The translations under genes and the position numbers were made by a program. From the NCBI RefSeq assembly GCF_010119205.1, contig NZ_WRXM01000002.1:984982-1048981 (forward strand): 64,000 nt of DNA, given 5' to 3'. Position 1 is the first letter of the stretch. Each line of letters starts with the position of its first letter. Of the stretch, positions 1 to 64,000 are shown in pieces. Under the pieces are notes generated by a model. It made no database searches, was not told where the DNA came from, and saw only the letters and a program-made list of their open reading frames with translations. Source of the DNA: Haloarcula limicola (lineage in GTDB: Archaea; Halobacteriota; Halobacteria; Halobacteriales; Haloarculaceae).

Positions 1-945
1 TTCGTCGACGAGTACGGCACCGACGCCATCCGCGAGGAACTGGACGAGCGGCTCGACTTCGAGTTCGAGACCGCCGGGACGGACTTCCGCGGCGAGTACA
101 GCTACAACGCCGGCAAGAGCGCGGAGCACGGCGCGCACGACCACGTCGGCGTCTACGACCAGGCCGACGGCCGGAACTACGTCGGCCTCTCGGTGCCGGT
201 CGGGCGTCTCCCCGCCGAGGAGGCGATCGAGCTCGCGGACCTGGCCGACGAGTACGGCTCCGGGGAAGTGCGGCTGACCCGCCGGCAGAACCCGCTCCTC
301 ATGGACGTACCTAACGAGCGACTCGACGACCTGCTCGACGAACCGCTCCTGGCGAAGCACAAGCCCGAACCGAACCCGTTCGTGCAGGGCGCGATGGCCT
401 GCACCGGGACGGAGTTCTGCTCGCTGGCGCTCACGGAGACGAAGGCGCGGATGGCCCGGACGCTCCGCTGGCTGGGCGAGAACGTCGACGTCCCCGACGA
501 CGTGGACCGCATCAAGATGCACTTCTCCGGCTGTACGGCCGACTGCGGGCAGGCGATGACAGCCGACATCGGGCTCCAGGGGATGCGCGCCCGCAAGGAC
601 GGCGAGATGGTCGAGGCGATGGACGTCGGCGTCGGCGGCGGGATGGGCGACGAGCCCGCGTTCATCGACTGGGTCCGCCAGCGCGTGCCCGCAGACGAGG
701 TGCCGGGGATGCTCGCCAACCTCCTCGAAGCCTACGCCGCGCTCCGCGAGGACGGACAGACCTTCCGCGAGTGGGTCGACGCGACGGGCCACGAGACCAT
801 CGTCGAACTCGCGGAACCCGAGGAGGTCGAGGGGTACGAGGACCCCTGCCTCGCCGACGGCAAGCAGTCGTGGTATCCCTTCGACGACGGCGAGAGCCCG
901 GCCCCGACGGACGCGGAGGGGGTGCCGCTGTCGGCCGACGACTGA
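1..945 (+). CDS. Ferredoxin-type nitrite/sulfite reductase, C-terminal part
   Basis: The window opens inside this gene. The frame is open from base 1 and stops at 943-945, leaving 314 residues with no start. It is the C-terminal part of a siroheme/[4Fe-4S] reductase, a cytoplasmic enzyme that reduces nitrite to ammonium (or sulfite to sulfide) using reduced ferredoxin. The four cluster ligands are visible as CTGTEFC (CX5C) and GCTADCGQ (CX3C), the arrangement expected for this family. The genes for PII and an ammonium transporter lie just over 1 kb downstream, which favours assimilatory nitrite reductase (NirA/NasD), but the sequence seen here does not exclude a sulfite reductase. The acidic tail is typical of haloarchaeal proteins. 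Confidence 0.85.
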   Translation, partial: FVDEYGTDAIREELDERLDFEFETAGTDFRGEYSYNAGKSAEHGAHDHVGVYDQADGRNYVGLSVPVGRLPAEEAIELADLADEYGSGEVRLTRRQNPLLMDVPNERLDDLLDEPLLAKHKPEPNPFVQGAMACTGTEFCSLALTETKARMARTLRWLGENVDVPDDVDRIKMHFSGCTADCGQAMTADIGLQGMRARKDGEMVEAMDVGVGGGMGDEPAFIDWVRQRVPADEVPGMLANLLEAYAALREDGQTFREWVDATGHETIVELAEPEEVEGYEDPCLADGKQSWYPFDDGESPAPTDAEGVPLSADD

Positions 946-1077
946 GAACCGAAACGCGTCGGGCTCTCCCCGACGTTCGACGCCGCCGGCCGTTCGACCG
1001 GCACCCCGACGGACCACCGCTCGTGTCCACGGTCCGTCGGCTCACTTTTTCGCGGTTTCTTTCCGTGTGACCGGTTC

Positions 1078-1103
1078 GGTAGCGTCCGCTTCGGGACGCT
1101 ACC
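1078..1103. terminator. Perfect 10-bp hairpin after the reductase gene
   Basis: GGTAGCGTCC (1078-1087) pairs exactly with GGACGCTACC (1094-1103) across a six-base loop, about 130 bases after the reductase stop codon. A second hairpin, GTCGGT/ACCGAC with a four-base loop, follows at 1139-1154. A T-rich stretch (ctcactttttcgcgg) precedes the first hairpin. The role as a terminator is inferred from position only. Confidence 0.4.
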
Positions 1104-1207
1104 GGGCAGTCGCTGCGGCGGCACTCGTGTGTCGTTGTGTCGGTCGCTACCGACCGACGATACCGTACACTGATACGCGACTGTGATGGAGACCGGCTCT
1201 GACCGAG

Positions 1208-1417
1208 ATGGGCGCGTTCGCTACCGACGTACGGACGCGGTTACGCGATGGGCTAGCCGAGCGACTCCCGTCGCCCGACTGGCAGACGGAGTACGCGCTC
1301 GCCGGCACGCCGGTCGATGTCGTCGAGGTCGGGGCGACCGACTCGTTCGAGTCGGTGACGTATCGGCCGCTGGTTGCGTTGGTAGAGTACGTCGCAAAAA
1401 CCTCTCGTGAGCCGTGA
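1208..1417 (+). CDS. Small hypothetical protein, possibly a gene remnant
   Basis: This is a 69-residue acidic reading frame in the gap between the reductase and the Lrp gene. I do not recognise it with certainty. Its middle (DWQTEYALAGTPVDVV) resembles the start of a haloarchaeal restriction-endonuclease-like family in which a W-x-TEY segment precedes a PVD strand, but the expected downstream half is absent. It may therefore be a truncated remnant. No clear TATA box or ribosome binding site precedes it. The overlapping frame 1183-1410 is arginine-rich and looks like a shadow. Whether it is expressed is uncertain. Confidence 0.35.
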   Translation: MGAFATDVRTRLRDGLAERLPSPDWQTEYALAGTPVDVVEVGATDSFESVTYRPLVALVEYVAKTSREP

Positions 1418-1464
1418 CCGCCGGACGTTCGATCAGTTCGACGGGCGGTATCGGCTACCGGGCG

Positions 1465-1923
1465 TCACTCGTCGGCCGCTTCGACCGGGAACTGCTCGTG
1501 TTCGCGGACGGTGTTCAAGACGACCGACGTCGCGGCCGACCGCACGTCGGGGTCGGTGAGCAGGTCCTTGATGCGGGCGTTCATCTCGTCGGTGTCGCGG
1601 AACTTCCCGACGGCGACGACGTCGTGACTGCCCGTCACCTCGTAGACGGCGACCATGTTCGGCTGGTCGCGCAGCCGTTCGGTCACGCTCTCGAGGCCGC
1701 TGCCGTCCACCGAGAGCTGGAAGACGGCGGTGACGTCGTAGCCGAGCGCCGCGTAGTCGATGCGGGCGGTGTACTCCTCGATTACGCCCGTCTCGACCAG
1801 TTGGTCCATCCGGCGCGAGACGGTCGTCGCGGCGACGCCCGTCTCGGCGGCGACGTCGCGGGCGCTGGCCCGGCCGTCGCGCAGTAGCGCGTTCACGACC
1901 CGCCTGTCGATATCGTCGACCAT
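1465..1923 (-). CDS. Lrp/AsnC family transcriptional regulator
   Basis: This is a 152-residue DNA-binding regulator. An N-terminal winged helix-turn-helix (IDRRVVNALLRDGRASARDV to about residue 50) is followed by the RAM ligand-binding domain (AVFQLSVDGSGLESV to VAVYEVTGSHDVVAVGKF). Lrp proteins assemble as dimers to octamers and respond to amino acids. The start is placed at the Met of MVDDIDRR at 1923, because a longer frame would run into the upstream PII gene and only 10 bases separate the two. It is the last gene of the amt-glnK-lrp group on the minus strand. That suggests a role in nitrogen or amino-acid control, but the target is not visible. Confidence 0.85.
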   Translation of the reverse strand: MVDDIDRRVVNALLRDGRASARDVAAETGVAATTVSRRMDQLVETGVIEEYTARIDYAALGYDVTAVFQLSVDGSGLESVTERLRDQPNMVAVYEVTGSHDVVAVGKFRDTDEMNARIKDLLTDPDVRSAATSVVLNTVREHEQFPVEAADE

Positions 1924-1933
1924 CGCCGGCCGC

Positions 1934-2290
1934 TCAGACGGCCTCTGGTCCACGCTTGCCCGTCCGGACCTGGTAGGCGTCGTCGACCGGCAGGACGAAG
2001 ATCTTCCCGTCGCCCTTCTCGCCGGTGTGGGCCGCGTCCGCGATGGCTTCGACGACGTCCTCGGCGGGGATATCCGCGACGACGGTCTCGATCTTGACCT
2101 TCTGGTGGAGGTCGACGACGTACTCCTCGCCGCGCCACTGCCCCTTCTTCGCGGGCTGTGAGCCGCGGCCGGAGACGTTCGTCACCGTCAGCGAGGGCGC
2201 GCCGACTTCCGCGAGCCCCTGCTTGACGTCGCCGAGCTTGTCCGGTCGAACCATCGCCACGATCATCTTGATATCTCCTTCGTCAGTCAT
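1934..2290 (-). CDS. glnK: PII nitrogen regulatory protein GlnK
   Basis: This 118-residue PII signal protein senses ATP/ADP and 2-oxoglutarate and plugs the ammonium transporter when nitrogen is plentiful. The T-loop is visible as [12 protein letters not shown], with the tyrosine that is uridylylated in bacteria. The nucleotide-binding signature is [23 protein letters not shown]. The start at 2290 (MTDEGDIKM) is preferred over a frame seven codons longer, because it overlaps the amt stop by 8 bases, the usual coupling in amt-glnK pairs. GlnK acts on the Amt protein encoded immediately upstream, so both proteins are made from one message. Confidence 0.92.
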
Positions 2291-3581
2291 CTTTGGAACC
2301 TCCGTCCGCACGCACGCTTTCGCTCACCATACCACCGTCGGCGACGACGCTGTCGCCCGAGCCGAACTCGGGGTAGGTCTCGACGCCGTGTTCGCTGACG
2401 TCGAGGCCCTCCTGCTCGTGTTCGGGCGTGACGCGGGCCTGTCCGACCGCCTTGAGAGCGGCCCAGATCGCGCCGGTCGCGAGAATCGTCCACGCGGCGA
2501 TGACGGCGACGCCGATGACCTGTGCGACGAACGCGTTGAGGACCGAATCGACGACGCCGGGGGCGGCGACGAACGGGTACAGCAGCGTGCCCAACACGCC
2601 CGCGCTCCCGTGGACCGGGAAGACCGCACAGACGTCGTCTATCTTCAGACGCTTCTCGACGAAGCCGAACACGAGCGGGAGCTGAATACCCGCGAGGCCG
2701 CCGACGACGAACGCGCCCCACCACGACGTGGTGTGGGGAATCGCCGTGATACCGACCAGTCCGGCCAGCAGGCCGTTGGCGACGTACAGCGTGTCGACTT
2801 TGCCGGTGCGGACCCACGCCATGAGCCCGGCACCCATCGCACCGCAGGCCATCGCCAGGGTGGTCGTCATGGCGACGCGGCCGAGCTGGTCGCCGAGGAA
2901 CGCGCCGTCGCCGCCGATGATGGCCGAGGTACCGACGTTGAAGCCGTACCAGCCGAACGCGAGGAGGAGCGTCCCGAGGACGGCGAAGGTCAGGGAGTGG
3001 CCGGGAATGACGTTGACGCTGCCGTCCTCGTTGTACCGGCCCATGCGCGGGCCGAGGACGTACGCCGCCGTCAGCCCGGCGATGCCGCCCATGCCGTGGA
3101 CGATCATCCCGCCGGCGAAGTCGGTGAAAGCCGCGCCGCCGAAGCTGATGTACGCGCCGGCCCACGTGACGCCCGTGACGACGGGGTAGATGACCGCCGC
3201 CAGCAGGAACGTGTAGGTGATGTACGCGCGGAGCTTCGCGCGACCGGCCACCGCCCCGGAGACGATGGTGGCGGCCGTCATCGCGAAGACGGCACCGTAG
3301 AGCCAGTCGATCCAGCCCGTGCCGCTGGTCGACGCGGCGGAGGCGAATCCGCTCCCACCGACCAGTGACGAGATGCCGGCACCGACGAGGAAGAACACAG
3401 TCACGCCGACGGACCACGTCAGCAGGTTCTTCGTGAGTTGGTTCGCGACGTTCTTCGAGCGCACCTGCCCGGCTTCGAGCATGGCGAAGCCGGCGTGCAT
3501 GAAGAAGATGAGGAACGATACGACCAGTATCCACGTGTAGTTGAGCGCGTCCGCGGTGACTTGGAGTGGTGCGAGTACCAT
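2283..3581 (-). CDS. amt: Ammonium transporter Amt
   Basis: This is a 432-residue membrane channel with about 11 transmembrane helices that carries ammonium/ammonia into the cell, probably as a trimer. The N-terminal helix contains [20 protein letters not shown], the Amt family signature. The two pore histidines sit in [13 protein letters not shown] and [11 protein letters not shown]. The short cytoplasmic C-terminal tail ([15 protein letters not shown]) is the part contacted by PII proteins. It is the first gene of the minus-strand amt-glnK-lrp group. Length is normal for the family. A position next to glnK is the rule in prokaryotes and supports the assignment. Confidence 0.95.
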
Positions 3582-3839
3582 GATTCGTATTGGTTTTCGT
3601 TATGATTGCGTTTGAACGTCCAACTTTATCTCCATTCGCGCCAACTTCGTCAACTCGTTCACGGAGAAACATCTGGTAACACCACTACATAAGGATTCGC
3701 TTTACGAAAGTCGAGATAGGAGGGTGTTGGGTAGACGACCGTCCAGATTACAGTAGAGTATTATGGATATAAGGTTGTTCTCCGTCAAGAAAATACGCAC
3801 ATGTCCGCTAGGGTTTTGGACGAACGTCGACCGCGAATT

Positions 3840-3854
3840 CGCCCGGAACGGGCG
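3840..3854. terminator. 6-3-6 hairpin
   Basis: CGCCCG and CGGGCG form a perfect six-base stem around a GAA loop, about 60 bases beyond the end of the minus-strand DUF7519 gene. The 3-base loop resembles the hairpins in the repeat element at 35708-36168. Confidence 0.35.
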
Positions 3855-3886
3855 AAAACGGGGTATTTCGCTTGCGCGCGCCCCCG

Positions 3887-3902
3887 CGGCGGAGAACCGC
3901 CG
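3887..3902. terminator. Hairpin after the DUF58-type operon
   Basis: CGGCGG and CCGCCG pair around an AGAA loop just after the stop codon of the last gene of the minus-strand operon. The position fits a transcription end. Archaeal termination usually needs T-runs, and none directly follows, so this is tentative. Confidence 0.35.
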
Positions 3903-3911
3903 TCGGTCCGC

Positions 3912-4394
3912 TCACCGACGGAGCGCGGCCGTCAGCGCGACGCCGGCCAGAACGAGGCTCGCCAGCGCGAGCGGCGACAGCGCCGGCACGTCGACGCGAA
4001 AGAGCAGCGTCGTCAGCGCCGCGGCCCCGCCGACCAGCGCCGTCGTCCCGGCGACGTGGCCCAACTCGACGGATCTGCTGGGTGCCGTTCCGAGGTCCTC
4101 GCGGAGGTCGACCGCCGCGTGGCCGAACGTCCACGCCAGCACTGTCCCGGCCCCCGCGACCAGCACCGTCGCCGTCGTCGCGCCCTGTAACGCCGCCACT
4201 ACGGCTTCGAGAAAGAGCGACGCTCCGGCGAGGTCTACCATTCTGCCCGAGCGGAGGGCTCCCCCGCAGACGAGCAACAGCACCCCGACCACGCCGGCGA
4301 CGGTCGAGAGCAGTCCGAGGCCGGCGGCGAACAGCGCCGTGAGCGCGGCGAGGACGCTCGCGCCGCCACAGACGAGTCCCGTGCGCGCCGTCAT
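3912..4394 (-). CDS. Membrane protein, DUF7519-like
   Basis: This 160-residue hydrophobic protein has four to five predicted membrane segments (for example GLVCGGASVLAALTALFAAG and VAGVVGVLLLVCGG) and short acidic loops. I match it from memory to DUF7519, a haloarchaeal family that travels with DUF58 proteins; its function is unknown. The start at 4394 (MTARTG) is chosen because its ATG overlaps the TGA of the upstream DUF58 gene as ATGA. It is the last gene of a four-gene operon, so translation is probably coupled to the DUF58 protein. It probably acts in the cytoplasmic membrane. Confidence 0.65.
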   Translation of the reverse strand: MTARTGLVCGGASVLAALTALFAAGLGLLSTVAGVVGVLLLVCGGALRSGRMVDLAGASLFLEAVVAALQGATTATVLVAGAGTVLAWTFGHAAVDLREDLGTAPSRSVELGHVAGTTALVGGAAALTTLLFRVDVPALSPLALASLVLAGVALTAALRR

Positions 4395-5650
4395 CGGCGG
4401 GTCCTCCACGCCCGGGCGGTCAACTGCTGGAGCGACTCGTCGGCCCCCCAGTCGTGGACGTCCGCGCCGATGGCTCGCAGTCCGCGCAGTCGGTTGCGCC
4501 GCTCCAGCCGAGCCAGTCGGCGGCCGCCGGTGTCGGTCGCGGTCGGGTCCGGACTGACGACGGTCACCGGGTGATTGTGAGCGACGAGCCGGCGGACGAC
4601 CGCCTCGCCGTCGTCGTCACACAGCGGCGAGACGAAGACGACGTTGACGCCGCTCGGTAACTGCGCCAACAGGCGGTCGACGTCCGGTTCCTCGGTGACC
4701 GGCGAGACGGCGAACGCGCGGTCGGTCCGCAACCGCTCGCGCGCCCGCCGCCGGTGTGCCCTGCTCGTATCGGGGTCGAGCCACGCCCAGTGGGGCGAGT
4801 ACGCCGCGACGCCGACCGCGTGGCCGTCCTCGGGGAGCCCCTCGACGAGCGCCACCGCGGCCGTGACGCCGCGCTCGACGGCCGTCTGTGCGTCCGGCCG
4901 CGGGGCCAGCGCGGCTTCCTTCCGGGCGTCGACGACGACCACGACCCGCGCGGACTGCTCGCGGCGGAACTCGACGGTGGTGAGGTCGCCGGTGCGGGCG
5001 TAACGGTTCCAGTCCACGCGGGAGAGCGGGTCGTTCGGGCGGTGCTCTCGCAGGGCGTAGAAGGACAGCCCCTCGCCGCCCTCGTCGATCGGGACCTGTC
5101 CGGGGCGGTGTTTCGACTGCGGCACCAGCGGGAGCAGCGCCGACCCGGCCGGCCGGTCCCACGTCACCGCGTCCGGTTCGGCCTCGACGCGCGCTCGGCG
5201 GGCAACGACGCCGACGACGTCCCTGACGACCACCGTCGCGGAGTCGAAGACGCAGCGCCCGCTCCCGCTGGCGATCTCGTAGGTCGTCGTCGCCTGCGCG
5301 TCCGGGCGGAGCGTCGCCCCCAGCGACGCCGATCCGTCGACCACTCGGACCGAGTCGGGGACGCCGTCGGCGACTCGCAGGTCGGGAATCGTTCGTTTGC
5401 CCTCGTTGCGGACGGTCAGTTCGACGGTCACCGTCTCGCCGACGCCGGGATCGGACGGGGTGAGAGAGCGGTGGACGGAGACACTCGCCGCCGGCGGGAC
5501 GGCGACCCGGTCGTACGCGCTCAGCGTGACGCCGACGCCGCCGAGCAACACCAGCGACGGGGTCTGTGCCACGAGCCCGACCGCGACGGCGACCAGCGCC
5601 GCCCCGCCGAGGCCGAACCAGCGGCCCGTGCGGTGAACCTCCTCCGTCAT
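4391..5650 (-). CDS. DUF58 domain protein
   Basis: This is a 419-residue protein with two N-terminal membrane helices (WFGLGGAALVAVAVGLVAQT), an Ig-like immunoglobulin-type stretch (VGETVTVELTVRNEGKRTIP), then the DUF58 core with the family signature REHRPNDPLSRVDWNRYART followed by VVVVDARKE, the first strand of a vWA-like fold. DUF58 proteins usually pair with MoxR AAA ATPases in chaperone-like or metal-insertion systems; no MoxR gene is in this operon. The start at 5650 (MTEEVHRTG) forms an ATGA overlap with the upstream gene. The frame is open much further upstream, but that extension is arginine-rich and is a shadow. Confidence 0.8.
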   Translation of the reverse strand: MTEEVHRTGRWFGLGGAALVAVAVGLVAQTPSLVLLGGVGVTLSAYDRVAVPPAASVSVHRSLTPSDPGVGETVTVELTVRNEGKRTIPDLRVADGVPDSVRVVDGSASLGATLRPDAQATTTYEIASGSGRCVFDSATVVVRDVVGVVARRARVEAEPDAVTWDRPAGSALLPLVPQSKHRPGQVPIDEGGEGLSFYALREHRPNDPLSRVDWNRYARTGDLTTVEFRREQSARVVVVVDARKEAALAPRPDAQTAVERGVTAAVALVEGLPEDGHAVGVAAYSPHWAWLDPDTSRAHRRRARERLRTDRAFAVSPVTEEPDVDRLLAQLPSGVNVVFVSPLCDDDGEAVVRRLVAHNHPVTVVSPDPTATDTGGRRLARLERRNRLRGLRAIGADVHDWGADESLQQLTARAWRTRR

Positions 5651-6171
5651 CGCTCGTCCCGCCGAAGCAGTTCGGCCGTCGCGTGGGCGACCCGCCGGCG
5701 GAACGGTCGACTCCCGGTGAGCCACCCCGAGAGCCGAGCGAGCGCCGAAATCGGCGTCCCGTCGAACAGCGACCGCGCGTCGCCGTCCTCGGTCCACGAC
5801 CCGCTTTCGAGCGCCGCCCTCGCGTCGTCGCGCGACAGCCCCTCGCGTTCGAGGACCGCCACGCCCGCCGCCGTCACGCGCTCGCGAATGGCGTCTCGTC
5901 CCTTTCCCGCGGCCATCGCCGCGTCGAGGTCGTCGCCGGGCACCGCGGCGTGCCGGCTGTCGGTGTCGGGGAGCCGCGGCCCGCGTTCGCCGTCGAGCGA
6001 GCGGACCAGAAACGCGAGGACGGCGACGGCCCCGGCGACCACCGAGACGGCGATCAGCGGGAGGTCCGAGATAGTCCCCGAGGGCAGGGCCGGTTCGCCG
6101 ACGGCGACCAGACCGACGGCGAGAAGCGTCGCCCCGGCACCGACGGCTACGGGGAACGGTCGGAGAGTCAC
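5647..6171 (-). CDS. Membrane protein, DUF7269-like
   Basis: This 174-residue protein starts with two membrane segments (FPVAVGAGATLLAVGLVAVG and LPLIAVSVVAGAVAVLAFLV) followed by a charged cytoplasmic helical domain (RDAIRERVTAAGVAVLEREG). I match it from memory to DUF7269, found in haloarchaea between DUF4129 and DUF58 genes. Function is unknown. Its start overlaps the upstream stop and its stop overlaps the downstream start, both as ATGA, so the four operon proteins are probably made in fixed ratio and may form a membrane complex. Confidence 0.65.
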   Translation of the reverse strand: MTLRPFPVAVGAGATLLAVGLVAVGEPALPSGTISDLPLIAVSVVAGAVAVLAFLVRSLDGERGPRLPDTDSRHAAVPGDDLDAAMAAGKGRDAIRERVTAAGVAVLEREGLSRDDARAALESGSWTEDGDARSLFDGTPISALARLSGWLTGSRPFRRRVAHATAELLRRDER

Positions 6172-6860
6172 GGCTCTCCCCCCGCTTCCGATCCGGACTC
6201 TGTCGCTGTCTCCGCGTTCGCCCCTCCGTCCGCTCCCGTCGCGTTGTCGAGCGCGTCGCGGGCGCGCGCCTCGTGCTCCGGTGTCGGCGTCTCGGATCCG
6301 TAGCGCACCCGCTCGAAGAGGTCTCTGAGCGTCTCGACCGCGCCGGCGTCGGCACCCGCCGCCGTCGCTCGCTCGGCGAATTCGCGGGGCGTCGAGGTGC
6401 CGTCGTCCGGGCCGAACCGCTCAGTGAGGTCTGCCCACGCCCGGTAGACGTCGTTGGTCAGCGGCACGTCCACCGTAGTCGCGGAGTACGACGATTCGAC
6501 GGCGGCATCGCCCGAAGTGACAGCGGGCCGGTCGCCGCTGGTTTCGTCCGCTGTGGAACCGCGGCCGGCGGCCCACCAGAGGCCGACGACGCCGAGGGCG
6601 ACACCGGCGACAAGGACGCCGATCACCGGCGACGAGAGCGAGGGGACCAGCGAGCGAGCGCCGTTACCCGACTCGGGCGAGTCGATGCCACCCGGATTCG
6701 AGGGGACGTCTCGCTGCCCCTGATTCTCGATACCGCCGTCCTCGGGCGTCACGTCGGGGTCGTCGCCGCCGACCGCGGCGTCGAGGCCGGCGGCACCGAG
6801 CGCGAACGACAGCAGGGCGACCGCGGCGACCAGCGCCACGAGGAGGGACTGTCGCTGCAT
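6168..6860 (-). CDS. DUF4129 domain membrane protein
   Basis: This is a 230-residue protein with an N-terminal membrane helix (LLVALVAAVALLSFALGAAG), an acidic extracellular-type linker, a second helix (PVIGVLVAGVALGVVGLWWA) and a C-terminal DUF4129 domain (VYRAWADLTERFG ... TPREFAERA ... LRDLFERVRYG). DUF4129 domains commonly occur with transglutaminase and DUF58/MoxR modules in surface-associated systems. It is the first gene of the operon; its ATG at 6858-6860 is followed downstream by three ATGA couplings. The function is unknown. The DUF4129 assignment rests on the PREFA and LRDLFERVRYG motifs. Confidence 0.75.
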   Translation of the reverse strand: MQRQSLLVALVAAVALLSFALGAAGLDAAVGGDDPDVTPEDGGIENQGQRDVPSNPGGIDSPESGNGARSLVPSLSSPVIGVLVAGVALGVVGLWWAAGRGSTADETSGDRPAVTSGDAAVESSYSATTVDVPLTNDVYRAWADLTERFGPDDGTSTPREFAERATAAGADAGAVETLRDLFERVRYGSETPTPEHEARARDALDNATGADGGANAETATESGSEAGGEP

Positions 6861-6931
6861 ACCGCAGTTTCAGTCCCTCTCGCTTGAATAGATTGTGGGG
6901 TCCGCTCGGCTGCGAACGCCGATGACCCGAG

Positions 6932-7912
6932 CTACAACCGGTCGGCCACGTCCTCGGCGAAGTAGGTGAGAATCAGGTCCGCGCCGGCTCGCTTGATCGA
7001 CAGCAGGGACTCGGCGGCGACTTCCTCCAGGTTCAGCCACCCCTTCTCGGCGGCGGCGTGGAGCATCGCGTACTCGCCGGAGACGTTGTAGGCGGCGACC
7101 GGGTGGTCGTAGTCCTCGCGGACCTGCCGGACCACGTCGAGGTACGGGAGCGCGGGCTTGACCATCAGCACGTCCGCGCCCTCCTCGACGTCGAGGGCGA
7201 CCTCGCGGCGGGCCTCGCGGGCGTTGGCGGGGTCCATCTGGTAGTGCCGCCGGTCGCCGAAGGCCGGCGCGCCGTCGGCGGCGTCGCGGAACGGGCCGTA
7301 GAACGCGGACTCGAACTTCGCGGCGTAGCTCATGACCGGTATCTCGCTGTGACCCTCGTCGTCCAGCGCCTCGCGTATCGCGCCGACCATCCCGTCGGTC
7401 ATGCTAGAGGGCGCGACCATGTCCGCGCCCGCCCGCGCGTGGCTCACCGCGGTCTTACTCAGCAACTCCAGCGTCTCGTCGTTGCGTACGGTGAGGTCGG
7501 GATCCGTCTCGGCGGTCTCTTCCAGCACGCCGCAGTGACCGTGGCTGGTGTACTCACAGAGGCAGACGTCGGTGATGACGTAGGCGTCCGTCTCCGCGGT
7601 GACGTCCCGCACCGCCCGCTGGACGACGCCGTCCTCGGCCCACGCCCGCGAGCCGCGCTCGTCCTTCGACTCGGGGATGCCGAACACCATCACTGCTTCG
7701 ACGCCCGTTTCCAGCACTTCCTCGACGCGGGAAACGGCGTCCCCGACGGGGACTCGCTCGTGGCCCGGCATCGTCTCGATGGGGACTCGCTCGTCGGCGG
7801 TCGCGTCGACGAACACCGGCGCGATGAGGTCCGACGCCGAGAGTTCCGTCTCGCGGACGAGCGGCCGCACGCCGTCGGTTCGCAGCCGGCGCGGGCGACG
7901 TGTCATGTCCAT
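6932..7912 (-). CDS. hemB: Delta-aminolevulinic acid dehydratase (porphobilinogen synthase)
   Basis: This 326-residue enzyme joins two 5-aminolevulinate molecules to porphobilinogen, the first common step of tetrapyrrole (heme, siroheme, cobalamin) synthesis. Both active-site lysines are visible, in [18 protein letters not shown] and [16 protein letters not shown]. The cysteine triad of zinc-dependent enzymes is present in [15 protein letters not shown]. The start is taken at 7912 (MDMTRRPRR), with 7906 as an alternative. A much longer open frame upstream is compositionally a shadow. It is monocistronic or follows the small membrane gene upstream. Siroheme made from its product is needed by the reductase at the window start. 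Confidence 0.95.
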
Positions 7913-7983
7913 ATTCTCCCTCTGGCCCTCGGAGCCATGAACCCACCGCTCAGGCGACTGGCGGTCGCCGTCACACCACCGGT

Positions 7984-8343
7984 TCAGGACGCCAGTTCGG
8001 CCCAGTCGGTGACCAGATCGTCGCGGTCGCCGCCGACGAGGAGGAGAACCACCGCGACCCCGACGACCGCGTACACTACCGCGTCGGTTTCGATGGTGAC
8101 GGGCGACAGGAACTGGACGCCGAAGGCGAGGGTCAGTACGAGAAACCCGGCCGCCGTCCACGGGGCGTCGGAGACGAGGGCCACGACACAGCACCAGCCG
8201 ACGAACCCGGTCATCGCCGCGCCAGCGGCTATCGACGCCGGGCCACCGGCTATCGTTTCCGGCTCGAACACGCCGACGAGCGCGAGAAAGACGATGACCG
8301 GGACCCCGACGGAAGCGAACAGACGGAACAGGGAGGGAGACAT
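7984..8343 (-). CDS. Small four-helix membrane protein of unknown function
   Basis: This 119-residue protein is almost entirely hydrophobic with four predicted membrane helices ([70 protein letters not shown]). It ends in an acidic tail. I do not recognise a family. It lies 71 bases upstream of hemB on the same strand and is divergent from the DedA gene, so it could share a transcript with hemB. The reading frame has haloarchaeal codon use, and its ATG is at 8341-8343. Confidence 0.65.
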
Positions 8344-8450
8344 CGTTGGATATACTCCTGTCTCCGAAATGAACGTTTCGTCGCCGTTCGTGACTGGACA
8401 GCGGCCGCAGCCAGAACGCCTATGTCCGCGCTGCCCGGGTATACGAGTAG

Positions 8451-9083
8451 ATGGCGACCGACGCTACCGCCGCGCGCGGCCCGGTTCGAACCTTCGCGGA
8501 GGACTACGGCCTGCTGGTCGTCGCCGCTTGCTTCGCCCTCCTCGGCGTCGCCGGCATCGCGCTGTACGTCTTCGGCGACGCGGCCTACGCCGAGGCGCTC
8601 CTGCGGGAGTACGGCTTAGCGGCGCTCTTCTTCGTCTTTATCTTGGAGGGGGCGATGCTCCTGTATTTCGCCCCGAGCGAGGCGCTCGTCCCCGCCGCCG
8701 TCGCCGCCCTCGCACAGACGACCGGCGGCTACGACCTGCCGGCGATCGCGGCCATCCTCGGGGTGGCCGTCCTCGGCGCGACGGTCGGCCAGACGGCGCT
8801 GTTCCTGCTGACGAAGCGCGGCGGCCGCGAGTGGCTGCTCTCGAAGCCGTGGTTCCGCGTGAGCGAGGACCAACTGGACCGCTTCGGCCGCCTGTTCGAC
8901 CGCTTCGGCGTGCTGGCGGTGCCGCTCAGCAACACTTTGCTGTTCACGCGCGGCATGCTGACGGTGCCCGCCGGCGTCGCTGGCATGTCGACGCGGCGGT
9001 TCGTGGCGCTGTCGGCGCTCGGCACGCTCTCCTTCGAGATTCTTCTTGCGGCGGCCGCGATGGGCGTCCTCGAACTGTTCTGA
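8451..9083 (+). CDS. DedA/VTT family membrane protein
   Basis: This 210-residue integral membrane protein belongs to the DedA (SNARE-associated, VTT) family. Members act as lipid flippases or scramblases and support membrane homeostasis. Family features include LFFVFILEGAMLLYFAPSEA near the first reentrant helix, FLLTKRGGREWLL, and the region VLAVPLSNTLLFTRGMLTVPAGVAGM, which matches the usual F.R..P.iRt..s..AG..M motif in altered form. It lies divergently from the small membrane gene at 7984-8343. The exact substrate is unknown. Length is normal for the family. Confidence 0.8.
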   Translation: MATDATAARGPVRTFAEDYGLLVVAACFALLGVAGIALYVFGDAAYAEALLREYGLAALFFVFILEGAMLLYFAPSEALVPAAVAALAQTTGGYDLPAIAAILGVAVLGATVGQTALFLLTKRGGREWLLSKPWFRVSEDQLDRFGRLFDRFGVLAVPLSNTLLFTRGMLTVPAGVAGMSTRRFVALSALGTLSFEILLAAAAMGVLELF

Positions 9084-9153
9084 GACGGATCCGCTTTGAC
9101 CGCTCCGGGCCGGCGTAGTAGAGTTTACGTGATAGAACGCACTACTCGACGGT

Positions 9154-9447
9154 ATGGCTACCTCCGTGAAAATAGACGAGGACACGAAAGACCGCCTCGA
9201 ACGATTACGGGCGGAGATAAAGCTCGAAACCGGCGAGAACGTCACGCAGCAGGAGCTCCTCGACCGAATCGTCGAACGCGAATTCGAGTCGAGAGACGAC
9301 CTCATCGACTCGTTTAGAGACGAGTGGGACGGTCTCTCCGACACGGAGACCAAGCGATTGCTCGCCGGGACTGCCGGGTCGGGAAACCCCGTGACGGAGT
9401 CCGAGATCGACGACGTGCTGTACAGTGAGGAGTCGGCGGACGAGTGA
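9154..9447 (+). CDS. VapB-like antitoxin
   Basis: This 97-residue acidic protein starts with a ribbon-helix-helix-like segment (TSVKIDEDTKDRLERLRAE) followed by a helical tail. It lies directly before a PIN-domain gene, with its TGA overlapping the GTG start of that gene (GTGA). In VapBC systems the antitoxin binds the promoter with its N-terminus and inhibits the toxin with its C-terminus. The pairing and overlap support this role; the tail sequence itself is not diagnostic. Autoregulation is expected but no operator was identified. Confidence 0.75.
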   Translation: MATSVKIDEDTKDRLERLRAEIKLETGENVTQQELLDRIVEREFESRDDLIDSFRDEWDGLSDTETKRLLAGTAGSGNPVTESEIDDVLYSEESADE

Positions 9448-9875
9448 CTGTTTTCGTCGATACCGGCGTGTTCTACGCACAGCACGACGAAGACACGAGC
9501 CGGCACGCTGCCGCCCAACGCGCGATGAAAGCGATAGCTGGCGGTCGGTTCGGTAGACCGATGACTAGCGATTACGTCTACGACGAGACGGTGACGTTAA
9601 CGCTTTCTCGGTTTGCAGACTCGTCCGAAGCGACGACCGTTAGCAATCGCATCCTCGGTCGAGCGGACTTTCCGGAGATGGTGACGCTACTCTTTCTCGA
9701 ACGCGCGCAGTTCTTCGAAGCCATCGATATACGAACGCGATACGAGGACCAGTCGCTGAGTTTCACCGACGCGACGACGGTCGCACTCGTGAACGAATAC
9801 GACATCGACCACGTTCTGTCGTTCGACGACGATTTCGACGGCATCGTGAGCTGCCTCGACCCAGCCGCCCTCTAA
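9444..9875 (+). CDS. PIN-domain ribonuclease toxin, VapC-like
   Basis: This 143-residue PIN domain is a Mg2+-dependent RNase. The acidic active site is complete: Asp in VFVDTGVF, Glu in YVYDETVT, Asp in SFTDATTV and Asp in LSFDDDFDGI. The start codon is GTG at 9444, overlapping the antitoxin stop, so the two proteins are translationally coupled. VapC toxins usually cut tRNA or rRNA; the target here is unknown. The gene ends inside the last codons of the convergent cinA-like gene: TAA at 9873-9875 overlaps that gene's TAG on the other strand. Confidence 0.85.
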   Translation: MTVFVDTGVFYAQHDEDTSRHAAAQRAMKAIAGGRFGRPMTSDYVYDETVTLTLSRFADSSEATTVSNRILGRADFPEMVTLLFLERAQFFEAIDIRTRYEDQSLSFTDATTVALVNEYDIDHVLSFDDDFDGIVSCLDPAAL

Positions 9876-10609
9876 CGTTCTTCGACCGTCTCGACGCGCT
9901 CGCGGAGCCACGCTATCGCTTCCTCGACTGTCTCGCTGTCCTCGCCCGTCACCTTGATTCGCCCCGGCGCGTCGTCGCTCCGGGGGTAGCTTCCGACGGC
10001 GACGCCGAATCGCTCGCCGGCTTCGGCGACGACGCCGACGACGGCCCCCTCTGGTGCTGGCGTCTGGAGCGTCTCGGTCGTGCGGTCGCCGCCGAAGTCC
10101 GCGGCGACGGTGGCGTACATGGCCTTCAGTTCGTCAGGAATGCCCGGCATCACGTAGACGCCGTCCAGCACGCAGCCGGCGGCGAAACTCTCGTCGGTCA
10201 ACAGCGGCTCCGCGCCCTCCGGAATCGCAGCCCACGCGTCCAGATCGAGGTCCATGTCGTAGCGGTCGACCATCTCGGGGTTCTCCTCGGCGAAGCGGTC
10301 GGCCTTCGCTTCGAGGTGGGCGCGCACGTCCTTGGGTACGACCAACTCGCGGCCGAACGCCTCGGCGACGCCCGCCTTCGTCACGTCGTCGGGCGTCCCG
10401 CCGATGCCGCCGGTGACGACGACGGCGTCGAAGGCATCGTGGTACCGGGACACCGCGTCGGCGATGACCGATTCCTCGTCGGGAATGGTCAGAATCCGCG
10501 TGACTCTCGCGCCCGCGTCGCTCAGTTCGCGGGCCAGCCACGTCGCGTTCGTGTTCTCCGTATCCCCCGAGAGCAACTCGTCGCCGACGGTGAGCAGCGC
10601 CACGTCCAT
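9872..10609 (-). CDS. CinA-like molybdopterin-binding domain protein
   Basis: This 245-residue protein has the MoaB/Mog fold of the CinA N-terminal (COG1058) family. Diagnostic stretches are LLTVGDELLSGDTENTNATW, VVVTGGIGGTPDDVTKAGVA and YVMPGIPDELKAMY. Related proteins are NMN amidohydrolases, ADP-ribose pyrophosphatases or simply nucleotide-binding proteins; the C-terminal deamidase domain of full CinA is absent. It is single-copy on the minus strand, and the structured repeat element at 10761-10928 lies about 150 bases upstream. The exact reaction cannot be told from the sequence. Confidence 0.8.
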   Translation of the reverse strand: MDVALLTVGDELLSGDTENTNATWLARELSDAGARVTRILTIPDEESVIADAVSRYHDAFDAVVVTGGIGGTPDDVTKAGVAEAFGRELVVPKDVRAHLEAKADRFAEENPEMVDRYDMDLDLDAWAAIPEGAEPLLTDESFAAGCVLDGVYVMPGIPDELKAMYATVAADFGGDRTTETLQTPAPEGAVVGVVAEAGERFGVAVGSYPRSDDAPGRIKVTGEDSETVEEAIAWLRERVETVEER

Positions 10610-10760
10610 ACCGGTCGCTCGTGCGCGAGCGGGGTAAGGATTCTTGCTAGGAGACGCTGGCGAGGAAGTCGTCGGAGAACGATGAGTGACCGAGAACAGG
10701 CAGAAAGTCCCCCTAGCTACGATTAGAACAACTGTTACCGCAAAAGAATACGAAACGCGA

Positions 10761-10928
10761 AACAGCCAGAAAGCCCCGACTGGCTGAAATCGGGGGACTC
10801 GCTGCGCGCTTCACTCACTACGTTCGTTGCAGTGCTTACTTCGTCCACCTTCGTTCAGCCAGTCGCCCCTTTCAGTCCCACCCCGTTGCTGAGTCCCCAG
10901 CCGACACGGGTGGGACGTTCTGGCTGTT
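10761..10928. repeat. Structured repeat element R1 (deletion derivative)
   Basis: This is one of four related intergenic elements. It opens with AACAGCCAGAAAGCCCC and closes with TTCTGGCTGTT, giving 11-base terminal inverted repeats. Inside, CGACTGGCTGAA (10777-10788) pairs perfectly with TTCAGCCAGTCG (10854-10865), enclosing a segment with the shared words CTCGCTGCGCGCTTC and GTGCTTACTTCGTCC. It continues with GCCCCTTTCAGTCCCACCCC. The mirror-image second unit seen in other copies is reduced here to GGGTGGGAC plus the terminal repeat. It lies between the Hdr-like gene end and the upstream region of the cinA-like gene. It has no coding capacity. Confidence 0.8.
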
Positions 10929-10944
10929 CAGAGACGTTTAGCTG

Positions 10945-13044
10945 TCACAAAGCACTCGTACTATTTCCCCGTTCGACCGCCTCAGCGAGCAGTTCCGTCA
11001 GCCCGATTATCTCGATGTCGTCCTCGTAGCCGCCGGTCTTCCGGCCGTCCTCGTACATCGTCATGCACATCGGGCAGGCGACGACGAACTTCTCGACTCG
11101 TTCGCCGGCATCCGTATCTTCCAGCGCTTCGCGCAGACGCTCCTCGCTGGGTTTCGGGTCCTCGTCGAAGTCCATCCAGAGACCGCCGCCGCCCCCGCCA
11201 CAGCAGAAGGAGTCGTCGCGGTTGCGCGGCATCTCGTAGCGGTCACAGCCGGTCGCGTCGACGAGGTCGCGCGGGGCCTCGAACACGTCGTTGTACCGCC
11301 CGAGGTGACAGGGGTCGTGGTACGTAACGGTGTAGTCGAGTTCGTCGCCGGAGAGGCCCAACGATCCGGCTTCCGCGAGGTCGGCGACGACCTGCGTGTA
11401 GTGGAAGACGGACGATTCGTCCCACTCGCAGTCCTCGAACTCGGGGTACTCGTTCTTGAACGTGTTGTAGGCGTGGGGGTCGGTCGTCACGATAGAATCG
11501 AACTCGCAGTCGCCGATCGCGACGGCGTTGTCCTCGACGAGCATCTCGTAGAGGCCCTCTTCGCCGACCCGGCGCACGTCGTTGCCGGCGGTCTGTTCGG
11601 CCTCGTAGAGGATCCCGTACTCGACGCCGGCGGCCTCGAAGACCCGTGCTAAGGCCCGCGCCACGCGCTTGTTACGCTCGTCGTAGCTCGGGTAGTCGCC
11701 GACGTACCAGAGGTACTCGACCGGTTGGTCGCGGGCGTCGGGCACCTCGAAGTCGAGTTCGTCGGTCCAGTCCGGGCGTTTCCGCTCGGGGTCGCCGAAG
11801 GTGTTGCCGTGCTGGAAGACGTTCATCATCGCGTCCTGGACGTGCTCGTCCATCTCGCCGGACTCGGTGAGGCGGCGGTTCAGCTCCGTGAACTGCGTGA
11901 CGTGTTCGATGTCCACCGGGCAGGCGTCCATGCAGGCCATGCAGGACATACAGGACTCCATCGTCCGGGCGTCGATAACTGAACTCCCGCCGTCGGCGAT
12001 AATCGGGACCTCCTCCCCGCCGGCGTCCCGCTGTTCGCGGTACTCCTTCAGGTCCAGAATGACGTTTCGGGGGTCCAGCGGCCGTCCTGCCGCCTTTGCC
12101 GGGCAGACGTCGGAACAGCGCCCGCACTTCGTGCAGGCGTCGTGGTCGAGCAACTGCTTCCAGGAGAAGTCGTCGATCTCGCTGGGACCGATGTCCTCGG
12201 GGGCGGCGTCTTCGGGGACCCTCGGCAGGCGGACGCCCGCTTTCTCGTCGCGGGCGACGAGATTGGCGAACGAGGAGAACATGTGGAACGGCTTGGCGTA
12301 GGGAATCCACGCGATAAACCACAGGGCGACCAGCGAGTGGCTCCACCAGACGAACGGGTAGGCCGCGGCGGCCTGCTGCGGGGTCACGCCCGCGAGGAGG
12401 AGGAGGTCCCTGACGAACCAGCCGACGAAACTGATCGTCTCGAAGCTCACGTCACGCACCGTCGAGGTGCCGAGGATGCGGACGCCCTCGGTGAGGTAGC
12501 CGCCGACGCCGAGGACGAACAGCGCCGCCAGAAAGAGGTCGTCCTCGCGGGAGGTGTGGCGGTCGTGCAACCGCTCCATCCGACGGCCGTAGCGCCGCCA
12601 CAACGCCACGCCGACGCCGACGACGAACAGTAGCCCCATCGCGTCCATCACGAACGAGTAGGAGAGGTAGAACTCACCGACGAAGAACGACTCACCGGTT
12701 AGCGGGCGGTAGAGGTCCATGTCGATGCCGAGAATCGTCGTCCCGATGAGTAAGGTGAGAAACCCCCAGACGACGAAGGCGTGCATCACGCCCGCGACGG
12801 CGTCGCGGTCGAGTTGCTTCCGGTTCGAGAGGGCGAGTCGCGCCGCGTCGAAGACCCGCTCGGGCAGGTCGTCGAGGCGGTCGAACGGGTCCTCGGAACC
12901 CCGCGTGTATCGGGCCACGCGGCCGTAGACGCCGTACAGGAAGACCAGAATCGCGAGCGCGGCGAGATAGTAGAAGAGGACCTTCCCCACGGGACCGATG
13001 CGCCAGAACGTCGGCCGCGTGGTCGTCTGGAGCGCGAGTGACAT
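10945..13044 (-). CDS. Membrane-bound heterodisulfide-reductase-like Fe-S oxidoreductase
   Basis: This 699-residue fusion protein has three parts. Residues 1-260 carry about five or six membrane helices of the nitrate-reductase gamma type, likely binding heme b. Two [4Fe-4S] ferredoxin motifs lie near residue 300 (CTKCGRCSDVCP) and 360 (CMSCMACMDACP). The last third has two CCG (HdrB/GlpC-type) modules, with DPCHLGRYN, SFCCGGGGGG and CPMCMTMYE. Such proteins pass electrons between quinone and a soluble partner such as ETF, D-lactate or a heterodisulfide; the partner is unknown here. The start at 13044 (MSLALQTT) is preferred over a frame 13 codons longer, which has non-haloarchaeal composition. 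Confidence 0.85.
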   Translation of the reverse strand: MSLALQTTTRPTFWRIGPVGKVLFYYLAALAILVFLYGVYGRVARYTRGSEDPFDRLDDLPERVFDAARLALSNRKQLDRDAVAGVMHAFVVWGFLTLLIGTTILGIDMDLYRPLTGESFFVGEFYLSYSFVMDAMGLLFVVGVGVALWRRYGRRMERLHDRHTSREDDLFLAALFVLGVGGYLTEGVRILGTSTVRDVSFETISFVGWFVRDLLLLAGVTPQQAAAAYPFVWWSHSLVALWFIAWIPYAKPFHMFSSFANLVARDEKAGVRLPRVPEDAAPEDIGPSEIDDFSWKQLLDHDACTKCGRCSDVCPAKAAGRPLDPRNVILDLKEYREQRDAGGEEVPIIADGGSSVIDARTMESCMSCMACMDACPVDIEHVTQFTELNRRLTESGEMDEHVQDAMMNVFQHGNTFGDPERKRPDWTDELDFEVPDARDQPVEYLWYVGDYPSYDERNKRVARALARVFEAAGVEYGILYEAEQTAGNDVRRVGEEGLYEMLVEDNAVAIGDCEFDSIVTTDPHAYNTFKNEYPEFEDCEWDESSVFHYTQVVADLAEAGSLGLSGDELDYTVTYHDPCHLGRYNDVFEAPRDLVDATGCDRYEMPRNRDDSFCCGGGGGGLWMDFDEDPKPSEERLREALEDTDAGERVEKFVVACPMCMTMYEDGRKTGGYEDDIEIIGLTELLAEAVERGNSTSAL

Positions 13045-13157
13045 ACGCTCACACGGGGCGCGAGCCCACTTGAAGATTGTCACGGGGGCACCGCCGTCCC
13101 CGACAATCTAGCAACCGTTGCATGTTTTCGACAGTTTTCCGTCGCCTACCCAACAAC

Positions 13158-13163
13158 TATATA
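13158..13163 (+). promoter_or_regulatory. TATA box of the cmi4 gene
   Basis: TATATA lies 27 bases before the ATG at 13190, so the transcript should begin at or next to the start codon (leaderless). This supports choosing 13190 over an upstream in-frame ATG at 13118. Confidence 0.7.
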
Positions 13164-13189
13164 CGCCGCGGACGGAAGGTTCCGGTCCG

Positions 13190-13810
13190 ATGGACGAGAA
13201 GACAGAGGAACTCCGTGACATCTTCATGGACGTCTCCGAGGAGGGGACGGTGACGGAGTCACAGGAGGCCACCCACGGGACGCTGGCCGACGTCGACGAG
13301 ACGGAGTTAGACGACCGACTCGTCGACGTGATTTCACGCATGCGCGAGCGTTACGAGTTCCGGACAGACCTCGGCGACGACGCGTTGGTGACGCTGGTTC
13401 GGGCGTTCTACGAGGGCCGCGAGGACGACGACATCGCCGACGAACTCGGCGTCGCGGCCGCGGCGGCGACGGACGCGCGCCTGGACCTGCACCTCTTCCG
13501 CGACTCGGATACGGACGCCGACTTCGACGTGACCGCGTTCCGCCGCCGGATCGTGGAGGACGACCCGACCGACGACGAGCTCGTCGCCGCCTTCGCCGTG
13601 AGCGAGGCCGAGATAGCCCATTACCGACGCGTCGTCGAAGCACAGGCCGCCGCCCGGCAGGTGAGCCACCGCTTCCGGAGCGAGTTCGAGGACGTGCTGA
13701 GCGACGCCGGCCTCTCGACGCGCATGACCGAGTCGCTCCGACAGGACGGCCTGGACGAAGCCACCGAGGACATCGATTCGTTGGATTCCGACGCCGACGT
13801 CTCGATGTGA
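13190..13810 (+). CDS. cmi4: Conditioned medium-induced protein 4 (Cmi4)
   Basis: This 206-residue acidic soluble protein matches the haloarchaeal Cmi4 family, named from genes induced by spent medium in Haloferax. It opens with MDEKTEELRDIFMDVS and contains a central region rich in helices with FYEGREDDDIADELGV, resembling a helix-turn-helix repeat, and a second copy-like stretch DDPTDDELVAAFAVSEAEI. A role in stationary-phase or quorum-type response is suggested by the family name only; the molecular function is unknown. The TATA box 27 bases upstream fixes the start. No membrane segments are seen. Confidence 0.75.
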   Translation: MDEKTEELRDIFMDVSEEGTVTESQEATHGTLADVDETELDDRLVDVISRMRERYEFRTDLGDDALVTLVRAFYEGREDDDIADELGVAAAAATDARLDLHLFRDSDTDADFDVTAFRRRIVEDDPTDDELVAAFAVSEAEIAHYRRVVEAQAAARQVSHRFRSEFEDVLSDAGLSTRMTESLRQDGLDEATEDIDSLDSDADVSM

Positions 13811-13857
13811 CGCCGCCGAAGCCACTTTCCACCCGCCACTGCGACTCGCGCTGAAGG

Positions 13858-13863
13858 TTTATA
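13858..13863 (+). promoter_or_regulatory. TATA box of the Cas4-like gene
   Basis: TTTATA lies about 26 bases before the ATG at 13889, consistent with a leaderless message. Confidence 0.7.
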
Positions 13864-13888
13864 CCCGAAGACGGGACCAGCGCTGTCT

Positions 13889-14548
13889 ATGGCCGAGCAC
13901 ACCTTCCGCGAGTTGGAAACCGCGGCCTACTGCCCGCGAAAGCTCTACTACCGCCGCCGCGAGGGGCCGCCGGACGTGCCCGACGAAGTCGGGCGAATCC
14001 GCGAACTGGCGTTCGACTACGAGCGCCTGCTGACCGACGACGCGACGCTGTTGACCGCGCCCATCGAGGCCGACCCGACCACGGTCCGCGAACGGCTGCG
14101 GGCGGCTCGGGACCGACTCGACGACTGGGACGCGCTCGCCGACCCGACGGCCCGGGACGTGTTCCTCTCGGGGAAGGACGCCCGCGGCATCGCTCACAAG
14201 ATCGTCGCGGCCGCGGACGGTCCGGTCCCCTCGCTCGTCTTCGCCGGCGCACCGCCCGAACAGGGCGTCTGGGAGCCACAGAGCGTCCGACTGGTCGCGG
14301 CCGCGAAGGCGCTCTCGTGGGAGCGCGAGCGGGCGGTCGAACGCGCGTACGCGGAGTACCCCGCCCACGGCGTCGTCCGGGAGATCGATCTGACGGTCCG
14401 GCGAACCGGCGTCTATCGCCGGGCAGTTCGGACCGCGGACAGCGTCGACGGCCCGCCCTCTCGCGTCGACAACGACGCGAAGTGCGGTCCCTGCGACTAC
14501 CGTGAGAACTGCGGCGTCAGGACGCGGTCGCTGCGGTCGCTGCTGTGA
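13889..14548 (+). CDS. Orphan Cas4-like Fe-S protein
   Basis: This 219-residue protein has the layout of Cas4/RecB-type nucleases. One cysteine near the N-terminus (AAYCPRKLYYRR) and three near the C-terminus (KCGPCDYRENCGV) together would hold a [4Fe-4S] cluster. The segment VWEPQSVRLVAAAKALSWER resembles the conserved glutamine motif. The expected catalytic E-x-K of the PD-(D/E)XK core is not evident; the corresponding stretch reads PSLVFAGAPPEQG. No CRISPR array or other cas gene is in the window. It may be a DNA-repair relative or an inactive structural form. It is leaderless from the TATA box at 13858. Confidence 0.75.
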   Translation: MAEHTFRELETAAYCPRKLYYRRREGPPDVPDEVGRIRELAFDYERLLTDDATLLTAPIEADPTTVRERLRAARDRLDDWDALADPTARDVFLSGKDARGIAHKIVAAADGPVPSLVFAGAPPEQGVWEPQSVRLVAAAKALSWERERAVERAYAEYPAHGVVREIDLTVRRTGVYRRAVRTADSVDGPPSRVDNDAKCGPCDYRENCGVRTRSLRSLL

Positions 14549-14575
14549 GTCGGCGACGCGAGAGCCGCGCTCAGT

Positions 14576-15172
14576 TCAGTTGTCCGCCAGCCACGCCTCG
14601 ACCGCGTCGGCGTTCGCGCCCCGCCGGTGGATCGTCCCCGCCTCGACGTCCACGACGGTCGAGCCGACGCCGCCGGTCTCGCCGCCGTCGAGCACGACCG
14701 CCGCCCGCTCGCGGATCTCGTCCAGTTCCGCGACGGCGGTCGCGCTGGGGTTGCCGGAGACGTTCGCGCTCGTCGCCGTCAGCGGCGCGACCGCTTCGAG
14801 GAGCGCGAGCGCGACGGGGTGGTCCGGCACCCTGACGCCGACCCGCGGTTCGCCGCCGGTCAGCGCGTCCGGGACGCCGTCGCGTCGCTCGGTGACGACG
14901 GTGACGGGGCCGGGCAGGAACTCGCGCATGAACCGCTCCTCGCGGTCGGTCGGGGCGACGTACTCCAGCGCGCTGTCCACGTCCGGCACCGCGAGCGAGA
15001 CGGGTTTGTCCCGCGAGCGCCCCTTCGCGGCGAAGGCGGCTTCGACCGCGTGGGTGTCGGTCGCGTCGGCCGCCAGCCCGTACACCGTCTCGGTCGGATA
15101 GACGACGAGTTCGCCCTCGCGGAGCGCTTCAGCGGCCGTCTCGACGTCCGCCTCGCGCGCGTCCTCGCTCAT
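14576..15172 (-). CDS. Threonylcarbamoyl-AMP synthase, Sua5/YrdC type
   Basis: This 198-residue enzyme makes threonylcarbamoyl-AMP from threonine, bicarbonate and ATP, the first step of t6A37 modification in ANN-decoding tRNAs. Signatures are VVYPTETVYGLAADATD, KGRSRDKPVSLAVPD, FLPGPVTVVT and LTATSANVSGNPSAT, all characteristic of the YrdC fold. It is the short form without the extra Sua5 C-terminal domain. The start at 15172 (MSEDAREAD) overlaps the stop of the upstream redoxin gene as ATGA, making it the third gene of a glutaredoxin-redoxin-Sua5 operon. The longer upstream frame is a shadow. Confidence 0.93.
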   Translation of the reverse strand: MSEDAREADVETAAEALREGELVVYPTETVYGLAADATDTHAVEAAFAAKGRSRDKPVSLAVPDVDSALEYVAPTDREERFMREFLPGPVTVVTERRDGVPDALTGGEPRVGVRVPDHPVALALLEAVAPLTATSANVSGNPSATAVAELDEIRERAAVVLDGGETGGVGSTVVDVEAGTIHRRGANADAVEAWLADN

Positions 15173-15681
15173 AGCTGGGCTTCGACGGCGTCGTAGTCGG
15201 GGAAGTCGGGCCACTCCTCGGCGACCCACGCGTACTCGACGGTGCGGTCCTCGTCGAGGACGAAGACGGCGGGTCGCGGCTCCGCGACGCCCGCCATCCC
15301 GTCTAACTCCATGGCGATGCCGTACTGCTCGGCGACGCCGTTCGCGGGGTCCGAGTAGAGCCGGTAGTCGCCCTCGATGTCGCGCTCTTCGAGCAAGTCC
15401 TTGTGCGCGTACGGCGTCGAGATAGAGAGGCCGACGACCGTCGCCTTCTCGTGCCATCCCCGGTCGCGGATCTCGTTCCAGACGTACGTCGCCGGGAACG
15501 CGCCGTCCATCGCGTGAAAGACGAGGACGACGGGGTCGTCGCTGTCCGCACAGACCGAAGAGAGCGCGACGTCCTCCCAGAACTCCTCGTTGACGAGCGG
15601 TCGGGTGAAGTCCGGGGCCGTCTCGCCCTCCTCGGGGTGGTCGGTCGCCTCCAGTTCGACGACGTCGAAGTCGAGGTCCAT
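15169..15681 (-). CDS. Redoxin-domain protein lacking the peroxidatic cysteine
   Basis: This 170-residue thioredoxin-fold protein of the AhpC/TSA type opens with APDFTRPLVNEEFW, continues with a central strand VVLVFHAMDGAFPATYVWNE and has VVGLSISTPYAHKDLLEE. In true peroxiredoxins the segment after the first strand ends in a Cys (PxxxTxxC); here it reads HAMDGAFPATYVW with no Cys. The only cysteine (SSVCADSDD) lies before the strand. It is therefore unlikely to be a standard peroxidase and may be a binding or regulatory member. It lies between the small CPFC protein and sua5, with back-to-back and ATGA junctions, so these genes are co-translated. Confidence 0.75.
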   Translation of the reverse strand: MDLDFDVVELEATDHPEEGETAPDFTRPLVNEEFWEDVALSSVCADSDDPVVLVFHAMDGAFPATYVWNEIRDRGWHEKATVVGLSISTPYAHKDLLEERDIEGDYRLYSDPANGVAEQYGIAMELDGMAGVAEPRPAVFVLDEDRTVEYAWVAEEWPDFPDYDAVEAQL

Positions 15682-15963
15682 TCAGGCCACCTCCCGTTCT
15701 CCGCCCTCGGCTCCCTCACCGTACGTCCGGTCGAGATACTCGACGATGTTGGCGCTCTCGCTCATCGTGACGCCCGTGTTCTCGTCGACGATAGCGGGGA
15801 CGGTCCGCTTTCCCGAGAGCCGCTTGACCACGTCTCGCTCCGAGTGCATCGGCTCGATGAACCGCGAGCGGTACGCCAGGTCGTGTTTCCTGAGCTTCCG
15901 GACGACGCGCTCACAGAACGGGCACGCCTGCAACCGGTAGAGTGTGATGGCGGGATCGCTCAT
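15682..15963 (-). CDS. Glutaredoxin/GST N-terminal-like thiol protein
   Basis: This 93-residue thioredoxin-fold protein has the redox motif CPFC (LQACPFCERVVRKLRKH), the cis-proline region TVPAIVDENTGVTMSESANI and a C-terminal helix VEYLDRTYG. It resembles glutaredoxins and the N-terminal domain of glutathione S-transferases. Haloarchaea use gamma-glutamylcysteine rather than glutathione, so that is the likelier partner (inference). It is the first gene of the operon with the redoxin and sua5, its stop directly abutting the next start. A paralog lies at 46232-46492. Confidence 0.85.
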   Translation of the reverse strand: MSDPAITLYRLQACPFCERVVRKLRKHDLAYRSRFIEPMHSERDVVKRLSGKRTVPAIVDENTGVTMSESANIVEYLDRTYGEGAEGGEREVA

Positions 15964-16018
15964 ACGGCCGCTGGTACGCGAGAGAGCCGGGTAAGGGCTT
16001 CGGCGGGGTCATGACAAG

Positions 16019-16025
16019 CCTTAAT
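16019..16025 (+). promoter_or_regulatory. TATA-like box of the CNNM/CorC gene
   Basis: CCTTAAT lies about 29 bases before the ATG at 16054 in the divergent gap with the CPFC gene. Confidence 0.5.
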
Positions 16026-16053
16026 CCCCGGGAATGACAACTTCGACCGTCCG

Positions 16054-17460
16054 ATGGCCCTAGACCCACCTGTGTCGTTCGCGCTGTCCGCTGCGATGCT
16101 CCAGACCTACGAGGTCGTGGGCGTCGCAATTCCGCAGAGTGCCGTGTTGGTCGGTGGCATCGTCTCGATAGTCCTCCTCATCGTGCTGTCGGCGTTCTTC
16201 TCCTCCTCGGAGATCGCGATGTTCTCCCTGCCGGCCCACCGGACGGACGCGCTGGTCGAGGACGGCGTGCCCGGGTCGAAGACGCTCAAACAACTCAAGT
16301 CCGACCCCCACCGCCTGCTGGTGACCATCCTCGTCGGGAACAACATGGTCAACATCGCGATGTCCTCCATCGCGACCGGACTGCTCGCGATGTACCTCTC
16401 ACAGGGTCAGGCCGTCGCGGTCGCGACGTTCGGCATCACCGCCGTCGTCCTGCTGTTCGGCGAGAGCGCCCCCAAGAGCTACGCCGTCGAGAACACGGAG
16501 TCGTGGGCGCTCCGCATCGCCCGACCGCTGAAGGCCGCCGAGAAGGCGCTGCTCCCGCTCATCCTGCTGTTCGACTACCTGACCCGCGTCGTCAACAAGA
16601 TAACCGGTGGCCGCTCGGCCATCGAGACCTCGTACGTCACCCGCGAGGAGATTCAGGACATCATCGAGACGGGCGAACGCGAGGGGGTGTTAGACGAGGA
16701 GGAACGCGAGATGCTCCAGCGCACCCTGCGGTTCAACGACACCATCGCCAAGGAGGTGATGACCCCGCGACTGGACATGACCGCCGTCGCCAAGGAAGAC
16801 TCCGTTCGCGAGGCGCTGGAGACCTGCATCCAGAGCGGCCACGCGCGACTGCCCGTCTACGAGGGGAGTCTGGACAACGTCATCGGCGTCGTCCACATCC
16901 GCGATCTGGTTCGGGACCTCAACTACGGCGAGGCCATCCCCGAGGACATCGTCTTAGAGGACCTCATCGAACCGACGCTGCACGTCCCCGAGTCGAAGAA
17001 CGTCGACGACCTCCTGACCGAGATGCGCAAGGAGCGCATGCACATGGTCATCGTCATCGACGAGTTCGGGACCACCGAGGGACTGGTGACGATGGAGGAC
17101 CTGACCGAGGAGATCGTCGGCGAGATCCTCGAGGGCGAGGAGGACGAGCCCATCGAGTACGTCGACGACGACACGGTGACGGTCAAGGGCGAGGTCAACA
17201 TCGAGGAGGTCAACGAGGCGCTGGAGTTAGAGCTCCCCGAGGGCGAGGAGTTCGAGACCATCGCGGGCTTCATCTTCAACCGAGCCGGCCGCCTCGTCGA
17301 GGAGGGCGAGACCATCACCTACGACGGCGTCGAGATACGCGTCGAACAGGTCGAGAACACGCGCATCATGAAGGCCCGCGTCGTCCGGCTGGATCCGGAC
17401 GACGAGGAGGCCGCCGATACCGCCACCGACGCCGACGCAGAGGAAGCCCAACCCGAGTAA
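16054..17460 (+). CDS. CNNM/CorC (hemolysin-C family) transporter-like protein
   Basis: This 468-residue protein has an N-terminal DUF21 membrane domain with four helices ([20 protein letters not shown] is the characteristic first motif), then a pair of CBS domains ([20 protein letters not shown] and [20 protein letters not shown]) and a C-terminal CorC_HlyC domain ([20 protein letters not shown]). Family members export Mg2+ or other cations, with CBS domains sensing nucleotides. It stands alone, with a TATA-like box upstream. It ends two bases before the convergent phosphate permease gene, with almost no space between the stops. Confidence 0.9.
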
Positions 17461-17461
17461 C

Positions 17462-18661
17462 TCACAGCAGCGCGTCGACGGCGAGGAACGCGCCGTAACT
17501 CACGGCGAAGGCGAGCAACAGCGAGCCGAGCCACGCCAGCACCGTCTTGCCCATCTTCTCGCGGCTCACTTCGCCGCCGCCGGCGGCCGCGCCCGACCCG
17601 ACGATCGCGGAGACGATGATCTCGTTGAACGAGACGGGGATGCCGAAGAAGACGGCGGCTTGGGCGATGATGAAACTCGGGATGAGCGCGGCGATCGATC
17701 GCCGCGGACCGAGCGAGGAGTAGTCCTGTGCCAGCGCCTTGATCATCCGCGGCGCGCCGGTCCACGACCCGACGAGCAGGCCGACGCCGCCGAACAGGAG
17801 GACGCCGGTGATGGGGATTCCCGACGTCAGATCGGTGTCCAGTAGCGGGACGAGCGGCCCCAGCGCGAGGCCGACCTGACTCCCGCCGGCCGAGAACGCG
17901 ACCAGCCCCCCGAGCACCAGCAGGAAGTGCCGCTGGCCGGCCGCGGGGTCGTTGCGCATGTCGCGATAGAGCAGACCCGCACCGAGAAGGACGGCCAGTG
18001 CCGTGACGGCGGCCATCGTCGGTATCTCTGGTGTCCCGGCCGAGCGAGCCACCGCGCGAGCGACGGACGCCTGTTCGTTGCCCGGCGCGAGAAAGACGAA
18101 CTCGATGTTGGCGAGGATGGCTCCGACGAGACCGCCCAGTAACGGCACGATACGCTCTTCGGCGGTGTTCTCGTGGCGCAGCAGCCACGCCGTCCCGAAG
18201 GCCATCCCGCCGCCGAAGAAGGGCGTCGCCGTCCACAGCGCGACGATCTCGACGTACTTGTCGATCGCGGGCGCGCCGCCGATCGCCAGCCCGACGCCGA
18301 CGACGGCTCCGGTGACGGTGAAGGCGGTCGCGATCGGGTAGCCGGTGAAGATGCCGACCGCGACCAGCGCCGCCGCCGTCAGCAGCGCGACGATGGCCGC
18401 GACCGCGGTCAGCCCCTGCCCCTCGGGAAAGACGATGAGGCCGCTCCCGACGGTCTCCGTGACGTTCGCGCCCTGTAACACCGCGCCGGCCAGTCCGAGG
18501 ATGCCGACGAAAAAGCCCGCCCGCATCACCGAAATCGCGTTCGCGCCGACCGCCGGAGCGAACGGCGTGGACCCGGAAGAGCCGGCACCGATGGTCCACG
18601 CCATGAACAGGCTGGCCGCCGACGCGACCACCAGCGTCACCAACACGCTCGTCGCTACCAT
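17462..18661 (-). CDS. PiT family inorganic phosphate permease (copy 1)
   Basis: This 399-residue membrane protein with 10-12 helices resembles low-affinity phosphate transporters. Family stretches are GSTPFAPAVGANAISVMRAG near the N-terminus, TGYPIATAFTVTGAVVGVGL and the second half repeat VAFSAGGSQVGLALGPLVPL. PiT proteins co-transport phosphate with Na+ or H+. The start is set at 18661 (MVATSVLV); the frame extends 12 codons upstream but is charged and unlikely. It is clearly more divergent than the tandem pair at 36967-39373. An origin-box-like sequence lies about 60 bases upstream. Confidence 0.85.
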   Translation of the reverse strand: MVATSVLVTLVVASAASLFMAWTIGAGSSGSTPFAPAVGANAISVMRAGFFVGILGLAGAVLQGANVTETVGSGLIVFPEGQGLTAVAAIVALLTAAALVAVGIFTGYPIATAFTVTGAVVGVGLAIGGAPAIDKYVEIVALWTATPFFGGGMAFGTAWLLRHENTAEERIVPLLGGLVGAILANIEFVFLAPGNEQASVARAVARSAGTPEIPTMAAVTALAVLLGAGLLYRDMRNDPAAGQRHFLLVLGGLVAFSAGGSQVGLALGPLVPLLDTDLTSGIPITGVLLFGGVGLLVGSWTGAPRMIKALAQDYSSLGPRRSIAALIPSFIIAQAAVFFGIPVSFNEIIVSAIVGSGAAAGGGEVSREKMGKTVLAWLGSLLLAFAVSYGAFLAVDALL

Positions 18662-18721
18662 CTTTTCATCTACTCCGGCGTTTGCCCTAGCGCGCAATGA
18701 GCCTACCGCCTGCAGCGGTTA

Positions 18722-18744
18722 TCTCCACTCGAAACGAAGGGGTA
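18722..18744 (+). other. Origin recognition box-like sequence 1
   Basis: TCTCCA, three bases, then GAAACGAAGGGGT matches my recollection of haloarchaeal ORB elements (TTCCAnnnGAAACnAAGGGG type). A weaker sequence, TGTTCGAAACGAGGGGG, follows in the same orientation at 18821-18837. No orc1/cdc6 gene is nearby. Confidence 0.45.
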
Positions 18745-18864
18745 TGCGGACGTGTCGCACGGAAGTCCCTACAGTTGGTTTCTTAGCGCTCGCTGTCGGA
18801 GTAACGAGCCACGTGTTCGCTGTTCGAAACGAGGGGGCGGGATTCGACCTTCGCGGGCGACAGC

Positions 18865-19069
18865 GCTCGCACGGAGACGAGCTCAGTTCGTTTTAGCGTC
18901 GGCGATGCTGGAAGACGCTATCGGCGACAGAACCGTCGCCTCAGTTCGTCTTCGCCTCTCGGACGCCAAACCGATGCCGCTCGCACGGAGACGAGCTTAG
19001 TTCGTTTTGGCGTCGGCGATGCTGGAAGACGCTATCGGCGACAGAACCGTCGCCTCAGTTCGTCTTCGC
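18865..19069. repeat. Tandem repeat of the 3' end of the DUF5828 gene (114-base period)
   Basis: A segment of about 91 bases is present at 18865-18955 and again at 18979-19069 with only a few mismatches. The second copy covers the last codons, stop and 3' region of the minus-strand DUF5828 gene. Each copy includes a two-part hairpin: GAAGACG/CGTCTTC outside and GGCGAC/GTCGCC inside (18911-18953 and 19025-19067). It looks like a duplicated transcript end. The small plus-strand frames across it (18752-19000, 19007-19447) are shadows. Confidence 0.75.
19025..19067 (-). terminator. Hairpin across the DUF5828 stop codon
   Basis: A seven-base outer stem and a six-base inner stem form around the stop codon at 19055-19057. 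A near-identical hairpin is repeated 114 bases further on (18911-18953), so the transcript would carry two successive hairpins. The role is inferred. Confidence 0.45.
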
Positions 19070-19765
19070 ATCGGTCTCCTCCCCCGGTTCCGTCGCCTCG
19101 ACGCCCTCCGCCGCTTCGACGTGATCTGTCGCCTTCTCGGTGTCGACGTGCCAGCGGTCGACGGACTGGTCGAAATCGGCCAGTCGGTTCGAGACGCGCA
19201 TCTTCAGGTCGTCGTCGTTGACGTTGACCTCGAAGACGTACTCGGGGCGGTCCTCGCCGTTGATGCGCCGGAGGTTCGCGCTGACGAGCTCGTTGTCGAA
19301 GTAGTATGGCGCGATCTGTGTCATCACGTTGCGGTAGACGGCGTCCTCGACTTTGCGGAGGGCCTTTCGACCCGCAGAGTCGGCCGCGCGGGCGACGTAG
19401 TCGACGGACTCGCCCCACTTGTCGATGGCCGCGTCGGGCTCGTCTAGGTTCTCGTAGGACTCCGAGAGCTTCTCGCCGGCCGTCTGGAGGTCCTCGTCGG
19501 GGTTCTTTCCCGCCTGTTCCCCCTTCCCCTCGTCGACGCTCGCCTGTTCCGCGGTCTTCTCGTTGACGTCCTCGTCCAGTCGCTCGTGGCTCTTGGGCCG
19601 CCACTCGTCGAACTCCGCCAGCGCGTCTTCGTCCACGTCGGCCGCCGTCTCCTCCGCGACGAGGAGGTCTTTCAGCGCCTGTGTGATGCGCTCGCCGTGC
19701 TCGACGACGTCGACCCAACCGCCCTGTGTCTTGAATCCGGAAACGCTCTCTTCGATGTCTGCCAT
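19055..19765 (-). CDS. DUF5828 family protein
   Basis: This 236-residue very acidic soluble protein starts MADIEESVSGFKTQGGWVDV and is predicted mainly helical, with a C-terminal alpha/beta part (PEYVFEVNVNDDDLKMRVSN) and an acidic tail ending DAKTN. I match it from memory to DUF5828, a family restricted to haloarchaea with no assigned function. It is monocistronic and divergent from the DJ-1 family gene. Its last codons are included in the 114-base tandem repeat, so the 3' end of the gene appears to have been duplicated into the intergenic region. Confidence 0.75.
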   Translation of the reverse strand: MADIEESVSGFKTQGGWVDVVEHGERITQALKDLLVAEETAADVDEDALAEFDEWRPKSHERLDEDVNEKTAEQASVDEGKGEQAGKNPDEDLQTAGEKLSESYENLDEPDAAIDKWGESVDYVARAADSAGRKALRKVEDAVYRNVMTQIAPYYFDNELVSANLRRINGEDRPEYVFEVNVNDDDLKMRVSNRLADFDQSVDRWHVDTEKATDHVEAAEGVEATEPGEETDAKTN

Positions 19766-19870
19766 TGTAAAACGATCCGTGGGAACGGTCTGTTACCGTA
19801 CTGTCCCACAGTTCTCGCTCGGGGCGAATAACGTTTCCCCCTGCGTCCGCCGCCGCACTCTCGCCCGCCA

Positions 19871-19876
19871 CTTATC
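19871..19876 (+). promoter_or_regulatory. TATA-like box of the DJ-1 family gene
   Basis: CTTATC lies about 26 bases before the ATG at 19902, supporting that start against a frame over 100 codons longer. Confidence 0.5.
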
Positions 19877-19901
19877 CCGCTCGCGCACGTACCCGAGGGC
19901 G

Positions 19902-20594
19902 ATGACATCCGCACTATTCGTCGTCAGCGAGCACGGCTACTGGGGCGAGGAATGTATCGAACCGCTGACCACGCTCGACGAGGCGGGCGTCGACATCACC
20001 GTAGCGACGCCCACCGGCGATCCGCCGGAGGTCGACGAGCGCTCGGTCGACCCCGACGAGGTCGGCGAGGAGACGGCCGAACACGTCACGGAGGTCCACG
20101 AGAGCGACGAGCGACTCAACGATCCGACGCCCGTCGCTCGGACCGAGGCGGACAACTACGACGTCGTCGTCTTCCCTGGCGGCCACGGCACTGAGTGGGA
20201 CATCAATCAGGACAGCGACGCGCGGCGACTCCTCCGGGACGCCGTCGAGGGCGAGGACGGCAAGGCGCTCGTCGTCTGTCACGCCGCGGGCCTGCTCGGC
20301 TTCACGCGCGACAGCGACGGCGGTTTCCTCGCGGCGGACCGCTCGGTCACCGGCTTCCCGAACGAGTGGGAAGAGGGCATCGTCGACGACGACGACCGGA
20401 TGCCCGACGGCCGAAAGCTCCCCTACTGGGTCGAAGACGAGGCGAAGGCGGCCGGCGCGGACTGGGACGCCGAACTCGACGCGGACACGAGCGTCACCGT
20501 CGACGGCGACCTCGTGACCGCCCGCGGCCCCGAATCCTCGTCGGCGGCCGCCCAGACGCTGCTGGAGGAACTGGGCATCGAGCAGACGGCTTGA
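19902..20594 (+). CDS. DJ-1/PfpI family protein, Hsp31-like
   Basis: This 230-residue protein of the class I glutamine-amidotransferase-like fold opens with SALFVVSEHGYWGEECIEPL and has the nucleophile elbow LVVCHAAGLLGF with the conserved Cys followed by His. DYDVVVFPGGHGTEWD-like residues (VVVFPGGHGTEWDI) supply the acidic partner region. Close relatives are glyoxalase III/deglycase and chaperone Hsp31 proteins, which detoxify methylglyoxal or protect from stress. The start at 19902 is supported by a TATA-like box and by conserved N-terminal alignment; the long upstream frame is shadow. It is monocistronic. Confidence 0.88.
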   Translation: MTSALFVVSEHGYWGEECIEPLTTLDEAGVDITVATPTGDPPEVDERSVDPDEVGEETAEHVTEVHESDERLNDPTPVARTEADNYDVVVFPGGHGTEWDINQDSDARRLLRDAVEGEDGKALVVCHAAGLLGFTRDSDGGFLAADRSVTGFPNEWEEGIVDDDDRMPDGRKLPYWVEDEAKAAGADWDAELDADTSVTVDGDLVTARGPESSSAAAQTLLEELGIEQTA

Positions 20595-20770
20595 AGCCAG
20601 TCTGCGTCGATCGACGGCCGACGGCTCGGCCATGAAATGTTAGCTGTCTGTCGATTCTCCCCGTCGCCCGACTTCGCTACTCGTCTCTTCGTAGAGGGTC
20701 GACTGTGTTACAGGCAGCCGAGTCGAGCGTAGCGGCGACAGTCGCTGTGACGTGAGTCGCGGCGACTACA

Positions 20771-20791
20771 TTCATGGATAATAATTATGAA
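20771..20791. promoter_or_regulatory. AT-rich dyad upstream of the TRAP operon
   Basis: TTCAT (20771-20775) and ATGAA (20787-20791) flank ATAAT-A-ATTAT, a perfect odd palindrome at 20778-20788. It is a sharp AT-rich island in GC-rich DNA, 50-70 bases upstream of the TATA-like box of the TAXI operon. It is probably a regulator site (inference). Confidence 0.45.
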
Positions 20792-20840
20792 ACGAAACCG
20801 TGCCACAGCGACGGGGTTTCGCGGTCGATTTGACCATACC

Positions 20841-20846
20841 TTTAAG
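20841..20846 (+). promoter_or_regulatory. TATA-like box of the TAXI operon
   Basis: TTTAAG lies about 30 bases before the ATG at 20875, and GGAGAC directly before the ATG may act as a weak ribosome binding site. Confidence 0.55.
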
Positions 20847-20874
20847 TCGGCTTCGTGGGTATTCTCACGGAGAC

Positions 20875-21945
20875 ATGTCGAACGAACAGCGCGACCGACG
20901 GCAGAGCAGACGACAGTTCATCCGCGCGGCGGGTGTGACAGGTGTTGCGGCCCTCGCCGGCTGTGGCGGCGACGGTGGCGACGGCGGTGACGGCGGTGAC
21001 GGCGGTGCCGAGACCGAAACGACCGGCGACGGCGGCGACGGCGGTACCGGGACCGGCACCGAGGGCGGCGACGGCGGTGGCGGCTCGACCGAGACTCGCC
21101 TCTCGTGGCACGCCGGCGGGACCGGCGGGACGTACTTCCCGCTCTCGAACGAGTTCAAGACGATCGTCGAGGACAACACGGAGTTCTCGCTGAACGTCCA
21201 GTCGACGGGGGCCAGCGTCGAGAACGTGGGCAACCTCGCGAGCGGGGACGCCAACTTCGCCCTCATCCAGAACGACATCGCCTCCTTCGCGAAGAACGGG
21301 ACCGGCATTGACGCGTTCAAGGGCAACGCCGTCGAGAACCTGATGGGCGTCGCGACGCTGTACCCCGAGACCATCACCATCGTCACGTTGGCCAGCACCG
21401 ACATCACCCAGATCTCGGACCTCTCGGGCGCGACCATCAACACCGGCGACCTCGGGTCGGGGACGCAGGTCAACGCCCTCCAGATCCTGGACGCCGTCGG
21501 CATCTCCGACTTCAACGAACAGAACGCCTCGTTCTCGCAGGCGGCCGACCAGCTGCGAAACGGCGACATCGACGCGGCGTTCGTCGTCGGCGGGTGGCCG
21601 GTCGGTGCGATCGAAGACCTGGCGAACACGAACGACCTGGTCCTCGTCCCCATCGAGGGCCAGAACCGCCAGGCGGTCAAGGACTCGGCGGAGTGGTTCT
21701 CCGACGACACGATCCCCGGCGGGACCTACACCGGCATCGAGAACGACGTCCAAACGGTGGCGGTCCAGGCGATGATCGCCACGAACTCCGAACAGTCGGA
21801 GTCGACCGTCGAGACGATCACGGCGGCCATCTTCGACAACACGGACCAGCTCACCATCAAGACGGACTTCATCACCAAGGACTCCGCGCAGGACGGGATG
21901 TCCATCGAGCTCCACCCGGGCGCGGCGGCGTACTTCGACGCCTGA
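20875..21945 (+). CDS. TAXI-type TRAP transporter solute-binding lipoprotein
   Basis: This 356-residue secreted binding protein has a Tat motif (SRRQFIRAAGVTG) followed by a lipobox cysteine (AALAGC), so it is exported folded and lipid-anchored at the outer face of the membrane. A 40-residue low-complexity linker of Gly/Asp/Glu/Thr (GDGGDGGDGG repeats) precedes the TAXI domain, which begins LSWHAGGTGGTYFPLSNEFK. TAXI proteins bind glutamate, alpha-ketoglutarate or similar acids, but the ligand is not predictable here. It is the first gene of an operon with a DUF1850 protein and the fused permease. Confidence 0.92.
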   Translation: MSNEQRDRRQSRRQFIRAAGVTGVAALAGCGGDGGDGGDGGDGGAETETTGDGGDGGTGTGTEGGDGGGGSTETRLSWHAGGTGGTYFPLSNEFKTIVEDNTEFSLNVQSTGASVENVGNLASGDANFALIQNDIASFAKNGTGIDAFKGNAVENLMGVATLYPETITIVTLASTDITQISDLSGATINTGDLGSGTQVNALQILDAVGISDFNEQNASFSQAADQLRNGDIDAAFVVGGWPVGAIEDLANTNDLVLVPIEGQNRQAVKDSAEWFSDDTIPGGTYTGIENDVQTVAVQAMIATNSEQSESTVETITAAIFDNTDQLTIKTDFITKDSAQDGMSIELHPGAAAYFDA

Positions 21946-22006
21946 GCGGAACCGTGGTGACCGCATCGTCCGCCGACCGCCGTTTCCCGAACACGACGCT
22001 CACGCT

Positions 22007-22495
22007 ATGAGTCGGAAATTCGCCGTCGCCGCTGCGCTCCTCGCGGTGCTGGCGCTCGGCACCGCGTCGGCAGTCCCCGCGCAGCGCGTTCTCGTCGTCG
22101 AAGACACGCAGACCGGCGAGACGTACCTGACGGTCCCGATCGAGAACGGGACGACCGTCGCGCTCGAATACACCCACAGCGTCGAGAAGACGCGCGTCTA
22201 CGACGGCTACACCGTCGACGGCGACCAGCTCGTGATGACGCGCATGGAGTTCGAATCCTACGGCTGGGGGCTCCCGAGCCGCGCGAACGTCACCCGCGAG
22301 AACGGCACCTTCGTCTACGACCCGCCGGGCTCGCTCACCCGACTCACCGTCGCGCCCGGTAGCGTCGCCGGCCACCGACTGCACGTCGGGAACCGCACTT
22401 ACGACCTGGTCGCGCTGACCGACGAGCGCTCGGTCGACATCCACGTCACGCAGCGCTCCGCGCTCGCGGCCGCGATACATCTACTCGACCCATGA
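22007..22495 (+). CDS. DUF1850 protein of the TRAP operon
   Basis: This 162-residue protein has an N-terminal signal peptide or membrane anchor (FAVAAALLAVLALGTASAVPA) and a beta-rich DUF1850 domain (VALEYTHSVEKTRVYDGYTV, FESYGWGLPSRANV). DUF1850 genes regularly sit between TAXI binding proteins and their permeases, and the protein is probably a periplasm-facing accessory subunit; no function has been shown to my knowledge. Its TGA overlaps the ATG of the permease as ATGA, indicating coupled translation in the TAXI transporter operon. Confidence 0.85.
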   Translation: MSRKFAVAAALLAVLALGTASAVPAQRVLVVEDTQTGETYLTVPIENGTTVALEYTHSVEKTRVYDGYTVDGDQLVMTRMEFESYGWGLPSRANVTRENGTFVYDPPGSLTRLTVAPGSVAGHRLHVGNRTYDLVALTDERSVDIHVTQRSALAAAIHLLDP

Positions 22496-25215
22496 GTTCC
22501 AACACCGACGATTCGACGGCGCAGGGCACCGAAGACACCGTCTCCGACGAGGAGGTAGACGAGGTCCTCCAGGAGATAGAGCGAAAGCGGGCGTTACAGG
22601 GGTGGGCGGCCGTGATCGTCGCGGTCGTCGGCATCTCCTTCTCGCTGTTCCAGATGTGGCTGGCGGCGAAGGGGTTCGTCCTCTCGATCGACGTGCCGGC
22701 CGTCGGCGAGGTGGCGTTCGCATCGCTCCAGTTGCTCCAGATAAACGCCGTCCACGTCGCCTTCGGGCTGGTGCTCGCGTTCCTGTTGTATCCCTCTAGC
22801 ACCGGCGATGGCCCGGTTTCGCGGCGCTGTATTCTGCTGGCCGATCGGTTGGACGATCGATTCGGCGCGGACCACCCGGTCACGGAGAGCACGCGGGCCG
22901 TCGGCGGCGCGCTCGGGTGGCTGTTCGTCGACAGGGATCTACAACGGGTGACGCCCTTCGACGCGGTGTTGATCGGCATTTCGATACTGTCGGCGGCGTA
23001 CTTCATCACCGACTTCCAGGAGATCCAGCGGATGCGCGCGCTCGGACTGGAGGCCGGGCGGCCGATTCAGGAGGTCTTCACGTTCCTCGAACCCATCGCG
23101 GGCCTGCTCGGCCCGCTCGCGAACACCTCCTACGCGTTCGTGCTGGGCGTCGTCGGCGTGTTGCTCGTCTTAGAGGCGACCCGACGGTCCATCAGCCTCT
23201 ACCTGATGATCATCGTCGCCGCGTTCGTCGTCTACGCCCGCTACGGCTACCTCATCCCGCAGGGGGCCGCCTACGTCGGCGTCCTCTCCATCCCGCCGCT
23301 TGACTGGACCTCTATCGTCCAGAACCTCTGGTACAACACCGAGAACGGCGTCTTCGGCATCCCGGTGACGGTCTCCGTGCAGTTCATCTACATCTTCATC
23401 CTCTTCGGCGCGTTCCTGGAGATGTCCGGGGCCGGCCAGTGGTTCATCGACCTCGCCTACGGCGCGACGGGGACCCGCCGCGGCGGTCCGGCGAAGGCGT
23501 CCATCCTCGCCAGCGGGTTCATGGGGACCATCTCCGGCTCGTCGATCGCCAACACGGTGACGACGGGCGCGTTCACGATTCCGCTGATGAAACGGTCGGG
23601 CTACCGACCGGAGTTCGCCGGCGGCGTCGAGGCCTCGGCCTCCTCCGGCGGGCAGATTCTCCCGCCCGTGATGGGTGCGGCCGCGTTCCTCATCGTCCAG
23701 TACACGGCGACGCCGTTCCGCGACGTGATCATCGCCGCGGCCATTCCGGCTATCGTCTTCTTCTTCGGCGTCTGGGTGATGGTCCACTTCGAGGCGACCA
23801 AGGAGCACATCGGCGGTCTCGACCCCTCGGAACTGGTTCACATCCCGACCCACCTCAAGAGCGGGTGGTTCTACCTCGTCCCCATCGGACTCCTGCTGTA
23901 CTACCTCATCATCGAACGGCTCTCGGTCGCGCGGTCGGCGTGGTTCACGCTCATCGCCATCGGCGCGCTCATCGCGCTCGTCGCGGCCTACAGCGACGAG
24001 ACCCGGGGCCGGCTCGGTGCCGTCTTCGCCGCGCTGTTCGCCGGGCGGTTCCTCGCCCAGCTATTCACCGGCGCGAACATCCTCGGCGCGCTGGCCGGCA
24101 GCGGGTCCGGTGGACAGTCCGTGCAGGCGGCCTTCGCGGCCACCGTCGGCGGACTGGGCGGCATCGCCATCCTCGCCGGCGTCATCACCCTCGCCACGCG
24201 ACCGTACCTCGACTCGCCCATCCTGAACTTCGACAGCGCGGTCGACGACGCCGCGCGGACGACGGCCGACGCCATCGGCGAGTCCGAGCTGGCGCGAAAC
24301 GGGCTCTACCGCCTCGGCGTCTTCTTCGGCAAGTCCATGGAGAGCGGCGCGCGGACCGCCGTCCCGGTCGTCATCGCCGTCGCCGCCGCCGGCATCATCC
24401 CCGGCGTCATCAGCGTCTCCGGGCTCGGCCCGAACCTGGTGGCGCTCATCCGGGCCGTCGCCGGCGGGTCGCTGGTCCTGCTCCTGCTCGTGACCGCCGT
24501 CGCGTCCATCATCCTCGGGATGGGGATGCCGACCACGGTCACCTACATCATCCTCGTCTCCCTGCTCGCGCCGGCGCTGGTCCAGTTCGGCGTCCCGGAA
24601 CTGGCCGCGCACTTGTTCATCCTCTACTTCGGCGTCATCGCCGACATCACGCCGCCGGTGGCGGTGGCCGCCTACGCGGCGTCGGGGGTGGCCAAGTCGG
24701 ACGCCTTCCAGACGGGTATCGAGGCGTTCTCGCTGTCGCTGAACAAGGCCATCGTCCCGTTCGCGTTCATCCTCTCGCCCGGCATCGTCCTCCTGACCCG
24801 GAAGGAGAACGCCGCCGAGCTGCCGCTCGGCGAGCAGTACCGGGTCGTCCAACTCGCGGACTTCGCCGACCCCAGCTTCGCCGTCTTCGAGGTGCTCGTC
24901 CCCGTCGCCTGCGTGTTCATCGGCGTCGTGGCGCTGGCGGCGACGGTCATCGGCTACGTCGAAGCGCCCGTCTCGCGCGGGCAGCGGGCCGCCTTCGCGC
25001 TCAGCTCGCTCCTGCTCATGGCCCCCGGGCTCGCCGTCTCAGGCACCTTCGACGTGCTCGGGTTCGTCGGCTTCGGGGGGGCAGGCGAGGTGACGCTCGT
25101 CGTCGACGTCGCGCTCCGGGCGGTCGGGCTGGCGCTGTTCGTCGCGCTGCTGGTCGAGAACCGACGCCGCCGCGAACCGGTGTCCGAGACGGCCAGTAGC
25201 CCCGAACCTGCGTGA
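22492..25215 (+). CDS. TRAP transporter fused permease (TAXI type)
   Basis: This 907-residue integral membrane protein fuses the small (4-helix, DctQ-like) and large (DctM-like) TRAP permease subunits. The DctM signature regions are GFMGTISGSSIANTVTTGAF, ASASSGGQILPPVMGAAAF and ILGMGMPTTVTYIILVSLLA, followed by FGVIADITPPVAVAAYAASG. Transport is driven by ion gradients, probably Na+ in a halophile. The N-terminus is a charged cytoplasmic helix (EEVDEVLQEIERKRALQG). It is the third gene of the operon, coupled by ATGA to DUF1850. The fused length of about 900 residues, with additional C-terminal helices, is typical of archaeal TAXI permeases. Confidence 0.93.
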   Translation: MSSNTDDSTAQGTEDTVSDEEVDEVLQEIERKRALQGWAAVIVAVVGISFSLFQMWLAAKGFVLSIDVPAVGEVAFASLQLLQINAVHVAFGLVLAFLLYPSSTGDGPVSRRCILLADRLDDRFGADHPVTESTRAVGGALGWLFVDRDLQRVTPFDAVLIGISILSAAYFITDFQEIQRMRALGLEAGRPIQEVFTFLEPIAGLLGPLANTSYAFVLGVVGVLLVLEATRRSISLYLMIIVAAFVVYARYGYLIPQGAAYVGVLSIPPLDWTSIVQNLWYNTENGVFGIPVTVSVQFIYIFILFGAFLEMSGAGQWFIDLAYGATGTRRGGPAKASILASGFMGTISGSSIANTVTTGAFTIPLMKRSGYRPEFAGGVEASASSGGQILPPVMGAAAFLIVQYTATPFRDVIIAAAIPAIVFFFGVWVMVHFEATKEHIGGLDPSELVHIPTHLKSGWFYLVPIGLLLYYLIIERLSVARSAWFTLIAIGALIALVAAYSDETRGRLGAVFAALFAGRFLAQLFTGANILGALAGSGSGGQSVQAAFAATVGGLGGIAILAGVITLATRPYLDSPILNFDSAVDDAARTTADAIGESELARNGLYRLGVFFGKSMESGARTAVPVVIAVAAAGIIPGVISVSGLGPNLVALIRAVAGGSLVLLLLVTAVASIILGMGMPTTVTYIILVSLLAPALVQFGVPELAAHLFILYFGVIADITPPVAVAAYAASGVAKSDAFQTGIEAFSLSLNKAIVPFAFILSPGIVLLTRKENAAELPLGEQYRVVQLADFADPSFAVFEVLVPVACVFIGVVALAATVIGYVEAPVSRGQRAAFALSSLLLMAPGLAVSGTFDVLGFVGFGGAGEVTLVVDVALRAVGLALFVALLVENRRRREPVSETASSPEPA

Positions 25216-25265
25216 TCGCAGGTCCGTCCGCCGGCCGCTCCGCGGGCGACCGTCCCTTCGCCACA

Positions 25266-25272
25266 GTTTAAT
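25266..25272 (+). promoter_or_regulatory. TATA box of upp
   Basis: GTTTAAT lies 24 bases before the ATG at 25296, indicating a leaderless upp message and supporting that start over an in-frame GTG at 25275. Confidence 0.65.
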
Positions 25273-25295
25273 CGGTGCGCGTCGACCCCTCGCCT

Positions 25296-25973
25296 ATGAC
25301 AATCGAACAGCGCGGCGACGCCTCGGTCGTCACGCACGCGCTCGCGAAGGACGAACTCTCGAAGCTGCGGGACGTCGAGACAGAACAGGTCGCCTTCCGG
25401 AAGGGACTGGTCCGGCTGGGACGCATCTGCGGCTACGAGATAACCGACGGCCGCCTCGAGACCGAGTACGTCGAGATACAGACGCCGATGACGACGACGA
25501 TGGGCGAGCGGGTGAAGGGTCTCGACGACGTGGTCATCGTCAACGTCCTGCGGGCGGCGACGCCGTTCGTCGAGGGCCTGTTGAAGGCGTTCCCGCGCGC
25601 CAGGCAGGGCGTCATCTCGGCGAGCAGGGACGAGTCGGCGGGGATGAACGACGACGGCGAGTTCCCCATCTCCGTCGACTACGTGAAGCTCCCGGAGATC
25701 CGGCCCGAGGACACGGTCATCGTCGCCGACCCGATGCTGGCGACGGGGTCGACGATGACGAAGGTCGTCGAGCACATCACCGAGGAGTCGCCGGACCCCG
25801 AGCAGTTCATCGTCCTCTCGGCCGTCGCCGCGCCGCCGGGCATCGTCCGCGTCTCCGAGGCGTTCCCGGACGTGGACCTCCTGACCGTCGCCATCGACGA
25901 CGAACTCGACGAGGACGGCTTCATCGTTCCCGGACTGGGCGACGCCGGGGACCGGGCGTTCCGGACGGACTGA
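25296..25973 (+). CDS. upp: Uracil phosphoribosyltransferase
   Basis: This 225-residue enzyme converts uracil and PRPP to UMP in pyrimidine salvage. The PRPP-binding loop is [18 protein letters not shown], and the N-terminal part contains [20 protein letters not shown] and the uracil-binding end [17 protein letters not shown]. Length and motifs are as expected for archaeal Upp, which is usually GTP-activated. It is monocistronic with its own TATA box. It complements pyrE and the NCS2 permease gene elsewhere in the window. It is followed by an orphan promoter-like sequence and two origin-box-like motifs. Confidence 0.95.
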
Positions 25974-25987
25974 CGACTCGAAAGCGA

Positions 25988-25993
25988 TTTATA
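25988..25993 (+). promoter_or_regulatory. Orphan TATA-like box
   Basis: TTTATA lies just after the upp stop with no protein gene starting downstream on the plus strand. Transcription from it would begin near 26018 and run antisense into the end of the IMPACT-family gene. It could mark a small RNA. Confidence 0.3.
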
Positions 25994-26050
25994 CGGGGTC
26001 GCACAACAGCAGGCCACGGCGATTTTTCGCGGCAGTTCGACGGCCGTCGA

Positions 26051-26072
26051 ACCCCTTCGTTTCAACTGGAGA
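26051..26072 (-). other. Origin recognition box-like sequence 2
   Basis: Read on the minus strand this is TCTCCA, GTT, then GAAACGAAGGGGT. It is identical to the sequence at 18722 except in the three central bases, and in opposite orientation. Confidence 0.45.
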
Positions 26073-26095
26073 ACAATGGGCGGCGGCGCGGTGAG

Positions 26096-26113
26096 TCTTC
26101 CACCGGAAACGAG
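26096..26113 (+). other. Origin recognition box-like sequence 3 (partial)
   Basis: TCTTCCACCGGAAACGAG has the TTCC...GGAAAC dyad of archaeal ORBs but lacks the G-run. It faces the box at 26051-26072 in inverted arrangement, about 25 bases apart. Confidence 0.35.
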
Positions 26114-26139
26114 CGTAGAGAGCGATAGCGACCGCGAGA

Positions 26140-26742
26140 TCAGCCTCGCTCGATGTCCGCCCGACCGCTGGTCGCGCTCCGGATGCGGTCCCGGAGCGAC
26201 GCGCCCTCGCTCTCGGGGACCCTGACCGCGAACGTCACGTCGGCCGCGTAGTCGGCGTCGAACTCGACGCCAGCGGACTCCAACAGCCCTCGAACGCTGC
26301 CCGAATCGTCGTACTCGACGGTGACCGCGAAGCGCTCGTGGGGGACCGACTCGACGACGCCGGCGGCGTCGACGCCCTCCTTGATCGCCCGCGAGTACGA
26401 CCGGGCCAACCCGCCGACGCCGAGGTTCGTCCCGCCGTAGTACCGCGTGACGACCGCCGCGACGTTCTCCAGGTCCCGCTGCTGGAGGACGTTCAGCGCC
26501 GGTTTGCCCGCGCTCCCGCTCGGCTCGCCGTCGTCGTTCGAGTACTCGCGGAACGGCGACGCCCGCACGCGGTAGGCCGGGACGTTGTGGGTCGCATCGG
26601 CGTGCGCGTCTCGAATCTCCGCGACGAACGCCTCGGCGGCCTCGACCGTCTCGACGGGCGCGACGTAACCGATGAACTCCGAGCCCCGCACCTCGAAGCG
26701 GGCCTCGGCGCGGCCCGCGACGGTCCTGTAGCTCTCTGCCAC
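26140..26742 (-). CDS. IMPACT (YigZ/UPF0029) family protein
   Basis: This 200-residue protein has the conserved IMPACT core: FEVRGSEFIGYVAPVETVEA, ATHNVPAYRV, NDDGEPSGSAGKPAL and VVTRYYGGTNLGVGGLARSY, followed by a ferredoxin-like C-terminal domain. Eukaryotic IMPACT regulates Gcn2, while bacterial YigZ has no settled role; function in archaea is unknown. The start is placed at the GTG at 26742 (MAESYRTVAG), because the additional upstream residues are arginine-rich and do not look haloarchaeal. It is monocistronic on the minus strand. Confidence 0.88.
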   Translation of the reverse strand: MAESYRTVAGRAEARFEVRGSEFIGYVAPVETVEAAEAFVAEIRDAHADATHNVPAYRVRASPFREYSNDDGEPSGSAGKPALNVLQQRDLENVAAVVTRYYGGTNLGVGGLARSYSRAIKEGVDAAGVVESVPHERFAVTVEYDDSGSVRGLLESAGVEFDADYAADVTFAVRVPESEGASLRDRIRSATSGRADIERG

Positions 26743-26810
26743 GGCCGGTCGTACTCGCGGCGCGCGAATAGCGCTTGTCCTTCGGCGCTCCGTCCGTCTC
26801 GAAAATCGAC

Positions 26811-27314
26811 TCAAGCCAGTTCGATGGTCCGCACGAACGGCATGTTCCGGATCTCGTTTATCAGCTCGCCCGGCAGTTCCTCGTCGGTGATGACGTAGAG
26901 CCGGGGCTCGTCGGTGAACTCGGGGTCCTCGCTCAGCACCTGCCGGATGGTGATGTCGCGGTCCGCGATGGCGTCGGTCACCGCCGAGACGATGCCCGCC
27001 TCGTCGGCCGCCCGAACCGAGACGGTGATGGCGGTCAGGTCGAGCACCGGCGCGAGGTCGAGGAGGCTGGGGACCGCCGAGATGTTCCGGAAGATGCGCC
27101 GCAACTCCTCGTCTTCGAGGATGGCGTCCGTCGTCGCGTTGACGACCCGGCGGTCCACGCCGACCTCTCTGGCGATGCCCGTGTTCGGGATCTCGATGCC
27201 GCCGGAGACAACCCGTCCCTCCTCGTTGACCGAGAACCCGCGTTCGAGCAGCAGGCGGATGACCGCCTGCTGGCCCGGCGAGTCCTCGAACTTCCGCATG
27301 ATCTCGTCGAACAT
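26811..27314 (-). CDS. ACT-domain regulator of amino acid metabolism
   Basis: This 167-residue protein has an N-terminal winged-helix region (PGQQAVIRLLLERGFSVNEE, GIAREVGVDRRVVNATTDAI) and a C-terminal ACT domain (ITVSVRAADEAGIVSAVTDA). It corresponds to COG2150, predicted regulators of amino-acid metabolism. ACT domains bind amino acids, so it may sense a product and control gene expression. It starts only five bases after the hisB stop on the same strand, so it is co-transcribed with hisB; a link to histidine or general amino-acid control is an inference. Confidence 0.82.
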   Translation of the reverse strand: MFDEIMRKFEDSPGQQAVIRLLLERGFSVNEEGRVVSGGIEIPNTGIAREVGVDRRVVNATTDAILEDEELRRIFRNISAVPSLLDLAPVLDLTAITVSVRAADEAGIVSAVTDAIADRDITIRQVLSEDPEFTDEPRLYVITDEELPGELINEIRNMPFVRTIELA

Positions 27315-27319
27315 CGACG

Positions 27320-27907
27320 CTACAGCTCGCCCTTCGTGCTGGCGACGTCGCTCCGCCGCTCGTCGATGCGCGTCGCGTCGTCGAGCGCCCGCGCCAGTCC
27401 CTTGAACAGCGCCTCGATCTCGTGGTGAGCGTTCTCGCCGGTGACGCCGCAGTGCAGCGTCAACCCGGCGTTCGTGGCGAGCGAGCGCCCGAAGTGCTTC
27501 GCCATGTGGCTGGTCATCTCGCCGACGCGGCCCTGCGAGAACTCGCCGTCGAAGCCGAAGTACGGCCGGCCCGAGACGTCCACGACGACGCTGGCGACGG
27601 CCTCGTCGAGCGGCACCTTCCGGTCGGCGAAGCGGACGATGCCGCGCTTCTCGCCGAGCGCCTCCTCGAAGGCCTCGCCGAGCGCGATCGCCACGTCCTC
27701 GACGGTGTGGTGGTCGTCGATCTCCAAGTCGCCGTCACAGTGGACGGTCAGGTCGAACAGCCCGTGCGTGGCGAAGGAGTCGAGCATGTGGTCGAAGAAG
27801 CCGATGCCGGTGTCGACGGTGCTGTCGCCGTCGCCGTCGATGTCCAGCGTCACCTCGATGTCCGTCTCGGCCGTCTCGCGGGTGACGGCCGCCGTGCGGT
27901 CGCTCAT
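27320..27907 (-). CDS. hisB: Imidazoleglycerol-phosphate dehydratase
   Basis: This 195-residue Mn2+-dependent enzyme dehydrates imidazoleglycerol phosphate to imidazoleacetol phosphate in histidine synthesis. Metal-binding motifs DDHHTVED and NAHHEIEA are both present, with [17 protein letters not shown] and [20 protein letters not shown] as further family stretches. It is the monofunctional form (no phosphatase domain). It is the first gene of a two-gene unit with the ACT regulator. Repeat element R2 begins about 160 bases upstream of its start. Other his genes (hisA, hisI) lie 7 and 13 kb away. Confidence 0.96.
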
Positions 27908-28070
27908 ACGGTGTCTCTATCGGCCGTCTATTTGGGAATTGTGACCGCTAGCGACGCTCGGAGATAGTCACGACTTCCTGAGGGGTGCGGGTCGAACGGC
28001 ATAGAACTGTCAGAGAACGCGCCTAGAAACAGTCGATTCGGTCGCAATCTCGACGGACGGCACGGCCAAG

Positions 28071-28293
28071 GACCGCCAGAAAGCCCCCGGCCGCTCGATT
28101 GCCGGGACTCGCTGTGCTCCTCAGTCGCTACGCTCCCTGCGGTGCTTACGTCGTCCGGGCTAATCGAGCCCCCGGCCCCTTTCAGTCCCACCCGAGAGCT
28201 GGTCAATCGGCTGGCACGGGTGGACTGAGCGGAATCTTTGATTCCGCGAGGGTCGAACGACGCTTCGCGCCTTTCGGGACTTTCTGGCTGTTC
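28071..28293. repeat. Structured repeat element R2
   Basis: This second copy of the intergenic family starts with CGCCAGAAAGCCCCC (one change from the consensus CAGCCAGAAAGCCCC) and ends CTTTCTGGCTGTTC. The left arm pairs CTCGATT (28094-28100) with AATCGAG (28162-28168), followed by GGCCCCTTTCAGTCCCACCC. The right half is degenerate but starts GGGTGGACTGA and includes a perfect 8-3-8 hairpin, GCGGAATC/GATTCCGC with TTT loop, at 28229-28247. It fills most of the 493-base gap between hisB and the MFS gene; the rest shows nothing recognisable. Confidence 0.75.
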
Positions 28294-28400
28294 TGTGCCC
28301 CGTTTCTTTCCGTTACGGTATGTTTTCTTCGCCCACTAGCGGGACGTTCCGGCCGTCAGTGCTGTCGCTGCCGTCCGTCTCCCCGTGACCGCTGCTAGTC

Positions 28401-29612
28401 TCAGTCGCTCGCGGTGCCGATGACGCCCCAGGTCACGAGCAACAGCGCCAGCAGGACACAGAGCGGGAGCAGGAGCAGTCGCATCGCCCGGAGGACGTCG
28501 GCTCCGCTGATGACGAATCCCATTATCGCCGGGACGGCGGCGAACCCGGCAGAGGACGTGACGGCGGCCGTCGAGTTGATGGGGGTGCTGTACTCCGGGA
28601 CGCTCTCGACGCCGTAGGCGACCATCGTCGGGTAGAGGCCCGAGAGCCCGAGCCCGATGGCGAAGAAGCCGACGAGGAGGCCGTACCCCTCGGCGACGAA
28701 GAACGCGTACGCGAAGGCGGGCACCGTCAGCGCGACCAGTCCAGTCGCGAGGCGGACGTAGCCGAAGCGCTCGGAGAGCCGCCCGGAGAGGAACCGACCG
28801 GGGATGTACGCCCCGAGTAAGACGGACAGCGAGGCCGTCGCCACCGATCCCGGGAGCCGGCCCTGCGCGTAGGTCGTCAGCCAGGTGAAGATACCGCCCT
28901 CGAAGCCGGCGATGAGGAAGACGGCGGCGGACATCGCGACCACTTCCGGGCGGCGAGCCAATCCGCGGACCGCCGACAGGCTGAGCGGGTCGTCGCCGCC
29001 GCCGACCGACGGCGTCGGGAGCGAGCGGACCAACAGGAGGAGGGGGACGAACGCGACGACGAGCGCGAAGTAAGCCAGCCGCCAGTCGCCGACGACGAGG
29101 GCGGCGGCGACGAGGAGCGGGCCGATGGTGGCACCGACCGCCCACATCATGTCGTAGTAGCCGAAGAGGCGGCCCCGCTGGGCGGGATAGAGGTGGCTCA
29201 ACAGCGGTCGGGCGCTCCCGCGGCCGACGCCGACGAAGCTCTCCCGGCCGAACGACGCCGCGAGGAAGAACAGGAAGGAGGGGGCGACCCCCATCACGAG
29301 GACGCCGATTCCGGTCCCGACGACGGCCAGCAAGAGGAGGCGGCGCGTGTCGAAGCGGCCGCCGATAGCGCCGACGAGCATCACCACCAGCAGGAAACTG
29401 ACGGTCCCGGCCGGCGCGACGAGTCCCAACTGCCACTCCGGGACGGTGAAGGTCTCTTGAAGCGCGGGGACGACCGCGCCGCGCATCTGCAGCGCCGCCC
29501 CTTCCAGCGCCATGTACGCGAAGGCGACTACGGTCCACCACCGCCGACTCGTCCGCTGGGCGTCGCTCTCCTGCGTCGTCTCGCCCTCTCGCGCGACGGC
29601 GGTCTCGCCCAT
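28401..29612 (-). CDS. MFS transporter next to the TrmB regulator
   Basis: This is a 403-residue major facilitator with 12 predicted helices and the loop 2-3 region GAIGGRFDTRRLLLLAVVGT, a variant of the MFS motif A. The N-terminus is a charged cytoplasmic stretch. The substrate is unknown. Its divergent position to a TrmB-type sugar regulator and proximity to a secreted GH97 glycosidase suggest uptake of a mono- or oligosaccharide released by that enzyme (inference). The start at 29612 is supported by a shared TATA-like element 29 bases upstream and an inverted repeat at the likely transcription start. Confidence 0.85.
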   Translation of the reverse strand: MGETAVAREGETTQESDAQRTSRRWWTVVAFAYMALEGAALQMRGAVVPALQETFTVPEWQLGLVAPAGTVSFLLVVMLVGAIGGRFDTRRLLLLAVVGTGIGVLVMGVAPSFLFFLAASFGRESFVGVGRGSARPLLSHLYPAQRGRLFGYYDMMWAVGATIGPLLVAAALVVGDWRLAYFALVVAFVPLLLLVRSLPTPSVGGGDDPLSLSAVRGLARRPEVVAMSAAVFLIAGFEGGIFTWLTTYAQGRLPGSVATASLSVLLGAYIPGRFLSGRLSERFGYVRLATGLVALTVPAFAYAFFVAEGYGLLVGFFAIGLGLSGLYPTMVAYGVESVPEYSTPINSTAAVTSSAGFAAVPAIMGFVISGADVLRAMRLLLLPLCVLLALLLVTWGVIGTASD

Positions 29613-29615
29613 ACG

Positions 29616-29631
29616 TGTGGCTCAGACCACA
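29616..29631. promoter_or_regulatory. Candidate operator on the MFS side
   Basis: TGTGG and CCACA form an inverted repeat with six bases between, located where transcription of the MFS gene should begin. It is a plausible binding site for the divergently encoded TrmB regulator. Confidence 0.5.
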
Positions 29632-29636
29632 GGTGG

Positions 29637-29646
29637 AAAAATATTT
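29637..29646. promoter_or_regulatory. Shared symmetrical TATA-like element
   Basis: AAAAATATTTT is symmetrical and lies about 29 bases from both the MFS start (29612) and the TrmB start (29673). It could serve both divergent promoters. Confidence 0.5.
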
Positions 29647-29660
29647 TGTATCCAGTTACA
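29647..29660. promoter_or_regulatory. Candidate operator on the TrmB side
   Basis: TGTA and TACA form an inverted repeat with six bases between, lying between the TATA-like element and the TrmB ATG. It would allow autoregulation. Confidence 0.4.
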
Positions 29661-29672
29661 CAATTCTCTCTC

Positions 29673-30737
29673 ATGGCGACCGACAGGCTGCGCGAGCACC
29701 TCGAAGCCTTCGGCCTCTCGGCGAAGGAGATCGAGGCGTATCTGGCCGTCCTCAGGGCGGGCGAGGCCACGACGAGCGAGGTGTCGCGGGCCGCCGACGT
29801 CTCGCAGGGGTACGTCTACGAACTGGCGGGCGCGCTGACCGAGCGGGGGCTGGTGACGATCGACGAGACGGCGAGCCCGACTGTCCTGCGGGCGCGCCCG
29901 CCCGAGGAGGCGATGGGGTCGTTCGCCTCCCGACTGGAGGAGGTCCGCGAGAGCGTCGAGGCGCTGTACACCGAACCCGCCGCCGAGACGGGGACCGTCG
30001 AAGTCGTCCACTCGCGGCCGACGGTCAGGAAGCGCGCCGAGCGCTACCTCCGGGAGGCCGAGCAGGAGGCGTTTCTCGTCCTCCCCGCACCCGAGGTGGC
30101 GCATCTGCAAGATGCCCTCGCGGCCGCCCGGGAACGCGGCGTCTTCGTCTACGTGCTGGCGGTCGCGCCGCTCACCGAGGACGCGCTCGACCGCGACTGG
30201 GCGGCGTGTGCCGACGTCGTCCGGACGTGGGACGCCACCCCGCCGGCGTTCGTCCTCGTCGACGAGACGACGGGGCTCATCGGCTCGCACGGCATCCTCT
30301 CGGGCCGGCACGGCGAGGAGTACGCGGTGGCGTTCGCACAGCGCGAGATCGCCAGCGGACTGCTGGGAAACACCGTCGCCAACTTCTGGCCGATGGGCGA
30401 GGACCGCTACGTCACCGACCCCGACCCGCTGCCGACGACCTACGACCATTTGCGGACGGCCGCGACCAACGCGGCGCTCCACCGGGCGGCCGGGCGGGAC
30501 CTGCTGGCGGACGTGACGCTCCGGGACCTAGACGACGAGGAAGTGCGCTACGAGCGGGTGCCGGTCGTCGCGGTGCGACAGAACCTCGTCGGCGACCCGA
30601 ACAACGACTTCCCCTTCGAGAACAACATCGTCTTCGAGACGCCCGACGGTCGCGTGGCCGCCGGCAACGCCGGCGGGGGGATCAGCCCGTTTTACGAAGG
30701 GTATGGCGCGACTGTAGTCACGCTCTACGGCGATTAA
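29673..30737 (+). CDS. TrmB family sugar-responsive regulator (copy 1)
   Basis: This 354-residue regulator has an N-terminal winged helix (FGLSAKEIEAYLAVLRAGEA, VSQGYVYELAGALTERGLVT), a middle phospholipase-D-like part (QEAFLVLPAPEVAHLQDALA) and the C-terminal sugar-binding TrmB domain (RYERVPVVAVRQNLVGDPNN and DGRVAAGNAGGGISPFYEGY). TrmB proteins repress or activate sugar uptake and central carbon genes depending on bound sugar. The start at 29673 gives a near-leaderless message; the very long upstream frame is shadow of the MFS gene. Likely targets are the divergent MFS gene and the GH97 gene downstream. Confidence 0.88.
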   Translation: MATDRLREHLEAFGLSAKEIEAYLAVLRAGEATTSEVSRAADVSQGYVYELAGALTERGLVTIDETASPTVLRARPPEEAMGSFASRLEEVRESVEALYTEPAAETGTVEVVHSRPTVRKRAERYLREAEQEAFLVLPAPEVAHLQDALAAARERGVFVYVLAVAPLTEDALDRDWAACADVVRTWDATPPAFVLVDETTGLIGSHGILSGRHGEEYAVAFAQREIASGLLGNTVANFWPMGEDRYVTDPDPLPTTYDHLRTAATNAALHRAAGRDLLADVTLRDLDDEEVRYERVPVVAVRQNLVGDPNNDFPFENNIVFETPDGRVAAGNAGGGISPFYEGYGATVVTLYGD

Positions 30738-30847
30738 CTCGGTAACGAGTGGGTTTAGGGTATTCCGGCCGTCGGCCGTAAAATGGCCGAAACTGTCTGG
30801 TTAAACGATTGGAACAATATTTAGAGACACATTAGTAACGCACCCCG

Positions 30848-30860
30848 GGGTATTGTACCC
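30848..30860. promoter_or_regulatory. Palindrome directly before the GH97 start
   Basis: GGGTA-TTG-TACCC, a perfect 5-3-5 palindrome, ends five bases before the GH97 ATG. A TATA-like stretch (CAATATTTAG, about 30814-30823) lies upstream. It is a good position for a repressor such as TrmB. Confidence 0.45.
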
Positions 30861-30865
30861 AATCG

Positions 30866-33800
30866 ATGTCTGAGGATAGACTGACACGCTCCTCGGCGTA
30901 CAGCAGACGGCAGTTCGTAGGGGGACTGGCCTCGCTACTTGCGGCCGCGACGTTCTCGCGCGAAGTCTCGGCCGCGACGGCGGAGCCGGTGACTTCGGGG
31001 GACGACGCGGCGACCCAGACGGTCACGTCGCCGGACGACTCCATCGCGGTCACGGTGGACGTCGGCGACGGCGTCCCGACCTACAGCGTCTCGGTCGACG
31101 GGACCACCTACGTGACGCCGTCCGAACTCGGCTTCGACTTCCAGAACCAGCAGGCCTTCGGCGCGAGCGCCGACGGGGACGGGACGGCCCTGACGGTCTC
31201 CGGCAGCGAGCGCGGGTCCGAGGTGGAGCGGTGGGACCCCATCTGGGACCAGTACGACAGCGTTCGCGAGGAGTACAACTACCTCCGGGTGGGACTCGAA
31301 GAGGAGGCGATTCCGGGTCGGCGGGCGACGCTCGAACTCCGCGTCTTCGACGACGGACTGGGCTTCCGGATCGTCTTCCCCGAGGTATTCGGTGACGGCG
31401 AGGGTAACTTCGTCATCACGTCGGAGAACACCGCGTTCAACTTCGCCGACGACTACACAAGTTGGTGGATCGAGAACCGCTTCGCCCAACCGGAGGGCGA
31501 ACCGGGCCGCTTCGAGGCGGAGTACCAGGAGACGCCGCTCAGCGAGATCGCGTCGGACACCGAAGAGCAGATTCCGGGCGGGGCCCCGACGCGCGAAGGC
31601 GCGCACACGCCGCTGACGATGGAGGCCGACGACGTCTACCTGAGCGTCCACGAGGCCGACCTGACCGACTACGCGACGCTCTCCATCGCGCCCGACGGCG
31701 AGGGCGGGACCGACTTCTCGGCGGAGCTGGCACCGCTGCCCGACGGGACGAGAGTCTCGGCGGAAGCGCCCCACGTGACGCCGTGGCGGACCGTGCAGGT
31801 GGGTTCGACCCCCGGCGACCTCGTCGAATCGTCGCTCATCCCGCTGTTGAACGACGACCTGAACGAGGATGCCCTGCCAGCCGACGGTGACACGGACTGG
31901 ATCGAGCCCAAGAAGTACGTCGGCATCTGGTGGCTGATGATCGCTGGCAGCGCGAACTGGCAGTACAAGACCGACGAGGAGATACAGAGCAGCGGCAACA
32001 ACCCGGCGAGCTACATCCACGGGGCCCGCACCGAGCGGATGAAGCGCTACCTCGCGTTCGCCAGCCAGAACAGTATCGATAGCGTCCTCGCCGAGGGATG
32101 GAACCAGGGCTGGGACACCTATCCCGGCGACGGCACGGGCCTGGAGATGGGCGTCGACGACTCCTATCCCGACTTCGACCTCTTCGAGATCACCGACTAC
32201 GGGGCGAACTTAGACCCCGCGACCGAGTTCACGATCCACAACGAGACCGCCGGGAACGTCGTCAACTACGAGGAGCAGATCCGAGACGGCATCTTCGCCG
32301 GCTACGACGGCGAAGGCATCCACTCCATCAAGAACGGCTACGTCTCGAACCGCGGCCTCGGCTTCGAGGGCGACGGCTCGTTCGCGACGCACAACCACCA
32401 CAGCCAGCTGGCGGTCAACCACCACGAGTTCGTCGCCCGCGAGGCGATGGCCAACCGCCAGCTGCTCGAGCGCCACGAGGCCGACAAGCCGACCGGCAAG
32501 CACCGAACCTACCCCAACCGCGCGGCGACGGAGACGGTCAAGGCACAGGAGTACGACGGGTTCGGTGCCCTCGGCTCCGACGTGGACGAGGACCACCACG
32601 TCACCCTGCCCTTCACCCGGATGCTCGCCGGCCCGATGAGCTACCAGCCCGGGATCTTCGACATCACGTTCAACGACTCGACGGGCGGGCGCATCCAGAC
32701 GACGCGCGCGAAGCAACTCGCCATGTACCCGACGTACCACGCCGGGCTCCAGATGGCCGCCGACCGCATCGAGGCGTACGTCAGCCCCGAGTTCGAGGTC
32801 GGCGAGCTGTTACAGGCCACCTCGGGCGAACTCGACGGAATGATAACGGCCGACGACTGGCGCAACGCCTTCGGCGGCCACTACGTCCCCGTCGACCCCA
32901 ACAGCGAACCCTCGGGCGCGTCGGTCTCCTTCACCGTCCGTGACGTGCCCGAGGCGGGCGAGTACGACCTCCACCTGCGCTACGCCAGCGACGCCGAGGA
33001 GAACGCCCAGCGCGTGAAGGATGCCGGCGGGCCGCAGGCGACGCTCTCGGTCGACGGCGACGAGCGGCCCATCAACCCGGATTTCACCGAGTACTGGGAC
33101 CAGTGGGAGGTCTTCACGACGACCGTCTCGCTCTCGGAAGGCGACAACACCGTCGCCGTCGAACTGAACTACGAGGACTCCGGCGGCTCCTTCGAGGGCG
33201 ACGTCGGCGGGTTCAACCTCAACACGGTCGCCGTCACCGAGACCGGCGAGCCCTCGCCAATTCCAGCCGAGTTCGTCGGCTACGCGCCGGAGCACGAGAA
33301 CTTCGACACCGTGCCGGAGTTCGACTTCCTCGAGGCCGTCCCGGCCGGCGGCTGGGACGACACCGAAGTCGTCGACGCCGCCATCGCCGACTACTCCGTC
33401 ACCGCTCGGGCGAAAGGCGACGAGTGGTTCCTCGGCGCGATGACCGACGAGGAGGGCCGCGCCATCGACGTGCCGCTCTCCTTCCTCAGCCCCGGCGACG
33501 GCGCGGAGAAGGGGCGCGGCAACGGCCGCGGAAACGGAAAGAACCAGTGCAGTCCGGGTAACGGCCGCGGTCCCGGCAACGGAAACGGCCGAGGCCCGAA
33601 GGGCCCGAAGTACGTCGCCGAGATCTACACCGACGGCATCGGCGCGGGCAGCGCGGCCGACGCCACCGAGGTCGAGATCTCCGAGGCCGTCGTCGACCCG
33701 AGCACGACGCTGCTCGCCTCGATGGCCCAGTCCGGCGGGACCGCGGTCCGGTTCCGCCGCGCCGAGGGCCGCGAGATCCGGGACCTCCCCGAGTACGAGC

Positions 33801-34780
33801 GCCCGACCCAGGAGTTCGATGTCTCAATCGACGCGGACCCGTACGTGCAGGAACCGTTCATCACCGCCACCGGCGAGAACGACAGCGCCTTCATCGGCGG
33901 GACGAACGTCGAGCTCGTCGTCGACGGCGAGGTCGTCTCGAACACGAACGTCCGCCTGCCCCCGAACTCCTCGGGCGTGACCGTCGAGTTCGATTACACG
34001 ATCGATTCGCCCGGCGACTACGACGTGGTCGTCCAACGGGCAGACGGCACGGTGCTGGCCAGTTCGTCGGTGACGGTGCAGCCGCCGGAGACGGTCGCCG
34101 ACATCACCGACCCCGACGACGACGACTACGGTCCGGGTTCGTACACCTATCCGACCAACAGCGCGTTCCAGCCGGAGGCGTTCGACCTGCGTTCGTTCAC
34201 GGTCAACCAGACGCCGAGCTTCCAGCAGTACGCCTTTAAGGTGGAGAACCTCACCGACACTTTCAATAGCGGTCGGTTCTCCCCGCAGATGTTCGTCTGC
34301 TGGATCCGCGACCCCGAGAAGAGCGGCGGGTCGACCACCAGCCTCGACGACCTCGGCGCGAACGTCGAGTTCGAGGAGGAGTGGCACTACCGACTCCGCG
34401 TCGACGGCTTCAACCTCGATCTCGTCAACGCCAACGGCGGCGCGGTGCTCGACGACGACGGGAACGCAGTCACGCCGCGGGTCGCCACCGACCTCGAGGA
34501 CGGCACGGTGACGCTCGGCGTCGACAGCGAGGCCTTCGACGGCGCGGACGCCGCCGACCTGGAGGTCGTGCCGATGGTCCAGTCCGAGGACCGCGGGACG
34601 CTCCGCCCGGTCGACGTCACTAACGCGGATTACGTCTTCGGCGGCGCGAAGGAAGGGGCAGTCGACAACGCACCGCTCGTCATGGACCTCATCACGCCCG
34701 AGGGCGTCGACCAGACCGACGCGCTGGCGTACTCCGACAGCGAAAAGGCGACGCTACCGTTCGTGTCGCTCGGCGAGTAA
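30866..34780 (+). CDS. Secreted multidomain glycoside hydrolase family 97 enzyme
   Basis: This is a 1304-residue Tat-exported enzyme (signal YSRRQFVGGLASLLAAA, cleavage near residue 36). The GH97 N-terminal beta-sandwich (about 50-300) and TIM barrel (about 345-640) contain KYVGIWWLMIAG, EGWNQGWDTYPG and TETVKAQEYDGFG. The last resembles the catalytic-glutamate region of inverting alpha-glucosidases such as SusB. A CBM35/6-like domain (about 650-790) interrupts the GH97 module, which resumes with FDFLEAVPAGGWDDTEVVDA and GDEWFLGAMTDEEG. A Gly/Asn/Arg linker (about 876-912) splits the C-terminal sheet. A CARDB-like domain (about 980-1080) and a glucodextranase-type C-terminal domain (PGSYTYPTNSAFQPEAFDL) follow. 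Likely substrate is an alpha-glucan. Confidence 0.88.
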   Translation: MSEDRLTRSSAYSRRQFVGGLASLLAAATFSREVSAATAEPVTSGDDAATQTVTSPDDSIAVTVDVGDGVPTYSVSVDGTTYVTPSELGFDFQNQQAFGASADGDGTALTVSGSERGSEVERWDPIWDQYDSVREEYNYLRVGLEEEAIPGRRATLELRVFDDGLGFRIVFPEVFGDGEGNFVITSENTAFNFADDYTSWWIENRFAQPEGEPGRFEAEYQETPLSEIASDTEEQIPGGAPTREGAHTPLTMEADDVYLSVHEADLTDYATLSIAPDGEGGTDFSAELAPLPDGTRVSAEAPHVTPWRTVQVGSTPGDLVESSLIPLLNDDLNEDALPADGDTDWIEPKKYVGIWWLMIAGSANWQYKTDEEIQSSGNNPASYIHGARTERMKRYLAFASQNSIDSVLAEGWNQGWDTYPGDGTGLEMGVDDSYPDFDLFEITDYGANLDPATEFTIHNETAGNVVNYEEQIRDGIFAGYDGEGIHSIKNGYVSNRGLGFEGDGSFATHNHHSQLAVNHHEFVAREAMANRQLLERHEADKPTGKHRTYPNRAATETVKAQEYDGFGALGSDVDEDHHVTLPFTRMLAGPMSYQPGIFDITFNDSTGGRIQTTRAKQLAMYPTYHAGLQMAADRIEAYVSPEFEVGELLQATSGELDGMITADDWRNAFGGHYVPVDPNSEPSGASVSFTVRDVPEAGEYDLHLRYASDAEENAQRVKDAGGPQATLSVDGDERPINPDFTEYWDQWEVFTTTVSLSEGDNTVAVELNYEDSGGSFEGDVGGFNLNTVAVTETGEPSPIPAEFVGYAPEHENFDTVPEFDFLEAVPAGGWDDTEVVDAAIADYSVTARAKGDEWFLGAMTDEEGRAIDVPLSFLSPGDGAEKGRGNGRGNGKNQCSPGNGRGPGNGNGRGPKGPKYVAEIYTDGIGAGSAADATEVEISEAVVDPSTTLLASMAQSGGTAVRFRRAEGREIRDLPEYERPTQEFDVSIDADPYVQEPFITATGENDSAFIGGTNVELVVDGEVVSNTNVRLPPNSSGVTVEFDYTIDSPGDYDVVVQRADGTVLASSSVTVQPPETVADITDPDDDDYGPGSYTYPTNSAFQPEAFDLRSFTVNQTPSFQQYAFKVENLTDTFNSGRFSPQMFVCWIRDPEKSGGSTTSLDDLGANVEFEEEWHYRLRVDGFNLDLVNANGGAVLDDDGNAVTPRVATDLEDGTVTLGVDSEAFDGADAADLEVVPMVQSEDRGTLRPVDVTNADYVFGGAKEGAVDNAPLVMDLITPEGVDQTDALAYSDSEKATLPFVSLGE

Positions 34781-34792
34781 CCGCTCGTAGAA

Positions 34793-34827
34793 TCTCTCTC
34801 TGTCTCTCTTCTCCATTCTCTATTTTC
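34793..34827. terminator. Pyrimidine-rich stretch between convergent genes
   Basis: A run of T/C (tctctctctgtctctcttct and beyond, ending ctattttcc) lies just after the GH97 stop and before the convergent hisA stop. T-rich tracts are the usual archaeal terminator on the plus strand. Confidence 0.5.
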
Positions 34828-34843
34828 CGACCGTCAGCGCTCG

Positions 34844-35590
34844 CTACTGTGCGCTTTCGCCCGACTCGACGGCGGCCATCGCCGATTCGAGCGTGAATCG
34901 TCCCTCGTAGAGCGCGCTCCCGACGACGACGGCCGCTGCGCCCGCGTCTTCGAGCGCCAGCACGTCCTCGACGGTCGCGACGCCGCCGCTGGCGACGACG
35001 GGGATGTCGACGGCCTCGACGAGCCGCCGGACGGGATCGGTCCGGACCCCTTCCAACTGCCCCTCGACGTCCACGTCGGTGAAGAGGATGCCGCCGGCAC
35101 CCAACTCCTCGTAGCGCGCCGCGGCTTCCGCGGGGTCCAGTCCGGTGCCCTCGGTCCACCCCGAGACGACGACCTCTCCCTCTTTGGCGTCGAGGCTGAC
35201 GAGGACGCTCTCGGGGTGCTCCTCGCTTATCTCGGCGACGATGTCGGGGTTCTCGACGGCGGCGGTGCCGAGGATGACGCGGTCGACGCCCCGGTCTAAG
35301 AGCGAGACGGCGTCTTCGGCGGTGCGGATACCCCCGCCCAACTGCACCGCCACGTCGTCGCCGACGGCCGAGAGCACGGCGTCGATGGCGTCGGCGTTCT
35401 CGCGCTCGCCCTCGAACGCGCCGTCGAGGTCGACGAGGTGGAGCGTGCGCGCGCCCGCCTCGACCCACCGCTGTGCGGCCTCGACGGGGTCGCCGTACGT
35501 CTTCTCGGTGCCGCGCTCGCCGCCCACCAGCTGGACGACCTGTCCGTCCTGCATGTCGACGGCCGGGACCACCTCGAACTCGGGAAACAT
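34844..35590 (-). CDS. hisA: ProFAR isomerase
   Basis: This 248-residue (beta/alpha)8 enzyme isomerises ProFAR to PRFAR in histidine synthesis. The catalytic Asp near the N-terminus lies in VVPAVDMQDGQVVQLVGGE and the second in ILFTDVDVEGQLEG; phosphate-binding loops are QLGGGIRTAEDAVSLL and PVVASGGVATVEDVL. The sequence starts MFPEFEVVPAVD, as in other haloarchaeal HisA proteins. It stands alone, not in a his operon. The large repeat element R3 begins about 118 bases upstream. Confidence 0.95.
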   Translation of the reverse strand: MFPEFEVVPAVDMQDGQVVQLVGGERGTEKTYGDPVEAAQRWVEAGARTLHLVDLDGAFEGERENADAIDAVLSAVGDDVAVQLGGGIRTAEDAVSLLDRGVDRVILGTAAVENPDIVAEISEEHPESVLVSLDAKEGEVVVSGWTEGTGLDPAEAAARYEELGAGGILFTDVDVEGQLEGVRTDPVRRLVEAVDIPVVASGGVATVEDVLALEDAGAAAVVVGSALYEGRFTLESAMAAVESGESAQ

Positions 35591-35707
35591 GGCCGAGGCT
35601 GGGACGGCGGCCGGCGAAAGCGTGTCGGTCCGCGCATCTGTCTGGACCGCCTCTCGTGAGAGACCGAGTCGCGCGCTGGTCGTATTTAGTCAAGCGACAG
35701 AGATTGC

Positions 35708-36168
35708 GAACAGCCAGAAAGCCCCCACGCTCTCAGCTCCCGCGGCTCGCTGCGCGCGCTTCGCGTGCTTGCTTCACCGGGGTTCGCTGAGAGCGCGGCC
35801 CCTTTCAGTCCCGCCCATGCCGGCTGACCAACCGGCGTCGGGTGGTACTGAAAGGGGTGTTGTCGGCGCTACGCGCCGACTGCTCGGGAGACCAAGGGTC
35901 TCCCGGTGGCTGGCTGAACGACGTTCACAAGAGCGAAGCTCTTGTGCAGCCCATCAGAAATCTCTGATTTCTGAGGACGGCGGACGACGCAAGGACCGCA
36001 ACGCAGTGAGGACCGTCGTTCGAGAGAGCGTTGCTCTCTCGTGATCACGAAAGACCAGCGGTCTTTCGGACGACAGCGAGGCCCCCGAGTTCAGCCAGGG
36101 CGAGAGCGAAGCTCTCGCGGGCAATCGGAAGCTTCGCTTCCGATGACAGCCGGGGCTTTCTGGCTCTG
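35708..36168. repeat. Structured repeat element R3 with an array of eight hairpins
   Basis: This copy starts GAACAGCCAGAAAGCCCCC and ends GGGGCTTTCTGGCTC. The left arm pairs CGCTCTCAGC (35728-35737) with GCTGAGAGCG (35786-35795), then GGCCCCTTTCAGTCCCGCCC follows. The right unit pairs CTGGCTGAAC (35910-35919) with GTTCAGCCAG (36089-36098). Inside and next to it lie eight perfect hairpins with 3-base loops: 35862-35880, 35885-35905, 35926-35946, 35954-35974, 36021-36041, 36048-36068, 36100-36118 and 36124-36144. Six have 9-base arms and two have 8-base arms. It lies in the divergent gap between hisA and the coiled-coil gene. No protein is encoded. Confidence 0.8.
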
Positions 36169-36219
36169 AGAACCAACAACTGCTAAAGTAAACACTGCCC
36201 GTGCGCCGGCGGGGGAACC

Positions 36220-36226
36220 CTTATAC
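36220..36226 (+). promoter_or_regulatory. TATA box of the coiled-coil membrane protein
   Basis: CTTATAC lies 23 bases before the ATG at 36249, indicating a leaderless message and supporting this start over an in-frame ATG at 36201. Confidence 0.65.
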
Positions 36227-36248
36227 TTGGCCCTCATCATCGAGGCAC

Positions 36249-36908
36249 ATGGCAGATAGTGGGTCCGCACCGTCGGGACTCGAATCGCTCCTGTTCGGCG
36301 AACGAGCCGACCTGTATCGTCGGTTCGTCCGCGCGACGGGCGCGATCACGGCGGTTCTGGTGCTCGTCTACGCGGTCGCACGGGCGGGAGTGGTGGGCCT
36401 CGGTGCGGGGCTGACGGGGGCTCTCGGGACGGCAGCGGGCGTCGCCGTGGCGGTCTTCGTCCTCGCGGGACTCGTGGAGTTCGTCGTCCTCGGGCGGGTC
36501 TACCAGCGAGGCACGACCGAAGTGGCACAGACGGCCGCCGAACTCGAAGCCGCCGCCGAGCGGTTGGAAGAGACCGCCGAGGAACTGGAGGAGACCGCCG
36601 ACACCGTCGAGGACGCCGCGGAGACGGTCGACGAGGCCGCCGAGGACGTGGAGCGAACCGCCGGGGACGTCGAGGAGGCCGCCGAGTGGGCGGGGGCCGA
36701 CGACGCCGCCGATCGGGTGACCGAGGCGACCGAACGGGCCGAGACGGCCAAAGAGCGGACTACCGACGCGAAGGAGACCGCGGAGACGGCCACGGCCGAG
36801 GCCGAAGCCGCCAGAGCGACCGCGAACGAGGTCGAGGAGACGGCTGCCGAGCGACGCGAGCGACTGGGGAACGCGGCCGACGACGAGAGCGACGACGGCG
36901 AACGGTAG
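36249..36908 (+). CDS. Two-helix membrane protein with long coiled coil
   Basis: This 219-residue protein has a short acidic N-terminus and two membrane helices (GAITAVLVLVYAVARAGVV and AAGVAVAVFVLAGLVEFVVL). A 140-residue alanine/glutamate/threonine-rich coiled coil follows, with heptad-like repeats such as ETAEELEETADTVEDAAETV. The coiled coil would face the cytoplasm. No enzymatic motif is visible and I do not recognise a characterised family. It resembles the HAMP/methyl-accepting helices in composition, but no chemotaxis signature (the conserved hairpin tip) is present. It directly precedes the tandem phosphate permeases, which have their own promoters. Confidence 0.75.
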   Translation: MADSGSAPSGLESLLFGERADLYRRFVRATGAITAVLVLVYAVARAGVVGLGAGLTGALGTAAGVAVAVFVLAGLVEFVVLGRVYQRGTTEVAQTAAELEAAAERLEETAEELEETADTVEDAAETVDEAAEDVERTAGDVEEAAEWAGADDAADRVTEATERAETAKERTTDAKETAETATAEAEAARATANEVEETAAERRERLGNAADDESDDGER

Positions 36909-36936
36909 TTCCGAATCCGCAGGCCGCTGTCGGTAG

Positions 36937-36944
36937 CCTTTAAC
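36937..36944 (+). promoter_or_regulatory. TATA box of phosphate permease copy 2
   Basis: CCTTTAAC lies 23 bases before the ATG at 36967. The flanking sequence (CGGCCG ... ACCGTATGGT) is repeated before the next gene. Confidence 0.6.
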
Positions 36945-36966
36945 GGCCGGCGGGGCTGGGAACCGT

Positions 36967-38133
36967 ATGGTCGAGTTGTTATTTCTCGTCGGCTTAGCCG
37001 TCGCCGTCTTCGTCGGATTCAACATCGGGGGGTCCTCGACCGGCGTCGCCTTCGGCCCGGCCGTCGGGAGCGACACCATCTCGAAGACGACGGCCGCCGG
37101 GCTGATGACCGGGTTCGCGCTGCTGGGCGGCGCGACCGTCGGCACGGAGGTCATCGAGACGATGGGCGGCCGCATCGTCCCCAGCGACCAGTTCACGCTC
37201 CTAGCGAGCGTCACGGTCCTCTTCTTCGTCGGGCTCGCCCTGCTGGTCTCGAACCTCTTCGGCGTCCCCGCCTCGACGTCGATGACGGCCGTCGGGGCCA
37301 TCGCCGGGCTGGGCGTCGCCAGCGGCACGATCGACTGGGAGGTGATGGGCCGCATCGTCTCGTGGTGGCTGGTCGCCCCCATCGTCGCCTTCTGGCTGTC
37401 GGCGGTCGTCGGCCGGTACCTCTACCCCCATCTGGCGGCCCGCATCGTCTTCGAGACCGACGATCCGGGAACGTCTCGACGGGAGCGAGTCGGGCAGTTC
37501 CTCGTGGTCGCGATCGGCTGTTACATGGCGTTCTCGGCGGGCGCGTCGAACGTCGCCAACGCCGTCGCGCCGCTGGTCGGGAGCGGCGAACTCGACCTGT
37601 ACCCGGGCGTCGCGCTCGCCGGGGCCGCGATCGGCCTCGGCGCGTTCACCATCGCCCGCCGCACCCTCGACACCGTCGGCAACGACCTCACCGAACTCCC
37701 GATACTCGCGGCGCTCATCGTCGAGACGGTGAGCGCGACGATCATCAGCCTGCTGTCGCTGGCCGGCATCCCCGCCAGCCTCGCCGTCTCGGCGACGATG
37801 TGCGTCGTCGGGCTGGGGTGGGGCCGGGCGACTCGGACCACGCGGTTGGCCGACGCGGCCGGTGCCGCGGTCTCGGGAACGGCCGCCGGCGGGAGCGGCG
37901 GTACGGGCGTCTCGGTCAGCGCGCTCAACGTCGACGCCGAAGAGAACCCCGCGTCCTCGGGGTCCGGCGAGAAGAACCCGGTCGCCAAAATCGGCGAAGA
38001 GGACCCCGAGTCGGTGACGACCGCCGCGGACCTGTTCGACCCCTCCGCGACCGGCCGCGTCGTGATGCTGTGGATACTGACGCCGACTATCTCGGCGGTG
38101 GCGTCGTATCTCGTCTTCCAGTACGTCCTCTGA
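36967..38133 (+). CDS. PiT family phosphate permease (copy 2)
   Basis: This 388-residue membrane protein has about 10 helices. PiT signature halves are FNIGGSSTGVAFGPAVGSDT near the N-terminus and AFSAGASNVANAVAPLVGSG in the middle, with the intervening GVPASTSMTAVGAIAGLG. A variable acidic cytoplasmic loop (about residues 298-350) precedes the last helix. It mediates cation-coupled phosphate (possibly also sulfate-like anion) uptake. It forms a tandem pair with the next gene, with blocks of identical DNA. It is a distant paralog of the permease at 17462-18661. Confidence 0.9.
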   Translation: MVELLFLVGLAVAVFVGFNIGGSSTGVAFGPAVGSDTISKTTAAGLMTGFALLGGATVGTEVIETMGGRIVPSDQFTLLASVTVLFFVGLALLVSNLFGVPASTSMTAVGAIAGLGVASGTIDWEVMGRIVSWWLVAPIVAFWLSAVVGRYLYPHLAARIVFETDDPGTSRRERVGQFLVVAIGCYMAFSAGASNVANAVAPLVGSGELDLYPGVALAGAAIGLGAFTIARRTLDTVGNDLTELPILAALIVETVSATIISLLSLAGIPASLAVSATMCVVGLGWGRATRTTRLADAAGAAVSGTAAGGSGGTGVSVSALNVDAEENPASSGSGEKNPVAKIGEEDPESVTTAADLFDPSATGRVVMLWILTPTISAVASYLVFQYVL

Positions 38134-38148
38134 ACGCGCGAGGCGGTA

Positions 38149-38157
38149 CCCTTTACC
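38149..38157 (+). promoter_or_regulatory. TATA-like box of phosphate permease copy 3
   Basis: CCCTTTACC lies 23 bases before the ATG at 38180 and has the same surroundings as the promoter at 36937, showing that the promoter was duplicated with the gene. Confidence 0.55.
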
Positions 38158-38179
38158 GGCCGCCCGACCTGCGTACCGT

Positions 38180-39373
38180 ATGGTAGAGGTCCTCTTCGCG
38201 CTCGGACTCGTCGTCGCCGTCTTCGTCGGATTCAACATCGGGGGGTCCTCGACCGGCGTCGCCTTCGGCCCGGCCGTCGGGAGCGAGACCCTCTCGAAGC
38301 TCTCGGCGGCGGCGCTGATGACCGTCTTCGCGCTGGCCGGCGGCTTGCTTGTCGGCCCGGCCGTCGTCGAGAGCCTGGGCAGCGACCTCGTCGAAACGGC
38401 GTTCTCGCCGCTCATCAGCATCGTGGTCCTCTTCTTCATCGGGGTCGCGCTGTTCCTCTCGAACGTCGTCGGCGTCCCCGCCTCGACGTCGATGACGGCC
38501 GTCGGGGCCATCGCCGGGCTGGGCCTGGCCGAACAGACGCTCAACGGCGGCCTGATGCTGGAGATCGTCTCGTGGTGGCTCGTCTCGCCCATCGTCGCCT
38601 TCTGGGTCAGCGGCGTCATCGGCCGGTACTTCTACCCGACGCTGGTCGAGTGGTTCGCCGTCTCCCAGAGCGAGGGATCGCTGCTCGTGATGGACTACTC
38701 GGGTGCGATCCCGCGCCCCCGACTCGGCGAGCACACGACCCAGCGGGAGTTCGTCGGGACGGCCGTCGTCGTCGGTATCGGCTGTTACATGGCGTTCTCG
38801 GCGGGCGCGTCGAACGTCGCCAACGCCGTCGCGCCACTGGTCGGCAACGGCTCGCTGGAGATGTACCCGGCCATCGCGCTCGGGGGCGCGGCCATCGGCC
38901 TCGGCGCGTTCACCATCGCCCGGCGGACGATGGATACCGTCGGCAACGACCTCACCGACCTGCCGCTCGTGGCGGCCATCGTCGTCGCCACCGTCTCCTC
39001 GACCATCGTCACGTTCCTCTCGGCGCTCGGTATCCCCGCGAGTTTCGTCATCATCGCCACGATGAGTATCGTCGGGCTCGGATGGGGACGGGCGACCCGG
39101 ACGACCCAACTCTCCGAGTCGGTGCGGGAGGCGTCGACCGCGCCCGTCGAGTCCCTCGCGGCCGACGACGCGCCCACTGTCGGCGGCGAGACGAGTTCCG
39201 GGCCCAAACTGCGCGAATCCGAACGAGGCGAGACGCTCCGGGAGGACGTCCCGTCGGCCTCGGACCTCTTCGAACCCGGCACGACGGCCCGCGTCATCTT
39301 CCTCCAGAACGTCGTCCCCTCGATCGCGACGGTGGCCGCCTACCTCGTCTTTCGCTTCCTTCCTGTCACGTGA
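38180..39373 (+). CDS. PiT family phosphate permease (copy 3)
   Basis: This is a 397-residue close paralog of the preceding gene, with the same topology and motifs (FNIGGSSTGVAFGPAVGSET, AFSAGASNVANAVAPLVGNG). It has an additional 15-20 residue loop after the fifth helix region (VSQSEGSLLVMDYSGAIPRP). Membrane segments are strongly conserved, while the cytoplasmic loop near residues 310-375 differs from copy 2. It has its own TATA-like box, so the two copies can be regulated independently. It may differ in affinity or expression; this cannot be told from sequence. Confidence 0.9.
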   Translation: MVEVLFALGLVVAVFVGFNIGGSSTGVAFGPAVGSETLSKLSAAALMTVFALAGGLLVGPAVVESLGSDLVETAFSPLISIVVLFFIGVALFLSNVVGVPASTSMTAVGAIAGLGLAEQTLNGGLMLEIVSWWLVSPIVAFWVSGVIGRYFYPTLVEWFAVSQSEGSLLVMDYSGAIPRPRLGEHTTQREFVGTAVVVGIGCYMAFSAGASNVANAVAPLVGNGSLEMYPAIALGGAAIGLGAFTIARRTMDTVGNDLTDLPLVAAIVVATVSSTIVTFLSALGIPASFVIIATMSIVGLGWGRATRTTQLSESVREASTAPVESLAADDAPTVGGETSSGPKLRESERGETLREDVPSASDLFEPGTTARVIFLQNVVPSIATVAAYLVFRFLPVT

Positions 39374-39433
39374 CACCGCCGCCGTCTCTCACAATCGTTC
39401 ACGGTTCGTTCCCGAAGGGCAAAGTCTAACAAG

Positions 39434-39450
39434 TCGGGGTTCGAACCCGA
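39434..39450. promoter_or_regulatory. Palindrome before the ferredoxin gene
   Basis: TCGGG-G-TTCGAA-CCCGA is a nearly perfect dyad ending six bases before the ferredoxin ATG. It may act on translation or as an operator. It resembles a tRNA T-arm but no tRNA is present. Confidence 0.35.
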
Positions 39451-39456
39451 CAGGTG

Positions 39457-39846
39457 ATGCCCACGGTAGAGTACCTTAACTACGAAGTAGTGGACGACAA
39501 CGGCTGGGACATGTACGAGGACGACGTCTTCAGCGAGGCCGACGACCTCGGTCTCGACGACGAAGACTACGGAACGCTCGACGTCAACGAGGGCGAGTAC
39601 ATCCTCGAAGCGGCGGAGGCACAGGGCTACGACTGGCCCTTCTCGTGCCGCGCCGGTGCCTGTGCGAACTGCGCTGCCATCGTCCTCGAGGGCGAGATCG
39701 ACATGGACATGCAGCAGATCCTCTCCGACGAGGAGGTCGAGGAGAAGAACGTCCGACTGACCTGCATCGGTAGCGCCGACACCGACGAGGTCAGAATCGT
39801 CTACAACGCCAAGCACCTCGACTACCTGCAGAACCGCGTCATATAA
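39457..39846 (+). CDS. [2Fe-2S] ferredoxin, haloarchaeal plant type
   Basis: This 129-residue ferredoxin, beginning [20 protein letters not shown] after the initiator Met, matches the well-known Halobacterium/Haloarcula ferredoxin, which carries an extra acidic N-terminal domain. Cluster ligands are in [15 protein letters not shown] and RLTCIGS (C-x4-C-x2-C and C). It is the main electron acceptor of 2-oxoacid:ferredoxin oxidoreductases, and could also feed the nitrite/sulfite reductase at the window start. The ATG at 39457 is preferred over the GTG one codon earlier because the mature protein is known to begin at Pro after Met. Confidence 0.95.
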
Positions 39847-40010
39847 GGCCGTTCTGCGGTCTTTCCGCCGTTTCGCCGCGTCGTAAACTGACCGCGTAGC
39901 GGACGCTGTACCGTCTCGACCGCCGCTTTTCGTCCGCTTTCGCCCGCCAGAACGCCCGGCCCGCCGGTCCCACCGGAACAATTAGGGTGGTTCACGTCAC
40001 ACTGCGATGC

Positions 40011-40991
40011 GTGTTGGGGTCGATACCGGACCTGTTGCGGCTGTTCGCGGTGCCGGTGTTCGGGTGGGCGGCCTACCGCGACGTGAAGACGCGACGGGTG
40101 CCGAATCGGACGTGGGTACCGCTGGCGGCGCTGGCCGTCGTCTTGCTCGCCTGGGACAGCTATGCCGTGCTCACCGGGCCGACGAGCGGACAGGCCTTCC
40201 TGATTCGGGTCGCGATCAGCCTCGGATTCGTCGCGCCGCTGGCCTACGGTTTCTGGCTCATCGGCGGGTTCGGCGGGGCCGACGCGAAGGCGTTCATGCT
40301 GATCGCGGTCCTCTTTCCGGTCTACCCCGTTTACTACCTCCCGACGGCGGCGCTGCCGCTCGAACCCTCGACGCTCGGCGTCTTCTCGCTGACCGTCCTC
40401 TCGAACACGGTGGTCGCCGGGCTGTTCTACCCGCTCGGCGTCGCGGCCACGAACCTCGCGCAGGGACGGTTCTCGCCGGCGATGTTCATCGGGAAGCCGG
40501 TCGCCGTCGAGGAACTGCCCGAGGAGTACGGCCGACTGCTCGAAACCACCGCGGGGTTCACCCGGAGCGGCTTGGACTTAGACGCCCTCCGGATGTACCT
40601 CCAGTGGCGCGGCGTCACGCTCGCCGAGCTCCGGGCGGACTCCACCCGGTACCGCCACCCCGAATCGCTCCCAACTGAGCCGAACGACCCCGGCGACGGC
40701 GCGATCGTCGCCGACGGCGGCGTCTCGGCGGCAACGGAGACCCGCGACGCCGACGCGCCGAGACCGGCGGACCCGTGGGGTGCCGAGCGCTTCCTGGACG
40801 ACATCGAGGGGTCGGCCTACGGTACCTCGCCCGAGCAGTTGCGCGACGGCTTAGAGCTGGTCGTCAGCGAACGGGAGGTGTGGATCTCACCCGGCATCCC
40901 CTTCCTCGTCCCGATGTTCTTCGGGCTCGTCGTGGCGCTGACCTACGGCGACGTGCTGTTTTCGCTGCTCGCCGTCGTCGGGCTGGCCTGA
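40011..40991 (+). CDS. A24 family prepilin peptidase (PibD-like)
   Basis: This is a membrane aspartic protease of about 326 residues that cleaves class III signal peptides of archaellins and pilins. The two catalytic aspartates are in [13 protein letters not shown] and [11 protein letters not shown] (GxGD type). About six to seven membrane helices flank a cytoplasmic acidic loop (residues about 160-290) that is longer than in bacterial TFPP. I place the start at the GTG at 40011, about 26 bases after a TATA-like CAATTAGG; an upstream GTG at 39987 is also in frame. It is monocistronic. Confidence 0.85.
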
Positions 40992-41034
40992 CGACGACAA
41001 AAGACCTATTTCGGGCTGTGGCCAGCGTTAGAGT

Positions 41035-41397
41035 ATGACCGACGTGACGCTGGCGTTCGACGAGCAGGAGTACCTCCCGGCGGTCGCACAGGACGCCGAC
41101 TCCGGCGAGGTGCTGATGCTCGCCTACGTCACCGAGGAGGCGCTCGCACGGACCCGCGAGACCGGCTACGCGCACTACTACTCCCGGAGCCGGGACGAAC
41201 TCTGGAAGAAGGGCGGCACCAGCGGGCACACCCAGGAGATCGAGGAGGTCCGGGTGGACTGCGACGGCGACGCCCTGCTCTATCTGGTCGATCAGTCCGG
41301 CGGGGCCTGTCACACCGGCTACGAGTCCTGTTTCTACCGGACCGTCGACGGCGAGGAGGTCGGCGAACAGGTGTTCGACCCCGACGACGTCTACTGA
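41035..41397 (+). CDS. hisI: Phosphoribosyl-AMP cyclohydrolase
   Basis: This 120-residue zinc enzyme opens the ring of phosphoribosyl-AMP in histidine synthesis. Conserved stretches are [40 protein letters not shown] and [23 protein letters not shown], with the cysteines that bind zinc. It is monofunctional (no HisE domain). Its stop overlaps the ATG of the next gene by one base (TGATG), so the DUF7118-like protein is translationally coupled. HisE is not in the window. Confidence 0.96.
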
Positions 41398-42509
41398 TGA
41401 CCGACGCCGCCCGCGAACTGGAGACGGCGGCCGAGGAGCGCCGACGGGCCCGCGAGCGGGTCGAAGCCGTCGGCGAGGCGGACCTGCGGACGTGCCGGGA
41501 AGCCTATCGGGAACTGCTCGACTTACTGGACCGATACGACGGCCGAGCGACCGGCAGCGGCGACTTCGAGGCGTTCACCGAGTTCCAGGGGACCGTCGGG
41601 ACGCTGACCGACGAACTGCCCGAGGACCTGCCCGAACGCGAGACCTTCGAGGAGGTCGACGAGTTCCTCCAGCAGCGTCGCCTCTCGGAGAGCGACTTCG
41701 AGCGGGCGAGAGCGGAACTCGAACCCGTCGGCGACCTCGTCGCGCGGCTCGACGAGTGGGAGACGGCCCGCGAGCGCTACGCCGAGGCGCGGCGGGCGGC
41801 CCGGCGGCGAGCGAGCGAACTCGACGAGCGCGCCACCGCCCTCGAACGCCTCCGACGGCTCGGCGACGCCGACCTCGACGCACCGGTCGAGCAGCTGCGC
41901 GAGCCGATCGAGGCGTACGACGACGCCGTCCGCGAGGCCTTCGGCGAGTTCCGCGCCGATTCGCCGGCCCGCGACGTGCTCTCGGCGGTCGAACGGGCCG
42001 ACGCCTACCCGCTCGTCGACTTTCAGTCGCCGCCCGAGGCGCTCCTCGAATACGTCCGGACTGCCGAAGCCGGGACCGAACCGATCCCGCGACTGCTCGA
42101 ATACGCCGACTACTCCGCGTCGAAACTCGACCACTACGTCGAGGACACCGCCGCGCTCAAGCGAGCGGTCTCCACGCGGCGGACCTACCTCCGGAATCTC
42201 GACGCCGACCCGCTCACCGTCTCGTGGCCGCCGCCGCCGGCCGAGCGCCTGCCGTGGCTCGTCCGCGAGTACCGGTCGGTCGTCTCGGGGTTCGCCGACG
42301 AGTCCGTCGTCGCCCGCCTGCGCGAGGTGCGCGGCCTCGCCGCCCGCGAGGACTACGCTCGGCTGCGAGAGAGCGCGCTCGCCCGCTCGGAGCTATCCGG
42401 CGAGGAGCGAGAGCGCCTCGCGAGCGGAGCCGTCGAACGGGAACTGGAGGACGTGCGCGAGGAGCGAGCAGCCATCGAGGCGGCACTCGAAGAACACGAC
42501 CCGCTGTAA
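41397..42509 (+). CDS. DUF7118-like coiled-coil protein coupled to hisI
   Basis: This 370-residue, highly charged, helical soluble protein is rich in Glu and Arg, with long coiled-coil segments (ARELETAAEERRRARERVEA, RERYAEARRAARRRASELDE). No membrane segment, catalytic motif or known fold is visible. I match it from memory to DUF7118, a haloarchaeal family found beside hisI; the function is unknown. It overlaps hisI by one base. The coupling may reflect convenience rather than function. The opposite-strand frames here are arginine-rich shadows. Confidence 0.7.
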   Translation: MTDAARELETAAEERRRARERVEAVGEADLRTCREAYRELLDLLDRYDGRATGSGDFEAFTEFQGTVGTLTDELPEDLPERETFEEVDEFLQQRRLSESDFERARAELEPVGDLVARLDEWETARERYAEARRAARRRASELDERATALERLRRLGDADLDAPVEQLREPIEAYDDAVREAFGEFRADSPARDVLSAVERADAYPLVDFQSPPEALLEYVRTAEAGTEPIPRLLEYADYSASKLDHYVEDTAALKRAVSTRRTYLRNLDADPLTVSWPPPPAERLPWLVREYRSVVSGFADESVVARLREVRGLAAREDYARLRESALARSELSGEERERLASGAVERELEDVREERAAIEAALEEHDPL

Positions 42510-42518
42510 CGGGGCGCG

Positions 42519-43877
42519 CTACACCTCCGCTTTGGCGGCTTCGACCATCCGCTCTGCGAGTTCCGCGGCTCGTTCCGGCGTCCGCGCCTCGGCGTAGACC
42601 CGGACGAGCGGCTCGGTTCCCGAGGGGCGGGCCAGCACCCACCCGTCGCCGAAGTCCAGTCGCCAGCCGTCGGTCGTATCGAGGTCGGCGTCGACGGTCT
42701 CGGCGTAGGCCTCGATGCTCGCGAGCATCGCCTCGCGCTCGCTCTCGGTCTCGATGTGGAGGTTGCGCCGGTCGTTGTAGTAGTCGGCGTAGGGCGCGAC
42801 CAGTTCGCGGGCGGGCGTCTCCGCGACGAGTTCGCAGAAGCGCGCCGCGGTGTAGGCCCCGTCGCGGGCGATGCGGTACTCGGGGAAGAGGATGCCGCCG
42901 TTGCCCTCCCCGGCGATGCTGACGTGGGTCCCCTCGGCCTCCAGCTCGTGGATGCGACTGACGATGTGCGTCGAGCCGATGGGCGTCAGCGAGAGGTCCG
43001 CGCCGACGTCTTCGACGACGTCCACGAGGCGCTGTGAGGCGTTGACCGCCGAGACGACGCCCTCTCCGGGGTCGAGCTCCGCGGCGGCGAGCGCCGCCAG
43101 CACCTCGTCGCCCTCGACGTGTTCGCCCTCACTGTCGACGAACATCGCCCGGTCGGCGTCGCCGTCGTGGGCGATGCCGAGGTCCGCGTCCGTCGATTCG
43201 ACGTACGCCCGCAGGTCGCCCAAGTTCGCCTCGACGGGTTCCGGGTCGCGACCGGGGAAGTGTCCGTCCGGCTGGGCGTTGATCGTGTGGACCGTACAGC
43301 CCAGTTCGCGGAACAGGTCGGGGCTGGTGAGCGACCCCGCGCCGTGGCCGGGGTCGACGACGACGGTGAGGTCGGCCTCGGCGATGCGCTCGCGGTCGAC
43401 GGCCTCGCGGACTTCCTCCCGGTAGGACTGCCGGGCGCTCTCGACGTCGCGGTCCACGCCGACCTGCTCCCACGCCGCCTGCGTCGAGTCCTCGGCCATC
43501 GCGGCCTCGACGCGGTCCAGCAGCTCGCGGGAGAACTCGACGCCGTCGTCGCCGACGAGCTTGATGCCGTTGTACGCCGGCGGGTTGTGACTCGCCGTTA
43601 TCATCACGCCTGGGACGCCCTCGCGGTCGCAGTAGGCCTGCAGGGCCGGCATCGGCGCGATCCCGAGCCGGTCGACGTCGAACCCCGTGCCGGTGAGCCC
43701 GCTCGTCATCGCGTTGACGTAGGTCCGCCCGGTTATCCGCGTGTCCCGCGCGACGGCGACCCGGCCGTACTCGCCGGCCCAGACGCTCCCCGCACCCTCC
43801 GCGACCTGGAGGACGTATCGCGGCGTCAGCTCTTTGCCCGCGACGCCTCGAACGCCGCTCGACCCGAACACGTGCAT
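42519..43877 (-). CDS. glmM: Phosphoglucosamine mutase-like phosphohexomutase
   Basis: This is a 452-residue alpha-D-phosphohexomutase. The catalytic phosphoserine loop is VMITASHNPPAYNG, the metal loop LGIAHDGDADRAMF, the sugar-binding loop IAGEGNGGILFPE and the phosphate loop LARPSGTEPLVRVYAE. It starts MHVFGSSGVRGVAG. The family interconverts hexosamine or hexose 6- and 1-phosphates, feeding nucleotide sugars for glycoproteins and exopolysaccharide. Archaeal members can act on glucosamine, glucose or mannose; GlmM is the likeliest call from overall form. It is divergent from pyrE and monocistronic. Confidence 0.88.
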   Translation of the reverse strand: MHVFGSSGVRGVAGKELTPRYVLQVAEGAGSVWAGEYGRVAVARDTRITGRTYVNAMTSGLTGTGFDVDRLGIAPMPALQAYCDREGVPGVMITASHNPPAYNGIKLVGDDGVEFSRELLDRVEAAMAEDSTQAAWEQVGVDRDVESARQSYREEVREAVDRERIAEADLTVVVDPGHGAGSLTSPDLFRELGCTVHTINAQPDGHFPGRDPEPVEANLGDLRAYVESTDADLGIAHDGDADRAMFVDSEGEHVEGDEVLAALAAAELDPGEGVVSAVNASQRLVDVVEDVGADLSLTPIGSTHIVSRIHELEAEGTHVSIAGEGNGGILFPEYRIARDGAYTAARFCELVAETPARELVAPYADYYNDRRNLHIETESEREAMLASIEAYAETVDADLDTTDGWRLDFGDGWVLARPSGTEPLVRVYAEARTPERAAELAERMVEAAKAEV

Positions 43878-44055
43878 TCGGACGGGTGTCCGTAGCCGAC
43901 TGGCTTAGGGGTGTCGCCGCTGGCCCAGAGACGTTCACAATCCGACAGGAACGGCCGAATCCGTCCACTCGCCCCGCCGGCGACGGTCGATCCGCCGCCG
44001 CCGTCGGCACGACGGATTCCAACAGCCATTAGCCTCGCGGCCGCGGAGACGGCGT

Positions 44056-44607
44056 ATGGCCAACGAGGAACTCATCGCGGCGCTGCGGGACGCTGACGCG
44101 GTCAAGTACGGCGAGTTCGAACTCTCCCACGGCGGCACGTCGAACTACTACGTCGATAAGTACGTCTTCGAGACGGACCCGACGTGTCTCGAACGCATCG
44201 CCGAGGCGTTCGCCGAGCGGGTCGCTGACACGAAACTGGCGGGCGTCGCGCTCGGCGGCGTCCCGCTGGTCGCGGTCACGAGCGTCGAGACGGGCCTGCC
44301 CTACGTCATCGCGCGGAAGCAACAGAAGGAGTACGGCACGGCGAACCTCATCGAGGGGGAACTAGCGGAGGGCGAGGAGGTCGTCGTCATCGAGGACATC
44401 GCCACGACGGGCCAGAGCGCCATCGACGCGGCGGAGGCGCTCCGAGACGCCGGTGCGGTCGTCTCTCGGGTCCTCGTCGTCGTCGACCGGGAGGAGGGGG
44501 CCGCCGAGAACCTCGCCAGTCACGATCTCGAACTCGAATCGCTGGTCACCGCCTCGGACCTGCTCGCGGACGCCCCCGAAGACGTGGCTGTGGACGGAGA
44601 CGCCTGA
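44056..44607 (+). CDS. pyrE: Orotate phosphoribosyltransferase
   Basis: This 183-residue enzyme forms OMP from orotate and PRPP in de novo pyrimidine synthesis. The N-terminal [20 protein letters not shown] and the PRPP loop [20 protein letters not shown] are diagnostic, with [18 protein letters not shown] between. It corresponds to the functional PyrE2 form used as a genetic marker in Haloferax. It precedes the NCS2 permease gene on the same strand by 114 bases, which may be a separate unit. The start at 44056 follows a short leader. Confidence 0.94.
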
Positions 44608-44721
44608 GCAACCGACGACGGCAGCGGCCTCGCTGACGGTCGGTCTCCCGACATCTCGTCACGATAACCATTACCGGCCGCTCTCGCCACGCTTAAGCCG
44701 GTCTGTGGCGAGCCTCGGACA

Positions 44722-46161
44722 ATGGCTGGGACGCTGGCTGAGTTCTTCGAACTGGACGAGCACGACACCGACGTATCGACCGAGATCCTCGCGGGCGTGA
44801 CGACGTTCCTGACGATGAGCTACATCGTCGTCGTCAACCCCGCGATACTGAGCGCGGCCATCTCCGTCGACGGCCGGACGACCGGGCAGACGATCCAGAT
44901 GCTCGCCGTCGTGACCATCATCTCGGCGGCGACGGCGACGCTCGTGATGGCGCTGTATGCCAACCGGCCGTTCGCGCAAGCGCCCGGGCTGGGGCTGAAC
45001 GCCTTCTTCGCGTTCACCGTCGTCCTCGGGCTGGGCGTGCCGTGGCAGACGGCGCTGGCCGCCGTCGTCGTCGAGGGGGTCGTCTTCATCGCCCTGACGG
45101 CGGTGGGCGCGCGCGAGTACATCATCAAGCTGTTCCCCGAGCCCGTGAAGTTCGCCGTCGGCGCGGGTATCGGCCTCTTCCTGGCGATCATCGGGCTGGA
45201 GGCGATGCACGTCGTCGCCTCTGACCCCGCGACCTTCCTGCAGTTCAACCCGGTCTTCGCCAGCGACCCGATCGCCATCATCTCCGTCCTCGGCCTGTTC
45301 GTCACGTTCGCGCTCTACTCGGCGGACATTCCGGGCTCCATCGTCATCGGCATCGCGCTGACGACGCTGGCCTCCTACGCCGCCGCGGCGCTGGGCTACT
45401 CGGCCATCGATCCCTCCGTCCCGGCCCTCGACGGCGTCTTCCTCTATACGCCCGCCTCGCTGACCGGCCAGACCGACGTGGTCTACTCGGCGGCGGGCTA
45501 CGACATCACGCCGCTGGTCGGCGCGTTCCTCTCGGGCTTCTCGAACGTCGACGCGCTCGGTTTCTCGCTCATCGTCTTCACGTTCTTCTTCGTGGACTTC
45601 TTCGACACCGCGGGCACGCTCACCGGCGTCTCCCAGATCGCGGGCTTCCTGGACGAAGAGGGTAACCTCCCCGACATCGACAAGCCGCTGATGGCCGACG
45701 CCGTCGGGACGACCGTCGGCGGCATCATCGGCACCTCGACGGTGACGACCTACATCGAGTCCGCGACCGGCGTCGAGGAGGGCGGCCGAACGGGCCTGAC
45801 CGCGCTCGTCGTCGCGCTGCTCTTCCTCGCGTCGCTCGCGCTCGTCCCGCTGGCGGCCGCGGTGCCGCTCCACGCCTCGCACATCGCGCTGGTCGTCATC
45901 GCCGTGCTGATGCTGCGCAACATCGTCGACATCCGCTGGAACGACCTCAGCCACGCCGTCCCCGCCGGCCTGACGATGTTCATCATGCCCTTCACCTACT
46001 CTATCTCCTACGGCATCGCCGCGGGGATCATCGCCTACCCCGTCGTGAAGGCCGCACAGGGCGACTATCGTGACGTTCACGCCGGCCAGTGGGTGCTCGC
46101 CGCCGCCTTCGTCTTCTACTTCTTCGTCCGCACGAGCGGCATCCTCGCCGGCGCGCTCTGA
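44722..46161 (+). CDS. NCS2/AzgA family nucleobase permease
   Basis: This 479-residue permease has 12-14 helices of the AzgA-like branch of NCS2. Family stretches are GVTTFLTMSYIVVVNPAILS, PFAQAPGLGLNAFFAFTVVL, FFFVDFFDTAGTLTGVSQIA and VTTYIESATGVEEGGRTGLT. AzgA members take up adenine, guanine or hypoxanthine with protons; the exact base cannot be assigned. The gene follows pyrE, which supports a nucleobase role. The N-terminus begins with a soluble amphipathic stretch (TLAEFFELDEHDTDVSTE), as is usual. Confidence 0.88.
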   Translation: MAGTLAEFFELDEHDTDVSTEILAGVTTFLTMSYIVVVNPAILSAAISVDGRTTGQTIQMLAVVTIISAATATLVMALYANRPFAQAPGLGLNAFFAFTVVLGLGVPWQTALAAVVVEGVVFIALTAVGAREYIIKLFPEPVKFAVGAGIGLFLAIIGLEAMHVVASDPATFLQFNPVFASDPIAIISVLGLFVTFALYSADIPGSIVIGIALTTLASYAAAALGYSAIDPSVPALDGVFLYTPASLTGQTDVVYSAAGYDITPLVGAFLSGFSNVDALGFSLIVFTFFFVDFFDTAGTLTGVSQIAGFLDEEGNLPDIDKPLMADAVGTTVGGIIGTSTVTTYIESATGVEEGGRTGLTALVVALLFLASLALVPLAAAVPLHASHIALVVIAVLMLRNIVDIRWNDLSHAVPAGLTMFIMPFTYSISYGIAAGIIAYPVVKAAQGDYRDVHAGQWVLAAAFVFYFFVRTSGILAGAL

Positions 46162-46231
46162 TTCGGCGGCTGCCGCTTCTCACGCACAGCACCGACGCCC
46201 TTTTTCCGATTGCCCCGCTAGTCACGCTCAG

Positions 46232-46492
46232 ATGTCCAACCTCGAACTCTACGAACTGGAGGGCTGTCCGTACTGCGCGAAGGTCACGTCGAAGCTCGAC
46301 GAACTCGGCCTCGACTACGAGTCCCACATGGTCCCGCGCTCGCACGACGAGCGCGACGAAGTGAAGGAGATCTCGGGGCAGACGGGCGTTCCCGTCCTCG
46401 TGGACCCGGACAACGGCGTCGACGCGATGCCCGAATCCGACGACATCGTGGAGTATCTCGAAGAGACGTACGGCGACGGCGCGGCGGCGTAA
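46232..46492 (+). CDS. Glutaredoxin/GST N-terminal-like thiol protein
   Basis: This 86-residue thioredoxin-fold protein has the CPYC motif (YELEGCPYCAKVTSKLDELG), the cis-Pro segment GVPVLVDPDNGVDAMPESDD and the final helix VEYLEETYG. It is the paralog of the CPFC protein at 15682-15963 and probably works with gamma-glutamylcysteine or thioredoxin-type reductants (inference). It lies between the NCS2 permease and a convergent regulator. The start at 46232 follows a GC-rich leader; the frame upstream is a shadow. Confidence 0.88.
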   Translation: MSNLELYELEGCPYCAKVTSKLDELGLDYESHMVPRSHDERDEVKEISGQTGVPVLVDPDNGVDAMPESDDIVEYLEETYGDGAAA

Positions 46493-46529
46493 CCGTCCCC
46501 GAGTTTTCAGATCCTGACCGGAAAAGCGC

Positions 46530-47504
46530 CTACTCCGCCACTTCTTCGGGGTCGTCGCCCCGCTCCATGATGAGGTCGCGCAGGTCGTCGGCGTCCTCGA
46601 TGGCCTCCATCTCGTCCTGTTCGATGAGCGCCGTCCCCTCGACGGACTCGCGGGTGAGCTCGTCGACGACGTACACCGAGCGGGTGCGGGTGACTTCGCC
46701 GACCGAAGACATGATGCGCGCCCGCTTCTCGGCGGCCTCGGTGAACGCGGAGTGGCCGGTCAACACCTGCTGTTCGCGGCGGTTCGCGTTCTCGTTGACC
46801 GTCTTGAACGGCGCGCGGTCGGTCGGGTGGACCTCGAAGCCGATGCGGGTGAAGACGGTGGCGATCGGCTCGTCCTCCGGGGCCACGTCGGGGTCCTCCG
46901 GCGCCGGCTCGTCGTCGCGGATGTCCTCGGTCCCCTCCAGGACGCTGACCGGCGAGGTCAGCGGCGCGTCGAAGAGGTCCTCGAGTTCGGCGGCCACCTC
47001 GACGGAGGCGTCCATGCCGTCCTCGTACTTCGAGACCGTCCGTCGGGAGACGCCAAGTTCCTTGGCGAGTCGGCCCAGCGACCACTCCTTCTCCTCGCGG
47101 ACGTCCGCGAGCACCTCCGAGTCGATGTTGACGTAGAGGCCGCCCGGCGCGGCGTATATGAGCGGCGGCACTTCCTCGACGAAGAGGTCCAGCGCGGTAT
47201 CGGGCGAGAGGACGGGCACGCCGTGGCGGAAGTAGACGACGCCCGGTTTCAGCTCCTCGTCCCTGGTCCTGAGACCGACGACGATGGGGGTCGCGTTCAG
47301 GTAGGTGCCGAGTCGGCGCATCTCGCCGCCCGTGTGCCCGTCGAAGGCGTCGATGTTGCCGAGGATCTTCACGAGCAGCACGTCCTCGCCGCGACGGGCG
47401 GCGACGTCGAAGCTCTTCGGCCGAATCGCACACCGGTCGCTCACCATGAACCCCGCGTCTTCCAACATGGCAGTGACGTTGCCGACCAGTGCGGATCGTG
47501 ACAT
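46530..47504 (-). CDS. XRE-type regulator of the COG1395 family
   Basis: This 324-residue archaeal regulator has an N-terminal restriction-endonuclease-like domain ([40 protein letters not shown]), a central Cro/C1-type helix-turn-helix ([20 protein letters not shown]) and a C-terminal domain with a second nuclease-like region. It matches the conserved archaeal family typified by M. jannaschii MJ0586. It binds DNA, but targets are not known. It is divergent from tiaS, a neighbour I recall in other haloarchaea. A palindromic TATA element at 47543-47552 lies upstream. Confidence 0.85.
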
Positions 47505-47542
47505 GGTTCTCGGTTCCTCTAGTGGGGCGTAAGCCAGTCACA

Positions 47543-47552
47543 GCATATATGC
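47543..47552. promoter_or_regulatory. Palindromic TATA element
   Basis: GCATATATGC, a perfect palindrome, lies about 40 bases before the minus-strand regulator start. It is the most likely TATA box for that gene and could also be an autoregulatory site. Confidence 0.45.
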
Positions 47553-47639
47553 GTTGTGCCGGTCTCGGCTGTTCTCGACTCCGTTTTCGGTCGCGGCGGT
47601 GACGAAACTGGTTTGAGCCACAGTCGGCTACGTGCGGTC

Positions 47640-48905
47640 GTGACCGTCGTCGGCTTGGACGATACGGACTCGCGCGAGACGGGGATGTGTACCACCTACG
47701 CCGCGGCCCGGTTAGCCGACGCGATCCGCGAGGCCGGTGGACACGTCGAGCGCCTCCTCCTGATTCGGCTCAACCCCGCCGTTGAACACAAGACGAGGGG
47801 GAACGCCGCACTCGCCGTCCACACCGATTTAGCGGCCGACCGCGTGACTCCCCTCGTCCGCGAGACGCTCTCGCTGGCTCAGACCGACGACCCGATGACG
47901 AACCCCGGGGCCGTCGTCGCCGACTGCGCGCCCGGAGACGTCCCGCCGCAGGTCAGCGAGTTCACCGTCGACGCCATCAGAGAGATACGGGACCGCGTGA
48001 CCGCGACGCAGCTCTCAGATTTCGCGGGGTTCGCCCGCGTCGAGCGCGGCAACGGCCGCGGCCTCGTCGGCGCGCTCGCGGCCGTCGGCGCGTGGGCGGC
48101 GCTGGACGACTGGACCTACGAGCACATCGCCTACCGCGAGCGGGCGCGCTGGGGGACCGACCGAGAGGTAGACGACGCGAGCGTCCGGGCCGCCGCCGAC
48201 GCTCACTATCCGACCGTCTGGGACACGGTCGACCGCGAGTCGGGGTATCCGGTCTGCGTCCCGCGCACGCCCTGTCCGATCCTCTACGGCATCCGCGGCG
48301 ACGACCCCGAGGCCTGCCGAGCGGTGGCCGACGCCGTCGAGAGCGAGCCCGTCGCCGAGCGGGCGACGTTCCTGACGAATCAGGGGACCGACGTGCACCT
48401 ACGGGACGCGGCGATGGCCGACGTGGCGGCAGACAGCGCCTACCGCGTCACCGGTACAGTGGTCGACGCGCCCGCGACCCGCGAGGGCGGCCACGTCTTC
48501 CTGACGCTGGCCGACGGCGACGACAGCCTCCGCTGTGCCGCCTTCGAACCCACGAAGGGGTTCCGCGACCGGGTGCGCGCGCTCCGCGAGGGCGACCGCG
48601 TCACGGTCTGCGGCGAGGTCACGGACGGAACGCTCAAACTGGAGAAGTTCGCCGCTCGCGACCTCGTCCGAACCGAACTCGTCACGCCCGACTGCCCCGA
48701 CTGCGGTCGGTCGATGTCCTCCGCCGGCCGGAACCAGGGGTATCGCTGTCGGGACTGCGGGACGAGCGCCGACGGGAAGGTCGACCGCCCGCTCGACCGC
48801 TCGCTCGAACCCGGCTGGTACGAGGTCCCGCCGGTGGCGCGCCGCCACATCGCGAAACCGCTGGTTCGGGGCGGCTTCGACGACGTGACCCACCCGGAGC
48901 GGTGA
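47640..48905 (+). CDS. tiaS: tRNA(Ile2) 2-agmatinylcytidine synthetase TiaS
   Basis: This 421-residue archaeal enzyme attaches agmatine to C34 of the AUA-decoding tRNA-Ile, using ATP. The start of the kinase-like domain is VVGLDDTDSRETGMCTTYAA, the catalytic DDTD motif. Later parts include ERGNGRGLVGALAAVGAWA, an OB-fold (YRVTGTVVDAPATREGGHVF) and a C-terminal zinc ribbon (CPDCGRSMSS, GYRCRDCGTSADGK). The start is placed at the GTG at 47640, because the conserved domain begins directly there and the 28 codons upstream are unlike the family. Confidence 0.95.
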   Translation: MTVVGLDDTDSRETGMCTTYAAARLADAIREAGGHVERLLLIRLNPAVEHKTRGNAALAVHTDLAADRVTPLVRETLSLAQTDDPMTNPGAVVADCAPGDVPPQVSEFTVDAIREIRDRVTATQLSDFAGFARVERGNGRGLVGALAAVGAWAALDDWTYEHIAYRERARWGTDREVDDASVRAAADAHYPTVWDTVDRESGYPVCVPRTPCPILYGIRGDDPEACRAVADAVESEPVAERATFLTNQGTDVHLRDAAMADVAADSAYRVTGTVVDAPATREGGHVFLTLADGDDSLRCAAFEPTKGFRDRVRALREGDRVTVCGEVTDGTLKLEKFAARDLVRTELVTPDCPDCGRSMSSAGRNQGYRCRDCGTSADGKVDRPLDRSLEPGWYEVPPVARRHIAKPLVRGGFDDVTHPER

Positions 48906-48999
48906 CTGTCTCGCTCCGACGTTCGTCTCGAAAGCACCGGTCACAGGCAGCGGCCGGGAGCGCTCCGTCGCGCAGTGGGAGACCGTCGCTCTCTCGGGC

Positions 49000-49024
49000 T
49001 CACGGGCGGCTTTGCCGCCCGTGA
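49000..49024. terminator. 11-3-11 hairpin between convergent genes
   Basis: TCACGGGCGGC and GCCGCCCGTGA pair perfectly around a TTT loop in the gap between the convergent tiaS and uracil-DNA glycosylase genes. The position suggests a shared terminator. The 3-base loop matches the hairpins of repeat R3. Confidence 0.5.
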
Positions 49025-49044
49025 ACGACTGCGAAACCGGGTTC

Positions 49045-49632
49045 CTAGAAGTCGCCTAAGCGCCGCTGCCCGCTCTCGCCGTCGGTGAACTCCGCGGCCT
49101 TCCGGAGCGTGTCCTCGAACGTCCCCTTCTGGCTCGAATCGTACAGCGTCGCCGCGGGGTGGACGCAGATCATCACGGGCTGGGGCGACCCCTGGATAGT
49201 CACGTCCGCCACGTCGCCGGCTTCGCTGGTGACGGCGACATCGCGTTCCAGTAGGTGTTGGGCGGGCACTTTCCCGAGCGTGACGACGACTTCGGGGTCC
49301 ACGCGGTCGATCTCGGTCTCCAGATACTCGCGACAGTTCGCCAGCTCCTCCTTGTGCGGGTCGCGGTTCTCGGGCGGCCGACAGCGCACGCAGTTCGTGA
49401 TGCGCACGTCGCCTCGGTCTAAGCCCACCTCGCGGAGCGTCTCGTCCAAGACGTCGCCGCTGCGGCCGACGAACGGTTTCCCCTGTTCGTCCTCGTTGGC
49501 TCCCGGGGCCTCGCCGACGAACAGCAGGTCCGCGTCCGCCGGGCCGACGCCGTTGACGATCCGGGTGCGTGACTCGCACAGTTCCTCACAGCGCTCGCAG
49601 GCGAGGACGTCCAGTCCCTCCATCTGTCCCAT
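49045..49632 (-). CDS. Family 4 uracil-DNA glycosylase
   Basis: This 195-residue base-excision repair enzyme removes uracil from deaminated DNA. Motif A is LLFVGEAPGANEDEQGKPFV, and motif C contains CVHPAA. Cysteines in LACERCEELC, TNCVRC and PENRDPHKEELANC provide the [4Fe-4S] cluster of thermostable-type (family 4) UDGs. The start MGQMEGLDVL allows initiation at either of two Mets three codons apart. It is the last gene of a minus-strand run with DUF99 and DUF5786 genes, 44 bases after DUF99. Confidence 0.92.
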   Translation of the reverse strand: MGQMEGLDVLACERCEELCESRTRIVNGVGPADADLLFVGEAPGANEDEQGKPFVGRSGDVLDETLREVGLDRGDVRITNCVRCRPPENRDPHKEELANCREYLETEIDRVDPEVVVTLGKVPAQHLLERDVAVTSEAGDVADVTIQGSPQPVMICVHPAATLYDSSQKGTFEDTLRKAAEFTDGESGQRRLGDF

Positions 49633-49676
49633 ACCCGGCGTTCGGGCCGGACCGTATCAAGGGCGGCGGTCGCCCG

Positions 49677-50228
49677 TCATCCGGCGTCGACCAGCCCCCG
49701 GGCGGCGAGCCGTGCGACCCGCAACGGCTCCGGGCGGCCGCCCTCGGGCGTGAACCCGCGCACCACGTCGGCGGCCGCGTCGTCGTCGAGTCCGACCGCT
49801 CGGACGTACACCGCCTCGCCGTTGACCGAGACTCGGCGGCGGTCGGGTTGAGCGCGGTAAGTTTCGAGTCGAGCCTCGACGGTTCCGCGGTCGTCGAAGG
49901 CCTCGCGGATCGCGCTCTCCAATCCCGGCGAGGACTCGAACGCGACCGAGACGGTCGGCAGACCGGTCCGGTCGCGGATGGCGCGCAGGTCGAGGACGTT
50001 GAACCACGCCGGCGCGATACCCGAGAGCAGGAGGTAGCGGACGTCCTCGCGGTCCAGTCGCTCGACCATCTCACAGACCGCGTCGGTGGCGTCGCTCCCG
50101 CCGACCGTGCACGAAGAAAAGACGAACCCGTCGACGACGCGACTCGCCCGAACGACCGCTCCGGCGAGGTGACTGGTTTCGCTCCGATACGACTCGGCGA
50201 TGCCGAGCGCTCGAACCCCGGTTTTCAC
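49677..50228 (-). CDS. DUF99 (UPF0215) family protein
   Basis: This 183-residue protein starts MKTGVRALGIAESYR and has the conserved region DGFVFSSCTVGGSDATDAV and YLLLSGIAPAWFNVLDLRAI of DUF99. The fold is related to endonuclease V-like/RNase H folds, and a role in nucleic acid metabolism is plausible but unproven. The start is a GTG at 50228 that overlaps the TGA of the upstream DUF5786 gene (GTGA), so translation is coupled. The uracil-DNA glycosylase gene follows on the same strand, which supports a DNA-repair link (inference). Confidence 0.85.
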   Translation of the reverse strand: MKTGVRALGIAESYRSETSHLAGAVVRASRVVDGFVFSSCTVGGSDATDAVCEMVERLDREDVRYLLLSGIAPAWFNVLDLRAIRDRTGLPTVSVAFESSPGLESAIREAFDDRGTVEARLETYRAQPDRRRVSVNGEAVYVRAVGLDDDAAADVVRGFTPEGGRPEPLRVARLAARGLVDAG

Positions 50229-50413
50229 GTATTCGTTTCAGACTCCTTGATGTCAGAGAGACGGTCGAGTAGCTCGTCGTTCGATGCCGTGAACTCGTAC
50301 TCTACGTCCCCTTCGTGGGCGTTTTCCTCCGAGTTGAGACCGCTCTCGTCGTCGAAGTCTGTGTCGTACTCCTGATTGTCTTGCTCCGATTCGTCGTAGC
50401 TCCCGAACCCCAT
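50225..50413 (-). CDS. DUF5786 family small acidic protein
   Basis: This 62-residue, extremely acidic protein starts MGFGSYDESEQDNQEY and ends with a short helix (NDELLDRLSDIKESE). It corresponds to DUF5786, a haloarchaea-only family of unknown function. It appears intrinsically disordered except for the C-terminal helix. It is the first gene of the unit with DUF99, joined by GTGA. The short length and high acid content argue for a regulatory or adaptor role, but nothing in the sequence proves it. Confidence 0.8.
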   Translation of the reverse strand: MGFGSYDESEQDNQEYDTDFDDESGLNSEENAHEGDVEYEFTASNDELLDRLSDIKESETNT

Positions 50414-50546
50414 GGTACGTGTAGAACTATGACGTTCGGAATGAAAAAGGCATCCCCCGATTCTACGGATTGATACTGAGGGAGCGATCCGGTTCGCTGT
50501 CGCGCTTCACAGACGAGCGTCCGCGAGAGACCGCAAATCGAGCGTG

Positions 50547-51266
50547 CTATAGCGATTCGCGCGGCTCGACGTTCCGGTTGCCGGCGGTGGCGTCGGCCCC
50601 CTCGGTCGGAGCGGCCCAGCGAACCGCGTTGTCGAGGACCCGCTGCACGTCGTCGCGGTGGTAGATGGGGTAGGTCTCGTGGCCCGGTCGGAAGTAGAAG
50701 ATGCTGCCCCGGCCCCGCTCGTAGCAACAGCCGCTTCGGAACACCTCGCCGCCCTCGAACCACGAGGTGAACACCAGCCGGTCGGGTTCTGGGACGCCGA
50801 ACGGCTCGCCGTACATCTCCGCCTCGTCGATGACCAGCGAGTCGTCCAGCCCGTCGGTGATCGGGTGGCCGGGGTCGACGACCCAGCAGCGCTCGCGCTC
50901 GCCGTCCTCGCGCCACGTCAGGTCACAGGGGGTCCCCAGCAACCGCTTGAACGGCTTGGAGGCGTGTGCCGAGTGGAGTACGAGCAGGCCCATCCCCTCG
51001 TGGACCCGCTCTGCGACTCGTTCGACGACCTCGTCCTCGACCTCGTCGTGGGCGGCGTGACCCCACCAGAGCAGCACGTCGGTGTCGTCGAGGACGGCCT
51101 CGGTGAGACCGTGCTCGGGTTCGTCCAGCGTCGCCGTGCGGGCGTCGTGGCCCCGGTCTTCGAGGGCGTCGGCGATGGTCGCGTGGATGCCGTCGGGGTA
51201 CACCTCGGCGACGGCGTCGTCTTCGCGTTCGTGGATGAACTCGTTCCAGACGGTGACGGAAGCCAT
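50547..51266 (-). CDS. ThuA-domain protein (trehalose utilisation family)
   Basis: This 239-residue protein has the ThuA/type 1 glutamine amidotransferase-like fold. Conserved stretches are [53 protein letters not shown] and [17 protein letters not shown]. ThuA proteins take part in uptake or oxidation of trehalose and related disaccharides in bacteria; in haloarchaea the role is unproven. It is monocistronic and divergent from the MBL-fold gene. The class I amidotransferase nucleophile is not in the standard position, as is typical for ThuA. Confidence 0.88.
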
Positions 51267-51343
51267 AGGTGGGGTCCGCGGGCGGCGGGTCTAAAGCTGG
51301 CGCTGTCAGTACACTCAAACGGCCGGCCCCCCACAGCCCGACC

Positions 51344-51955
51344 ATGGACGTTCACAACGTCACCGCCGACGCCGAGACGTTCACCTGCAACGCCTACCTC
51401 GCGACCGGCGAGCGGACGACGCTCGTCGACGCCGGCGCGATGAGCGGCGTGGTCGACGCGATCCGAGCGCACGCCGACGCCGTCGACGCCGTCGTCCTGA
51501 CCCACCAGCACGGCGACCACGTCGCGCAACTCGACGCCGTCCTCGACGCGTTCGACGCGGAGCTGTACGCCTACGCCGACCACTCGCGCCGTGACCACGC
51601 CATCGAGGACGGCGACGAACTGCTGGTCGGCGACGAGACCTGCGAAGTCGTCTACACGCCTGGCCACGCCGACGACCACGTCTCGCTGGTCTCCGAGAAC
51701 TCGCTGTTCTCCGGCGACGTGGTCGTCCACGACGACGGCGCGTTCGACGACGGTTCCTTCGGCCGCACGGACTCGCCGAACCAGTCCCGCGAGCGACTCA
51801 TCGAGAGCATCGAGGACCTCTTAGAACGGATGCCGGAGGGTGTCGAGCACATGTACTCGGGCCACGGCGGCGTCTTCCACGGCGACGTGCGCGAGGTGGT
51901 CGAACGCGCCCTCGAACGGGCCGAGCGCCGCGAACCGAAGTACCCCGACGAGTAG
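51344..51955 (+). CDS. MBL-fold metallohydrolase
   Basis: This 203-residue metallo-beta-lactamase fold enzyme has the metal motif LTHQHGDHVAQL (HxHxDH), the later His in YTPGHADDHVSLV, the Asp in LFSGDVVVHDDGAF and the last His in MYSGHGGVF, so all metal ligands are present. It is in the glyoxalase II-like subgroup; the substrate is unknown. The start at 51344 (MDVHNVTADAETF) is chosen because the upstream frame is a shadow of the ThuA promoter region. It is monocistronic. Confidence 0.88.
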   Translation: MDVHNVTADAETFTCNAYLATGERTTLVDAGAMSGVVDAIRAHADAVDAVVLTHQHGDHVAQLDAVLDAFDAELYAYADHSRRDHAIEDGDELLVGDETCEVVYTPGHADDHVSLVSENSLFSGDVVVHDDGAFDDGSFGRTDSPNQSRERLIESIEDLLERMPEGVEHMYSGHGGVFHGDVREVVERALERAERREPKYPDE

Positions 51956-52039
51956 CGACTTCCGACGACCGGCGGATCCGACCGAGCCGGAAGCGCCGCC
52001 GCTGGACGAGTACGCTGCCGGGAGAAATCGAGAGCCGGA

Positions 52040-53328
<1,289 letters not shown>

Positions 53329-53344
53329 GCGATTCGGTGGTCGG

Positions 53345-53860
53345 TCACTCCTCGACGAGGTAGTCGTCCTGCACCGCGATCACGTCGCTCGAATCCTCGC
53401 AGTCGGCGTACCGTTCGAGGGGCTCCTCGTTGAGTTCGAGGAAGGTGTGCCCCCAGGAGAACTTCGAGAGGAGGCGCTCGGCGTGGTCGCGTTCCCCGAG
53501 GATACAGAGCGCGCCGGCGAAGGCCTCGACGGTGTTCAACTGGAACGGCGTCCCGTAGTTGACCGGGTTGGCGGCGACGAGGAAGGGGAGCGAGCGGTGG
53601 ACGCCCTGTAAGTCGAACGCTTCCCGCTCGGCGGTCTCCCACGAGCAATCGAGGACGACCAACCGATCGTGTCGCGCGCCGTCGCCCGCGTCGGCCCGGT
53701 CGGCCGGCGAGATGGCCTGCTCGGCGAAGGGGTTGAGGACGACGCCCGGCGGCGTCGAGCGCGTCGCTCGGTGGAGCTCGGCGAGGTCGAACCGGGCGAG
53801 CTTCCGGGCGCTGCACTTCTTCGGGTCGTCGTCGCCCTCGTAGCGGACGTGAAGTTCCAC
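53345..53860 (-). CDS. tsr3: Tsr3-type rRNA aminocarboxypropyltransferase (DUF367)
   Basis: This 171-residue enzyme transfers the 3-amino-3-carboxypropyl group from S-adenosylmethionine to a modified uridine of small-subunit rRNA (the acp modification near the decoding site). Conserved stretches are [47 protein letters not shown] and [12 protein letters not shown]. The N-terminal RLI-like part is short, as usual in archaea. It converges with the enolase-like gene, with only 16 bases between stops. It is monocistronic and divergent from the peroxiredoxin gene. Confidence 0.93.
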
Positions 53861-53934
53861 GCCCGAACTACCGCTCGCGGGGGCAAAAACGGCTCGTTCC
53901 GCCCGCCGCTCTCCGCGCGGCCGATGTCAGCTAC

Positions 53935-53941
53935 CCTTAAG
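53935..53941 (+). promoter_or_regulatory. TATA-like box of the peroxiredoxin gene
   Basis: CCTTAAG lies 24 bases before the ATG at 53965, indicating a leaderless message. Confidence 0.6.
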
Positions 53942-53964
53942 TATCGGTAGTCCGACGTGCGACT

Positions 53965-55383
53965 ATGCTTTCGGCGGGGGGACGAGCGCCGACGTTCGAA
54001 CTGCCGGCTCTAGTCGACGGCGAGCGCCGTCGCGTCGCGCTCTCGGAGTACCTCGGCGAGGACGTGGTGATCCTCGCGTTCTACCCGGCCGACTTCAACC
54101 CCGCCTGCGACGACACGTCGTGTGACCTGGACGAACTCGACCTCTTCACGATGCAGAAGGACGTGACGATCCTCGGCATCAGTCCGGACTCGGTGTACAG
54201 TCACCGGGCGTTCGCCGAGCGCTACGACCTCAAGATCCCGCTTCTCGCCGACACCGCCGGCGAGGTCGCCGAACGGTACGACGTCGCGTTCGTCGACGAT
54301 ATCGGCCAGCGACTGCTCGAACGGGCCGTCGCCGTCGTCGACCACGACGGCGTCGTCCAGTACGCCTGGAGCACGGGCGACGTGACCGAACTCCCCCGGG
54401 TCGAGGAGCTGAAAGACGCCATCGCCGACACCGGCGGCGACGACACCGCCTTCGCCCGGTATCGCGTCGGCTACGCTCACTACACGGAGGGCCGGCGGGC
54501 GTTCACCGCGGCCATGGGGGAGTTCGGCGATTCCGAGTGGATGCTGGCCCAGAGCGACTTCCAGCGCGCCCGCGAGGCGTTCGACGACGCCGCCGACCGG
54601 TTCGACACCGCGGTTCGGTTCGTCGACGACCCGGCGCTCGAACCGATCTACGACGGTTCGAAGGCGAAGGCGACCGCGCTCTGGCAGGCCGCCGACTGGC
54701 TGGTGGAATCGGCGAGCGCCTACGCCAGCGGGAGCGGTGCCGAGGGCCAGACCCTCCGCGACGACGCGGAGGGACCGCTCGAAACCGCCCGGACGTACGC
54801 GGAACCGCCGGACCCCGACGAGCGGTGGCCGCCGGAGCGAACGGACGTGGTGAGGGGCGATCACGAGACGAGCAGCATCCTGCCGGACGAGAGCGAACAG
54901 ATAGATACCGCCCTCGGCGTGGACATCGACGACGCGGTGGCGTCCGACGGCGACGAGACGGGCGCATCGAGCGAATCGGCCGATCCGTCGAGCGAACCCG
55001 AACCGGTGACGGCCGAAGCCGATGGGACAGCGAGCGGCGATGCGGTGGACGGAGACGGGCGGGAGAGTGAAGACGACGACCCGAAAATCGGCGACGAGGA
55101 GCTCGCCGAGATTCAGGCCGAACTGACCGCTAACGCTCCCGACGAATCCCCGAGGGAAGGGGTGACCGAAGCGCCGACGGCGATGGTCGACGCGCCGCCC
55201 GCGCGAGACGACGCGACCGATGGCGGGAACGCGAGCTCGGACAGCGAGACCGGAACCGACACCGAGAAAACCCGCGACGGCGAATCCGGCAGCGCAGAGG
55301 ACGACGAGTCCGCCGGCGAGAACGGCGACGCGCCGGCGGAGCTCGAACTGACCGACCCGACCGAAGGATCCGACGATGAGTGA
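53965..55383 (+). CDS. Peroxiredoxin with long acidic C-terminal extension
   Basis: This 472-residue protein has an N-terminal AhpC/TSA domain (about 1-155) with LAFYPADFNPACDDTSCDLD, where the first Cys is the likely peroxidatic residue. LGISPDSVYSHRAFAERYDL and FVDDIGQRLLERAVAVVDHD follow. A helical region (about 165-280; RVGYAHYTEGRRAFTAAMGE) resembles a four-helix or TPR-like segment. The last 180 residues are an acidic Ser/Glu/Asp-rich, probably disordered tail. Ordinary peroxiredoxins have 150-220 residues, so this is a fusion. It overlaps the SnoaL-like gene by 8 bases. It probably detoxifies peroxides; the tail's function is unknown. Confidence 0.85.
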   Translation: MLSAGGRAPTFELPALVDGERRRVALSEYLGEDVVILAFYPADFNPACDDTSCDLDELDLFTMQKDVTILGISPDSVYSHRAFAERYDLKIPLLADTAGEVAERYDVAFVDDIGQRLLERAVAVVDHDGVVQYAWSTGDVTELPRVEELKDAIADTGGDDTAFARYRVGYAHYTEGRRAFTAAMGEFGDSEWMLAQSDFQRAREAFDDAADRFDTAVRFVDDPALEPIYDGSKAKATALWQAADWLVESASAYASGSGAEGQTLRDDAEGPLETARTYAEPPDPDERWPPERTDVVRGDHETSSILPDESEQIDTALGVDIDDAVASDGDETGASSESADPSSEPEPVTAEADGTASGDAVDGDGRESEDDDPKIGDEELAEIQAELTANAPDESPREGVTEAPTAMVDAPPARDDATDGGNASSDSETGTDTEKTRDGESGSAEDDESAGENGDAPAELELTDPTEGSDDE

Positions 55384-55735
55384 CCTCCCGCCCGACACGC
55401 CGCCGACGGAACGCGCACAGCTGTACTACCGCGCGCTGGACGAGGACGACTACGACCTGCTGGCGCGACTGCTCGCGGCGTCGTTCGTCCACGACCGGCC
55501 CGACCGGACCATCGAGGGTCGCGACCGGTTCGTCCGGTTCATGCGCGAGGAGCGCCCGCAGAAGGACACTACTCACCGGATAACCGGCGTCTACCGCCGC
55601 GACGACGAGAGCTCGCCCGAAGTCGGCGTTCGGGGCCGACTGCTTTCGGCCGACGGCGAGCGCATCGTCCGGTTCGTGGACGTCTTCGAGTTCGCCGACC
55701 GCCGTATTCAGCGTATCCAGACGTATACACGGTAG
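55376..55735 (+). CDS. SnoaL/NTF2-like protein
   Basis: This 119-residue protein of the NTF2-like cone fold has ERAQLYYRALDEDDYDLLAR followed by FVHDRPDRTIEGRDRFVRFM and the strand RFVDVFEFADRRIQRIQTYT, the usual SnoaL-like outline. Such small proteins bind hydrophobic ligands or act as isomerases/hydrolases; the activity here cannot be named. It overlaps the peroxiredoxin gene by 8 bases and is probably co-translated, suggesting a link with oxidative stress (inference). Confidence 0.85.
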   Translation: MSDLPPDTPPTERAQLYYRALDEDDYDLLARLLAASFVHDRPDRTIEGRDRFVRFMREERPQKDTTHRITGVYRRDDESSPEVGVRGRLLSADGERIVRFVDVFEFADRRIQRIQTYTR

Positions 55736-55747
55736 GTGGCAGTAATC

Positions 55748-55761
55748 CATGATAGATCATG
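55748..55761. terminator. Perfect palindrome after the SnoaL gene
   Basis: CATGAT and ATCATG surround AG, 12 bases after the SnoaL-like stop. It is a candidate terminator or regulator site. The rest of the 211-base gap up to 55946 includes a direct repeat of CGTCTGAC (near 55823-55845) and nothing else recognised. Confidence 0.35.
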
Positions 55762-55946
55762 CAGCAGGTGGAGCGCTACGGGAGAGTGAAACTGTTGGGA
55801 GGGTCCGAAACGCTGACAGGCGTCTGACGCATAACGTCTGACTAAGTCCCGGTACCGCTGTTTTACCCCGGACCGCCTAAATCACGGTGCGACGGACCGG
55901 TCGCCAGTTAGGCCGCGTGTAGTAATGGTCCGTAAGGCCGTGGGGA

Positions 55947-56429
55947 ATGGACATGTCGAAGCCGTCCAGCACCCCCAACAACGCAGTCACCGAGCGGCAG
56001 ACCGAGTTCCGAATCAGGAACGGCGCGAAAGCCCTGGTGACTTCCGGGTCAAAGGTGCTCGTGGTCAAGGAGCGCCACTCGGACGGGACCCCGTTCTGGA
56101 CGCTCCCCGGCGGCGGCGTTCACGACGGCGAGTCCGCCACCGACGGCCTCCACCGCGAGCTGGACGAGGAACTCCACTGCCGAGCGCGCGTCGACGGGCC
56201 GCTGACCCAGTTCTGGTACACGCACGACAGCCTCGAGAACACGGTGTCGGAATACACCGTCTACGACTGCACGCTGCTTTCCGATCCCGTCCCCAACGAG
56301 GACGAGGGCGTCTTCGAAGCCCGTTGGGTCACGCCGTCGGCGCTCCCCTCGGCGACGCTGCCACAGGTACGCCACGTCTGTCAGCACGTCGCGGACCTGC
56401 CGACGGCGACGGTCATCGCCAACGACTGA
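55947..56429 (+). CDS. NUDIX hydrolase
   Basis: This 160-residue NUDIX protein hydrolyses a nucleoside diphosphate linked to another moiety. The NUDIX box is GGGVHDGESATDGLHRELDE followed by ELHC, with the usual final Gly-hydrophobic pair replaced by His-Cys; catalytic glutamates are kept. Start choice is between 55947 (MDMSKPSS) and 55953; a TATA-like TAGTAAT lies about 25-30 bases upstream. It converges with serS, with four bases between stops. The substrate is unknown. Confidence 0.88.
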   Translation: MDMSKPSSTPNNAVTERQTEFRIRNGAKALVTSGSKVLVVKERHSDGTPFWTLPGGGVHDGESATDGLHRELDEELHCRARVDGPLTQFWYTHDSLENTVSEYTVYDCTLLSDPVPNEDEGVFEARWVTPSALPSATLPQVRHVCQHVADLPTATVIAND

Positions 56430-56433
56430 CCGT

Positions 56434-57810
56434 TTACTCGCCCTCGCCGAGCGCGCTCTCGCCGACCGGCTCCGACCCCTCGATGACTTCCTGGCCGCCC
56501 ATGTACGGGCGCAGCGGTTCCGGCACGGTTATCGTGCCGTCCTCGTTCTGGTAGTACTCCATGATCGCGACCATCACGCGCGGCACCGCTAAGCCGGAGC
56601 CGTTGAGCGTGTGGAGGTACTGCGCGGACTCGTGCGGTTCGGGCCGGTAGTGGATGCCCGCCCGGCGGGCCTGGAAGTCCTCGAAGTTCGAGACGGAGGA
56701 GACTTCGAGCCAGCGGCCGCCCACGTCGGGCCCGTCCTCCATGTCGTCGCCGGGTGCCCAGACCTCGATGTCGTACTTCTTGGTCTGCGTGAAGCCCATG
56801 TCGCCGGTGCACATCTCCAGCACGCGGTAGGGCAGGCCGAGCTCGTCCAGCACCGCTTCGGCCTCCCCGAGTAAGGCCTCCAGTCGGTCGTAACTGTGCT
56901 CGGGCCGAACGAAGTTGACGAGTTCGACCTTGTGGAACTGGTGGACGCGGACGTACCCGCGCGTCTCGGTGCCGTGTTCGCCGGCCTCCCGGCGGAAGTT
57001 CGGCGAGAACGCCTGGTGCTTGATGGGGAGGTCGTCGTCCAGCAAGATCTCGTCGCGGTACATGTTGGTGACTGGCACCTCCGCCGTCGGCAGGAGCCAC
57101 AGGTCGTCGTCGTCGTACTCGTCGTCCTGCCGGGCCTCGACGCGGTAGGCGTCTTCGTCGAACTTCGGCAGCTGCCCGGTGCCGCGCATCGACGCGCTGT
57201 TGACCGGGATCGGCGGCAGCACGTCGGAATAGCCCTGCTCGCGGTGGAGCGAGAGCATGAACTGAATCAGCGCGTGTTCGAGCCGCGCGCCGGCCCCCTT
57301 CACGAACTGGTAGCCGCCGCCGCTGACCTTCGCGCCGCGCTCGAAGTCCAGCACGTCGAGTTCCTCCCCGATATCGTAGTGGGGAATCACCTCCTCGGGC
57401 AGCTCGCGCAGGTCGTCGAATCCGCGCCGGTAGCGCTCGACGTTGTCCGCCTCGCCGTCGCCGGTCGGCACGGAGTCGTGGGGGATGTTCGGCAGTTCGA
57501 GCAGCGCGTCTTCGAGTTCGCTCTCCAGTTCGTCGGCCCGGTCTTCGACCTCCTGTAGCTGGTCTTTCAGCTCCTGCGACCGGTCGATGGCCGCCTGGGC
57601 CTCGTCCTCCTGGCCCTCCTGTTTGAGCTTGCCGATCTTCTTCGAGACCTCGTTTCGCTCCTGTCTGAGCCCGTCGCCCCTGGCCTTCAGTTCCCGCCAC
57701 TCCTCGTCGATGTCCAGAATCGCGTCGAGGTCCACGCCCGTGACGCCCTTCCGCTCGATGGCGTCCCGGACCGTCTCGGGGTTCTCCCGGACGAACTGTC
57801 TCGATAACAT
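56434..57810 (-). CDS. serS: Seryl-tRNA synthetase
   Basis: This 458-residue class II synthetase charges tRNA-Ser (and tRNA-Sec where present). It has an N-terminal two-helix coiled coil that binds the tRNA long arm ([20 protein letters not shown] to about residue 110). The catalytic domain has motif 2 ([20 protein letters not shown]) and motif 3 ([20 protein letters not shown]). It is the bacterial-type SerRS as in most haloarchaea. The start at 57810 ([16 protein letters not shown]) is the conserved beginning; the 54 codons upstream in frame are not. Repeat element R4 begins about 100 bases upstream. Confidence 0.97.
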
Positions 57811-57911
57811 GTCCGGCGGTTCTCGACGGGCGGAATTAGGCGTGTCGGTCCTAGCATTCGTAATCGCATGGAACGGTGGTTCGTGTGCTTCCGTGACGAC
57901 GAACTCGGTCA

Positions 57912-58194
57912 AGAACAGCCAGAAAGCCCCCGGACGCTCGATTGCCGGGACTCGCTGCGCGCTTCCTTTCACTCACTTCGTTCGCTCAGTCCAGTGCTTG
58001 CGTCGTCCGGGCTAATCGAGCGTCCGGCCCCTTTCAGTCCCACCCGGTCGACCGTTCCACGGGGCGGGACTGAAAGGGGCGGTGGGCTACGCGAACCCCG
58101 GTGAAGTAAGCACTGCACTGAACGAGCGTAGCGAGTGAGGGAAGCGCGCAACGAACCGCGGGAGCGTAGCCCACCGGGGCTTTCTGGCTGTTCT
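57912..58194. repeat. Structured repeat element R4 (complete two-unit copy)
   Basis: This is the most complete copy. Terminal inverted repeats of 19 bases (AGAACAGCCAGAAAGCCCC at 57912-57930 and its complement at 58176-58194) enclose two mirror-image units. The left unit pairs a 14-base arm, 57930-57943 with 58014-58027 (CGGACGCTCGATT core). The right unit pairs a 13-base arm, 58080-58092 with 58164-58176 (CGGTGGGCTACGC core). A 15-base inner repeat, GCCCCTTTCAGTCCC (58027-58041) and complement (58066-58080), joins them. The whole would fold as a cruciform or clover. It sits in the divergent gap between serS and an MBL-fold gene. Confidence 0.85.
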
Positions 58195-58278
58195 CAGTCG
58201 TACCGCCACTACTTGCGAGAGATTCGAAGGTTGCTAGCGGTCACAACGGTTTTCCCGCCACCAAGCGCCACCCTATAC

Positions 58279-59181
58279 ATGGCAATCGGTGACGTGTACG
58301 AGGTCGAGGCGTGCGAGGACGTCCACTACGTCGACACCGGGATGTACGACGTGCCGGAGTACGGCTCCGTCTACGTCGTGGACGCCGAGCGACCGGCGCT
58401 GGTCGATACGGGACTCGGGACGAACTACGAGCGAATCCTCGACGCGATGGACGCGGTCGGAATCGCGCCCGAGGAACTGGAGGTCATCGCGCTGACGCAC
58501 ATCCATCTGGACCACGCGGGCGGGGCCGGGTATCTGGTCGAGGAGTGCCCGAACGCGACGGTGTACGTCCACGAACTCGGCGCTCGCCACCTCGTCGACC
58601 CCGAGCGGATCTGGGAGGGGACGAAGGGGGCCGTCGGCGACCAGATCGAGTTCTACGCCGAGCCGAAGCCCGTCCCCGAGGAGCGCGTCGTCGAACTGAC
58701 CGACGGCGACGAGATCGACCTCGGCGACCGCGCCTTCGAGGCCGTCCACGCGCCGGGTCACGCCCCCCATCAGGTGGTGTTTCACGACCCGAGTATCGGC
58801 GGCGTCTTCACGGCCGACGCGGCGGGTATCTACACGCCCTCGACCGACGAGGTCCACGTCACGACGCCGCCGGTGAACTTCGACTTGGAACGGGCGCTCG
58901 CGGACGTAGAGACGATCCGAGATATCGACCCCGAGACCCTGCTGTACGGGCATTTCGGTCCGGCAGCGACCGCCGATCGACTCGACGAGTACGCCGAGAA
59001 GCTCGACGAGTGGGTCGCCGCCGTCGCCGAGAAGCGCGCGGAACTGGGTGACGACGAGGCCGTCGCCGACCACTTCGTGGAGACGGTCGAGACGCCCGAG
59101 ATCTGGGGCGAGCGCAAGGCCAGCGCCGAGGTGGCGATGAACGTCCGCGGCGTCCTCGTCTCGCTGGACCGCGAGGAGTAG
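58279..59181 (+). CDS. MBL-fold metallohydrolase
   Basis: This 300-residue metallo-beta-lactamase fold protein has the metal motif LTHIHLDHAGGAGYL (HxHxDH), the second His in VHAPGHAPHQVVF, the Asp in GGVFTADAAGIYTP and the last His in LLYGHFGPA. It is longer than the gene product at 51344 and has a C-terminal helical cap. The substrate is unknown; similar proteins include hydrolases of thioesters and lactones. The start at 58279 (MAIGDVYEVEACED) was chosen because the upstream frame reads into repeat element R4. Confidence 0.88.
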   Translation: MAIGDVYEVEACEDVHYVDTGMYDVPEYGSVYVVDAERPALVDTGLGTNYERILDAMDAVGIAPEELEVIALTHIHLDHAGGAGYLVEECPNATVYVHELGARHLVDPERIWEGTKGAVGDQIEFYAEPKPVPEERVVELTDGDEIDLGDRAFEAVHAPGHAPHQVVFHDPSIGGVFTADAAGIYTPSTDEVHVTTPPVNFDLERALADVETIRDIDPETLLYGHFGPAATADRLDEYAEKLDEWVAAVAEKRAELGDDEAVADHFVETVETPEIWGERKASAEVAMNVRGVLVSLDREE

Positions 59182-59281
59182 GGTTCGAGTACGACGGCAG
59201 TAACCGCCACCCGCCTCACGGACGGGAGTAAGTGCGTTTATAGGAGGGGGATACTTTGTCGGAAACAGATGGAGGACAGCA

Positions 59282-61231
59282 GTGGCTGGTAGCTCCGGAC
59301 TCCTGATTCCGCTGGTCGCCGGCATCATCGGGTTGGGCGTCCTCGCACAGGTTCTCGCCGCCCGCCTCCGAGTACCGAGTATCATCTTCTACCTGTTGGT
59401 CGGCGTCGTCATCGGCCAACCCGGACTCGGACTCATCACGAGCGACACCTTCGGCCCCGCGCTGACGGCGATCGTCGGGCTCGCCGTCGCCATCATCGTC
59501 TTCGAGGGGGCGTACCACCTCCGCTTCGAGCGTATCCGCGAGGCCCCGACCGCGACGTTCCGTCTGGTCACGCTTGGGGCGGCTATCGCCCTCGTGGGCA
59601 CGGCGGTCGCGGTCAAGTTCGCCTTCGCCGACGCGGCGGTGACGTGGAACCTCGCGTTCCTCATCGGTGCGTTGCTGGTGGCGACCGGGCCGACGGTCAT
59701 CACGCCGATCCTCAACGTCGTGCCGGTCAGAGACCGGGTGGCGACGGCCCTGGAGACGGAGGGGATCGTCAACGACGTGACCGCGGCGATCATCGCCGTC
59801 GTCGTCTTCGAGACGGTCAACCCCGGCGCGACGAGCGACGGGCTGTTGCAGGCGTTCGCGCTCCGGCTCGGGACGGGCTTGCTCGTCGGGCTCGTCGTCG
59901 CGGGCGTGCTGTACTACCTCCTCCAGTATATCGACCTCTCGCCCGGCGACGCCCCGCGGAACTCCCGATTGCTGGTGCTCGCCGGGGCCCTGGTCGCCTA
60001 CGCGGCAGCGAACACGATCGCGACGGAAGCCGGCGTGGCCGCGGCGGCCACCGCCGGCATGGCGCTCGGCAACGTCGACCACCCCTACGAGGAGGACATC
60101 GAGTCGTTCAAGGGCGACATCACGCTGCTGGTGCTCTCGTTCGTGTTCATCGCGCTGGCGGCCCAGCTCAGCCTCGACGCGCTCATCGACGTGGGCCTGG
60201 CCGGCATCGCGGTCGTCCTCGCCGTCGCGCTCGTCATTCGCCCGGCGCTGGTGTTCGCCTCGACGGTCGGCGACCGCTTCACCCGCGCGGAGAAGTGGTT
60301 CGTCAGCTTCGTCGGCCCGCGCGGTATCATCCCGGCGTCGGTGGCGACGCTCTTCGCCGCGGAACTCAACAACGTCGCCGGAGAGCTGCGGACGGAGGCC
60401 GAGAGCGCGAGCGGGCAGGAGGCCGAACAGCTCGTCGCGCAGGCGGATCTGCTGGCGAACCAGGCGGAGATTCTACTCGGGACCGTCTTTCTGGTCATCT
60501 TCGTGACCGCCCTGTTCGAGGGCGGTCTCGCGCGGTACATCGCGGAGAAACTGGACGTGATACCAATGCGAGTCATCATCGTCGGCGGCGGACAGGTGGG
60601 CCGTGCGCTCGCCATGCGCCTCGAAGACCGGGGCGAGAACGTCGTCATCATCGAGGAGGACGAATCGATCGTCGAACGCGCCCGCAACGACGGCTTCGCC
60701 GTCGAGTGGGGGGACGGCACCGACACGGACGTCCTCCGGTCGGCCGGCACCGCGAAGGCCAAGACCGTCGTGGCCGCGACCGGGGACGACGACGCCAACC
60801 TGCTGGTCTCACAGCTGGCCAGTTCGAAGTTCGACGTCGAACGGGTCATCGCCCGGGCCAACAACCCCGACAACGTCGAGGCGTTCGAGGAGCTCGGCGT
60901 CCGGACCATCTCCTCGGCGATGGCGACGGCGTGGGCCATCGACAACCAGATCGAGCGCCCGGCCATCGCCCACTGGATGACCGACGTGGGCCGGACCGGC
61001 GACGTGCAGGAGGTCGAAGTGCTGAACGAGGAACTCGTCGGGAAGACGGTCCGCGAGGTCGGACCCATGCTCCCCGAAGCCTGTCTCATCGCCCTCGTCA
61101 GCGGCGAGGACCACAGGGAGGCCGACGTCCCGACCGCGGATTACGTCCTGCAGAAAGGCGACATGGTCACGCTGTTGGGGCGGCGAGAATCGGTCCGCGA
61201 CGGGATGGCGCTGGTCGGTAACGGCGACTAG
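59282..61231 (+). CDS. CPA-type Na+/H+ antiporter fused to TrkA domains
   Basis: This 649-residue protein has an N-terminal 12-13 helix cation/proton antiporter domain (PSIIFYLLVGVVIGQPGLGL, GALLVATGPTVITPI, LETEGIVNDVTAAIIAVVVF with the conserved END/Asp region). A cytoplasmic TrkA-N (RCK) domain follows (VIIVGGGQVGRALAMRLEDR, a GxGxxG-type fold), then a TrkA-C domain (VEVLNEELVGKTVREVGP). RCK domains bind NAD(H) or nucleotides and gate transport. It helps keep Na+ or K+ balance. The start codon is GTG at 59282. Its TAG overlaps the thioesterase stop on the other strand. Confidence 0.9.
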   Translation: MAGSSGLLIPLVAGIIGLGVLAQVLAARLRVPSIIFYLLVGVVIGQPGLGLITSDTFGPALTAIVGLAVAIIVFEGAYHLRFERIREAPTATFRLVTLGAAIALVGTAVAVKFAFADAAVTWNLAFLIGALLVATGPTVITPILNVVPVRDRVATALETEGIVNDVTAAIIAVVVFETVNPGATSDGLLQAFALRLGTGLLVGLVVAGVLYYLLQYIDLSPGDAPRNSRLLVLAGALVAYAAANTIATEAGVAAAATAGMALGNVDHPYEEDIESFKGDITLLVLSFVFIALAAQLSLDALIDVGLAGIAVVLAVALVIRPALVFASTVGDRFTRAEKWFVSFVGPRGIIPASVATLFAAELNNVAGELRTEAESASGQEAEQLVAQADLLANQAEILLGTVFLVIFVTALFEGGLARYIAEKLDVIPMRVIIVGGGQVGRALAMRLEDRGENVVIIEEDESIVERARNDGFAVEWGDGTDTDVLRSAGTAKAKTVVAATGDDDANLLVSQLASSKFDVERVIARANNPDNVEAFEELGVRTISSAMATAWAIDNQIERPAIAHWMTDVGRTGDVQEVEVLNEELVGKTVREVGPMLPEACLIALVSGEDHREADVPTADYVLQKGDMVTLLGRRESVRDGMALVGNGD

Positions 61232-61677
61232 TCCGAGAGCCGTTCGACCGTCTCCTCGTCGACGCCCTCAGTCCACGGCGAGCGCCCGCCGTCGCCGTCG
61301 GTCTTGTACGTTCCGCGAGCGGTGGCGACGTGGTGGTCGTCGGCGTCGTACACCTCGACGTCGACGACGGCGACGCTCCCGCCGTTTCTGACCACGTCGG
61401 CCTCGGCGCGGAGGTCGGCCGTCGCGGGCGCGAGGTAGTCGATCCGCATGTCGACCGTCGGCGAGATACTCTCCGACAGCGAGACGACGGCGGCCCCGCC
61501 GACGGTGTCGACCAGCGAGTAGGTGACCCCGCCGTGGGCGATGCGTGTCTGTGGGTTCGAGGAGTGTTCGGGCCGCAGCGGGAGCCGCGCTTCGGCGCGT
61601 CCGTCGCCGACCTCGGTCATCTCGATTCCGAGTTCGGCCACGAACGGGACGTCGTTGAACAGCGCCTGTAAGCTCAT
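61228..61677 (-). CDS. PaaI-type hotdog thioesterase
   Basis: This 149-residue hotdog-fold protein has PLRPEHSSNPQTRIAHGGVTYSLVDTVGG-type residues around RIAHGGVTYSLVDTVGGAAV, the PaaI signature with the HGG motif. It hydrolyses acyl-CoA thioesters, probably of aromatic or hydroxyphenyl type, in the cytosol. The start at 61677 (MSLQALFNDVPFVAELGIEM) is supported by a TATA box 24 bases upstream; the very long upstream frame is a shadow. It is convergent with the antiporter. Confidence 0.88.
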   Translation of the reverse strand: MSLQALFNDVPFVAELGIEMTEVGDGRAEARLPLRPEHSSNPQTRIAHGGVTYSLVDTVGGAAVVSLSESISPTVDMRIDYLAPATADLRAEADVVRNGGSVAVVDVEVYDADDHHVATARGTYKTDGDGGRSPWTEGVDEETVERLSD

Positions 61678-61700
61678 AGCCGAGCGGACGACGCGAAGCC

Positions 61701-61709
61701 GTATAAGCC
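61701..61709 (-). promoter_or_regulatory. TATA box of the thioesterase gene
   Basis: Read on the minus strand, GGCTTATAC lies 24 bases before the ATG at 61677, indicating a leaderless message. Confidence 0.6.
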
Positions 61710-61737
61710 TCCGAGAACGGAGAACAACGGATGAAGA

Positions 61738-61752
61738 GTGGTCGGCGACCAC
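61738..61752. promoter_or_regulatory. Palindrome upstream of the second TrmB gene
   Basis: GTGGTC and GACCAC form a perfect 6-3-6 palindrome. It shares the GTGG...CCAC outline with the candidate operator at 29616-29631, though the spacing differs. Confidence 0.35.
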
Positions 61753-61869
61753 ACTCGAAGCGGGCGCAACTGCCGACCGCTCGGCGTCCGACGGGCGGCA
61801 AGGCCCGATATCGACGGCGCTCGGGGCGAACGGTGCAGTAAAGGGGCTCCGTATCGACGGACGACCAAG

Positions 61870-62907
61870 ATGGATTCGACGGCCGAACGACTGACACAGT
61901 TCGGACTCTCCGAGACGGAAGCACGGACCTATCTCGCTGTCCTCGAACGGGGGACGGCGACCGTCGCCACCGTCAGCGAGGCGACGGACATCTCGACCGG
62001 ATACGTCTACGACCTCGTCGAGTCGCTCGCCGAGCGGGGCTTCGTCGTCGTCGACGACCACCGAACGCCGACGCAGATACGCGCCGTCGACCCCGAGTCG
62101 GCCATCGAGTCGATGACCGAGGAGCTGACCGACCTCGAATCGGACCTCACGGAACGCTATACGGATACGGAGCGCGACTATCCCGGCATCGAGCTCGTCC
62201 GCGCTCGACAGACGCTGTACCGCCGCCTCGAACGCCTCATCGACGAGGCGGAAGACGAGATATTCATGATGCTGCCCGCCGTCGTCGCCGAGCGGCTCTC
62301 CGACCCGCTGAAGCGGGCGCGCGACCGAGGCGTGTTCGTCGCGCTGTTGCTCGGCGACGGCGAGGAGACGAGCATCGTCGAGAACGCGACCGAGATCGCG
62401 ACTATCGTCCGCTCGTGGGAACCGCCGGTCGAGACGCTCGTGACGGTCGACGACACGTCGGCGGTGACGAGCGACTCCTCGCTGCTGCGCGGCGAACACC
62501 GCGACGGGGACTACAGTCTCGTCCTCGAACAGAGTCCGAAGACGGCGGGCGCGATCACCTCCCAGTGGTTTAACTTCTGGGCCGCCGGTGACGAGGTAGC
62601 CAGCGCCGACCCGCCCGAACTCCCCGCCGAGAACCTCCCGTTCAGACACGGCCTGTTCGCGATCGTCAAGCACGCCGAGGAGCGGGACCTGCTGGTGACC
62701 GCCCACCTCTTCCCCGGACAGGGCCACCAGACGCTCACCGGCACGGTCGTCGCGGTCAACCAGAGCCTCGTCGAACCCGTCACGGCGGATTTCCCGGTCC
62801 AGAACACGCTGACGCTCGACGTCGACGGCGAGGAAGTGACCATCGGCGGTGCCGGCGCGTTCGTCGAGGACTACTCGGCGGCGGCACTCAGCGTTCGAGA
62901 GCAGTAG
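61870..62907 (+). CDS. TrmB family regulator (copy 2)
   Basis: This is a 345-residue paralog of the regulator at 29673, with the same three-part layout: an N-terminal winged helix (FGLSETEARTYLAVLERGTA, ISTGYVYDLVESLAERGFVV), a PLD-like middle (EDEIFMMLPAVVAERLSDPL) and a C-terminal domain (HLFPGQGHQTLTGTVVAVNQ ... GAGAFVEDYSAAAL). No transporter gene adjoins it, so its targets are not visible. A palindrome lies about 120 bases upstream. The start at 61870 (MDSTAERLTQFGL) agrees with the paralog; the upstream extension is non-haloarchaeal in composition. Confidence 0.85.
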   Translation: MDSTAERLTQFGLSETEARTYLAVLERGTATVATVSEATDISTGYVYDLVESLAERGFVVVDDHRTPTQIRAVDPESAIESMTEELTDLESDLTERYTDTERDYPGIELVRARQTLYRRLERLIDEAEDEIFMMLPAVVAERLSDPLKRARDRGVFVALLLGDGEETSIVENATEIATIVRSWEPPVETLVTVDDTSAVTSDSSLLRGEHRDGDYSLVLEQSPKTAGAITSQWFNFWAAGDEVASADPPELPAENLPFRHGLFAIVKHAEERDLLVTAHLFPGQGHQTLTGTVVAVNQSLVEPVTADFPVQNTLTLDVDGEEVTIGGAGAFVEDYSAAALSVREQ

Positions 62908-63058
62908 GCGACTCGAAAAGCGGTGACTGGTGGGTAATCACCGCAGCGGGACCGCGGTGCGTTGTCACAGGCATGGACACGAGGCACGGGAACCACGGTA
63001 CCCATCCCATCGCATGGCGTAATCGAGAATAAATGTTTTCCCGCGCTCCGCATCGCTC

Positions 63059-63313
63059 TCACAGCGGCCCGGCACACTCCCGACAGTAGGCGAATTCGCC
63101 CGCGTTCTCGGCTCCGCAGTGGCGACAGCGGCGATCGGACGAGTCGGACTGTGCCTCGGTCTCGGCGGGCGCTGCCCGCAGGTCGGGGCCGCCCCGGCGC
63201 AGTCGCTCGCGACCCTCGCGGGCGATACCGAGCAGCACCGGAGCCGCGGCGGCGAGCGCCACGAGCGCCATGACCGTCACGGCGAGGAGATACAGTTGCC
63301 CGGGCGAGACCAT
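63059..63313 (-). CDS. Membrane protein with C-terminal zinc ribbon
   Basis: This 84-residue protein has one N-terminal membrane helix (LYLLAVTVMALVALAAAAPV) and a cytoplasmic C-terminal zinc ribbon with two CxxC pairs (RRCRHCGAENAGEFAYCRECAGPL). Such small ribbon proteins occur widely in haloarchaea and are unassigned (DUF7577-like, from memory). It lies between the TrmB gene and a VOC-family gene; no operon is obvious. The zinc site is clear, the function unknown. Confidence 0.75.
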   Translation of the reverse strand: MVSPGQLYLLAVTVMALVALAAAAPVLLGIAREGRERLRRGGPDLRAAPAETEAQSDSSDRRCRHCGAENAGEFAYCRECAGPL

Positions 63314-63350
63314 ATCCTCTCTACGGGCCGCGGACGGGTAGCGTCTCGGG

Positions 63351-63722
63351 TCAGAGCCAGCGGTAGAACTCCAGCGTGTACCCCTCGGGGTCCTCGACGA
63401 AGGCGGCGAAGGCTCCGGCGGCGTCGATCTCCGTCGGTTCGAGGACCGGCGCGCCGCCGGCGTCGATAGCCGTCTCGAAGGTCCCTTCGACGTCGTCGAC
63501 GGTGAAGGCGACGTGGTCGACGTCGGCGCGAGAGGGCGCGATGGGGGTCGTCCGGTCGGCGTCGTACCGCAACTGGAGGTCCGCCTCCTCGCCGCGTCCC
63601 AGGTAGACGTTCTCGACGCCGTCGAGCGTGAAGCGGTGGGTCTCTTCGAAGCCCAGTTCCCCGTAGAAGGCCATCGCGCGGTCGAGGTCCGAGACGCAGA
63701 TGGCGACGTGTGCCAGATCCAT
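63351..63722 (-). CDS. VOC-family (glyoxalase-like) protein
   Basis: This 123-residue vicinal-oxygen-chelate protein has two beta-alpha-beta-beta-beta modules: MDLAHVAICVSDLDRAMAFY to LQLRYD, and VDHVAFTVDDVEGTFETAID to FVEDPEGYTLEFYRW. The metal-binding His in HVAI, and Glu and His positions in the second module (DHVAF, YTLEFY), are consistent with lactoylglutathione-lyase-type enzymes, although haloarchaea lack glutathione. The substrate is unknown. It is 37 bases upstream of the zinc-ribbon gene on the same strand. Confidence 0.85.
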   Translation of the reverse strand: MDLAHVAICVSDLDRAMAFYGELGFEETHRFTLDGVENVYLGRGEEADLQLRYDADRTTPIAPSRADVDHVAFTVDDVEGTFETAIDAGGAPVLEPTEIDAAGAFAAFVEDPEGYTLEFYRWL

Positions 63723-63835
63723 GTCCGGCCGTTCGGAAGCGCCCGAAATGACTGTACCGGTGTGACCTGTCAGCCGTCCCGTGATACCACGTGCGCCGCC
63801 GGGGTTTTTGCCCCTCGGTGTCGTCGTCCGAGTGA

Positions 63836-64000
63836 ATGAACGACGCGGAGGTCGCGGCGACGCTGCTCGACTACACGCAGGACAAGATCGCGGTAGTCGA
63901 CGCCTCGGGCGCGTACACGTACGTGAACGCGGCTACCGAGTCCATTCTCGGGTTCGATTCCGAGGCCCTCGTCGGCGAAACCGTCTTCGAGTACGTCCAT
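63836..64000 (+). CDS. PAS-domain sensor or regulator, N-terminal part
   Basis: The gene starts with ATG at 63836 and is cut by the window end after 55 residues. The visible part is a PAS domain (DKIAVVDASGAYTYVNAATE, SILGFDSEALVGETVFEYVH), which senses redox, light or small ligands. In haloarchaea such domains start histidine kinases or Bat-type regulators; the remainder is outside the window. A T-rich stretch, GTTTTTGCC, 25-30 bases upstream may be the TATA region. This frame is not a shadow because it has the PAS motif in clear order. Confidence 0.8.
   Translation, partial: MNDAEVAATLLDYTQDKIAVVDASGAYTYVNAATESILGFDSEALVGETVFEYVH

Follow-up and report, generated by a model that had tools for sequence, protein, structure and literature searches.

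Two adjacent hairpins acting together as a mobile unit are known from mitochondrial DNA. These double-hairpin elements (cited in, for example, PMC2800124) are organellar, and their likeness to the units described here is one of resemblance only. In bacteria, CGTC-tagged REPs have been listed from five phyla and include neisserial dRS3 and Rickettsia RPE-4 and RPE-6 (Di Nocera et al. 2013, PMC3733652). They carry CGTC (or TGTC or CCTC) at one end and have a stem of 8–9 bp and a loop of 4–5 bases; the stem begins with A-T and T-A pairs, the unpaired tail is mostly CCA, and most copies form head-to-head dimers. The literature on them has yet to settle how they move with no transposase of their own (PMC3733652). 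The SMR-A and SMR-B elements of the haloarchaeon Haloquadratum walsbyi are 80–110 bp long with prominent terminal inverted repeats, and SMR-A elements insert into other mobile elements (PMC3119063). PATEs have a near-terminal palindrome, a heterogeneous end and a terminal oligonucleotide, with no inverted repeats and no target duplication (PMC3119063). A literature search by sequence, and for REPs in haloarchaea, found nothing relevant to the locus that we describe. Here we analysed a stretch of 64,000 nucleotides from Haloarcula limicola (the window) that contains an array of eight hairpins. We consider it probable, at roughly 75%, that the array is made up of four mobile double-hairpin units (W1, X, Y and W2, about 50–56 bp each), non-autonomous and separately inserted into a larger palindromic repeat, which had itself gone into a CTAG between hisA and the gene beside it.

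Eight perfect hairpins, all with loops of 3 bases, lie within 283 bp of the window (35862–36144). An initial annotation of the sequence had counted six with 9-bp arms and two with 8-bp arms and had judged that chance could not produce them. All are present, and 1,000 dinucleotide shuffles of the stretch yielded a mean of 0.012 hairpins and a maximum of 1. Further 3-base-loop hairpins that it had placed at 28229–28247 and 49000–49024 are likewise present, and the GCGAAGC or GCTTCGC centres that it had noticed occur in three of the eight. Two features went beyond that description: the hairpins form four pairs, with 4–7 bases between the members of a pair, and the pairs are enclosed by a 454-bp element with a perfect 14-bp inverted repeat. 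Across 787 kb of the nearest relative (G292), perfect hairpins that have a loop of 3 and arms of 9 bp or longer number 44, compared with 9.0 expected, so the genome-wide excess on which the annotation had staked its reading exists. Loops of 4 (12 versus 10.2) and 5 (6 versus 8.0) show no excess, and the excess at loops of 9 and 11 is smaller than at loops of 3; among short loops, strong enrichment is limited to length 3. Double hairpins occurred 18 times in the same 787 kb, compared with 0.2 in shuffled sequence.

Each pair corresponds to one cassette. Cassette W1 (35862–35905, reverse strand) comprises the hairpins at 35862–35880 (8-bp arms) and 35885–35905 (9-bp arms); its ends are not fixed exactly, and it is common to the paralogue L002 and absent from loci L286, L287 and L289. 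Cassette X (35924–35979, forward strand) contains hairpins at 35926–35946 and 35954–35974, both with 9-bp arms, and reads TTC-hairpin-GCAGCCCA-hairpin-GGACG, immediately 3′ of GACG; its exact empty site is found in L287 and its copies are class-wide. Cassette Y (36019–36072, forward strand) follows the similar formula TTC-hairpin-GTGATCAC-hairpin-GGACG, with 9-bp arms in both hairpins (36021–36041 and 36048–36068). Cassette W2 (36098–36151, reverse strand), with hairpins at 36100–36118 (8-bp arms) and 36124–36144 (9-bp arms), has CAGCC on each side and covarying copies at six other loci; both Y and W2 are absent from L002 and L291. On the other strand the W formula is CGGGAGACC-hairpin-AGCA-hairpin-GAC. 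Outside the array, cassette Z (28229–28278, forward strand) reads GCGGAATC-hairpin-GAGGGTCG-hairpin-CGGGAATGA and sits in a related element at about 28077–28290; its second hairpin is imperfect here, and intact copies exist in L014 and L020. A W-like double hairpin (48977–49024, forward strand), of which the first hairpin is imperfect, adjoins a synteny breakpoint relative to G292. The ends of X are better defined than those of W and Z. The stretch between 48918–49039 and 63041–63061 is inverted relative to G292; the W-like double hairpin marks the site of one of the two breakpoints, where G292 also has hairpins. About 450 bp of the window at 7952–8401 is missing in G292, which has 2 bp there; this difference is unrelated to the hairpin elements.

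Related copies of the element carry different sets of these cassettes. Without X, Y and W2, the window element aligns to the paralogue L002 at 83.5%, and the elements of H. amylolytica, H. rara and others have differing cassette subsets at the same positions. Whole double-hairpin units are present or absent at equivalent positions in other Haloarcula genomes, with the symmetry kept at related loci, and the nearest relative lacks one unit of the host genome where the orthologous site is concerned. At L020 of the source genome, Z lies within GGGACTGA|AAGGGGC, and G292 is empty there. A search with the array matched 30 of 32 congeners, many of the matches being cassette-sized blocks at scattered places. 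In related copies, gain or loss at fixed positions affects the whole two-hairpin cassette, and the cassettes have dispersed independently among congeners. The suggestion in the initial annotation that the hairpins are insertions of a palindromic micro-element holds in essence as regards insertion, except that what inserts is two different hairpins together and not a single hairpin; its alternative was that they may be a template for the formation of hairpins in single-stranded DNA. Cassettes can also be nested, as in L013, in which a Y unit occupies the tip of an X hairpin. In L288 and L289, cassette Y has opposite orientations relative to window positions 36019–36072, seemingly at the same position of the element.

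The repeat that hosts the cassettes spans 35712–36165 between the left inverted repeat AGCCAGAAAGCCCC (35712–35725, forward strand), a motif found family-wide, and its perfect 14-bp mate GGGGCTTTCTGGCT (36152–36165, reverse strand). Its central palindrome, CCCCTTTCAGTCCCGCCC ... GGGTGGTACTGAAAGGGG (35799–35857), is conserved across Halobacteria: its motif GGGACTGAAAGGGGC is present in 154 of the 292 genomes of that class and in 50 of 77 genera, with a single match in all for the reversed control. The element is laid out as an inverted dimer, in which AGCCAGAAAGCCCC–arm–variable hairpin–arm′–GGCCCCTTTCAGTCCCACCC is followed by its mirror image, and several other genera have mostly single half-units. 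The source genome (G000, 3.9 Mb) has about 25 related elements (45 matches), and the end motif CCAGAAAGCCCC is present in it in 34 exact copies. We take GTGGGACTGAAAG to resemble the end of a haloarchaeal CRISPR repeat; a CRISPR reading was rejected, as two copies of the motif face each other in inverted orientation, about 46 bp apart, with no array. Loci L008, L010, L018, L055 and L107 have 66-bp units of the form CTAG-N44-GAACAGCCAGAAAGCCCCG-CTAG, fixed in length, variable in sequence and sometimes chained, which look like nested element ends. L165 (Haloarcula rara) has GTGAGCGATTGCTGCATAGTAGACCGCAAACAGCCAGAAAGCCCC repeated, a short tandem repeat of the end motif around three CCAGAAAGCCCC copies, and in L279 a pair of host-element motifs lies 2 kb apart, a place considered as a candidate for an autonomous partner of the host element.

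The inserted host element as a whole occupies 35676–36209, with decayed CTAG copies at its ends (CTGG at 35676–35679 and CCGG at 36206–36209). It lies between hisA (34844–35590, reverse strand; NCBIfam PRK13585.1, 375 bits versus a cut-off of 243) and a divergent gene for a coiled-coil-like protein (36249–36908, forward strand), for which no family scores above its cut-off. In G292, the spacer between the two genes reads ...GAGTCGACACG-CTAG-CGGGGG..., with a single CTAG and flanks that are 88–90% identical, whereas the window has about 530 bp there. This comparison, with G292 as the one fully clean empty site, indicates that the host element is itself an insertion at CTAG. Some twenty more congeners that share the neighbouring gene have the short spacer alone, with no host element, and in G292 one entire element is nested at CTAG in the middle of another. 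CTAG lies exactly 53 bp ahead of CCAGAAAGCCCC in 16 of 75 copies, with variable sequence between. The presence of CTAG on both sides of the element and once in the empty site is readable as a duplication or as an element end. With its subterminal palindrome, a variable end of 36–50 bp and a conserved terminal tetranucleotide, CTAG, the host element is like a heterogeneous PATE; it may differ from PATEs in having an inverted pair, which sits 36–50 bp inside the ends, and CTAG on both sides. The setting also bears on whether the hairpins simply terminate transcription or regulate it locally in some other way. Several X copies elsewhere do lie between T-runs (CCTTTTTC...ACG-X-TTTTT), but the array in the window is upstream of both hisA and the divergent gene, no T-run follows its hairpins, and it is missing in G292, a close relative in which both genes are retained. 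We regard this explanation as extremely unlikely.

X is the best-sampled cassette type. A scan of the genome collection with the X linker found units in Halobacteria of many genera, among the matches listed, with the consensus GRCG|TTC-hairpin-GCAGCCCA-hairpin-GGACG across the class; as copies were gathered by a linker pattern, conservation of the linker and of the start of hairpin 2 is partly selected. Among the same listed matches, hairpins are absent where the record is clearly bacterial, the one exception being a MAG contig (L211) that bears a haloarchaeal-type TnpB copy. A strict X pattern occurs in 21 of 116 genomes, compared with 0 for the control. GGCG or GACG directly precedes X in 52 of 63 copies, and the loop is 3 bases long in 48 of 63 (both among the matches listed). 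Several copies interrupt genes for TnpB or other transposases. Compared with uninterrupted homologues, these are exact insertions of 56–57 bp at CG, at different sites in several transposase genes; against one uninterrupted plasmid homologue, for example, CTCGG-CGTCAAC becomes CTCGG-CG-TTC...GGA-CG-TCAAC. In one TnpB lineage, a 57-bp version keeps the reading frame (...IPDVHKSDSSCAAHQKSEISEDD...) and adds 19 residues at seven loci (L135, L154, L170, L172, L211, L222 and L248), in all of which the loop of hairpin 1 is 4 bases; the Salinigranum copy is annotated as a single whole gene. X copies that lie between T-runs, like two-way terminators between genes, were seen at L139, L140, L167, L178, L199, L295 and L300.

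This association raises the question of whether the units are remnants of IS200/IS605 elements, in which left-end and right-end palindromes were joined after loss of the core, as in terminal-only PATEs such as the 52-bp ones of Haloquadratum. The size, the two palindromes and the tetranucleotide of target plus end fit that description (PMC3119063), and X is often found inside TnpB genes. However, X lies within TnpB reading frames and not at element ends, in the source genome neither of the two TnpB genes has an X-like or Y-like hairpin beside it, and no transposon that could be the source of the units was found among the loci examined; we consider a remnant origin unlikely. Carriage within TnpB elements may nonetheless account for part of the spread of X.

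The best reading of the cassettes is as REP-like non-autonomous hairpin elements that move at the DNA level. As in CGTC-tagged REPs, there is a tag at the outer end: X ends in GGACG, the reverse complement of CGTCC, in 60 of 63 copies (among the matches listed), Y also ends in GGACG, and W2 ends in GACA (reverse complement TGTC). The stems are 8–9 bp, the two hairpins form a head-to-head hetero-dimer with CGTYC at both outer ends of X and Y, and the units insert between and inside genes with no dedicated transposase. Unlike in CGTC-tagged REPs, the loops are 3 bases and not 4–5; X has no CCA tail, TGGGCTGC following its hairpin 2 when read from the tag; and the stems of X and Y do not begin as those of the REPs do, although W2 hairpin 2 begins with AT. 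Because loop length and tail differ, we do not claim the cassettes as members of that group. Further differences are that the inserted piece is the two-hairpin unit itself and that the host is an archaeon. The cassettes resemble the SMRs of H. walsbyi in being haloarchaeal and transposase-free, and are unlike them in that X is 54 bp plus CG, has two hairpins, and shares only CGTYC/GGACG between its ends.

The arms of the hairpins vary together. In hairpin 1 of X, 18 different arms are 96.6% paired, compared with 70.3% (maximum of 75.4%) when 3′ arms are re-dealt among the matches listed; relatedness of the copies inflates such contrasts. Two-sided changes occur at positions 1, 2, 3, 7 and 8 (C-G, G-C and T-A at one position), and each needs two mutations; intermediates with a single mismatch are present in L172 and L248. 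W2 arms covary likewise at the shared position in seven loci. This covariation, and folding of the element that is far better than that of shuffled sequence (z = −10.7 and −13.4 on the two strands), could also be expected of domains of a structured non-coding RNA in which compensatory changes maintain the fold. Against this, the two strands fold about equally, no Rfam 15 family matches the window at gathering score, and units occur alone, between genes, inside TnpB genes, and in either orientation, so we judge an RNA explanation quite improbable. Arm mismatches in X (4 G-T and 7 A-C) show no bias to G-T, which is a weak argument for pairing as DNA rather than RNA. The GCGAAGC sequence is an extraordinarily stable DNA mini-hairpin, and the remark on it in the initial annotation has some support because GNA or its complement makes up most of the 3-base loops in the X family (36 of 48 for hairpin 1 and 49 of 60 for hairpin 2, among the matches listed). 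Loops also occur as reverse complements of each other (GAA/TTC and TCC/GGA). These, together with perfect arms of differing sequence, would fit hairpins that arose in place, through template switching at replication forks that made quasi-palindromes perfect. Such a process cannot account for one 54-bp sequence recurring in many genera at loci that are unrelated, for the exact insertions with fixed ends or for the conserved linker GCAGCCCA; the exact junctions rule it out as the origin of X, and we hold it to be very unlikely for the hairpins in general. Template switching may, however, act on the units after insertion.

For the REP-like mobile cassettes, each unit would work like a head-to-head (BIME-type) REP dimer, the two hairpins of which fold in single-stranded DNA. 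A putative transposase acting in trans would cut at the GRCG/GACG (CGYC/CGTC) tags, and the unit would be joined in again at another GRCG site. The arms would stay perfect through selection for a substrate that can fold, perhaps with the help of templated repair between them. Insertion 3′ of GRCG with a GGACG end is like the target rule of Y1 transposons, which is one-sided, and like the CGTC tag that REPs carry; an alternative reading of the X junctions is a 2-bp duplication of CG. The cassettes share with the GTAG REP/RAYT system paired hairpins with a tetranucleotide tag that are believed to be mobilised as single-stranded DNA, but they have no GTAG tag (X ends are GRCG and GGACG), and the source genome has no Y1_Tnp gene: the 99.98% complete assembly of G000 gave 0 matches to PF01797 for a Y1 (HUH) transposase. 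Nor does the presence of Y1 track that of X (14 of 21 X-bearing genomes versus 80 of 116 overall, counted by hand). Tentatively, and with considerable doubt, we propose a class-wide archaeal superfamily of double-hairpin mobile elements of about 54 bp that insert 3′ of GRCG, that would depend on an enzyme other than a Y1/HUH transposase or on a replication process, and whose arms would be kept complementary by correction at the DNA level.

The double-hairpin cassettes extend REP-like mobile hairpins, described from bacteria (PMC3733652), to Archaea, and come with exact junctions, a rule for the target and numerous natural empty sites. The in-frame TnpB copies represent a mobile hairpin turned into protein sequence, as with the Rickettsia palindromic elements. 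Haloarchaea with genetic systems would allow the movement of CGTC-type REPs to be tested.
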